Assembly (NCBI GenBank): GCA_963556255.1
Contig: OY744606.1
Coordinates: forward strand, 1,940,673-2,004,672
Length of the DNA: 64,000 bases
From: Allolobophora icterica
Taxonomy: Eukaryota > Annelida > Clitellata > Crassiclitellata > Lumbricidae
Direction of reading: 5' to 3'
Part shown: positions 1-64,000 of the stretch, in pieces
Numbering within the stretch: position 1 is the first letter of the stretch
How the letters are laid out: every line of letters begins with the position of its first letter
Notes under the pieces: model-generated
The model's database searches: none
Seen by the model: only the letters and a program-made list of their open reading frames with translations
Told to the model about the DNA's origin: nothing
Program-made: the position numbers and the translations under genes

Positions 1-530
1 TATTGGGAGTTCGATTTATTAGAATGTTTTGGCTTGAATTAGATTAAGCGAGATTAGATCAGAATATAGGTCGTGTAAAAGGTTAGTTTTGAGTGGATTG
101 GATTTGAGAGGAGTTTAGTGGATTGTGTTGGATTGGAGTGGATTTTATTAGAGGAGTGGATGGAACTGGAGCGGACTATGATAGAGTGAATTGTATTCAC
201 TGGCGTAAACTTGTCGAAAATATTAGGGGGCATTTGGCTATTCATTCTACACATGTTGCATTGGGTGTACAGTCCATCTCAATTATTGGGGGGGGCACGT
301 GCCCCTGCTCCCCTCCTAGAGTCTACGTCTATTATTGTATTGAAATAGATTGGAGTGATGGGGCAGGTATGGATTGGAGTTGATTGGAGAGGAATCGATT
401 GGAGAGGTGTGGAATGGATTGGAGTGGATTGGATTGTGTTAGGCTGGAGTGGTCTTGTTTAGATAGGAGAAGATTGGAGAAGATGGGCCTGGAGTGGATG
501 GAAGTGGACTGTATTGGAGTGGAATTACAA
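1..530. repeat. Degenerate GGATTGGAGT-type low-complexity repeat
   Basis: The stretch is dominated by imperfect 5-10 bp units such as TGGATTGGAG and GAGTGGATTG, with a less repetitive gap at about 190-340. The same motif returns at about 830-900 (GGATCGGATTGGATT). It looks like a decayed satellite or minisatellite. Open frames through it on both strands are composition artefacts. Confidence 0.7.
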
Positions 531-710
531 TGCCACGGAGAGGGAACACGGAGTCGAGGAAGACGAACAAAGACGTGGATGGAAAACATGAAAGGTCTTA
601 AAGACGGAGACATGGACAAGAGAATGACAATGGTTATTACAGCATCAGACATAAAGAAATGGAGCCATCATGTACAAACCTCATCGTCGGCGCACAACTG
701 ACGGAAGAGA

Positions 711-828
711 GAAGAAGAAAGAAGAAGAAGAAGAAGAAGAAGAAGAAGAAGAAGAAGAAGAAGAAGGAGGAGGAGGAGGAGGAGGAGGAGGAGGAGGAGG
801 AGGAGGAGGAGGAAGAGGAAGAGGAAGA
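711..828. repeat. Compound (GAA)n-(GGA)n microsatellite
   Basis: About 55 bp of GAA triplets run directly into about 45 bp of GGA triplets and then GGAAGA. The purine-only strand could form a triplex. The poly-Lys/Glu/Gly frames across it are not genes. Confidence 0.95.
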
Positions 829-900
829 TCAGATCAGATTAGATTGGATCGGATCGGATTGGATTAGATCTGTCGAAATCAGGTAGAAAAATCAGATTGG

Positions 901-1742
901 ATTACAATACCATGATACCATACAGTGATACCATACAATAATAACATACAATGCAACTCAACTGCCATAATACCCGTTCTGAGACTAGATCAGATATCCA
1001 ATAAGATCATTTACATCGGATCATGGCAGCTGAAATTAAAATCGGATTTCATCATTTAGTTCCAGAATAGATTGGTTTAGCCATGGACTTGCTATTAATA
1101 ACCTGTCATCTGAAGCGCTACTGGCGCCACCTATGCGACGCCAAACATAACACGAGTCACGAATCTGGAGGAGGATATATGCCTATCGGTAACACGTATA
1201 CGACACTTGACACTCTGGAATTCGAATCACGGAAGCGCTGTTCAAAACGCCAACGCATTTCCTCTCGGCAACCAGTTCAACCCAAGTCAGACGGAGTGGG
1301 AGGGTAGGTAGGTCGTGTTTGACAGTGAACCACAGCTCAACAAGGATGCTGTCATGCGCCACATACATGATTGTATCTCTATGTCATCAATCATAATAGT
1401 AATCTTGATATTATGAAAGCGCTACTAAAAGCTAAGCGCAGAAAAAGCCTTGGAACGCGTAGATCGTGTAGTAGCGCTTTGACAATATGGATCCGGGTGG
1501 TAATTGAATTGCATCTCTAGAAATTGTGATTGTAATTGTAGAATTCTTAATCTAGGTGTCAACTACAACAAGATGGATGACATCATCAATTCGCGCAACA
1601 CAAAACAAAAAGTAATTAAGCTAGCGTGAAGGCATCTTCATGACAATTTCATGCATGAAACCCTGTACTCTTGGCCCTAGAATTTGTCTTTTATAGTTTG
1701 TCTAAGTTGCGTCTGTGTCAACTTAATGTTTGAATAAACGAA

Positions 1743-1743
<1 letters not shown>
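901..1743. other. No gene recognised
   Basis: Mixed sequence without a recognisable protein, RNA gene or repeat. The 74- and 61-residue frames near 1083-1368 overlap on opposite strands and resemble no family I know. Confidence 0.5.
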
Positions 1744-1812
<69 letters not shown>

Positions 1813-1813
1813 C
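1744..1813. repeat. (ATTG)n microsatellite
   Basis: About 17 nearly perfect ATTG/GATT tetranucleotide units in a row. Confidence 0.97.
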
Positions 1814-2349
1814 TATCAGCATTGCGACAGCCAAAGTATGCATGAATTACACCACCGTTAATTGTCGTTGCTTGAACTTGCTTCGAAACAAAATAACGCT
1901 GTCTTATCACAAGAAAAAATAGTTCAGCACGGGGCCAAAAGTCACCACCACCTTCAAAAAAGGGCGGCGAACGGACACCACCGTAACAATACAAAGTTAC
2001 ACCAGCCCTGTGCTTTTCAGAACTCCCAAGTATAGGGATAATACTAAGCAATGTGCAAAAAAGAACCCGCGTCATCAACAGCAGGAAAGAGATTGGGAGA
2101 TGCTAAAAGCCAACGTCTCTTACGTTACTTGATAGGTCAGGATCAGCCACTAATGGTGTATTCGGAGAATGCGTGGCCAATTGCCATCTCCAGCGAATGA
2201 CCTGCTGTTGACCCAAAGATGGACTTGAAGGTTAAGCCATCGACCAATTTAGATCCAAAGCATTAAGGGGTCAAAGGATATTGATCATTAGATGCCAGGC
2301 GCAAATTGATGAGAGGCTCAAAGTTTAGGGTCTACTTATCCACTCTGCA

Positions 2350-2960
2350 TATATACGAATATATATATAAATACATACAATGACATTCATACATACATAC
2401 TTACATACATACATATATAGTATACATACATACGTACATAGTACATGCATATACATACATACGTATATACATACATACATGCATGCATGCATATTTACAT
2501 ACATACATAGATGCATACATGCATGCATGCCTACATACATATACATGCACACATATATTGTTCTGCTTAAACAGACTGACTGGATCGACAGACTCACAAA
2601 GACACATAGACATCTACCCGGTCAGACACATACATATACTCAGAGACACACAGACGCACAGACAGACACATAGACAGACACATACACACCCACAGAATGA
2701 CAGAAAGACAAAATGACACGCGGACATAGAAGATAAATTATTGTTGTACAGACAGACATTTAAGCAGGAAGTTAGGCATACAGGAACAGATAGGAAGACA
2801 GACTGAAAATAGACAAACAGGAGGTTAGACAGGCAATGAGACAAACACGTATACAGACAAAAACATAACGACACATTCATACATACAGAAAGCATACAAA
2901 CAGACGGATAGGCGAACACGGAGGGACAAAAAGGCAGACAGCAGACAGACACACACACAT
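2350..2960. repeat. Degenerate (CATA)n then (CAGA)n tetranucleotide tracts
   Basis: From 2350 to about 2560 the sequence is CATA units interspersed with CATG and CGTA. From 2570 to 2960 it becomes degenerate ACAGACACA. The region 1814-2349 before it shows nothing recognisable. Confidence 0.9.
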
Positions 2961-3404
2961 GCAGAGGGTCGCAAAGATACATTGATATCGGACAGGAAAC
3001 TGTAATACGGTCTTTCACGGAAAAGGAATTTCTGATGAAAGCGGGTGTCAAATATTTTCCATCTGCGTCAGAAACAAACAAAGGAACAGGGAGTGCCATC
3101 ATCTCGTTTCCAATTCTGTCCGCACCGAGTGATATCCTCCGTCGAGGAAAAGTGACCGATGCTTCCTTAGTGTTGACGCTGGACAGACAGAATTTCTGGC
3201 ACCGTCCGATTGGGGAATGTTTTATCCCCCATGTTACCGGCGTACCCAGAAGTTGAGCAAAGGAGGGGTAACGTTCCCGAGGTCGAGGTATGTAAGTGTA
3301 ACGCGAGTTGTAGCGTAGATTAGTCGGCCGAGGTCTCTGAATAGTCGAAGATTAGCTGAAGGATATCTTCATAGTTTCGAAGATATTGAAAATTGTTGTA
3401 ATTA

Positions 3405-3810
3405 TTTTGTATGCCCCACGGTATTATGATCCTTCGGGGGAATTAAATACTAATTAACAGAGAGAGAGAGAGAGTAACTGGAGCGGTCACTATTCGTCAG
3501 GTTCTGGTACAGAGAAATTGTTGCGAAAAGTATCTGCGCAGAAGCGTTGAATTGTCATCAGTATTATTTTTATGCCCCGAGGTACACAAGATTCCTCAGG
3601 GACTTAGACCATTAATTAAAACGAATGAAAAACGTCTGGAACGGTACCTATTTGTCGAAGACCAGTGCGGAAAATATAACGCGGAATGCCGCCGCATTGG
3701 ACCGTTGGATTGTCAGAGCCAGAAACAAATAATTATTATTATTATATTATATTTTTGTTGCCCCAAGGTACATAATTATGATCCCTCAGGGGCTTAAATA
3801 TTAATTTGTT
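3405..3810. repeat. Three dispersed copies of a ~48-bp TGCCCC motif
   Basis: Related segments begin near 3409, 3571 and 3758. Each runs ATGCCCC-AGGTACA-(T/A)AT-GATCC-CTCAGGGG-CTTAAATATTAATT, with AT-rich spacers. A similar motif on the other strand lies near 22830-22890. They probably belong to one dispersed element family. Confidence 0.55.
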
Positions 3811-4369
3811 GGTATGTTATTTCTAGGAAATCAGGCCTCGTCCTGCGCTAAGTTATTATTATTAATATAGTGTTACTTTTTGAGTATTATTACTTTTATA
3901 ATTATTATTATTGTTATTGTAGTCGGCAGGCACATTACAATCCGTTACACGGATATTCCCAAGCGGATGTGCAAGCGCATCAATGTTGTTTTGTCGGCCG
4001 GACATGTTCCCTGGATTCGCCTCTGGTAAATTTATCGGCTTCAACTTGTCGCGCTCTGTTTCCTGGGTTTCGTTTCTCAGCGAGAAAAGGATATTGGAAA
4101 GATAAATATTCGATGAACAACGCTCCATTGTTGTCTTCCTTGTTACAGCGCTCGCCAATGATTGGTTTCTCCTAAAATGTGTCCGCCATATTGGCGTCTC
4201 CATGACGACCGGGCAGACGCTGTTAATTCCTAACAGGATTATCCTGTTATAGAAAAATGTTCCCGTTAGTTCATCCTCAACAAAGCGAGGCTAAGAAAAT
4301 GAAGTCGCCAACACTTCGTATTCGTGTCTGCCTCTCAGACTAGGCTAGGTCAACAGACAGCTTTTCTTC

Positions 4370-4520
4370 TCTCCTGTTCTTGTTCTTGTTGTTCTTGTTC
4401 CTGTTGTTCTTGTTCTTTTTGTTCTATTGTTCTTCTTGTTCTTATTCTTATTCTTATTCTTGTTCTTGTTCTCGTTCTTGTTGTTGTTGTTGTTATTGTT
4501 GCTGCTGCTGCTGCTGCTGC

Positions 4521-4572
<52 letters not shown>

Positions 4573-4634
4573 CTTCTTCTTCTTCTTCTTCTTCTTCTTC
4601 TTCTTCTTCTTCTTCTTCTTCTTCTTCTTCTTCT
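4370..4634. repeat. Compound TTC/TTG/GCT/CTT triplet microsatellite
   Basis: Blocks of TTCTTG, then GTT, GCT, GTT, and finally about 21 CTT triplets, end exactly where a tRNA-like SINE head begins. This suggests an array seeded at or used by the SINE insertion. Confidence 0.95.
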
Positions 4635-4799
4635 AGCCGATTGGTTAGAGCGCTCACGTTCAAACGCGGAGAGTATGGGTTCGCTCCTCCTCTCCTGAGA
4701 CGGTTACCGTGTAAGGACCTTGAGTGAGGTCTCTCACTCGCAAGTGCTCAGCGCCATTTATTGATGCTTAGTCGTTAGATAGTGGTCCTTAATAAATGC
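4634..4799 (+). mobile_element. tRNA-derived SINE, family 1
   Basis: It starts with an A-box-like AGCCGATTGGTTAGAGCG. A B-box-like GGGTTCGCTCC follows about 45 bp later. The body then runs through ACGGTTACCGTGTAAGG and CTCAGCGCC to CTTAATAAATGCA, and a long (TAA)n tail follows. Parts of the same body occur at 39945-40075, 46660-46766 (minus strand) and 47145-47285, which confirms a repeat family. Confidence 0.8.
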
Positions 4800-4946
<147 letters not shown>

Positions 4947-5511
4947 CATTGTGCAGCATTAGATATGGTCCCTTAATATACAGTATTCATAAATAATGAG
5001 ATCGTCAAACATGTTCTTGTGTTTGTGTTGTGGATAGCATGCTGTGTCATTGATTGGTTGTGTGGGAAGATTGGTGTATTCTACCCACAAAACAACTAAT
5101 AGTAATTCTATTTGTTCCCCTCCCCGAATTCTGACCTGGAAACGGGCCAAACAACCTGGCTAATGGCTATAGCGGACTTGATTTGATATATAACGCCGGT
5201 AAATAAGCTCGTCTCCCTGACGAAGCTTTTGTGTAGCGCTCAGATATTTGGGAAATCCACATTTACAATTCTAATTCTAGTGGCTGCAGGTTTTACACTT
5301 TCCACTCAATCCTCTTTGGGACCAAATAACTGGAACTCCAATCTACATCTAAAATGTGATTGGGGAAAAGCGATCGCTACATCTGCTTCTGGACTCAGCT
5401 GTAGCAGTACGCATACAAGGGACAGTCGGGAGACCATGGGCAGCCGACCGAGAGGTTCCAACGACCTGGGATCGGGGAAACGGAACTGCAGAAGCCCTAC
5501 CTAAAGTATTT
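4947..5511. other. No gene recognised
   Basis: Unique-looking sequence. Two overlapping plus-strand frames (5229-5541) show no domain I recognise. Confidence 0.5.
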
Positions 5512-5740
5512 TTTATTTATTTATTCCGGATATTTCTATAGCGCCTCTCGAAGTCTACTACTACTCAGAGGCGCTCCCGACTACAGCATTGATACTGTGT
5601 CGGAGTTTTCACGCCGAAGCGCCACGAGCAATTGCGAGTGAAGGACTTGCCTAAGGTCCGTACGCAGCGGCTAGAGTGGGATTCGAACCTGCAACCCTCC
5701 GGTCACAAGGCGCCGAACTTACCACTGAGCCACCACGTAT
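5512..5740 (-). mobile_element. tRNA-derived SINE, family 2
   Basis: On the minus strand the element opens with a canonical A box (TGGCTCAGTGG). A B box (GGTTCGAATCC) follows about 40 bp later. The body ends in GGCGCTATAGAAATATCC and then a (TAAA)n tail. A close second copy lies at 46415-46655. Shorter pieces of its 3' part (GCGCCTCTCG...CAGAGGCGCTCCC) occur near 11385-11440 and 20955-21020. Confidence 0.88.
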
Positions 5741-5984
5741 GATCTAGGAGAGCCAACAAGACAATTGCGCATAAGGGTCAGGAGATAGATCAGAAATGAG
5801 TGAAGTAAATTTATTATAGCAAAGGTGAGAAGAGGTCAGAAAGGTACTTGGAAGTCTCACTGGAGACCGCCTTTGCTATCAGAGACCTACATGCATAGGT
5901 CCCTATGTATCATGAACCCCTAATTTCGCATCTTCAGGTACCTCATAAAAGTGATGATTTATTTAGCTCTTCACCAAGAAGAAT

Positions 5985-6246
5985 GACAGTCCCTTAGGTC
6001 AACCTCGAGAGGCAGTCATGGATATGATGTGTTAGCGACTTCATTTTCTTAGCCTCGGCATATGAGGGTGGGTGGCCAGTCCTCTCCCTCGCCGTCTCAT
6101 CTTCACACCAACAGCGTACGATCAGTGTACTCATTGTAGTTGATTTGGGGCGAAGGTGGAGACAAAACCTCGACACAGACCTTCACCCTGGCGGGGATTT
6201 GAACCCTGACCTCTCAATTGATAACCCAACACGCCAACCACACGCA
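5985..6246 (-). mobile_element. tRNA-related SINE, family 3
   Basis: On the minus strand a tRNA-like head carries a B-box-like GGGTTCAAATCCCC. The body can be aligned by eye with 50165-50430, sharing GTTAGCGA-TTCATTTTCTTAGC, GGTGGCCAGTCCTCT and CTGGCGGGGATTTGAA. Two independent copies support a dispersed SINE. Confidence 0.75.
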
Positions 6247-7028
6247 TCAACGCGAATTTATCTATGCATGCACTTAAGCACCTAGTCATTTCCAAAACTT
6301 CTGTTGTGAAACACTCTCAAAGCGACACCCACTCCTACATCCAGGATATCGAACAGTCCCACACGAAGTCAGAACCGCCGATCACACCGGTAGTCGACGG
6401 CAAATACCTCGCTTCGTCGCAGGGCAGCTTCGCTTTCAATCCGGCCAGAAGCCGCGGGTCTCTTCACCGTATAATAAACCGGGGCAGCCCTCGTATCGAA
6501 TTAAAAGCGTCATTGAGAGCCGCGGATGACGACCGCTTTGAAAGGATCGCCGCGTCAAAAGAGGCGGGCAGCTGTCAACACCGTCCGTGTATCCGACCCA
6601 CCGACATGGGATCCCCTCCGACTTAGGACGGCGCATCGATCGTCGCCTCTACCCGATCGAAGCTCGATGCAACGGCGGCAGGAGACGTGCTCCGACACTT
6701 TGTAGACGACGACGCCTCCTGTGAGTTGCATGTCTGGAGAACTGACGCGTTAGTGTGGCTACAGACGGTCGCTGATCGCAAATTGTCTGGTGGAAGAGAA
6801 AGTCGTTATCGTAACTAGGCATGGAATTCTCTTTAAGAGTAGTGCGTGCTATAATCGTAATCGCCAAATCCAAATTTCTAAAACGCTACTTGAAAGCTGA
6901 TCGCTGGGGACAATTCATTCACGAGCGCTGCGTCGTATCAGAGGTGTTGTCCAGAGATCGATGTCCATTGGAGGTCCGAGGCCGGTGGCCAGAGACACCA
7001 GAGAGAGGAGGCCGAACACGATGAAACA
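6247..7028. other. GC-richer stretch, no gene recognised
   Basis: CpG-bearing sequence with a 120-residue plus-strand frame (6264-6626). It has no recognisable family and is matched by antisense frames. I see no exon that I can support. Confidence 0.4.
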
Positions 7029-7465
<437 letters not shown>

Positions 7466-7714
7466 TGTTGTTTTTGTCGTTACGGCAATGCCACGTTTTC
7501 CCAGACATTGTTTTAAAGGCGACTGAAAGAACTGTTTTGTGTTACGAGTAGAAAAATCCATGATCGGACACGAGGGAATTTGCGCGGACACAAGGAAGTC
7601 GGACGGAGACTGAATGAGATCATGGAAGTTAAGACACGAGACAAGGACTTGATCCGCCTCACGGTCGCTCGTTCTCTCGCCCTTCCCCCTCAGCCTTCCC
7701 CCTCACCCTTCCCC

Positions 7715-7855
7715 CTCTGCTGTGTTCGGTTGGGTAGGGGAGATACAGTCTGCCCCGTCAACCTTCCCCTCTCCTCTGTACGGTTGAGTAGAAGAGATAC
7801 AGTCTGCCATGTTAACCTTCCCTCTCCACGGCTGAGGAGGGGATATACAGTCAGC
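7715..7855. repeat. Short minisatellite, three ~60-bp units
   Basis: The unit CGGTTG(G/A)GTAG-GGGAGATACAGTCTGCC-GT(C/T)AACCTTCCC occurs three times in tandem. The flanks 7466-7714 and 7856-8047 show nothing recognisable. Confidence 0.7.
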
Positions 7856-8046
7856 AACTGTTTGCATGGATGTCGATGGAGATGGTCGGACCACTGAAGC
7901 CGCCATTAAGCCGAAATCAATCCTTGTTTTCAGGAGATGAAGCTGAGGCTGCGCTCTTGGACCTCTTCGAAATCGGATTTTTTTAATCTTCAGAAGGTTC
8001 ATCTTCTGAGATTCAGAAGAGGCTCTTTACTGCCTCCAATATGACA

Positions 8047-8263
8047 GTATGTATGTATGTATGTATGTATGTATGTATGTATGTATGTATGTATGTATGC
8101 ATGTATGCATGTATGTATATATGTATGTATGTATGTATGTATGCATGCATGTATGCATGTATGTATGTATGTATGTATGTATGCATGTATGTATGTATGT
8201 ATGTATGTATGTATGTATGTATGTATGTATGTATGTATGTATGTATGTATGTATGTATGTATG

Positions 8264-8294
<31 letters not shown>

Positions 8295-8540
8295 GTATGT
8301 ATGTGTGTATGTATGTGTGTGTGTATGTATGTATGTGTGTATTTATGTACGCATGTATGCATGTATGTATGTATGTATGTGTGTGTATGTATGTATGTAT
8401 GTATGTATGTAAGTAGGTGTATTTGTATGTTTGTAATTATGTTAGTACTTACGTAAGTATGTATCCATGTATGCATGGATGTATCTATGTATATGTGCAT
8501 GTATGTATGTGTATATATATACGTATGTATGTATATACGT
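8047..8540. repeat. (GTAT)n microsatellite
   Basis: More than 80 GTAT units with GCAT, GTGT and TATA variants, decaying into TATA-rich sequence after 8480. Confidence 0.97.
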
Positions 8541-8830
8541 ATATGTATATCTCTACTTAGAATTGATGAACGAAAAGCGTCGTTAGCATTTTAACTTATA
8601 TGCCTTAAGGTTTATTAATTTATTAAATTAACACAAGAGATCAAAATCCGGTTTTTACGTTTGTTGCCAATCTTCAATTTCTTTCTTCTTAAGATCATTA
8701 CCAATTTTCTGATAATTTTCGTCCGCTATTCAATTTTTTCTGGTTTCCAAAGTCCGCGGTCACCATCCGGCCACATCGTCGGATGGCCGCAGCGGCCAAC
8801 CTAGGAGTTGTAGGACGTCTTCCCGTGGAA

Positions 8831-9118
8831 TCACGAGAGGGGTGAGCGACGCCGCCTCTTCTTTCGTCTACAACGCCTCGACCAGGGTCGGTTTTTGCAG
8901 CTTCTTCGCCGAAAGAGTCCGCTTCTTCGCCGGCTCCACAAGGGGCATCTACGCCAGCTACATCGGCCACTTGTACTGCTGCCGCGGCGTCTACGCCGTC
9001 GGGACGTGGAGCCTGACCGTCCGCGTCTGCGCGATCGACGACGACTCCGCGACCTGGCTTCGTCCTTCGCCTCCTCCTGATCGGCTTCGCTGCCAATCGA
9101 TGGACTTCTGGGACTCAT
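8831..9118 (-). CDS. Protamine-like Arg/Ser-rich protein, copy A
   Basis: This minus-strand exon encodes 95 residues. The leader is acidic (MSPRSPSIGSEADQEEAKDE). The rest is very rich in Arg and Ser (RSRSRRRSRRRGRSGS) and carries a few Cys toward the C-terminus. The start ATG sits in a good context (GACGCCATGA), 9 nt after a TTTCTTCAG acceptor. Of the three minus-strand frames, only this one is open at similar length in all four family copies (95, 116, 96 and 95 residues). An acidic leader followed by an Arg-rich body is how precursor protamines and protamine-like sperm nuclear proteins are built, so chromatin packaging in sperm is my inference. An SR-type RNA-binding tail is the alternative, but no RRM is present. 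A gene-level donor lies at 9433 or 9579. Confidence 0.5.
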   Translation of the reverse strand: MSPRSPSIGSEADQEEAKDEARSRSRRRSRRRGRSGSTSRRRRRRGSSTSGRCSWRRCPLWSRRRSGLFRRRSCKNRPWSRRCRRKKRRRRSPLS

Positions 9119-9279
9119 GGCGTCGGCCTGAAGAAACCACAAGAACTCATGTGTTGTAATAAAAGCTTACGAAGACTTTAAAGACTAGTGACTGAGTGAA
9201 AAAGTGAAAGAATGCAGGCGACTTCGAAAGCGCCATTCTTTAAAACAGACGAGTTCACGACCTTATTTAAATAATTATT

Positions 9280-9735
9280 AAGCCCACGTATAGGGTAAGT
9301 TTATACGTATCCAAATGTTTATCTATAAATAATTATGAGTATTTAAATAGCGCCATTTCAGAGCTTCACGTTAACATGGGAGCCTAGCAGACTCATAAGG
9401 GACCTTGTAGTGTAGTGTAATGTACTCCCTTACCGTTCTCTGTCTTCCAGGATCCTTCGGTGTGAGAGGCTCTCCGTCTGTCCTTCGTTTCTCCGTCCTT
9501 CCTTCGTTTTTCCTTCTCTGCTTCACGTTGACATGGGTATCTAGCAGCCTTGTAAGGGACCTAGTAGGTACTTCCTTACCGTTCCCTTTCGTCCAGGATC
9601 CTTCGGGGTGAGGCTCTCTGTCCGTCCGTCGTTTCTCCTTCCTCTGCTTCTCGATGTTAGACCCGTAACTAAGCCGACTACGACTTGGTGACGTTTCACC
9701 CTTTGTGACGCATTCAGAAGAATATTTCTGGCAGG
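9280..9735 (-). promoter_or_regulatory. 5' exon and promoter-side block of copy A
   Basis: This block is conserved with 19430-19880 and, more loosely, with 25380-25700 and 28800-29120. It contains an internal direct repeat of about 150 bp. Each half carries the minus-strand donor GAACG|GTAAGG (first intron bases 9433 and 9579). Farther upstream on the minus strand are two TGACG motifs (9689-9694, 9706-9711) and a TATATATA run near 9760-9768. I infer a non-coding first exon joined to the acceptor at 9128, leaving an intron of about 306 bp if donor 9433 is used. Confidence 0.4.
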
Positions 9736-9934
9736 ACTGCTAGCTGCTTCTCTGTCGGATATATATAGTATGGACCAATATTTAATCCACTATTTGGTTT
9801 GATTAGGTTTGTTACTACCCAACTACTTCTACAACTGCCATTGATACTACTATAACTGCTACTACTACTATAGTATACGATAACTACTACTGCTGCCAAT
9901 GCTGCTATGACTCCTATTACATCTACTACTACAA

Positions 9935-10097
9935 CTACTACCACCACCACCACCACCACCACCACCACCACCACCACCACCACCACCACCACCACCACCA
10001 CCACCACCACCACCACCACCACCACCACCACCACCACCACCACCACCACCACCACCACCACCACCACCACCACCACTACTACTACTATTATTATTAA

Positions 10098-10176
<79 letters not shown>
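9935..10176. repeat. (ACC)n-(ATT)n compound microsatellite
   Basis: About 46 ACC triplets pass through ACTACT into about 30 ATT triplets. The flanking 9735-9934 is ACT-rich, and 10177-10802 is AT-rich sequence without a recognisable gene. Confidence 0.97.
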
Positions 10177-10177
<1 letters not shown>

Positions 10178-10810
10178 TTTTGACAGTATGACGGTTTGGA
10201 AGTTTTCTTCAACCGCCTTCCAACTTTTCTTCCTCCATCTTCCAAGTTTTCTTCCTCCACAAATATTATCCAACCAAAGCACCCATAGAGCATGTTCACA
10301 GCGCCATTGGGTTCCGCGGCAGCGAAGTTGGGAAACACTGGTCTAGATGCTAGATACTTGCTTCTTTAGAATGGACTCAGAATATACTTAGAATTGGCTT
10401 CCAATTGACTTAGAATTGGATTTGTACCGAATAACTGTTTTAAGAATTCGATCGAATAAGAATATTTGGCTCTATTGTTGCCCATTGCGATTGCTGAAAA
10501 CTTAAATATTAAAACATTGTAAAAAAAATCGAAGAGCAAAAATGTATTTCTAAAATATTAAATACTTGTAATGACCCACGAACCAGAATCATGAGGCTTA
10601 CGTTTGCAAATCCTGAAGATTCTGATCAACCGCTAGTTTTTGGGGATCTTAGATAAACTATTCGTCTAATAAATATTGAAATATTTACTGTTAAAATTGT
10701 TTTCGAATACGAATATTCAATTTTTGACATTATTCAACCGAATAGGAATTTGAACCGAATACTCGGTAGATTTCTACTTAGAAGTAATACACGTAAGGCG
10801 TCATCAAATA

Positions 10811-11359
10811 CAGTGATGGGCACTAAACTATTTTTTTAGTTAAACTAAAACTATTTTGCGACTAAAAAAATAGTTTAACTAAAGTTGGCAACTAATTTTG
10901 GAAAGTATTCAACTAAACTAAAAAAAAGTAGTTAAACTTTTTACAACTTTTTTCCAACTTTTTACGACAAACATTTTCACAATTAAAGACGTTAAGTGAA
11001 CTGTAATAATGCAAAGCGTCAATGACAATTTCACCTTCAAACTATGCAGTGTGCACTGTTCTGGCATACAGTTACATGTGTACTGTAAGTAGTGTATGAA
11101 TTTGAAAACACAGGCTGTAAATGCTAAAACCATGCAGTGTTTAAATGTTTTTGCTGACAGTGTTCAATGTTCACTGTGAAAAAATAGTTGCATATTGCTG
11201 ATTTTTTTAGTTAAACTTTTTAGTTAGCAACTAAATTTTTTTAGTTAAACTATGATTTTAACTAAACTATTTATTTTTAGTTAAACTTCTTCCTAAACTA
11301 AATTTTTGTTAGTTAAACTAAAAGTTAGCAACTTTTTAGTTAACTATTGCCCACCACTG
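10811..11359. mobile_element. Non-autonomous hAT element (MITE)
   Basis: The element begins CAGTGATGGGCACTAAACTA and ends with the inverted counterpart (TAGTTAACTATTGCCCACCACTG). It is flanked by a perfect 8-bp duplication ATCAAATA (10803-10810 and 11360-11367), the hallmark of hAT transposons. Its 549 bp are AT-rich, made of AGTTAAACTAAA repeats, and encode no transposase. A decayed relative lies near 35494-35650. Confidence 0.93.
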
Positions 11360-11367
11360 ATCAAATA

Positions 11368-11770
11368 TCGTATCGCATTTGGAGATTTGAATAGCGCCGC
11401 TCACAGCTGAGGCCACTCAGCAGCGCTCCCAGTGCGAAGGCTCTGAGAGAAGAAAAGGTTTTAAGCACAAAAGGGATGTAGGAAGAGATCCAGAAAGTAA
11501 GGTTACCCGGAGAGAGGAAAGAAGGGTATTCCGTAGGGAGGGCCCTATGTTGGCAAAAGATCTAGTTTGAGCTAGAGTGGTCCTGGCACGCGGGACAAAG
11601 AGGACATGCCGGTCTCGAGAGCGGAGAGGTCGGTGAGAAGCTGCAGAAAGATGGGGCAGATGAGGTCCCTGCAGAGATATTTGGGAGTAGCACCAAGTTT
11701 AGACCTAAGGACAAGAACAAGAACCTCAAATTGAGTGCAGGCTAGTCTAAACTACATTCCTATAGATGTA
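11368..11770. repeat. Fragment with SINE-like GCGCC module, otherwise unassigned
   Basis: The first 70 bp (ATAGCGCCGCTCAC...CAGCAGCGCTCCC) resemble the 3' module of SINE family 2. The rest, to 11770, has no gene I recognise. Confidence 0.4.
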
Positions 11771-12018
11771 TATTGGTTTATTAAATTCGCACAAGAGACA
11801 AAATTCTGACTAAACGCTTTTTATTAATCTTCAATTTCTTTCCTCTTAAGCTAGCCATCTCCTATTCAGTTAATTTCCGTCCGTTATTCTACATTTTTCT
11901 CGTTTCCAAAGTCCGCGGTCGCCACCCGGTCTCGTCGTCGGAGCGAAGGGTCGCAGCGGCCAACCTAGGAGTTGTAGAACCTTTTCCCGGTGCATTCGTC
12001 GCGTCCTATTCCATTCTT

Positions 12019-12369
12019 TTAGCATCTCTTGATACGAATGCGGATGCGAGTTATTGTTCTTTGCCGGCGGCTGCTGGTTCTTCTTCTTCGGGGGCGGCAG
12101 GTTCTTCTTCTTCTTCGGGGGCGGCAGGTTCTTCTTCTTCGGGGGCGGCAGGTTCTTCTTCTTCGGGGGCGGCAGGTTCTTCGTCGGCGGCGGCGGGGGC
12201 ACCTTCTTGGCCGGCCGCAACAGCAGCAGCTTGTGTGCCGTGTGTTGCATCGGGACTTGGAGCCCGACCGTCCGCGGCTGCCCGATCGACAACGACTCCG
12301 CGACCTGGCTTCGTCCTTCGCCTCCTCCTGATCGGCTTCGCTGCCGAGCGATGGACTTCTGGGACTCAT
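12019..12369 (-). CDS. Protamine-like Arg/Ser-rich protein, copy B
   Basis: The 116-residue product shares the acidic leader (MSPRSPSLGSEADQEEAKDE) and the RSRS block with the other copies. It also carries an expanded middle of repeated RRRRTCRP-type units, roughly residues 65-100, encoded by a 24-27 bp minisatellite (12075-12190). Its C-terminal part differs from copies C and D. The acceptor is at 12379-12380, 9 nt before the ATG. A long alternative minus-strand frame (11870-12391) reads the same repeat as KKKNLPPP, but it is not open in copies A and D. The predicted intron upstream is split by the gypsy element at 12879-19371, which lies in the same orientation. Expression is therefore uncertain and the copy may be dying. 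Confidence 0.45.
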   Translation of the reverse strand: MSPRSPSLGSEADQEEAKDEARSRSRCRSGSRGRSGSKSRCNTRHTSCCCCGRPRRCPRRRRRRTCRPRRRRTCRPRRRRTCRPRRRRRTCRPRRRRTSSRRQRTITRIRIRIKRC

Positions 12370-12878
12370 GGCGACGACCTGAAGAAACCACAGGAACTCA
12401 TACGTTGCAATAAGTTCTAATGAAGACTTGCATCAACATCATCATCAGTTCCTGACGCCAGCCATTTGGTGGCGGTTGGTACGTATATATTATCTCCATT
12501 GTTCTCGGTCATTTTGTCAGGTCATTGCTCCTCTTAGTGTTAGTCCAGGTGAATTTATGTCCTCGTTTATATTGTGTTCGCCTATACAGCGCAGTTTAGA
12601 CCCACCTTTGTTTCTTTTTCCTTCTAATCTTTAAAGACTAATTTATGACTATTATCCAATAATGATTTCGCCATATTCTGATCTATTGCGATTGTTAATA
12701 AATGAGTGAAAAATAAAAGAACGATGACTTCGAAAGCGCCATCCTCTCAAGAGACCACTATCTTAATTAGATGAACTCTGTATTGTCATTCTAAATGGAA
12801 GCTTCTATAGTGCCTATCATAATGCACACGCTGTCAAAATCAAAAAGAAAGAGCCAGCTCCTCCTAAGTTATACTAGG

Positions 12879-13310
12879 TGTCGCGGTCGACTCCTTCGAT
12901 CGCAACGACGAACCAACGAAGGAACTATTAAAAGATCTTTATTTAAAAATAAAGTCGATTAAGTGTAGAGTAAGTCAACTCGTCTATCAAATATCACAAT
13001 CGTAGACAGCACACAGGTTGGCTGGTCTCGATTGAACGTTATACGATCAATGTTTCAACGTTTACAAATCTTCGTCAAAAAGCCCTTAATGTACATCAGG
13101 TCTATCTTATATAGAGTTCTCCCGGATTCCAGAACGTTCTGTGACGTCACTGTACTTTTCCCTGGAAAGTCCTACTGAACACGTATATCCTTGTTGCATG
13201 CACCGAATTAATGTTGACAGCTTGCTGCAGAATTTTCCGTGCGTTGTAAACAAGCTTGTTGACACGTCGGTTTTCTTCCCTTGATGCATGCACCCGCGTA
13301 GACCACGACA
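12879..13310 (-). repeat. 3' LTR of the gypsy element
   Basis: 432 bp. On the minus strand it carries a TATATAAG box (13106-13113) and an AATAAA signal (12938-12943). It matches the other LTR except at 13182. Short frames inside it are shadows. Confidence 0.95.
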
Positions 13311-13326
13311 TTCCCTCCGCCCTCAG
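13311..13326 (-). promoter_or_regulatory. Polypurine tract
   Basis: On the minus strand GAGGGCGGAGGGAA abuts the 3' LTR, the expected position and composition of the plus-strand DNA primer. Confidence 0.8.
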
Positions 13327-13504
13327 ATGATGACACGTCTTCAGCACCATCCCGAACGGGTCATCACGATCAAGCCGGGCCTCCAGACTCCATCTCGACA
13401 CAGCATATACAAACAAAACAAAACACATCAGTTAGTCAATTTATCCACACAATTTGCGGGCTCGATCCTTGTGTGTCGGGCCATTCCCCCCTTCACCATC
13501 CGAG

Positions 13505-16500
13505 TCACAACCGAGAGAGGAAATCAGCCACCGTGTTTTGACGTCCAGGACGATATCGAAAGTCCACGTTAAACTCTTGCAATGCTAACGCCCAACGAGT
13601 CAGTTTCGCACTCTTAGGGCTTGCATCTGTGAGATAAGACAAAGGATTATGATCTGAATAAATGATTATCTTTGATAAGAATATCCATGACTTGAATCGT
13701 TTAAGTGCCCAAATTACTGCGAAAGCCTCTCTCTCAATTGTAGACCAATGCATCTGTGTATCTGTAAGTTTAAGGCTAGCAAAAGCAATTGGTTTTTCTT
13801 GACCTTCTTCGGTCCACTGAAACAAGCAACACCCGACCGCGGTGGCACTTGCGTCAACACTTAAACCAAATTCCTTAGTGAAATCAATGGTATGCAACTG
13901 TGTAGCTTTACTGAGATCATCCTTTAACTTATCTAGTGCTTCTTGATGCTTTTGCTCCCAAGGCACCTTCGTAGGTATGTTATCTCGTGTCAAATCAGTT
14001 ATTATCCGTGCTTTTTCAGCTAAAGCAGGTATAAAATTTCGAAAGTAACTGAAAAAACCCATAACCTTTCTAACTTCTTTCTTTGTTGTTGGAGGATGGA
14101 TATCATTGATCGTAGCGATCTTACCTGGATCAGGTTCAATACAACCTGACCCTACTATATGGCCAACAAACTTTATTTTGTTTTGTGCAAAATTACATTT
14201 TCTTAAATTCAAAGTGAGTCCTGCTTCCTCAATAGTTTGCAAGAATTTCTCTAGATGTTCTAAATGGTCATTCCAATTCATTGAAACCACTGCCATATCA
14301 TCGACGAATGGTTCGGTAAAACTTCGCACTGGATGTAAAACTTGGGTCATAGCACGAATAAAGGTATTGCTAGCGGACTTGAGTCCAAACGGCATTCTTG
14401 TGAACTCAAAAAGTCCTGCATCACATACGAATGCCGTAAGCCATCGATGTTCTTTCCGAACTGGAATTTGCCAATACCCCGATTTCGCGTCGAAAACACT
14501 AATAAACTTTGCCCGTCCCACCTTTTGTAAGACGTCAGCAATGTCTGGGGTCGGGTAACAATCACCTAGAGAATATTTGTTAACATGGCGATAATCAATT
14601 GCCAATCGAACGCCATTTTGACCTTTGGGTCCCTTTAAAACGCAAACTACCGGACTGGCCATTTCACTTTTCGATGGTCGAATGATGTCTAATGCCAACA
14701 TTTCTTCTATCTGGCGTTGTACTTCAGGTTTAAGTAGCTCAGGTACTTTATATGCCCTTAAACGCTTAGGAGTGAAATCATGAGTTATCTTAATTTCATG
14801 TTCTAATACTGGACAATACCCAGGCTTATCCACAAATACTGCCGAGTGCCGATCCAAAACTTCAAAAAGTTGCTTCTGTTCCTCTTGCGAAAGATGCGCT
14901 ATAATCAGAGGATCAATTCGCTTACTCGGGCTTATTTGTTCACGTTCTTCCTGATCTACAACCTCTACTATACCAAATTCTTCATCTTGATCAACAATTA
15001 CTGAACAGCTATTGATCATCGCTTGTTCGAGTCGTTCATGGTATCGCTTGATCTTATTTGCGTGTAAATGTCTTTGTTTTCCCTCTATTTCTACTATATA
15101 AGAATATGGGGATTTAACCTTGACTACGGTAGCAGGTCCTTGCCATCGACTATAAAATTTAGAACTACCAAAATCTGGTGCTAATACTGCTACTTTATCT
15201 CCAACTTCGTATTTTCTGTCAGTACTACGCAAGTTATAATAATCTGCATACCGCTTGGTTTCTATATCACTATAGTAATCTGCATAAACTTTCGCGAATT
15301 CGAGGTTTTCCTTCAGTGATTGGAGATACTCTTCGGGTGATTTACCTAAGTTAAGAGGTACTTTTCGTTCGCCAGCCCACGATTCCTTCAACACACTAAG
15401 TGGACCCCGAGGAAGAGTTCCATAAACCATAGTGAATGGCGAAATATGAGTCGTGCCTGAAGGTTTTTCTCTAAGGCTCCACAGAACAAACGGTAACAAT
15501 TGGTGCCATCCACGAGGATCAGATTGAGCAAGCTTAAAGATCATGGTTTTCAAGCTTTGGTTGCATCTTTCAACCAATCCAGCTGCCTCAGGATGTCCAG
15601 GGGTATTAAATCTGGGACTACAACCCATTCGCCGCAAGAATTCTTTCGTCAAACGACTGGTAAAGTTGGTACCACAATCAGAACTGATGATCCTTGGAAT
15701 AGAAAAAGTTGTAAAAACTTGCAACAGAGCTTCACAAACTCCCTTTGCATTCAGCGATCTAAGAGGATACGCCATCGGCCAACGAGAAAATTTGTCCACC
15801 AGAACCAGAGCATAATTGTACTGGGGTTTCGATTGGTTGGATTCTCCAGTCACTACCATAGGGCCAATACAATCCATATTTAGATGGTTAAAACAGAGTT
15901 CATCCGCCCTCGGAATAGGAGTGATCGGGACTCGATCTGCCACTTTAACTGGAGTTCTTAGTTGACAAATTTGACAAGACGCACAATATTCGCGAATCCT
16001 CTCATCCATTCTTGGAAACCAAAAGTTTAATTTGATCCTGGCTCTCGTTGCCTTAAAAGCCATGTGCCCAGCACATGGGGCATCGTGTGCTACTCGCAAG
16101 ACAACCTCGATTCTATCTTCCGGTAAACATAATTGATTAACCTTATGTCCCATAATTTCCCCTTTGTGGTACAGGAGGTTATTATCTATAAAGAAATTAT
16201 TTTTATTCTGTCTCGCTTGTTGCCAGCAAGATATAAGATTGTGACAATTCTGTTGCTCACGCAATAAAGTATCATTATTCGCTACTCCCTCATCAGACTT
16301 GAACTCTGTTGACTCAACATCAAGAAAATTATCTGAATCATCAACTAGTTGCTCCTGAGAATATTCATTCACTTCTGACGGCAAGGATTCGTTGCTGTTA
16401 CTTTTCTCGATATTAACTTCTAAGTTATCTTCTTCTGCCCCTTTATTTATTTGAACACATCGATCTACGCCAGCTACCATCACTACATATTGCGAACTAT

Positions 16501-18421
16501 CCCTTAATAGGTCCACAACATGGGGTGTCAGAATAACCCGTTCATTTAGTTCAGGGACTGCAGCGAACATGACGCACAAAGATGGCGCAATGTTTGTCGT
16601 TCCTTCCATTGAATTAGCTAATTTCATTTGTAGGTATACTACATCTGCCTTACATCCTTCTCCATGAAAACCAATTATATTAATCCGTTTAATCACGGGT
16701 AAGTTTAGTGACTCAATTAATTTCTTATCAATACAACAAATTTCTGCTCCTGAATCAGATAATGCTGGCTGAGAAGGGAGATCTTCAATCTGTACATTGA
16801 TATACGACCTCTCGTGTAATCCATCAATACTATTCTCGTATACCCTTACAGCAGTTTCCAACCCTATTGGTTTAGAATTATCCAATAAATTCCCTTGCTT
16901 TACTTGTTCAGGTATCTCATGCAACACGTTGACCTTCTCAACACATGAGTCGATCACTTCTTCAGTTGGGTTCCCAAATATACAAGTACTCACCTTTTTA
17001 GAATTTGGTTTGGTCTGGCACTCCCTTGCCATATGACCCTTCTGATGACATAGGAAACAGAGACCCTTTACCTTGGCCTCCTCCTGAGACACCCTCGCAC
17101 CTATCTTGGCTTCACCCCTTATTTCCGGTTTGGGAGACTTGGGTTGAGCTGTCTGGTTATTGACTTGAACATGTGGTTGACCTTTCGTCCAATTGTTATA
17201 CTTCGGTGTCGGATGACTACGGCATACTAAGTCATTCCCACCATCATGCGACGCTACATAAATGTCAGCCGCATTAGCTATGTCTTCACAGCTCAACCAC
17301 TCCTCTTTTTCTTGGGCCAAGATATAATCTAAACAAGCCTTCGACAAGGACTCCTTAAGCCGATCCGCAACCAATAAACTTACAAGTTTATCAAACTCAT
17401 CAGTTATTTTTCTACTTTTCAAATAATACATAAGAGCCACACGCAATTTGGATGAATAGATCGTAAATGATTCGTCCGATGCTTTGTGCAACGACCAAAA
17501 TCGGGCTCTAAGATTTGAAGGGCTTATCTTAAACTCCCTTAGCAAAAACTCCTTCAGGAATTTGTAGTCATGGAGCTGTGCCTCAGTAAGGCGCATGGTT
17601 AATGCCTTAGCTCTTTCACTTAAAATGGCTAGCAATAATTTTGCTCTAACATCTTCATCCACCTCATACACATTAAACAAACCATCCAAGTGATCAAAGA
17701 AACCTGGAATTTCTATAGGGTCGGAAGGAAATTTCCAAAGAATATTCTTGAGGGCATCACTATAACGCTTAGTACGACTTGCTAAAGAATCTCTAACATT
17801 TCGTTCTTCCTGCTTTTCCTTCCTCTCCCTTTCTTCTTTCTCTTTCCGTTCCTTCTTTTCTCTTTCTTCTTTCTCTTTCCGTTCCTTCTTTTCTTCCTCT
17901 CTCCTCTTTTCCTCCCTTTCTTCCTTCTCCTTCCGTTCCTCCCTTTCTCTTTCTTCCTTCTCCTTCCGTTCCTCCCTTTCTCTTTCTTCCTTCTCCTTCC
18001 GTTCCTCCCTTTCTCTTTCTTCCTTCTCCTTCCGTTCCTCCCTTTCTCTTCCTTCCTTCTCCTTCCGTTCCTCCCTTTCTCTTTCTTCCTTCTCCCTTTG
18101 TTCTTTCTTTTCTTCCTCTCTCCTCTTTTCCTCCCTTTCTTCCTTCTCCTTCCGTTCCTCCCTTTGTTCTTCATATTTACGGATTTCGAACTCCAGACGG
18201 CGCTTCTGCAGCTCGTAATCCACTCCTGTTGGAGATATTGGACTACCCTTAAATTCCTCTTCCTCTTTTCCAATCTCCATGGCCCATTCTTCCATTAATT
18301 GATTTCGATCCCATGACATAACATCATCTTCGTCCCTTCCTGCCTTCATAAGATACACCCTAATGCGCTCAGACGACATTTTGCGAATATTCGCTTGCAT
18401 CTCTGTTGTCAACGCTTCCAT
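13505..18421 (-). CDS. gag-pol: Gag-Pol polyprotein, Ty3/gypsy (Gmr1-like order)
   Basis: One 1638-residue frame. Residues ~78-208 are an extreme Glu/Lys/Arg coiled-coil with repeated EREERKEKEE units. A retrotransposon gag capsid region follows (~214-390) and then a CCHC zinc knuckle (CFLCHQKGHMAREC, ~452-465). The aspartic protease has a DSGA motif near 555. The integrase comes next: an HHCC finger (~774-818), the catalytic triad in MDCIGP (~848), SSDCGTNF (~914) and GLVERCN (~950), and a GPY/F module (~1090-1130). Reverse transcriptase follows (~1227-1450, FVDD near 1372), and RNase H is last (SVDASATAVG ~1520, IEREAFA ~1562, YSDHNPL ~1590). Integrase before reverse transcriptase is reversed from normal gypsy elements. 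All catalytic motifs are present, so the element looks competent. Confidence 0.96.
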   Translation of the reverse strand: MEALTTEMQANIRKMSSERIRVYLMKAGRDEDDVMSWDRNQLMEEWAMEIGKEEEEFKGSPISPTGVDYELQKRRLEFEIRKYEEQREERKEKEEREEKRREEEKKEQREKEEREREERKEKEGREREERKEKEEREREERKEKEEREREERKEKEEREREERKEKEEREEKRREEEKKERKEKEEREKKERKEKEERERKEKQEERNVRDSLASRTKRYSDALKNILWKFPSDPIEIPGFFDHLDGLFNVYEVDEDVRAKLLLAILSERAKALTMRLTEAQLHDYKFLKEFLLREFKISPSNLRARFWSLHKASDESFTIYSSKLRVALMYYLKSRKITDEFDKLVSLLVADRLKESLSKACLDYILAQEKEEWLSCEDIANAADIYVASHDGGNDLVCRSHPTPKYNNWTKGQPHVQVNNQTAQPKSPKPEIRGEAKIGARVSQEEAKVKGLCFLCHQKGHMARECQTKPNSKKVSTCIFGNPTEEVIDSCVEKVNVLHEIPEQVKQGNLLDNSKPIGLETAVRVYENSIDGLHERSYINVQIEDLPSQPALSDSGAEICCIDKKLIESLNLPVIKRINIIGFHGEGCKADVVYLQMKLANSMEGTTNIAPSLCVMFAAVPELNERVILTPHVVDLLRDSSQYVVMVAGVDRCVQINKGAEEDNLEVNIEKSNSNESLPSEVNEYSQEQLVDDSDNFLDVESTEFKSDEGVANNDTLLREQQNCHNLISCWQQARQNKNNFFIDNNLLYHKGEIMGHKVNQLCLPEDRIEVVLRVAHDAPCAGHMAFKATRARIKLNFWFPRMDERIREYCASCQICQLRTPVKVADRVPITPIPRADELCFNHLNMDCIGPMVVTGESNQSKPQYNYALVLVDKFSRWPMAYPLRSLNAKGVCEALLQVFTTFSIPRIISSDCGTNFTSRLTKEFLRRMGCSPRFNTPGHPEAAGLVERCNQSLKTMIFKLAQSDPRGWHQLLPFVLWSLREKPSGTTHISPFTMVYGTLPRGPLSVLKESWAGERKVPLNLGKSPEEYLQSLKENLEFAKVYADYYSDIETKRYADYYNLRSTDRKYEVGDKVAVLAPDFGSSKFYSRWQGPATVVKVKSPYSYIVEIEGKQRHLHANKIKRYHERLEQAMINSCSVIVDQDEEFGIVEVVDQEEREQISPSKRIDPLIIAHLSQEEQKQLFEVLDRHSAVFVDKPGYCPVLEHEIKITHDFTPKRLRAYKVPELLKPEVQRQIEEMLALDIIRPSKSEMASPVVCVLKGPKGQNGVRLAIDYRHVNKYSLGDCYPTPDIADVLQKVGRAKFISVFDAKSGYWQIPVRKEHRWLTAFVCDAGLFEFTRMPFGLKSASNTFIRAMTQVLHPVRSFTEPFVDDMAVVSMNWNDHLEHLEKFLQTIEEAGLTLNLRKCNFAQNKIKFVGHIVGSGCIEPDPGKIATINDIHPPTTKKEVRKVMGFFSYFRNFIPALAEKARIITDLTRDNIPTKVPWEQKHQEALDKLKDDLSKATQLHTIDFTKEFGLSVDASATAVGCCLFQWTEEGQEKPIAFASLKLTDTQMHWSTIEREAFAVIWALKRFKSWIFLSKIIIYSDHNPLSYLTDASPKSAKLTRWALALQEFNVDFRYRPGRQNTVADFLSRL

Positions 18422-18914
18422 TTTTACAAACAGTCAGTCAACAACAACAAAAAACAGACACCACGCGGCAAACCCGCCACACAAAAGGAAAATTCCACAA
18501 CCCAAAGTGCAACTATGCAGTATCCAAAGAAGTATACTCGCCAAGTACGCAAAAACTATACAAGCTCACGCAAGTCTGGCCTCGATCACAACAATGGATC
18601 AAATTTCAAAGAAATAATCAGCAGATATTGAAAGAGAAATAATGGCTGCCTCCCACTCGGCTGCAACTCCACTCTCTTTTCTCCTTCTCAGCCACGACAA
18701 CACCTAGGATCTTACCCGTATGTTGACTGCTGTCTTCTGCTGTCTCAGCCGAACGACGCACTTCGTCCGTCCGACTGTCGTATGCCGATTCACCCGTCTC
18801 CCACGGTAGAAAGGCGTCTCGATCCGCTCGCTGTCTGGAACAGACCGTCTCTTGATCCTCCGGGTTGACTCCTTCCTCCGCCGGCTCGCGTCTTCTTCAC
18901 CGGATCCAACACCG

Positions 18915-18935
18915 ATGATTCCACCGCTGCCACCA
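18915..18935 (-). promoter_or_regulatory. Primer binding site candidate
   Basis: Four bases inside the 5' LTR, the minus strand reads TGGTGGCAGCGGTGG. This starts with TGG, as expected for the complement of a tRNA 3' CCA end. I cannot name the tRNA. Confidence 0.6.
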
Positions 18936-18939
18936 ATAA

Positions 18940-19371
18940 TGTCGCGGTCGACTCCTTCGATCGCAACGACGAACCAACGAAGGAACTATTAAAAGATCTT
19001 TATTTAAAAATAAAGTCGATTAAGTGTAGAGTAAGTCAACTCGTCTATCAAATATCACAATCGTAGACAGCACACAGGTTGGCTGGTCTCGATTGAACGT
19101 TATACGATCAATGTTTCAACGTTTACAAATCTTCGTCAAAAAGCCCTTAATGTACATCAGGTCTATCTTATATAGAGTTCTCCCGGATTCCAGAACGTTC
19201 TGTGACGTCACTGTACTTTTCCCTGGAAAGTCCTACTGAACATGTATATCCTTGTTGCATGCACCGAATTAATGTTGACAGCTTGCTGCAGAATTTTCCG
19301 TGCGTTGTAAACAAGCTTGTTGACACGTCGGTTTTCTTCCCTTGATGCATGCACCCGCGTAGACCACGACA
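18940..19371 (-). repeat. 5' LTR of the gypsy element
   Basis: 432 bp, matching 12879-13310 except T for C at 19243. It has the same TATATAAG on the minus strand (19167-19174), about 750 bp upstream of the polyprotein ATG. The leader between LTR and ATG (18422-18939) holds no supported gene. Confidence 0.95.
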
Positions 19372-19429
19372 CTAGGTCTACTTCAACCATCATTTAAAGT
19401 TGCGGCGAAGACAATGCAAGAAGGACAAA

Positions 19430-19885
19430 ACCCACATATAGGGTAAGTTTATAGATATGTATCCACTATCCATGTGTTCATCTATAAATAATTATGAGTA
19501 TTTAAATAGCGCAATTTCAGAACTTCACGTTAACATGGGTATCTAGCAGTCTTGTAATAGGTGTACTCCCTTACCGTTCTCTGTCTTTCAGGATCTTTTG
19601 GGGAGAGACTCTCCGTCCTTCGTTTGTTTCTCCTTCCTCTGCTTCACGTTAACATGGGTATCCAGCAGTCTTGTAAGGGACCTAGTAGGTACTCCCTTAC
19701 CGTTCTCTGTCGTCCAGGATCCTTCGGGGAGAGGCTCTCTGTCCGTCCGTTGCTCGTGTCTCCTTCCTCTGCTGTCCGTCCGTCGTTTCTCCTCCCTCTG
19801 CTTCGCGGTGTTAGACCCGCAGCAGAGCCGACTACGACTTCGTGACGTTTCACCCTTTGTGACGTATTCAGAGGATTATTAATTT
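19430..19885 (-). promoter_or_regulatory. 5' exon and promoter-side block of copy B, displaced by the retrotransposon
   Basis: This is the homologue of 9280-9735. It has two minus-strand donors GAACG|GTAAGG (first intron bases 19574 and 19700) and two TGACGT motifs (19843-19848, 19860-19865). It continues the unit interrupted at 12878, so the unit is now split by about 6.5 kb. Confidence 0.45.
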
Positions 19886-20129
19886 TCACGTGGGATTCTT
19901 AGCTGCTTCGCTTACATATACTTATGGACCAAAATTTAATCCGCTAGGCATTATGGGTAATTTCGCTACCTCCACAAATACTACTACTGTTGCAGATGCT
20001 ATTACTACGATTACTTCCACTACTAGGCCCCTACCACTAGTACTATTACTACTAGAAGTGGTACTCGTTCTTCTCCCTATCATTGTACTGAAGAGTCTTC
20101 AGTAAGGTTTGCTGCTACAGCTGCATTTT

Positions 20130-20215
20130 AGTCGAAATTCATTATTATTATTATTATTATTTTCATTATTATTAGTAGTATCACTATTAGTATTAGTATT
20201 ATTATTACATGAAGA
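20130..20215. repeat. ATT-rich imperfect microsatellite
   Basis: ATT triplets with AGTATT variants. Confidence 0.7.
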
Positions 20216-20259
20216 TTTTAAATCAGTATGATTTAACACACAATAAATGCGCTAACAGT

Positions 20260-20830
20260 TACTGCGTCTATATCAGATCTGATGGTCTGAATAGGTCTTT
20301 GATTTCTTCCTGAAGGTTGCAAAAAGAAAATCCTGGAGCTTTGAGCTCGATGGCTAGCGCATTCCAGACAATTGGGTCAGACGCTGCGAATATTTGTGTG
20401 AATGTTAACAGTGTCTTTCATGATCACAGTAAGTCGTTGGCCTCTCCAATGCAATCGACACCAACCAGGAATTGAAGATGCTGGCAGGCAGACAATGACT
20501 AAGTATTGTGGTGCCATTCCTCCTTATAGGCACTTATAGGCCAGTGTCGCTTCCTTGAAGGCAACATTAGTCAATGTATTGCACACTTTAGCGCACGCCA
20601 CATAACAGGTTGTTGCAGCAAGTCCACTCGATTACTGATGGCATCGTGGACGAGCCTGCAGACCCTTCCTAGAGTCGAGTGACAGCGATGATCGCACCTT
20701 CTCAGCTGACGCAGCTCCAAGTTGAATTTTTTACAGAGACCGGCAATATATTGTTTCACTGTTATGGCACTGTGCTACTGGAAGATGACCGTAATGGAGA
20801 GAAGCGTTGAACGTAAGCACGAGGTATGGC
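20260..20830 (-). mobile_element. L2/CR1-like LINE reverse-transcriptase 3' fragment
   Basis: On the minus strand, a frame near 20571-20759 contains LRQLRRCDHRCHSTLGRVCR, then LVHDAISNRVDLLQQ. This matches the reverse-transcriptase C-terminal motif (cys-y-F-x-L-R-Q-L-R ... LVHAFVTSRLDYCN) of CR1/L2-type LINEs. Downstream, another frame near 20340-20380 resembles the typical WNALA...LR ending. Frames are broken, so the copy is dead. Confidence 0.6.
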
Positions 20831-20949
20831 AATAGGACGATGAAGAAAAGGTTGCGATCGGGTCAACAGAGCATGATCTAGCTGATGACTTTGAGATGAC
20901 CCAACGCACTTCATCAACAGTGCAAACGCGGATGTTCTCCATTGTATTC

Positions 20950-21025
20950 TATTGCATTATATATCCGAACATCTATAAAGCGCCTCTCGCAGTATTGGCT
21001 AATCAGAGGCGCTCCCAGTGAATAG
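20950..21025. repeat. SINE family 2 tail fragment
   Basis: TATAAAGCGCCTCTCGCAG...CAGAGGCGCTCCC matches the 3' module of SINE family 2 at 5520-5580. Confidence 0.6.
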
Positions 21026-22577
21026 AAAGTGATTTTCAGACAGTGGAACGAGGCACTTTGGACACCAGCTATTAAAGAGGCACGTGTCAATGGAGGGAGT
21101 TGATTCCAAAGAGCAGGACCAATGCAAGGACCATAACGGTGGCGTTAAAGTTGCCGACCTCAGGTTCTGGACAGTCTGGCGTTCTCGCTCTTTACGGTGC
21201 CACTTGAACAGCGCAGAACTTGATAAGTCCTTCAAAGAGATCGTTCCCCGCTGTGTCTCGCAACCGCTGGTGGTCATCTTTTGCTTCAGCAGCTTTTCCA
21301 TGGACCGCCACAGCCTTGGAGGATTGCCAGGCTCAATATCAATCCGCTTACCCCAACAATGTCTCTCCTTCAACTTGTATTGAGTACATTTTTGCGGACT
21401 GCCCTTTTCCAATGAACCCTATCGTCAGTCATTTTGTCTTCCGATTTCGTCTCTCCAGCATCCGAAAGTTCGGACGAATTCTCCACATTCGGCAGCGAAA
21501 CACGGAGACGATGGTCGACAAAGAACCTAGGGTCTCGATCCGGAAGCCGAGTCCTTCAAATCGATGACAGTGGTGCCCTTCTGGTGGAAATTCGACTTGG
21601 TAAGTAAAACAATTTCACATTTCCTGTACCGAAATGTAGAAAGACGCAAAGATGTCATGGGAGGAGGACGTGTCTCGCTCAATATCCACGGCTCGTTACC
21701 TAAGATAACTTTCCGTACACCGTACTGGGACGGGCGGTCACGGTTGGGTGATTTCAGCTGAACACTGGTGCAGGTCCAAATAAGAAGATGGAAATCTTCA
21801 AGTTACATATAATTGACTTCTATCGGAAAAACACTTTCCTGACTCGAATGATTAGAAAACACTTTACTCCTGCAGTCGTCGACGTTCAATTCAGATAGAT
21901 TTCATCCGTCAAACAAATCCGTCCTTGCGCTAATCACAGATATATCGAGAACTTGTTAAATATGCTAAAACACCTAATATGTCCATAGCACTGTGCACTT
22001 TAAGCATCTTTGCAAAGTGTTGTACAGTAACAAAGTAGAAGAAACGCGTTCCAGCACTTAAGTAAAAGTTTCGGTACTTTTGCTTACAATGAAGTATCAA
22101 ATATTGGACTACTTTTATTATTTTTATATGTAACGAAGCAAGGTTCCCCATTACGCAGTACTTTTAATGAGTTACGTATATGGAATACGCTTTCTTTGCG
22201 TGACATTTTCTTGACAGCGCAAGCCAGTCCTCCACTAACTCTAGTCAATTGCATGCATCAGGTGAGCTACACTATTCTCCTATCAGGCCACAAGCTTTTA
22301 CCGTGCAGAGCAAATACCTCCTTCATCGCCAACCTTTAGGGCACGTATATCGCGACTTCGAAACTGGATCAGTCAACTCCTCCAAGATTCCGACCTGCAA
22401 GAACACTGGATGATTTCGCCGACTGCTCAAGAAAACTGTGACACTCACAATGGACAGATTCACACCTGTTATCGACGGTCACAAAGTGGCCCATGCTCTG
22501 GAATTATAGGCAGATAGAGAACGTCATCGACTACAGCGCAGATGGAAAAGTTAAGGTTTTGTAAAAGTTGACGATGA
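21026..22577. other. No gene recognised; possible hAT remnant near 22000-22180
   Basis: Overlapping frames at 21084-21567 lack any recognisable family. Around 22060-22180 the sequence has TACTTAAG-type and AAGTACTTTT motifs that recall hAT MITEs. I could not find matched termini. Confidence 0.35.
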
Positions 22578-22803
<226 letters not shown>

Positions 22804-24035
22804 ATGATGGCGTTTCAGACGTCCACCTTATGCTACGGGCATAGTTTTGATAGCCTGAGGAAATAGTACTACCTCGGGTAAAAAATAATAATAAAAATGA
22901 TGTAAAATGAAAAACCATTTGTCACAAGTACAAGTCTCTCTTCGTGTCTAATGTACCTGCAGAAGTTTATATGGCAAGGAGCATTTCGTCATGAGAGAAT
23001 TGTCTCTCAGTCTTTCATGTATTACGGAAACATACGCGGTCACATAATTTATTTAAACCAATCAAAGCATTTTTAAAAGCCTCTTTGTTGCTCTTATATA
23101 GCCTACTTACTGATACTTGCGTGTTATTGTTACCTTTATTGCTTTATTTCACTATATCTTTCTTCCACCCGGGGGTTGCTAAAACTTTGCAGTAAAATCA
23201 TTGAATGAGATTTTATTTTGATTTGCTATTAATGCTAGTTTAGCTAAATTAGGCTAGGTTATATTAGTTTGCAAAAAGTGAGGCACTCATGTCCCTTAGT
23301 CCTAGAGGAACGTAGACAAACTTTTAACATTCCACCTCTTCGACTCTTGGGCAGGAAATGGATTTCCCACAACGTCCTGAACACGGGAAAAGCGCACTGC
23401 AGGATCTATTACCAGCTTCTGCCATAATGCCGTTATGAAATTCTACTGCTACGTGACATACGCACGTATACACGAGTAAATTGCTGAGAAAAGCAACAAG
23501 AGACCCCTCAACGGGTTCGAACCAGCAACCCTTAGATCAGAGATCAAGCGCGCTACCGATAGGAACCGTGTTTCGCTGGGTTATTGTAGACCATGTTAGA
23601 ATATAATGGAATCGATTAGCGATCGTGTCAGATGAGATCGGAACGATCAGGCTGTAAGTTAGACGACGGCAAATGTTTCCTCATCTGCGCTAGACACTTT
23701 GGTTCTAATTGAGGGCTGTGTCAAAATGACGGTCCAATGACAGTTGATGTTCATTTTTAATTCGTTCTATTAAGATCATTAAAAACTCTATGCTTTTTAA
23801 GAGGTAAAATCTAAAAACAGTACTGTTTAAAAGAAGTTTACGCGCCATATAGCATTTTATGACGCGAGAAGTTGTCTTAACAATGCATTACAAGCGCAAT
23901 GTAGGCTTCAATTCAATTTTTTTTAAATAATTATTTGCCATGAGTTTATGCCCATCTTTCTTTGATTAGCAATTGACTATTGAAGTCACTGCTCTACGTC
24001 GCCATGAGTTCTTCTTAAAATGTTCTACGAGTTCA
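22804..24035. other. No gene recognised; tRNA-like piece at 23495-23570
   Basis: On the minus strand 23495-23570 has an A-box-like CGGTAGCGCGC and a B box GGTTCGAACCC at tRNA spacing. The anticodon and T stems do not pair properly, so this is a tRNA pseudogene or SINE head. The rest is AT-rich and featureless. Confidence 0.45.
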
Positions 24036-24535
24036 TGATTATTCTGTATCCGTAATGAATATTCGCTCCTGCAATTATTAGAATTTTTCTTCTAGATTTC
24101 TCCAATTGGGTTGAATCTTTGTATATCTTATGTTTGTATGTAATATGTCATGCGCTATCAACCAGTGTAAGAGTGTTTTAATACAATTTCCATTTCCTTG
24201 ACAGTTTTTATTTTGAGACTATTGAGATTAGTCTAGAATCTTCCCTGTTTCAAGTGTTTTATTCAATAAACGTATCATGAGTTTTAGGCATACGAATTTA
24301 TCATTTTAGATAACTCAGAGAGGGGGTAATATGAACAGTCCAGAGGTAATACGAAAATCAGGTTCAGGCTACTCCCGAGAGTAATATGAAATCGATTTCA
24401 GATTATCGAGAGGTAACTTGAAAGGGGGTTAGCTTATAGGCCTATTCTTTACACTGGCGCAATGGAAGTTACTAATTGCAATTAATGTATTTTGATTTAC
24501 GAAATTAAAACAAGACACAAAAATCCAGTTAACCG

Positions 24536-24541
24536 TTTATT
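24536..24541 (-). terminator. Polyadenylation signal candidate, copy C
   Basis: AATAAA on the minus strand, about 190 nt past the stop codon. The copy D homologue at 27979-27984 is identical. Confidence 0.45.
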
Positions 24542-24730
24542 ACTCAATCTTCAATTTCTTTCTTCTCAACATACTTTTATCAACTATTGAGATAGGTAGC
24601 GTCAGTTATTCGATTTTTACTCGTTTCCAAAGTTCGCGGTCGCCATCCGGCCCCATCGTCGGATGGCCGCAGCGACCAACCTCCGAGTGTAGAACGTCTT
24701 CCGGTGGATTCGTCACTTCCTTTCATTTCT

Positions 24731-25021
24731 TTAGAATCGCGTGAAGGGAAATGGGTTGCGTCGCCGCCGTCTTCTCCTGCAGTATCTCGACCAGGGGTCG
24801 CGGGGATATATTCGCCTTCTGGGGCGTCTTCCTCGCCGGCAGCGACGTCTCCTGCGCACTCGGGACTTGGAGCGCGACCGTCCGCGGCTGCGCGATCGAC
24901 GACGAGACTTGGAGCCCGTCCGTCTGCGGCTGCGCGATCGACGACGACTCCGCGACCTGGCTTCGTCCTTCGCCTCCTCCTGATCGGCTTCGCTGCCGAG
25001 CGATGGACTTCTGGGACTCAT
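24731..25021 (-). CDS. Protamine-like Arg/Ser-rich protein, copy C
   Basis: The 96-residue product has the acidic leader MSPRSPSLGSEADQEEAKDE, then RSRSRRRSRSRRRTGSKSRR and further Arg clusters. The C-terminal segment RRRIYPRDPWSRYC is shared with copy D. The ATG lies 9 nt after the acceptor (AG at 25031-25032). The donor at 25474 (GTAAGG) would give an intron of about 444 bp. The CDS starts at this ATG rather than at the upstream in-frame one at 25081, which lies inside the predicted intron. Another minus-strand frame is also open here but not in copies A and D. The product is inferred to be a sperm nuclear basic protein. There is no domain beyond the Arg/Ser body to confirm that. Confidence 0.52.
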   Translation of the reverse strand: MSPRSPSLGSEADQEEAKDEARSRSRRRSRSRRRTGSKSRRRSRSRGRSRSKSRVRRRRRCRRGRRPRRRIYPRDPWSRYCRRRRRRRNPFPFTRF

Positions 25022-25379
25022 GGCGACGACCTGAAGAAACCACAAGAACTCATGTGTTGTAATAAAGTCTAATGAAGACATTAAGAACTAATGATTAAAT
25101 CGTCGAATGTTGTGAACGAGTGAAAAAGTGAATGAATGAAGGCGACTTCGAAAGCGCCATTCTATAAAAGAAACTAGTCCACGAGTTTATTTAAACGACT
25201 TCTATGTCGCCATTCTAAATGGAAATTTCTATAGCGCAACTTTCATAATGCCAGTTGTGTCAAATTCAATTGAAAGAGCCATTCAGTCCCAACTGATCCT
25301 ACTTGAATCATTAACAATTGGGGAGAATTGAGTCAACGGGTAATGCCGACGTAGAAGGTAGGGATACATGTATCCATGC

Positions 25380-25745
25380 GTTCAGATTATAAGCATATGT
25401 GTCAGAATTTAAATAGCGCATTTTAAGAGCCCACATAAACATGAAGCTTAATGAGGGATGTTGGGACGCCTTACCGTTCCCTGTCGTCCAGGATCCTTCG
25501 GGGAGAGGCTGTCCTTCCTTCCGTCCGTCCGTCCGTCGCTTCTCCTTCCTCCGTCTTCCTCCTTCACTTCCGGATGTTAGACCTGGAGAGACAGTCGACT
25601 GCCACCCATAGATATGGAGATCGAGGAACCCTTCCGCCAGTTTCATTGGTCAGATCCTTGGTGAGGTTTCACTCCTTGTGACGTAGTCAGAGGAATATTT
25701 CACGCAGGATGGCTAGCTGTTCCACTGGAATATACACGCGATAAA
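25380..25745 (-). promoter_or_regulatory. 5' exon and promoter-side block of copy C
   Basis: The minus-strand donor GAACG|GTAAGG has its first intron base at 25474. A TGACGT motif lies at 25679-25684 and a weak TATATT near 25730. Homologous blocks occur in all four units, but their upstream reading frames differ. I therefore take the first exon as non-coding. Confidence 0.4.
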
Positions 25746-25833
25746 GATTACATTGGATGATTTGATCAGCGATCGTTGTGGTTGATTTTACTGCTACTAT
25801 TACCACTACAGATCTTACAGATCTTCTGGACAT

Positions 25834-25930
25834 TGACCTTATTACGGTTTGCTTTTGTTGTTCCATCGGACGATGCCTTGTGCATTAGACACCGGCGCAA
25901 CAGAAGTTACTAATTACAATACGACTACGA
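25834..25930 (+). mobile_element. LINE 3' tail (GACACCGGCGCAA family)
   Basis: GATCTTCTGGACATTGACC...GCATTAGACACCGGCGCAACAGAAGTTACTAATTACAAT recurs at 29245-29348 and 51858-51965, and on the minus strand near 53331-53379, 54640-54720 and 60422-60545. At 51536-51965 it follows a LINE-type coding end, so it is the 3' tail of that family. Confidence 0.75.
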
Positions 25931-26179
25931 CTACTATTGCTACTACTCTGTCTGTCTGTGTCTCTGTCTGTCTGTCTGTTTGTCTGGACAACCTCACTGA
26001 CTCGACCTAGTACTCGTGAATAACCCGATAGCTAATAAGAGGTCACAAAACGTAATCTAATTCATTTCTGCTCTTGCATCAACAATTCAGAGTCCTGGGC
26101 AGTACTGGGTAAAACAGACAGTCTGATGATGAAAGTTCGCCTTTATTAATTAATCGTCGCTAAACAGTAATTAACAGCT

Positions 26180-26580
26180 TTGTTTTGGACTTTGGTTGTT
26201 GTGGCCTTTGCTGGTCATTTTCTTTCCATTTGGAACCGTTTTCACATAACGTTCCTCCGCTCTTCTACATGTCCTCAGTTCCTTCATTACTACCGCCGCA
26301 CACCGACCATCATCTACCTCAGCCTCCTCAGGCTGCTGTACTTTCCACTCCAAATTAAAGTCCCACATCTTCCAGAATTCCTACCCTAATCTATCCGACC
26401 CTCTGTCTTCCAAGCTTTCTCGTACTCAACGAAACCCGCTTAAGCAGCTGCTCTGCCTCCTCTTTTTGATCTCTATGGCAACCGGACTCCAACCTCCACT
26501 GGACATCGATCTCTGATCTCTGGACAACCCCACTGACTCGACGTAGCACTCGTGAATAACCCGGTAGCTAATAAGAGGTC
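26180..26580. repeat. Dispersed repeat (CTGCCTCCT...CCTCCACTGGA family)
   Basis: Relatives occur at 29530-29940, 38370-38600, 55320-55640 and 55680-55925. Each shares GGCAACCGGACT-type and CCTCCACTGGACAT segments followed by GACGCAGCGCTCG-like sequence. The function is unknown; it is probably a non-autonomous retroelement or LINE end. Confidence 0.6.
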
Positions 26581-26934
26581 ACAAAACGTAACCTAATTCA
26601 TTTTCCCTCTTGCATCCACAATTCAGAATCCTGGGTAGGACGTAAAACTGTATCCGGTTACTGGTTAACCTAAAACCTAGACCTGTGGGCAGCAGCACGG
26701 TTCTTATCAACCCCTGGCGGCGGAAGAGCCATGACGCACCCAACGGCAGTCGACAAACATATGACGAAGCGTGAAATGGGTGCAACCTAGCGAGTCAACT
26801 GCAAGACAATGGGTTACTCACACTTTTCTGAAGACAAAACATGAATGAGTCATTCAAGAAAGCAGGAAACCACTGGGCAAAGTTGTTCCATTCCTGCAGT
26901 CTACCATCTTAAGCGACGACGTCGAAATGACATG

Positions 26935-27120
26935 GAGGGAGATGGATGAATGGTAGCACTGTGGCCTGAAAAGCATTAGATCTTGCGGTTCGATACCCGT
27001 AAACCCCTCTAGGTCGATTCAGCCTTCCACTCTCTTGGGGCAGGAGTAAAATGAGCGGGCGCCTAACAGGCTGCCAAGACGTGTGTTAATTAAGATCTTG
27101 CATAATTGTACAATCATGTT
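26935..27120 (+). mobile_element. tRNA-related SINE, family 4
   Basis: A-box-like TGGTAGCACTGTGG and B-box-like GGTTCGATACC are correctly spaced. The body includes GGCGCCTAACAGGCTGCC and TTAATTAAGATCTTG. The duplicate copy is at 30305-30490, and an inverted copy lies at 27240-27345. Confidence 0.7.
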
Positions 27121-27239
27121 TCAATTCTTCCAATGTAACTTACTGCGGTTTGTCAGTAATCTTGTCAATTTTTTATAATTATATTCTTTATTGTTTCGAA
27201 CAGACAGACGCAGTAAGATTACATTGAAACATGAAAGTA

Positions 27240-27345
27240 CAATCAAGATCTTAATTAAACACACGGTTTGGCAGCCATGCAAGGCTCCGCCCTAGAGGAG
27301 GGTTACGGGAGTCGATCCGCGTACCTTATGCTCTCCTAGCCATGA
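27240..27345 (-). mobile_element. SINE family 4, inverted copy
   Basis: Minus-strand relative of 26935-27120 (GGCTGCCAAACCGTGTGTTTAATTAAGATCTTG). Together they form an imperfect inverted repeat around 27180. Confidence 0.6.
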
Positions 27346-28173
27346 GTGTTGCCACTACTCTATTCCCCTCCACGAATATTATTATTTTCAATTCATGTCC
27401 TCCAATAAAGGCTTCGGGTCAAAGCTCCGTTACCATACATACGTTCTTCTTCTTTAAAGTTTCTGCCAGTTTATAATTATTCTGTAGGCCTAACCCTAAT
27501 GAATATTCACTCTTGCAATTACTATATTTTTCTTCTAGATTTCTCCAATTGGGTTGAATCTTTGTATATCTTATGTTTGTATGTAATATGTCATGCGCTA
27601 TCAACCAGTGTAAGAGTGTTTTAATACAATTTCCATTTCCTTGACAGTTTTTATTTTGAGACTATTGAGATTAGTCTAGAATCTTCCCTGTTTCAAGTGT
27701 TTTATTCAATAAACATATCATGAGTTTTAGGCATACGAATTTATCATTTTAGATAACTCAGAGAGGGGGTAATATGAACAGTCCAGAGGTAATACGAAAA
27801 TCAGGTTCAGGCTACTCCCGAGAGTAATATGAAATCGATTTCAGATTATCGAGAGGTAACTTGAAAGGGGGTTAGCTTATAGGCCTATTCTTTACACTGG
27901 CGCAATGGAAGTTACTAATTGCAATTAATGTATTTTGATTTACGAAATTAAAACAAGACACAAAAATCCAGTTAACCGTTTATTACTCAATCTTCAATTT
28001 CTTTCTTCTCAACATACTTTTATCAACTATTGAGATAGGTAGCGTCAGTTATTCGATTTTTACTCGTTTCCAAAGTTCGCGGTCGCCATCCGGCCCCATC
28101 GTCGGATGGCCGCAGCGTCCAACCTACGAGTGTAGAACGTCTTCCGGTGGATTCGTCATTTCCTTCCATTTCT

Positions 28174-28461
28174 TTAGAATCGCGTGAAGGGAACTGGGTG
28201 GCGCGGCCCCCGTCTTTTCCTGCAGTATCTCGACCAGGGGTCGCGGGGATATATTCGCCTTCTGGGGCGTCTTCCTGGCCGGCTGCGACGTCTCCTGCGC
28301 ACTCGGGACTTGGAGCGCGACCGTCCGCGGCCTCTACGCCGTCGAGACTTGGAGCCCGTCCGTCCGCGGCTGCGCCATCGACGACGACTCCGCGACCTGG
28401 CTTCGTCCTTCGCCTCCTCCTGATCGGCTTCGCTGCCGAGCGAGGGACTTCTGGGGCTCAT
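28174..28461 (-). CDS. Protamine-like Arg/Ser-rich protein, copy D
   Basis: The 95-residue product has the acidic leader as in copy C, then RSRSRRRWRSRGRTGSKSRR. The conserved C-terminal IYPRDPWSRYC is followed by a slightly less basic tail. It differs from copy C by several substitutions and small indels yet stays open, unlike the other two minus-strand frames. That suggests selection on this frame. The acceptor AG is at 28471-28472 and the ATG 9 nt inside the exon. The donor at 28892 reads GTGAGG instead of GTAAGG, a change that keeps a good splice site. The intron would be about 422 bp. It forms the youngest pair with copy C. Confidence 0.52.
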   Translation of the reverse strand: MSPRSPSLGSEADQEEAKDEARSRSRRRWRSRGRTGSKSRRRRGRGRSRSKSRVRRRRRSRPGRRPRRRIYPRDPWSRYCRKRRGPRHPVPFTRF

Positions 28462-28799
28462 GGCTGCGATCTGAAGAAACCACAAGAACTCATGTCTTGC
28501 AGTAAAGTCTAATGAAGACATTAAGAACTGATGATTAAATCGTCGAATGTTGTGAATGAGTGAAAGAGTGAATGACTTTGAAAGCGCTGTTCTATAAAAG
28601 AAACGAGTCCACGACTTTATTCAAACGACTTCTATGTCGCCATTCTAAATGGAAACTTCTATAGCGTAACTTTCATAATGCCAGTAGTGTCAAAATCAAT
28701 TGAAAGAGCCATTCAGTCCTAACTGATCCTACTTAAATCATTAATAATTGCGGAGAATTGAGTCAACGGGTAATGCCGACGTAGAAGGTAGGGATACAC

Positions 28800-29165
28800 G
28801 TATCCATGCGTTCAGATTATATGTATATGTGTCAGGATTTATATAGTACATTTTAAACATGAAGCTTAATAAGGGATGTTGGGACGCCTCACCGTTCCCT
28901 GTCGTCCAGGATCCTTCGGGGAGAGGCTGTCCTTCCTTCCGTCCTTCCTTCCGTCCGTCCGTCCGTCACTTCTCCTTCCTCCGTCTTCCTCCTTCACTTC
29001 CGGATGTTAGACCTGGAGAGGACTCGACTGCAACCCATAGATATGGAGGTCGAGGAACCATTTCGCCAATTTCATTGGTCAGATCCTTGATGAGGTTTCA
29101 CTCTTTGTGACGTAGTCAGAGGAATATTTCACGCAGGATGGCTAGCTCTTCCACTGGAATATACA
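28800..29165 (-). promoter_or_regulatory. 5' exon and promoter-side block of copy D
   Basis: Donor GAACG|GTGAGG (first intron base 28892) and TGACGT at 29108-29113. It is homologous to the other three blocks. Confidence 0.4.
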
Positions 29166-29244
29166 CGCGATAAGGACTACATTTGATCAACGATCGTTGT
29201 GGTTGATTTAACTGGTATACTATTTCCACTACAGATCTTACAGA

Positions 29245-29348
29245 TCTTCTGGACATTGACCTGATTACGGCTTGGTTCATGCAGGTGTGCCATCGGACGA
29301 TGCCTTGTGCATTAGACACCGGCGCAACAGAAGTTACTAATTACAATT
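29245..29348 (+). mobile_element. LINE 3' tail (GACACCGGCGCAA family)
   Basis: Duplicate of 25834-25930, ending in ACTAATTACAATTACGACTACG. Confidence 0.75.
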
Positions 29349-29375
29349 ACGACTACGACTACTATTGCTACTACT

Positions 29376-29406
29376 CTGTCTGTCTGTGTCTCTGTTTTTC
29401 TGTTTT

Positions 29407-29439
<33 letters not shown>

Positions 29440-29487
29440 GTGTCTGTGTGTCTGTCTGTCTGTCTGTCTGTCTGTGTGTCTGTCTGA
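29376..29487. repeat. (TGTC)n microsatellite
   Basis: CTGTCTGTCTG units, expanded relative to the copy 1 position near 25950-25985. Confidence 0.95.
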
Positions 29488-30304
29488 TGAAAGTTCGCCT
29501 TTATTAATTAATCGTCGTTAAACAGTAATTAACAGCTTTGTTTTCGGATTGGACTTTTGCTTTTGTGGCCTTTGTCGGTCATTTTCTCTCCATTTGGAAC
29601 CGTTTATACATGCGTTCCTCAGCTCTCCAAGTTCTTCCTACATGTCCTCAGTTCCATCATTACTACCGCCGCACACCAACCATCAGCTACCTCAACCTCC
29701 TCAGGCTGCTGTACCTTCCACTCCAAATTAAAGTCCCACATCTTCAAGAATTCCTACCCTAATTCATCCGACCCTCTGCCTTGCAAACTTTCTCGTCCTC
29801 AACGAAACCCGCCTTAGCAGCTGCTCTGCCTCCTCTTTTTGATCTCTATGGCAACCGGACTCCAATCTCCACTGGACATCGATCTCTGGACAACCCCACT
29901 GACTCGACGTAGCACTCGTGAATAACCCGGTAGCTAATAAGAGGTCACAAAACGTAACCTAATTCATTTCTCCTCTTGCATTCACGATTCAGAGTCCTGG
30001 GTACAACGTAAAACTGTATCCGGTTACTGGTTAACCTAAAACCTAGACCTGTGGGCAGCAGCACGGTTCTTATCAACCTCTGGCGGCGGAAGAGCCATGA
30101 CGCACCCAACGGCAGTCGACAAACATATGACGAAGCGTGAAATGGGTGCAACCTAGCGAGTCAACTGCAAGACAATGGGTTACTCACACTTTTCTGCAGA
30201 CAAAACATGAATGAGTCATTCAAGAAAGCAGGAAACCACTGGGCAAAGTTGTTCCATTCCTGCAGTCTACCATCTTAAGCGACGACGTCGAAATGACATG
30301 GAGG

Positions 30305-30490
30305 GAGATGGATGAATGGTAGCACTGTGGCCTGAAAAGCATTAGATCTTGCGGTTCGATACCCGTAAACCCCTCTAGGTCGATTCAGCCTTCCACTCTC
30401 TTGGGGCAGGAGTAAAATGAGCGGGCGCCTAACAGGCTGCCAAGACGTGTGTTAATTAAGATCTTGCATAATTGTACAATCATGTTTCGA
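30305..30490 (+). mobile_element. SINE family 4, duplicated copy
   Basis: Homologue of 26935-27120 within the segmental duplication. Confidence 0.7.
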
Positions 30491-30894
30491 TTGTTCCAAT
30501 GTAACTTACTGCGGTTTGTCAGTAATCTTATCAATAAACACGATTATTTAAAAGAAATTCATAACCTCCAATAAAAATGCTTAGGTCAAAGTTCGATATT
30601 ACAGTCAGGTCCTGACAGATGTTCCATATGTTTCCTTTCTCTGGTTCATGTCCAGTCTTTGCTGTTGCCCTGATTGACCTCAGATGACCGATTAGCTGAC
30701 CAGCAGCTAATTGCTGACCGACATTCGCACAAAAGGCCTAAAAGGGTGACGAAGGATGGATAGATGGACGGATGGATGGTGGAGTGACGGAGAGGGAAGA
30801 GTTCATCTGGTAAACATCAGTTGATCGGATAAAAGGAATGATGGATCGATTAATTGGAATGATCGATGAGAAGAACAGACGATTACGTCAAGCA

Positions 30895-31400
30895 GACATT
30901 GACGGAAGGAAGGAGCGAAGAAGGGACGGAAGGAAGGACGGATGGATGGACGGAAGGAAGGAAGGAAGGAAGGAAGGAAGGAAGGAAGGAAGGAAGGAAG
31001 GAAGGAAGGAAGGAAGGAAGGAAGGAAGGAAGGAAGGAAGGAAGGAAGGAAGGAAGGAAGGAAGGAGGAAGGAAGGAAGGGAGGAAGGAAGAAAGAACGG
31101 ACGGATGGATGGACGGAAGGAAGGACGGAAGGACGGACGGAAGGAAGGACGGACGGACGGACGGAAAGTAGGACAGATTACGGAAAGAAGGATGGAAGCA
31201 CGGATTACGGAAGGACGGAAGGAAGGAAGAATGGACGGATTGAAGAAGGACGAAAGGACGGACGGACGAACGAGGGGAAGTAAGGACGAACTGATCAAAG
31301 GAAGGACGAACGAAAATACGGACGGATGGAAGGAAAGACGAAAGGATGGACGGTCGGACAGATGACGGAAGGTAAGAAGAAAGAAAGGAAGATATGGAAA
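30895..31400. repeat. (GGAA)n/(GGAC)n tetranucleotide array
   Basis: About 35 perfect GGAA units (30950-31065) sit within a longer, degenerate GGAAGGAC field. Every frame is open (GRKE and PSFL repeats), which explains several 100-220 residue artefacts. Confidence 0.96.
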
Positions 31401-31795
31401 AGTAAGTTAGGAAGGACGGACTGTTTACGACGGAATGACGGAGGGGAAAACGTACGATGGTTACAGAATGAATGGACGGATGAAATGAACAGAAATGGAG
31501 CGGAAACAGTGAAGAGGGAAGCAGAACATCAAACGCAGTCCACTCATTTGGTGCCACGTAACAGAAATTCCTTGAAGAAATTCATCTAGAGCCATTATTG
31601 TTCAGAATGCCGACCATTCGTTGCCCCTGACAACAAGGAATCATTCTCAACAGTTCCCATGGAGATGCACTGAGTGACCCGTTCCTCGATTGTCTGTTTG
31701 ATACGTGACCCTGCAGAGGGGGCTGCTTCGATGGTCATTTCGATCTCCAGTCGTTTGACCACTGAAGCGATTATTCAAAGCAGGCGTCCTAAGGA
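31401..31795. other. No gene recognised
   Basis: The degenerate purine field fades into ordinary sequence. No family is recognised. Confidence 0.45.
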
Positions 31796-31955
31796 AGATG
31801 ATGTTGGCGATGATGATGATGACGACGATTTTGGCGATGATGATAACGAAGATGAGGACAATAATAATATTAATGATGGTTATGATGGTGATGATGATGA
31901 TGGTCATGGTGATGATGGCAATGATAATAGCATTGATGATGATAAAAGAATAACA

Positions 31956-32019
<64 letters not shown>

Positions 32020-32035
32020 CGACGACGATGATGAT
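31796..32035. repeat. (GAT)n microsatellite
   Basis: Imperfect GAT triplets, then about 23 perfect ATG triplets at 31955-32018. Confidence 0.95.
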
Positions 32036-32460
32036 GAAATCGCAAGTGCTTTAAAGGACCTAAACCACGGACCGTCATCAGCGAAGAGAAACATCACTAT
32101 TGTTTGACATGGTCAGATCCGCAGACAAAGCATCGACTCACAATGACAAACACACAGACACACACATACACCAACAAGTAAAAGAAGGAAGACAGACGGA
32201 CAGCAGACTCATAGCGAGAGGGACAGAAATGGAGAGACAGCAACAAAATAGAATAAGATAGAATAGGATAGAATGGAATGTCATTGAATATACGATTTTA
32301 AAACAGAATAGAATGTGTGTGTGTGCGTGCGTGCGTGTGTGTGTGTTTGTGTTTGTGTGCGTGTGTTTTACTCCTAACTTGTCTTAGTTTTCTGTCTATC
32401 TAGACCCTAATATCTTTGCAGCTCCTCGGTTGCGCTACGCCGGACACCTGCTTCATAATT

Positions 32461-33164
32461 GAAGGGCTTGCAGCAATAACCAGGTATGTCGGATTTTTTG
32501 AGTTTTGGGAAAATGGCTTCAAAGATTTGACACTTCAAACTGTTGTATCTAAGCCATTTTACGAGATATCGACAAGCTGTTTGAAGCACCATGTGAGTTA
32601 TTACTGTCTTTCACGAAATTGTTACATAATGCAATGCAAAAGATAACTTAAATGTTTTTTTCACGACATTTTGCTTCATAACTGGTTATTGACACTCAAT
32701 AGCCCAGTATGAAGCAAAAATCGTCTGCTGTTAGTCGACATACCTCATTCTTGCACCAAATGGTGACTAGCACACAGTACAAATTAATCGTGCAATAAGA
32801 AGGTAAGTCATCATAGCTACATTACAGTAAGAAAAAAATAACGCAAAATCAGTGAATTGTAGAGTAAGTAAGAGACAATAACCGGGTATGTCAAATAACC
32901 TGATTATTGCACCGGCTTTAATACAAAGATTACAAGAAAAAACGGCAATTTTTGTCATCATATCGGGTTATTGCATTGGAGTAATGCTGCCGGCTGCTAA
33001 AACACATATGTCGACATACTGTTTTATCTAAAAGCCAATTCAAAAATAATCAGATTTGCACCAAATTTGCAGGATATATAGAATACAATATTCCAAGCAC
33101 GCTGGCATACTTTTTCACATAAACCAGGTATGTCGACATACCTGGTTATTGAGGCAAGCCCTTC
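32461..33164. mobile_element. Inverted-repeat DNA element with internal palindromes
   Basis: The left end GAAGGGCTTGC-(A/C)-CAATAACCAGG returns as its inverted counterpart at 33141-33164. The motif CAATAACC(A/G)GGTATGTCGACATA recurs inside in both orientations near 32720, 32875 and 33000. A perfect 26-bp palindrome lies at 33122-33147. No transposase is encoded. The target duplication is ambiguous (AATT or less), so I do not assign a superfamily. Confidence 0.65.
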
Positions 33165-33439
33165 AATTATATCAACCCAGAACGCAGAACGTTGGCGGAC
33201 TCTCCACTGGTCTCCAGTCGTATTGTTTCGCCACCTGGCGACTGATTGTAAACTAAAACGGAATTCAAAGCACCGCTCATCTAGCGAGTAAACCAAGAAA
33301 TCCATCTTAGAATGCACGGAATTTGGCAAATTTTGCCGCAGAACTGCAATGGTTTCCCAGTCGGTTTTAGTAAACTCTCGTCGTTAAAGTGTTCGGTAAA
33401 CAGAGTGAAAAGGAATCCTGAGCTGAACACTGGTTTATG

Positions 33440-33690
33440 CTATTTAATATCAACATCACTATCATAAAAAACATGATCATCATTGTCGTCGTCGTAGTCA
33501 TCGCTATCATCATAGTTATTTTCGTCATAATCATCATCATTATCGTCAACATCGTCATCATCATCAAAGACATCATCATCAGAGACATCATCATCATCAT
33601 CATCATATCGTCGTCATCATCATCGTGAACGGTATCGTCATAAAATCATCGTCGTCGTCGTCATCATCTTTGTCATCGAGGGATGGAATG
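33440..33690. repeat. (ATC)n/(GTC)n imperfect microsatellite
   Basis: CATCAT and GTCGTC triplets with variants. The following 33691-34335 holds ATTG, ATTC and GTAT-type short repeats and no gene. Confidence 0.9.
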
Positions 33691-33894
33691 AAAGAATGAT
33701 GGATTGACTCAATTAATCAATCAATCAATGACTGAATCATGACATGATACTGCATAAAATAAATGACAAAAACTAACACAATTTAAAACATACAATCATT
33801 CGTTCGTTCTTTTATTTATTCATTCACTCATTCATTCATAGATGCGCTTAGCGAATGAGTGAACGAACGGACGGATGAATGAGTGGATTGATTA

Positions 33895-33928
<34 letters not shown>

Positions 33929-34335
33929 GAATTAATGAATGAACTGAAGTTATCTTAACCTTTGCCTTTGATCTGTTTCAAATCGGTCGTCTGTGTGTCA
34001 GATCAGTCGGCTAAACGCCAGATCCGTCGGAAAAGCGTCAGATCTGAATATCCAGCATCAGAATTTGTCTGCAAAGTCCAATGTGCAAATGACAGATCGA
34101 GAGTAGCATTTAGATAAAGTCGAGTGTTTATGTATGTATGAATCCATGATAATGTATACATAAATGTATGTATGAATGTATGTATGGGTGTATGGGTGTA
34201 TGTTTCAAGACACTTAATATAGCGCCTTTAGAATACTTCACTATGGGCCCTAGTCTTGCAATTTCGGTCGTTGGTTGGTTTTGGAGGATTGCCTTCTTAA
34301 ATAGCTTCAATAATCGGGTGATGTCCACAAAACAT

Positions 34336-34743
<408 letters not shown>

Positions 34744-35149
34744 TGTAAAGAAAATACCATTGTGGTTGAACACTTGGCACAATGACGGCAGAAAGGAATG
34801 GTCAGTAATATGGGTGCTAGACAAAAAGTCCCAAGATAAAAAGTTCCAGAATAAAATATCACTAGAAAGGAAGTATCTATAGAGTCCTGGGTCCATTAAT
34901 TCTTTACTTCATGGATAATTTCATTGGGGGTCTACGAGGATACCAAAGGTTAGACCCAAGATTCCGCGTTCGTCTGTGGAACCAATGTGAGTGGGTGTTG
35001 AATAAGCTGCCACGGAGTAATAATGTCGCTGAAGGCTGGCATATAATGCGTTTAACAATGCCGTTGATATTGCTCACCCGACGGTCATAAACCTGACACA
35101 AAAGCGTCAGATGGAGTAGCATTCCAAGTTAATCTTCCTACGCCAAATG

Positions 35150-35507
35150 ATTTTGGGTCAGCCGGGACACCACGTAAGAAGAAGAAATACCAATATATTT
35201 CAACATCAATGCAGCACGCTTCACCATGGTCATGAACAGTTACCCAAGCGATTGACAATTAAAGAATGCACCAAGGAAGCTGCAGAGAATGACAGGGAGG
35301 AGAAACGACTCGAAGTTGGCGCAGTTTGAAGTAGTAGGCGCGTGGCAGCTCATGGGCATGTTCAGAGAAGGAAAGTTTCTGGTTCAAAATGATGGCAAGG
35401 TCACGAACAGAAGAAGAAAAGCTGATGGAGGGGAATTTAACGGCAAGAGAGGCCAAGTCAAACCATACATGTTGCGTCGTCGAAGGGTTGAGACCAGTGA
35501 TAGGCAA
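35150..35507 (-). mobile_element. L2/CR1-like LINE reverse-transcriptase fragment
   Basis: The minus-strand frame 35259-35507 includes SVRDLAIILNQKLSFSEHAH, then YYFKLRQLRVV. This is the reverse-transcriptase C-terminal signature (VRDLGVxLDxxLSFxxHV...YFxLRxLR) of L2/CR1 LINEs. It is broken beyond that. Confidence 0.75.
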
Positions 35508-35650
35508 ATGTTAACTAAAAGCTTGCTAACTTTTAGTTAAACTTAAATTTTTAAATTAAGGATGAAGTTTAATTTTAAGAAAAATAGTTTAGTTAACAGT
35601 TAAAACCAAAGTTTAACTATTTTTTTTAGTTATTAACAGCATAGCAGTGA
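35494..35650. mobile_element. Decayed hAT element related to 10811-11359
   Basis: It starts CAGTGATAGGCAAATGTTAACTAAAAG and is filled with AGTTAAACT motifs. The right end (TAACAGCATAGCAGTGACTG) has lost the matching terminus. Confidence 0.5.
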
Positions 35651-36339
35651 CTGAAGAGCGAGCAGGATGCAAGAAGAGAGCCTAGATCAACCGTGAAGAG
35701 AATATAGAGGACCAAGAACAGAGACTTGGGAGAGACCAAAAGGAGCAGGAAACCAGAGGGAACGAGTGGAACCAAAGATAGCAGAAGAGGACCGATAGTA
35801 GTTATGATGATAATAATATCAATAATAATAATACTCCTTACCTCACCTTAAAATTTCATAGCATATCTAACCTCACATGATCTTTCCTTACGTTACGTTA
35901 CCATTACTTTCCCTCACACGATCTTACTTCTGCTTTACCGTACAGCACACCACGAAGTACAGTCCTAGAGAGACCACTGCACTTTCCTAGCACAGCTTTA
36001 TCTTCGTTCATTTGAAATTTATTTCTTTTGAGATAGACCGCCTCATCTTTGCCGCATCTGAAATCGATTGTTCCGTGTCGGATTCTAAAGCGGAATCGTT
36101 CTAAAAAGAATCGCCGTCGCATTTCAGACCGTCTCCTCTCGATGCCATATGTCGGAACATCGATTGGAGCAGGTCTTAAGAACAGCTGATCTGTAGTAAT
36201 TGGATGGAAAGATGGACGGCCGGCTGTTTAGCGATGGACAAGACAAACAATGCGACTGGATCGCGCAGCGCCCGGAAAATTGCACTGAGCGCCGAATTAG
36301 ACGGACCTATTCCGAAGATGTTTTATGGTGCACGGAGGG

Positions 36340-37090
36340 TAAAACAATGAGGATGAAGAGGAAGAGTAGGTGGAAGAGGAAGAGTAGGTGGAAGACGAAG
36401 AGGAAGAAGACGAGGAGGGAGACGGGGAACAGAAAGAATAAGAGGAAGAAGAGGAAGAGAATGAAGAAGATTACACTCCGGATGAAGAGAAGAATTGGAA
36501 GGAGAATAGGAGGAGCAGCAGAGGAGGAGAATGAGGATGGGCGGAACAAGAAGTAGACAAAGTGGAGTATCAGAAGAAAATGGATTAGGAAAAGGATGAA
36601 CCGGAAGAAGAGTAGAGGAATATGAGGAGGAATACAAAGAAGAGGAGAAGGAAGACAAGGAGAAGAAGAGGATGATGAAACGAAAGAGCCAGATGTGGGT
36701 GCGTTTTTCTCCTACATCCTGAAGTGTATCGGAGACGGCATGAAACCAAATACAGTGTTAGGCTCAACGACGCGAAAGAACAAACCATTGACGGATGAGA
36801 GAGAGAAAAACAGAGGGAGAGACAGAGACAGATAGAGACAAAGGAGAGAGACAGACAGACAGAGACAGACAGATGAACAGAGAGAGACAGAGAGAGAGAA
36901 GGAGACATAGAGAGACAGAGAGAGAAACAGAGACAGAAACAGAGACATAGACAGCCAGAAAAAATACAGATACAGAGATAGGGACAAAATAAACAGAGGC
37001 AGACTGAGAGAGAGACAGTGTGACAGAGAGACAGAGATAGAGACAGACAGAGAGAGAACATAACAGAAAACAAAGAACAAGATGAAGAGC
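36340..37090. repeat. Purine-rich tract, GGAAGA then GACAGA
   Basis: 36340-36680 is AGGAAGAAG-rich, and 36790-37080 is degenerate GAGACAGA. The preceding 35651-36339 has no supported gene. Confidence 0.85.
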
Positions 37091-37339
37091 ACACGATCAA
37101 AAAACGAAGAAAACAGGACGAGCAAAAAGAAGAATGATCGATGAAAAATTTGAGGACAATGAATCGATGATCATCAAATGGATGGAGATGATGGAGAAGA
37201 TGAGATGGAGAAGATGATTGGAGAAGATGATTGCCAAGCAGCAATTGACTGCCAGACAAGAGTCGCAAAGGGTCAGATGATGGCAATGATTAGAACTGAT
37301 TAATGCCTCTTTGAATGCTCTGACGAGTCTAACCATTGG

Positions 37340-37525
37340 CAATTCATTCTTTCTCTCATTCAATCATTCAATCATTCATTCATTCAATCATTCAATCATT
37401 CATTCATTCAATCATTCAGTTCATTCATTCATTCACTCAGTCAGTCAGTCATTCGTTCGTTCATTCATGCATTCATTCGGTAGTTAAGTCATTCATTCAT
37501 TAATTCGTTCGTTCCTTCATTCATT
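37340..37525. repeat. (ATTC)n imperfect microsatellite
   Basis: Repeated CATTCATTCAATCATT units. Confidence 0.9.
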
Positions 37526-38300
37526 CGTTCATGAAGAATTGGTTGGATGGATATAGGATAATTGAATATAGACATTGAGAAATTGATGCGTGTGGAGTTG
37601 AACCGGAAGTAGTCGACGGGACGTGTTGCTTTTAACTTTTCGAACAAGTTTTTTTAGTAATTTTCAATTTTTTAACAATCGTTGAATTTCTTACATTTTA
37701 GACTTTGTTTACAGTTTTCTTCAGTTTGCTGTCAGGTTTCATTGCTTGCTTCTACTCGTGTTTACTAACGTTGGCTCTGACCCTGTGCACACCTTGTTTA
37801 CACAGCTGACAGGCGGATTCACTAAGTGAGCCTCCATCTATCTCTAGGATTGCGATTTAACTTAGAGATATAAACTTACACGACTGGCACTCTATAGGTT
37901 TTTCTGACGCTGATAAGTCGTCCACCAGTAACTGTTGAAGTCCTTACTCTTTGAACCCAGGTAAAATGTCCCGGATAAAATGTTCCAGACAAAATGTCCC
38001 TAGACAAAATGTCCCTAGACAAAATGTCCCCGTTTGGAAAGTCCCCAGATGATAAGTCCGAGCAGAGAATGATTCCTCCCTAGAAGCGGATGACTGGGTG
38101 CTCCAAATGTCTGTCGGTCTTCAATAAGTGGCATCCACAACACCGGTGTCTAATGCACAAGGCATCAACCGATGGCACACCAAAGACACGTCAGAGAAAC
38201 AGCCTATGGATTATTAGCAATAACCAAATAACGCGAAATGGAGTAATATAAAGTAATTACAATTGTAATTGTAATCGCAAATTTATATAGCGCCACTTCA
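37526..38300. other. No gene; GACAAAATGTCC subrepeats at 37965-38060 and a minus-strand LINE-tail piece near 38138-38185
   Basis: At 37965-38060 the unit (A)GACAAAATGTCCC recurs five or six times with variants. A similar set occurs at 34815-34860. They resemble subterminal repeats of a DNA transposon, like the GGACGATTGGTC units at 53390, but I found no matched ends. Confidence 0.5.
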
Positions 38301-38802
38301 AGAGTGACTTATACGACAGAGTATCGATTGTGCGTGAACGACTCGCCCAAAGTCCTTACACTTTATATTATCCTAGTCTAAGCAGTCCTCCACCTTCTTA
38401 AGCTTCCTCGTCACCAACGAAACCAACCTTAGCAGCTCCTCTGACTCCTCGCTTTGGTCTCCCTGGAAACCAGACTCGGACCTCCACTGGACGTCTCTGG
38501 ACTTGACGCAGCGCTCGATAATAGCCGGTGAAATGCGCCTTGCTATCGAGTAGCGCTTTGGAATTGGAGAGTTCACGATTACGATTACGAATATGCCAAT
38601 ACACCTGTATTTGATACAATAAACCACACCTGTATTTCATATTTCCCTCTTTCCAAAGTTCAGAAGTTCACACATGACCATACAACAGAACATCGATGGC
38701 GCTGAGCAACTGTGAGCGAAGAATTTGCTCAAGGTCCCCCTGCAGGGTAGAGAAGCAAACTGTAGACAAACTGGAATTCAATAATTTAGATTGTGGCTGA
38801 CC

Positions 38803-39015
38803 GTGTCCCGAATTCAATAGCAAATCCGCTTCAACATAGGCTATAACAGCGTGTCTGAAGTTTGGTTTATGAACTCCATTTCTTAAGGAAATAGATTTAG
38901 GGGCACGGTCAGCCACTCTGAAATCTATTTTCGCCAAGAAATGGAGTTCATAAACTACACTTCAAATATGCTGTACATGTTGAAGCGGATTTTGCTATTG
39001 GATTCAGGGCATGGC
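38803..39015. repeat. Imperfect inverted repeat, ~75-bp arms
   Basis: The left arm 38803-38885 (GAATTCAATAGCAAATCCGC...ATGAACTCCATTTCTT) is inverted at 38938-39015. The spacer contains a second copy of GGCTGACCGTG in inverted sense. It could be a hairpin MITE, and it abuts the LINE end that follows. Confidence 0.7.
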
Positions 39016-39392
39016 CTTAAGAACAGCACCCTCGTGCGCAACTGCCTCACTGGGTCTGCTCCGTCTTACCTAATGAATTTCTGTACCCCGGTTTCTTCCC
39101 TGCCTGAGAGGGCCTCCTTGCGATCCTCGGCCCGTGGCCTTATGGTTGTTCCGCGTATGCACTCTTCTACGGCCCAATCCAGGAGCTTTGCCTGTGTGGG
39201 TCCTTCAGTCTGGAAGTCTTCCCCAAACCATCCGCCAAGAGCTTCTTGTCCGCTCTCCTCTTCAGTTCCGTAGACGCTTGAAAACCTTTCTTTTTGCCGG
39301 TTTTGGCAGTGATGCGGGTCGAGAGCGCCGCTGATTTGAGTGGCGCTATATAAATGTTCAATTACAATTACAATTACAATTACAATTACAAT
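39016..39392 (+). mobile_element. L2-like LINE 3' end with (ATTACA)n tail
   Basis: Frames read CLTGSAPSYLMNFCTPVS, LRSSARGLMVVPRM and then, after a shift, LPQTIRQELLVRSPLQFRR and LKTFLFA. This is the standard C-terminus of L2/CR1 reverse-transcriptase proteins. The 3' end GAGTGGCGCTATATAAATG plus a short ATTACA tandem tail is typical of L2-type elements. The frameshift marks it as dead. Confidence 0.85.
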
Positions 39393-39944
39393 GGTAGCCG
39401 ATTGGTTAGAGCCTTCTGTAATTGTTATTGTAATTGTAATTATCACAATTTCTATAGCATCGTCACTCGTCAGTAGTGAACTACTTCTAGAATAGGCCCT
39501 ACTTTACAATATTATCTGTCGACGCAGTTACTTATAAGAGTTGATGCTATGAGTTACATTACATAGTCATGGATCAAGCTAGTATACCTAGTAGTATCAG
39601 ACGATTAAACGCTTTTAGCAATTATTTATAGCCAGCGATGGATTCGTTTAAAAGGTGTCTAACTGATTCTACTTTATAACTTTTGATTCGGTCAATCTTT
39701 CAAAGTAATGATTCAAAAGTTTCTGCTATCAATGCATGTTGTACGAAAATAATAATAATTGTAACTGAAATTACGACAATTTATATTGCATAATCATTAG
39801 AAAGCTACTTCTAGGATGCTTTACACCGTCAACTCTCAGCGCAAATGCTAAGAATTACATAGTTAGTAGCTATATTTTAAATTTGGCTTAAACAGGAAGA
39901 GTTTTGGCCTTCGGGATTGATGCTGGAAGGCTGTTCCATAGCGC

Positions 39945-40075
39945 CCGGGGTTCGAGCCTCCTTCCTTTAAGACGGTTACTGTGTAGGAACCTTCAGCAAG
40001 TCCTTAACTCGTAATTGCTCAGCGCCATCGATTGATGCTTGGTCACTAAATAGTGGCGCTTAATAAATGCAGGGA
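39945..40075 (+). mobile_element. SINE family 1, 5'-truncated copy
   Basis: It starts at the B box (GGGGTTCGAGCC) and matches 4676-4799 through GACGGTTAC(C/T)GTGTA, CTCAGCGCCAT and CTTAATAAATGCA. Confidence 0.8.
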
Positions 40076-40159
40076 TGATTGAAAGCGAGGTGGATTCAGT
40101 GACACGGCTGTTCGAAACTTCGTGCTTCTTCTGCGATTGTGCGCCAGCATTATGTAACA

Positions 40160-40790
40160 CCACACAAGGACCCACACATACACACACGTACATCGTACAA
40201 GGATATATACACACAAGGACACACAGAGACACCCACACACATATACGCAGAGACAACGTGCATGATTTCGCATAATTACGCAAGCATATTTCTAAGACAT
40301 ACACATTCACATACCAACATACAACTAGGCACACATAAACAAACATAGACAGACATAGGCAAACACAGAACCACGACGACACATACAACGAAGCGACGCA
40401 CGCCCGTCCAGATGGTCTTTAAAGGCTCTCCATAGAAATGGCACGATATAAACACGCACACATACACATGGATGGACACGTGCATTTACACAAACACACA
40501 CGTACATCGACATGAACACATACAAATTCATCGAAACAGACCCATACGATGGACACACATATAATCCACACGGACATGCGCATTCATCCACACGTACACA
40601 CACATACATCAACACGTACGCACATACATCCACACGGACACACACATACATCCAAACGGACACACACAGTCCTCCAAACGGACAGAAACATAGACATGGA
40701 CACACACACATACATCCACACGCACGCACACACACACGGAGATCCATCCACACATACAAACACATACATACGCACGGATGGACATACACA
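40160..40790. repeat. Degenerate (ACACATAC)n tract
   Basis: CACACATACA-like units mixed with unique sequence. Many Cys/Val and Thr/His frames through it are artefacts. Confidence 0.85.
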
Positions 40791-41239
40791 TACATCGAAC
40801 GACCAATGTATCGAAGCCTGTGCGTATTGAAGCAGGGACAGACTCTCGTCTTTTCATCTCGATATCTCGCCAAACACGACCACGACTCAGTCTTCACCGA
40901 CTTCGCTCTCTATCCGGTAGCACTCTGTATACATCTCCAGTGCAACGACTGCAGTTTCGAGCCCACTGAGGTGACTCGATCGTAGGGAAGTTTATGGAGT
41001 AGCGCGATGGGTCCTTAATACACAACAATTCAGGTTCAGAGTCTACTGAGAGTTCTCTTTAGCAAACAACCAGGATAAGTAGTTAGCACACAACATTCTG
41101 GAGCCTAAGACTCAGAAGTACTGACCCAGCGCACGCGAAAAATGTACAGGAAATAAAAATAATAGAAACAAATAAATAGGAAACAAGTAGAGAAAATAAT
41201 TTGGACGAAGAGTTGGTAGGTGTTGGATGCGATCGGACA

Positions 41240-41333
41240 ATGGCATTCGTCCTAAGGATGCTTCTGGCGGCTGCTGAAACAAGAGATGCGACGACGGCTT
41301 TGACTCTGCTGACGATGGCTCTGGTCGTATCAC
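41240..41333 (+). CDS. Candidate exon 1 (signal peptide) of the nicotinic receptor gene
   Basis: An ATG opens 31 codons plus one base. The encoded N-terminus begins MAFVLRMLLAAAE and reaches a hydrophobic stretch, TALTLLTMALVVS. The exon ends at C|GTGAGT, a consensus splice donor. The intron phase (one base left over) is exactly what exon 2 at 48026 needs, since that exon starts with the last two bases of a codon. Receptor genes of this family usually carry the signal peptide on a separate first exon ending in this phase. A 6.7 kb intron would follow. The hydrophobic core starts about 18 residues in, which is long for a signal peptide. The link is therefore an inference and another first exon is possible. 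Confidence 0.42.
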
Positions 41334-41539
41334 GTGAGTTGCTAGTTGTGAGTTTTCTAAGTTAAAATCCGATGCTATGTCTGAGAGAGATATATATACG
41401 ATGATAACTGATGATGGATGTGATTTTGTAATCATCGATATATTATCATCATTGTCGTAATCGTCGTCGTCGTCATCATCATCGAGCATACATGCATGCA
41501 TAGGCCTACATACAGTCATACGTAATTTTGTTCATCTGT

Positions 41540-41981
41540 CTGTCTTAATGTCTGTCTGCCTTTCTGTCTGGATGTCTGGCCGACTGTCTGTCTGCCTTTC
41601 TCTCTGTCTAACCGGCTGTCTGTCTTTCTATCCGCATATTTGCCTTACTTCCTGTCTATCCGTCTGTCTGCCTGTTTCTATTAATCACCCATTCCTCTCA
41701 GCTTCTTACTTTCTTCTCACCCAGATCTCACTTCTCCCTTCATCTCTTTTACTCGTGTTGCAGTTTGGCAGGCAGGTTAACATGCAGGCAAACAGGCAGC
41801 CAGGCAGACAAAGAAGGCATACATGCAACAGACAGACAGACAGACAGAGAGACAAAGGGACAGACAAAGAGACAGACAGACATATATATAGAAACAAAGG
41901 AAGACACACATGGACACAGACAGACAGTTAGACAGACAGGCAGATGTAAATAAACGAAGACCTACTCTACAGACAGACAGT

Positions 41982-42012
<31 letters not shown>

Positions 42013-42030
42013 GCAGACAGACAGACATAT
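41540..42030. repeat. (CTGT)n and (GACA)n arms
   Basis: TGTC-rich sequence at 41540-41670 and GACA-rich at 41770-42030 are reverse-complementary in composition and could fold back on each other. Confidence 0.8.
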
Positions 42031-42319
42031 AAACAGACTACACATACTGGACGTGCTGTCAGTGAAGAGTAGGTATGGATAGGATTACAGGGTGAGGATC
42101 TAAGGCAACGGATGTAAGGATTCCTGGTCCGTGCGAGATCCTCAGATAAGCGACAAAGAAGTGATATATGAGAGGCTCAGAAACATCGACGAACAAAGGC
42201 TGATGATAATTTCAAGCGTAACAGATTCACGCACTAAGCCTCGGAGACAAATGATCCAAGTACGTGAGGATGATGGTGGAAGCTGTGTCGAGTATGACAA
42301 TGAAATTTTGATTAACATC

Positions 42320-42340
42320 ACATTCCCATCATCATCATCG

Positions 42341-42426
<86 letters not shown>

Positions 42427-42473
42427 GTTATCATCATCATCGTTATCATCATCATCATCATCATCATCATCAT

Positions 42474-42542
<69 letters not shown>

Positions 42543-42565
42543 TATCATTATCATTATCATCGTCC
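42320..42565. repeat. (ATC)n microsatellite
   Basis: About 80 ATC triplets with rare GTT and ATA variants. It lies directly upstream of a hAT element. Confidence 0.97.
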
Positions 42566-42598
42566 CTCGATTATCTTGTCGCAACTGTGCTTCCAATC

Positions 42599-44103
42599 CA
42601 GTGTGATTCTCCTTACAGATTTTATTTTAGTTACAGTTATAGTTAATGGTTTTTCATTTTAGTTATAGTTACAGTTATAGTTAGCATCATTTTTTAGTTA
42701 TAGTTAAAGTTATAGTTATTGGACTTTAATTTTAGTTAATTTTAGTTAGTACATAGTTACAACTGGCCCCAATGGCGCTCCGCCTGGTCCCTCTGGAGTC
42801 ATCGATTAATTATCTCAGAACATTTTAGGCAGTTTTTCATCTCCTCCCCTTGTCAACAACTGTCAAACATTCAAGGGTCCATAAAAAATTATGTCAAAGA
42901 AAATTACCTCGCTCTCAGAATTTTTCTATGACTCTAACAAATGCAAGAAACTGAAATTGCCGAAAAAACAAAATGTTGTTATTCAGATTTGAATTTTATA
43001 CTTAATGGTTAAAGTACATGAGGCAGGACAAACGAAGAAATCCTAAAGATGGTAGAAGAACAAAGATCCCTGATAGGTACTATACGCGGAGGAAATGGAT
43101 CGGGCACATACTAAGGAGCTACAACCTACTAAAAGACATCCTTGAGGGAAGAATGGAGGGGAAGAAGGCGCAAGGAAGACAGAGAACAATGCTACTGGAC
43201 TGGATGATGACAGAAGAGGGATACAGTGGACTGAAAAGGGAGGCACAGAATCGAGAAAGATGGCGTCATTGGTCATACGAACCTGCCCAAGGGCAGAGAA
43301 CATAAAGAAGAACATAAAGAAGAAGGTTACAGTACATGTGGAATCACTGTCTGTCACAGATATTTAATGGATTTTTTTCCATTCAAAATACAATCTCGTT
43401 TTCTTTTAAATGTGCATTCAATTTGATTTTTATTATGAACATTTCTAATTTGAACATGAACATGATAACTTTTTTATAATATTCCTTTTAACATAGAAAA
43501 TTAAAATCAAAACAAGTTTCTCACTCTTGAATATTAACAATCGAAAAAAAATTATCTTTCCATCAAAAAGAAACTCGAAATATTAGATTTTCGAAAAGAA
43601 CCCAGGATATTCGAAAAGAGAATATGCAGCACATTTTCTCATTTTAGCTGGGAACAATAAACAGGACAATTTAAAACGAAGAAAATATCGCGTTTGATTA
43701 AGTTACAAACAAAAATGAAATAGATCACTCATAAAGACTTTCCGAATCTATGGTTGCTTTTTGATTAAATTATTGCTGACCTCAATCTGTCTTGAACCCC
43801 CCACCCCCACCCTGTCAAGAATTGTCAAACTTTTCAAATCCCTCCCGCCCCATTTTGTTGATATAATTAATGGACGACTCCATGGGTAATTTAAAGATTT
43901 GCTCTTTTTCACGTTCTTATGTTTATCGATATTGCACTTTTATTTCATTAACGAAAATACCGATGAATTTTCGTTAGTGTTATTTTCGTTATAGTTATAG
44001 TTATAGTTAATGATATTTTTAGTTATAGTTAACGTTAACGAAATCAGTTTTTGTTCGTTAACGAACATTTTCGTTATCGTTAACGTTAACGAGAATCACA
44101 CTG
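42599..44103. mobile_element. hAT element, 1.5 kb, with nested LINE fragment
   Basis: The ends are CAGTGTGATTCTC and its inverse GAGAATCACACTG. They are flanked by an 8-bp duplication with one mismatch (TTCCAATC at 42591-42598, TTCCAATT at 44104-44111). Subterminal sequence is AGTTATAGTTA-rich on the left and GTTAACGTTAACGA-rich on the right. No transposase is recognisable. A LINE-derived segment sits at about 43018-43320. Confidence 0.9.
43018..43322 (+). pseudogene. LINE reverse-transcriptase C-terminal fragment inside the hAT element
   Basis: A 95-residue frame reads [20 protein letters not shown], then [20 protein letters not shown] and [14 protein letters not shown]. This is the familiar LINE endonuclease-reverse transcriptase tail (WIGHILR...EGRIEGKRxRGRQR...LDW...AEDRxxWR). 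It has no start or upstream RT domain here, so it is a 5'-truncated insertion. It ends in a duplicated ACATAAAGAAGA. Confidence 0.8.
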
Positions 44104-44124
44104 TTCCAATTCTCATTCCTTCGT

Positions 44125-44235
44125 TCCTTCCTCTGCCTCTCTCTGTCTCTCTGTCACTCTCACTGTCTTTCTCTGTCTCTGTCTGTGTCTCTGTCTGTAT
44201 CTGTCTCTCTCTTTCTCTCTGTCTTTCTATCTCTC

Positions 44236-44278
<43 letters not shown>

Positions 44279-44359
44279 CATGTATCTCTCTGTCTCTCTC
44301 CGTATCCGTCTCTCTGTCTCTCTCTATCCCTCTCTATCTCTCTACCCTCTCTCTACCCT

Positions 44360-44437
<78 letters not shown>

Positions 44438-44575
44438 CTGTGTCTGCGTCTGTGTCTCTCTTTGTCTCTCTCTGTCTCTGTCTTTGTCTCTCTCTGTCTC
44501 TCTGTCTCTGTCTCTATCTCTCTGTCTCTGTCTCTGTCCCTGTCTCTGTCTGTCTGTCTCTCTCTTCGATCCTAA
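44125..44575. repeat. (TC)n/(TCTG)n microsatellite
   Basis: TC and TCTG units, with a pure TC block at 44360-44433. Confidence 0.97.
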
Positions 44576-44778
44576 TGTGTTTCTTCCCTGCGGCGGTATC
44601 TCTCCGATGTCTCCTGCCATTAGGATTAATTGCGATCGTCGGAAAGACAGATTGTAGGGAAAATGCAAGGGAAAGGATTTTCTAGCGAAGAATTGAAAAG
44701 AAACTAAAAGCACAACTAGAATGGGACACGGTAGTCGATGTTTTCGTCTTCATACATAATATACATACATGCGTACAT

Positions 44779-44779
<1 letters not shown>

Positions 44780-44838
<59 letters not shown>
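44780..44838. repeat. (AT)n microsatellite
   Basis: About 29 TA dinucleotides. Confidence 0.97.
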
Positions 44839-44842
<4 letters not shown>

Positions 44843-45239
44843 TTTGACACATACATTAGGGTGTTCACATCTACTATGGAAAAATTTCATTTCAATTATT
44901 TATTTTTATCCAACCTGCCAGTTGGTAATCCATGGTATAGAAACTCTACTGCCAACTCTTTGTAAGATACAATAATATTTAGGGTTTGCACAAACCAGTT
45001 GAAGTTCTGTCAAAGTAGGTTTTTCAAATATTTTCATGAAATATTTGTAAATCATGACTTCATAACGATAACAATGGTGTATCCTCTTACAGCGAGACAT
45101 CCGATATATAATCAGAATCTGAGGTCGGACCTACAATGCCAAAACTTTCAAACTAAAGTTTAGAGGAACGGTCGAAGTAGTTACATCTGAGGTGGCAGCT
45201 ATGCACTTGATATTAGCCATGGAAAAGCTGCTTACATAA

Positions 45240-46056
45240 TTTCAGCAATAGCTTCTACAGGACAACTCCAGCAAGATTTTGAGGAGCTCATCTTAAGTCC
45301 AAGTGCCATTCTCAGAGCACGAATAAAACATCGTGAACTTTTTACTTCAGAAATCAAGGCTTCCTTTGATCTAGTTGTGCCACTTGTTTTGCACTGGGAT
45401 GAAAAAATAATTGACGACTTCTCTGGCCCTGGACGAGAACGGATTGATCGACTTCTAGTTTTGGTTTCAGGAAAGAAAGTGGTAAAGTTACTCGCTGTCC
45501 AGAAACCACAGTGGAACAGTGGTTACCATGTCAAGAGCAGTTGGGGAAATCATGGATGGATGAGTGGGGATTGCGGAATCGCATTAAGGGACTTTGTTTT
45601 GATACCACTGCGTCGAATACTGGACTTAAGGGTGGAGTTTGTATTCGTTTAGAGACCGAGCTTGGCCAAGAACTTCTGAACTTAGTTTGTCGTCATCATG
45701 ATTGTGTCAGAGATTATGCTAGAACAAGTTTTTAGCCTCCATGATGTTTTGCAATCTCCAAACCTGGAACTGTTCGTCCATTTTAAGGACTTCTGGCCAA
45801 GGGTAGACCAAGCTTCACTTTCAACAGCGATGGAGGACGATAGTTGCTCCGTGTTATTGAGTTTGCTGTAAAACAACTTGAGAATTACCAGCCAACAGAC
45901 GATTACGGTGAATTGCTGAAGCTGTCCATTATTTTCTTATATGGCCTTCCTCCGCGTGGAGTAAATTTAAGATATCCAGGAGCTATACATCTTGCTCGCT
46001 GGATGGCTAGGGCCATTTATTCTCTAAAAATGTGGCTATTCCGTAAGCCAATATGA
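45240..46056 (+). pseudogene. Decayed transposon-type gene, family not named
   Basis: Coding similarity runs through at least four frame segments. The first is RARIKHRELFTSEIKASFDL, then VPLVLHWDEK and DRLLVLVSG (to about 45510). After a frameshift come GLCFDTTASNTG and LVCRHH, followed by a shifted VFSLHDVLQSPN and FKDFWPRVDQASLSTAMEDD. The last is VIEFAVKQLENYQP, LPPRGVN and ARWMARAIYSLKMWLFR (to 46056). These motifs recall a large family of uncharacterised, probably transposon-derived proteins in many invertebrate genomes, with an FDTT and CRHH core. At least three frameshifts make this copy non-functional. It lies in the proposed first intron of the receptor gene. Confidence 0.6.
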
Positions 46057-46414
46057 ACATTTGCAAGCAGAGTCAATCGGATCAAAAAAAACTCGTGGAA
46101 TCTCTTACAGTGACAAACTATGAAAACATCTGAAAGATGAATGCCTTTTTTTACTGCGATTTAGATCAAATACGGGTTCCAAAGTCCGCTATCAACTGCA
46201 GCTCCAAGAAACGATCTTGCCTTGCTATGCGCACTGTCGTCATATCATATCATAACAAGAAAGTGGCGATGGCTGCTACAAAGCATTGAATCGCCATTTG
46301 TGGTATCTCTCTGAAGTCTTGGTTCCAATAATAGACGCCGGGGCGAATATTAGATGGAGCACAGCCCTTTTAGTTTTTTTGACAACGAAGTCACAGTTGA
46401 AGAAAGGAGATTAT

Positions 46415-46655
46415 TTATTTATTATTTATTTATTTATTCCGGATATTTCTATAGCGCCTCTCGAAGTCAACTACTACTCAGAGGCGCTCCCGACTACAGC
46501 ATTTGATACTGTGCCGGAATTTTCACGCCGAAGCGTCACGATCAATCGCGAGTGAAGGGCTTGCCCAAGGTCCGTACGCAGCGGCTAGAGTGGGATTCGA
46601 ACCTGCAACCCTCAGGTCACAATTAAGGCGCCGAGCTTACCACTGAGCCACCACC
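46415..46655 (-). mobile_element. SINE family 2, second copy
   Basis: Close match to 5512-5740, including the A and B boxes on the minus strand and the TTTATT-rich tail. One difference is the inserted AATTAA in the head. Confidence 0.88.
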
Positions 46656-46659
46656 ATTG

Positions 46660-46766
46660 ATTAATGGTCAATGTGCTATATGTTAACCGTCTCAGAGGAG
46701 GAGGATCGAACCGTCCTCTCCGCGTAACAAGGCGAGCGCTCTAACCAGTTGGCTCTCAAGTCCCAT
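46660..46766 (-). mobile_element. SINE family 1, minus-strand fragment
   Basis: Reads GAGAGCCAACTGGTTAGAGCG and then a B-box-like CGGTTCGATCC on the minus strand. It lies next to the family 2 copy in the same orientation. Confidence 0.7.
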
Positions 46767-47144
46767 TAGAGACAATAGCAGCTCTTTTGTTTTCCTATGT
46801 CGCTCGGATGCTCATAATGAGACACGTGCTAAGCTGCGTAACTCGTATGGAATGCACGTCCAAAGTTGGACATCAGAGTAGACGAACAAAAATCATAGAA
46901 AAAGAAAAAATGGATGCACCAATTTGTGGACTTTGTTTTGTTCTGCTCTTGAGCGGCGCTATATAAATTTTCATTTTCGATTATAGTCTCGGGGAATAGG
47001 ACCGTGGGACATGGTCGTCGCAGAGTCGGACTGGGATTGTTTTGGGGCCCTGACATTTTCATCATGCAAGGGCCCAAAGCTTTGCGAGTTTGCATATTTA
47101 GAATATTTGTGTATTGACGTATAATTAATTTCAATGGCCGGACT

Positions 47145-47285
47145 GGACATTGGATAGCTGAATGGAGAGAATGCTCGACCTGTAACGCGGAGATCGCGGG
47201 TTCAAGCCTCCACTCAGGCGGTCATTGTGTAAGGATATTGAAGAAGTCCTACACGCGCAGTTGCTCAACGCTGTGTAACGTTACG
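47145..47285 (+). mobile_element. SINE family 1-related copy
   Basis: A-box-like GGATAGCTGAATGGAGAG and B box GGGTTCAAGCC are followed by GGCGGTCATTGTGTAAGGA and TTGCTCAACGC, the family 1 body. Confidence 0.7.
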
Positions 47286-47289
47286 TTGC

Positions 47290-47690
47290 GGTTATGTTAT
47301 GCTAGGTGATATAATGTCGTGTGATGTCATGTTGGGTGATGTTATGTTAGTTGTGGTATATTATGTTACGTTATATGATGCCACGTTAGTCATGTAGTGT
47401 TACGTTGCGTTATCTTACGTTATGTCATGTTGTGTTGTTATCTCACATAACTCACACTAAAATAATTATATTATATCGATTTGCTTTATTGTATGTATGT
47501 CACAGTGTGAGACTATATTTGCCCATTAAGTGTTAGGTACGTACGCCAATATATGCATAAAAAGCACGATATTCATATGAATCCTTCTTCATCAGATTTG
47601 CCATTATATATATATATATATATATGTTGTAAATATAAAAATATATATATCTTCACGTATATACTGTAGAGCAAGGGATAATGGGCAATA
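47290..47690. other. GTTAC/GTTAT-rich degenerate repeat, no gene
   Basis: Units such as GTTATGTTA and GATGTCATG recur up to 47420, and a (TA)n run lies at 47605-47626. Confidence 0.5.
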
Positions 47691-47910
47691 ATGATGATGA
47701 TGAAGATAATGATGATAATGATGATGAAGATAATGATGATAATGATGATGACGATGATGATGATGATAATAATGATGATGGTGGTGGTGGTGGTGATGCT
47801 CACGGTGACGATGATGCTGATGATGATAATGATGCTGATGATGATGGTTATGACATTGATGATGATGATAACGATGGTGACGATGGTGATGATAATGATG
47901 ATGCTGCTGC

Positions 47911-47990
<80 letters not shown>

Positions 47991-48012
47991 GTGATGATAA
48001 TGATGGTGGTGA
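47688..48012. repeat. (GAT)n microsatellite abutting receptor exon 2
   Basis: Imperfect then perfect GAT triplets (about 25 in 47908-47985). They end about 15 bp before the exon 2 acceptor, so the usual pyrimidine tract is almost absent. Confidence 0.97.
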
Positions 48013-48025
48013 TGTATGTCTGTAG

Positions 48026-62948
<14,923 letters not shown>

Positions 62949-63050
62949 TAACGACAAGTAAGCGGAAATCGGTAATTGTTATGGCGTGGATGTTCGTTAG
63001 TCTAAAGTTTTGATAGGTGCAATATTTGATAAGACGGGATACGCTGTTCT

Positions 63051-63056
63051 AATAAA
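63051..63056 (+). terminator. Polyadenylation signal of the receptor gene
   Basis: AATAAA about 100 nt after the stop. Further A/T-rich candidates lie at 63290-63310. Confidence 0.55.
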
Positions 63057-63620
63057 ATTCTGTGGGAAAGATTTTGTTGCCTTTTTCTGTTGCGAGGATA
63101 CTCTCAGGCTAATGGAGTTGGAATCGTTCGTCAAGGCAATCGTTGTATTTATGAATCTTCGCTGTTATATAGCACATTTTAGAGCATATTTGGATTTACT
63201 ATCACCATTGGCCTACAAAGAAGTTATTTGACAAATGTGAGAGCAAATTACCTCGTCCCAGTCCATCTTCAAAGTGATTTATCTTTATTAATAATAAATT
63301 TAATATTAATATTAATCCACCAAAACATCATTTTGTCTTCCAACTGATGTCCAAAATTAGAGGCACTTTAACTCTAATGCTTTCAGCCATATAAAGCTGG
63401 TTTTGAAACCTGCTCTATTTATCGTAGAGATAGCAAGTGTCACGTCGGTAATTGTGAAGTCCATTTACAGATGCGTCTTATATAAATGGGCACAATGTCA
63501 TGTTCGTCTCGGTGAAAAATTATAGTCGTGACAAATTGCAGTGATATACACAGTTAAGAGCAATGTATGTTTATCTGTTGGAAACATCGTAGTAAACGCA
63601 TCCAGGAGAAAGTTGGCACT
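63057..63620. other. No gene recognised
   Basis: Likely 3' flank or alternative 3' UTR of the receptor. A 73-residue frame at 63010-63231 has no recognisable family. Confidence 0.45.
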
Positions 63621-63990
63621 AAGAGGCAGAGAACCAGTGAGACTGACATAGGTACAGAACCAGTGACAAACAGAGATACAGAACCAGTTATATTGAGAGA
63701 CACAAAGCCACTACCACCCAGAGGCAAAGAACTAATGACATGCATTACTCTAAACGGCGTATCTCTGCAATTTGTCAGTACTAGTGACACAGAGGTTCAG
63801 AACTAAAGGAAGACTACCAGCGACACGGAGACACACAAACAGCAAAACCCAGAAGTGACACTAGGTACACAGATCCAGTGATACTGAGAGACGCAAAGTC
63901 AACAACACCAGAGGCAAAGCACCCACGACACTTAGGAAAGGACCCAATTATACTGATGGGATAAACAACCAGTGGCATGTAGAGCCAGTG
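63621..63990. repeat. Degenerate ~20-bp ACCAGTGAYACTGAGAGAC repeat
   Basis: Units such as AGAACCAGTGACAC, CAGAGGCA and ACTGAGAGACACAAAG recur irregularly to the end of the window. Confidence 0.65.
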
Positions 63991-64000
63991 GGAGTTTCTA

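Follow-up and report, generated by a model that had tools for sequence, protein, structure and literature searches.

The Gmr1 clade of Ty3/gypsy LTR retrotransposons was reportedly described by Goodwin and Poulter in 2002. In the accessible portions of the sources cited here, the Gmr1 arrangement is named as the exception to how gypsy elements order their domains (PMC6238403), and the Gmr elements of fishes measure 6058-6465 bp, with LTRs of 337-518 and 1506-1634 aa (PMC11117352, Table 2). The clade was first described in deuterostomes, as the initial annotation of the present locus rightly said, and protostome members from a crustacean and a tubeworm are in print too (PMC3587641, PMC8220671). 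The tubeworm family, LGF3 of Lamellibrachia luymesi, comprises fewer than 25 elements and was assigned to the Gmr1 clade by reverse transcriptase (RT), RNase H (RH) and integrase trees (PMC8220671); a survey of polychaetes, as far as its available text goes, did not recover the clade (PMC8556966). In a paper on an earthworm genome, LTR elements are put at 11.44% of that genome, and the words gypsy and Gmr1 are unused in the available part of its text (PMC12130307).

In this work, we describe a full-length, autonomous-looking earthworm element from an Allolobophora icterica contig, found in a stretch of 64,000 nt (the window) and very probably a Gmr1-type Ty3/gypsy element in a recent burst, with the Gmr1 placement made by structure and literature, not by a tree. 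The COX1 of its host shows 95-96% identity to the four closest named proteins, all from earthworms, which makes the element a protostome case of the Gmr1 type. It shares with the published clade the integrase upstream of the RT, the single gag-pol frame and a similar length: at 6493 bp without the target duplication and 1638 aa it lies just above the longest fish entries, and it agrees with the Gmr1-type size of about 6.1-6.5 kb with a single frame of about 1500-1640 aa (PMC11117352). It differs in its earthworm host and in a length-variable charged repeat in Gag. With LGF3, as compared by description, it has in common the annelid host and the assignment to the Gmr1 clade, made for LGF3 by trees (PMC8220671, available text). 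The integrase-first arrangement is already known; the new details are the recent burst, the Gag repeat lengths and the two primer-site types.

Structure of the element and its coding frame

The complete Ty3/gypsy element occupies positions 12874-19376 of the window on the minus strand (Table 1), and the limits given in the initial annotation, which named no strand, proved correct to the base. Since the 1638-aa frame is on the minus strand, 18940-19371 is the 5' LTR and 12879-13310 the 3' LTR. Searches of the frame in pieces against Pfam and with regular-expression motifs bore out the single frame and the domain order first read from it, gag-CCHC-protease-integrase-RT-RNase H, and each motif that had been called intact was found present by regular expression. 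Chance origin of a 1638-codon frame was rejected on its length and motifs.

Table 1. Features of the element in the window, by position
Feature	Positions	Strand	Remarks
Target-site duplication CTAGG, left copy	12874..12878	.	sequence repeat at both ends
3' LTR, 432 bp	12879..13310	-	base at 13182 shared with the sister copies
Polypurine tract GAGGGCGGAGGGAA	13311..13324	-	adjoins 3' LTR; named from position and composition
Single gag-pol frame	13505..18421	-	1638 aa; domains searched in pieces
RNase H domain (aa 1513-1617)	13571..13885	-	PF17917, 2e-33
Reverse transcriptase (aa 1265-1423)	14153..14629	-	Pfam; FVDD at aa1372
GPY/F-like module region, integrase end	15017..15199	-	WQGP aa1093; borders set by analyst
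Integrase catalytic core, Pfam rve (aa 868-944)	15590..15820	-	Pfam and motif
Integrase zinc-binding domain HHCC (aa 767-823)	15953..16123	-	Pfam and motif; HHCC from aa779
Protease with DSGA (aa 535-610)	16592..16819	-	Pfam matches under cut-off; DSGA at aa556
CCHC zinc knuckle (aa 454-469)	17015..17062	-	18.6 bits vs 20.8 cut-off; motif aa455
Gag capsid region (aa 215-400)	17222..17779	-	no Pfam match; capsid-like fold predicted
Charged helical tract, 11-residue repeats (33 bp)	17780..18199	-	length varies among copies
N-terminal helical domain of Gag (aa 1-58)	18248..18421	-	recognisable in relatives
Primer-binding site TGGTGGCAGCGGTGG	18921..18935	-	four bases from 5' LTR, inner side; complements tRNA-Leu 3' end
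5' LTR, 432 bp	18940..19371	-	private base at 19243
Target-site duplication CTAGG, right copy	19372..19376	.	sequence repeat at both ends

The ends carry the hallmarks of Ty3/gypsy elements, namely LTR ends TG...CA, a primer site, a purine tract and a short, fixed target duplication. The two LTRs are identical at 431 of 432 positions, differing at bases 13182 and 19243, so that the single difference counted earlier stands, as does the perfect 5-bp duplication, with CTAGG on both sides. The base of the 3' LTR at the variable site is present in 30/30 LTRs of 15 sister copies, which makes the change private to the 5' LTR, at 19243.

The Pfam matches follow one another as Integrase_H2C2 (5e-17), rve (2e-15), RVT_1 (3e-28) and RT_RNaseH (2e-33), while CCHC and protease, both preceding Integrase_H2C2, match weakly and score under the curated cut-offs. 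The first D of the integrase DD35E lies just ahead of the rve match, in LNMDCIG from aa847, and the D35E part was found by regular expression from aa915. We take the WQGP motif at aa1093 to be the GPY/F module, and the Integrase_H2C2 and rve matches denote gypsy/retroviral integrase types. The RT is closest to Ty3-type enzymes, as in Ty3/gypsy (Metaviridae), its best solved-structure matches being Ty3 4ol8 (2e-33) and 7q5b; for the integrase, foamy-virus entries outscore Ty3. The element thus resembles Ty1/copia in its integrase-before-RT order (PMC6238403, available text) and differs from it in an RT nearest to the solved structure of Ty3 and an integrase matching Integrase_H2C2 and rve; by these matches, neither enzyme is of copia type.

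A candidate primer is encoded in the genome: the locus L093 was called tRNA-Leu by ARAGORN, and its 3' end plus CCA is complementary to the primer site throughout the first 15 bases and at 17/18 overall. L094, found with the same pattern, also pairs 17/18 with the primer site and was not called a tRNA; hence not all 48 pattern matches are tRNA genes. In the replication cycle that these features suggest, the LTR would drive the genomic RNA, and one Gag-Pol polyprotein would be produced, which the DSGA protease would cleave. The tRNA-Leu would prime minus-strand synthesis at the primer site and the purine tract would prime the plus strand, after which the integrase would insert the cDNA, giving the 5-bp duplication.

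Sister copies and recent movement

In an LTR survey, 40 matches were scored among 1039 candidates, and 15 sister pairs were taken from matches sorted on their identity to the window LTR, which biases them towards young copies. In all 15 further pairs the two LTRs show 0/432 differences and are flanked by perfect 5-bp duplications, from which it follows that the family moved recently. The sister copies are nearly identical apart from the 33-bp gag repeat and the primer site. Defects were seen in some of the 15 (a stop in gag in L061, a frameshift in L073, an interruption in L077), and the gag start of L071 and L085 was not found by the search pattern. No firm family structure was found among the sister copies, the 21 variable sites of 12 copies giving no starred fork.

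Given the recent burst, the window element is likely still able to move, although its present-day movement is something we infer from sequence. The copy might instead have kept its sequence whole and yet be silenced or inactive for some other reason, which would make it a relic of recent date that has stopped moving. We give this reading considerable weight, somewhat short of an even chance: it would suit the one LTR change in the window copy, as against none in the 15 other pairs, but all motifs checked are present, and a single difference over 432 positions fits an insertion that happened very recently.

Variable repeat in Gag and primer-site types

The predicted fold of the capsid region has PNMA2, dArc1 and Copia capsids as its top matches (best E 0.02). 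The charged 11-residue repeat, which precedes the capsid and is predicted to form a long helix, spans 95-157 residues, with eight lengths among 12 copies. The simplest view of the change in repeat number would be that reverse transcription slipped or switched template within the 33-bp repeats; ordinary minisatellite mutation may also account for it. A literature search for a length-variable charged Gag repeat gave no match among the titles and abstract openings listed. The copies also fall into two primer-binding-site types, and the change of type among them may reflect repeated switching or recombination. Near-identical sisters that differ in the gag repeat and the primer site offer a gauge of repeat change and primer switching in natural reverse transcription.

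Integrase-first order in relatives and in the host genome

Among 120 matches listed, the integrase lies ahead of the RT in 94/94 relatives with both domains. The same order was found in the host genome in 19/19 elements with both domains, of 20 fetched, and in 29/29 loci with an RT, of 30 loci whose places partly overlap the 20 fetched. Conventional gypsy elements exist there as well, which rejects the idea that all host gypsy elements are integrase-first: L092, homologous to the window element in RT, RNase H and integrase, has the opposite order RT-RNase H-integrase, on the other side of a deep split, and this order is present in 121/121 of its set. A scan of IMG/VR viral contigs with the window RT and an RT-RH alignment gave pattern matches, with no relative confirmed.

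In both the RT+RH and the integrase trees, 35 integrase-first rows are parted from 25 conventional rows by one branch (support 100/100 and 100/97, respectively), the conventional rows being relatives of one in-genome element, drawn from one query. A quick RT-only tree, the one RT tree with Ty3 added, again sets the integrase-first group apart from the conventional one, with support 81. The phylogenetic check proposed with the initial annotation therefore holds the element apart from the sampled conventional gypsy, and the order and the trees together support its Gmr1-type reading, with clade placement by structure and literature, as the trees hold no named Gmr1 sequence. The trees also resolve at least three deep integrase-first groups in the host genome.

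That composition of the trees, together with the three deep groups, leaves some room for a separate animal lineage outside the published Gmr1 clade that reached the integrase-first order independently. We consider this improbable, because in each of the two trees a single branch has all 35 integrase-first rows on the same side, so that one origin would suffice for them, and because the element comes near published Gmr elements in size, in LTR length and in having a single frame (PMC11117352, available text). It is scarcely credible that a conventional gypsy element had its integrase shifted through misassembly or a rare rearrangement at the locus, even with the conventional order of L092 and its set in the genome, since the 94/94 relatives and 19/19 host elements with both domains refute a moved integrase and, with it, the assembly chimera raised earlier; divergent elements of the same genome share the order, and the RT+RH and integrase trees are congruent.

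For the Gmr1-type element, a broader and rather doubtful conjecture would be that the integrase-first superclade diversified in the earthworm lineage to give at least three deep groups and that the charged helical spacer of Gag is a fast-evolving module, with its length under selection and its repeat number reset at nearly every copying, new copies differing in Gag reach, and with primer use flipping between two tRNA-Leu species. If so, the element would document, in nature, the errors that reverse transcription makes in an animal. With many long-frame copies and several deep groups in one genome, it becomes possible to study how the swapped order arose and came to succeed. In the RNase H list, frames of about 1406 aa, which we took as the L092 family, occur often.

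An intact integrase-first element in the earthworm genome

The Gmr1-type retrotransposon of the window is bounded by LTRs that differ by a single mismatch (13182 versus 19243) and flanked by a 5-bp target duplication without mismatch. Its primer site begins 4 bases inward of the 5' LTR; the 3' LTR is directly adjoined by a purine tract. A Pfam search, in which the protein was cut into overlapping pieces, placed CCHC, protease, integrase zinc domain, integrase core, reverse transcriptase (RT) and RNase H in that order along one uninterrupted frame; the CCHC and protease matches score below the cut-off, and the order agrees with the motif positions. The frame, domain order, LTR difference and target duplication claimed by the initial annotation are thus all confirmed, and its interpretation is correct as well, as far as it can be tested.

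Features of the integrase-first element in the window
Feature	Position	Strand	Description
3' LTR	12879-13310	minus	432 bp, starts TGTCG, ends CGACA
5' LTR	18940-19371	minus	432 bp, starts TGTCG, ends CGACA
gag-pol frame	18421 down to 13505	minus	1638 codons, single frame
Gag tract	17780-18199		charged, 11-residue (33 bp) repeats, N-terminal to capsid
Primer site	18921-18935		
CCHC	residue 455		
DSGA	residue 556		
HHCC	from residue 779		
LNMDCIG (first D)	from residue 847		
D35E	from residue 915		
WQGP	residue 1093		
FVDD	residue 1372		

The same annotation regarded Gmr1 as first described in deuterostomes, which reportedly holds, judging by the title of the 2002 Gmr1 paper. Protostome members have been found since: crustacean Gmr1 elements are termed the first from protostomes (PMC3587641) and the tubeworm Lamellibrachia carries a Gmr1 family (PMC8220671). 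The type is defined as gypsy elements carrying integrase upstream of RT (PMC8220671, PMC6238403, PMC3587641). Fish Gmr elements measure 6058-6465 bp, with LTRs of 337-518 bp and a single frame of 1506-1634 aa (PMC11117352, Table 2); the window element matches them closely, its length and frame slightly exceeding the longest listed. In a polychaete survey, the Gmr1 clade was reportedly not recovered (PMC8556966); no earthworm study appeared by title among the literature listed for Gmr1 and annelids, and the one earthworm genome paper among the literature listed for earthworm genomes and LTR elements mentions neither gypsy nor Gmr1 (PMC12130307). The window element is an ordinary representative of an already known type. 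What adds interest is its host, the variety of integrase-first groups that a single genome contains, and the rapid change of the Gag repeat and the primer site.

Phylogenetic separation of the two domain orders

Among rows with all three domains, 95 were integrase-first and 120 had the conventional order (RT-RNase H-integrase). From the former we sampled 35 (the window, 13 host rows and each fourth relative) and from the latter 25, namely L092, a conventional-order gypsy element of the same genome, and each fifth of its relatives. One branch divides the two orders in both the integrase tree (support 100/97) and the RT plus RNase H tree (100/100), so that the phylogeny proposed as a check in the initial annotation separates the window from conventional gypsy rows, which derive from a single query and are narrower than a full gypsy-clade panel. 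All 200 bootstrap trees agree on the split in each case, the bootstrap having nearly but not fully settled in one of the two. In a quick RT-only tree with yeast Ty3 included among the conventional rows, one order change again suffices, with a weaker support of 81. The trees are unrooted and therefore silent on which order is ancestral.

On the integrase-first side, both trees contain three groups within this host. One unites the window family, L041 and each of the 21 sampled relatives; the others are L044, L045, L048, L055 and L057 (93/67 in the integrase tree, 100/100 in the RT plus RNase H tree); and L039, L040, L047, L050, L051, L054 and L056. At least two deep integrase-first groups beyond the window's own occur among the in-genome loci L039-L058.

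Integrase precedes RT in 94 of 94 relatives showing both by sequence, among the best 120 of 1235 found with the pol part, the top one being 97% identical across 450 scored residues. In the host genome, where 150 of 5309 candidates were scored with the integrase zinc domain, RT was seen at 29 of 30 loci examined, downstream of integrase in all 29. Twenty stretches of ~6 kb, picked by score class and overlapping in part with those loci, yielded both domains in 19, all integrase-first, with 28-44% integrase identity to the window. The zinc domain also lies ~2.2-2.4 kb upstream of RNase H in 24 of 24 host pairs matched by eye, a one-sided comparison because the zinc domain of L092 is absent from the match list. 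The fetched sequence of L092 has the RT-RNase H-integrase order, as do its 120 listed relatives (121/121 in total).

Three integrase matches of another family (L017, L018 and L019, G000:C4 ~2.10-2.11 Mb) are spaced by exactly 5353 bases, resembling a tandem array of elements with shared LTRs.

A recent burst of copies

In the 1.118-Gb host genome, all 40 LTR matches scored out of 1039 candidates were 100% identical after rounding. They comprise the window pair, 15 further pairs and 8 LTRs without a partner; because identity to the window sets their ranking, they show that there are many young copies, not the number of old ones. All 15 other pairs have 0/432 within-pair differences and a perfect 5-bp duplication, and their LTRs are 2-4 bases away from the window 5' LTR. 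The base of the window 3' LTR is found in 30 of 30 sister LTRs, which places the change in the window 5' LTR alone. The window divergence of 1/432 corresponds to 0.0023 per site (95% range 0.00006-0.013), any date being rate-dependent. At one sister copy (L077/L078, G000:C1:62219500-62231980), the LTRs lie 11.9 kb apart with a matching duplication; its gag breaks into other sequence, probably owing to a further insertion inside.

Variation in Gag and the primer-binding site

Gag tract length varies among the window and the sister copies (L059-L088), in each of which the two LTRs are identical. Counting the window, gag start and capsid start were readable in place in 12 of 16 copies (L071, L073, L077 and L085 being left out); there the tract measures 95-157 residues in eight different lengths, and one of these 12 copies, L061, has a stop within it. 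The length difference is a whole number of 11-residue units in 27 of 66 copy pairs, five of these with zero difference, against 6 expected under an even spread, and the 1080 nt flanking the tract, primer site included, carry 2-10 substitutions per pair. A capsid was recognised in 71 relatives and host rows, and at least 100 residues precede it in 55; a 60-residue stretch of at least 60% E/K/R/D/Q lies ahead of the capsid in 47 of these 55 and after it in none. The AlphaFold model of Gag (mean pLDDT 86, residues 133-140 below 50) has tract helices at 68-134 and 141-210, with an N-terminal domain and a capsid that are likewise helical; the placement of the domains is unsure because pTM is 0.49. 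Foldseek with this model gave no match with E <=0.001; PNMA2, dArc1 and Copia capsids rank top among 352 weaker matches (E 0.02-0.1).

Two primer-site types exist within the family, as seen in the window and the 5' ends of L059-L087: the site starts with TGGTGGCAG in 6 of 16 copies and with TGGTGTCAG in 10, with small differences deeper within it. The TGGTGGCAG type matches a tRNA-Leu gene, its 3'-end pattern having 48 genomic matches and the reversed pattern 0; ARAGORN called one of two fetched matches as tRNA-Leu (L093) and made no call for the other (L094). The TGGTGTCAG type would presumably fit a different tRNA-Leu. The 12-copy tree has no firm fork and is therefore compatible with both primer switching and recombination.

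Other observations

COX1 is readable with the invertebrate mitochondrial code on contig C328 (15,328 bases). The four proteins closest to it all come from earthworms: Eisenia nordenskioldi, Amynthas sp. and Polypheretima elongata (96%), and Pontoscolex corethrurus (95%). Two inverted nuclear copies of mitochondrial COX1 lie at G000:C8 ~61.145-61.148 Mb (L091). A COX1-family frame of 721 aa, stop-free in the standard code (L090, on the 28,401-base contig G000:C257), comes perhaps from a worm-associated bacterium. Microsatellites and minisatellites are very dense throughout the window (1-64000; 147 tandem-repeat rows, partly overlapping), and a frame at 62085-62945, which terminates with the membrane region of a neurotransmitter-gated ion channel, is probably the final exon of a nicotinic receptor gene.
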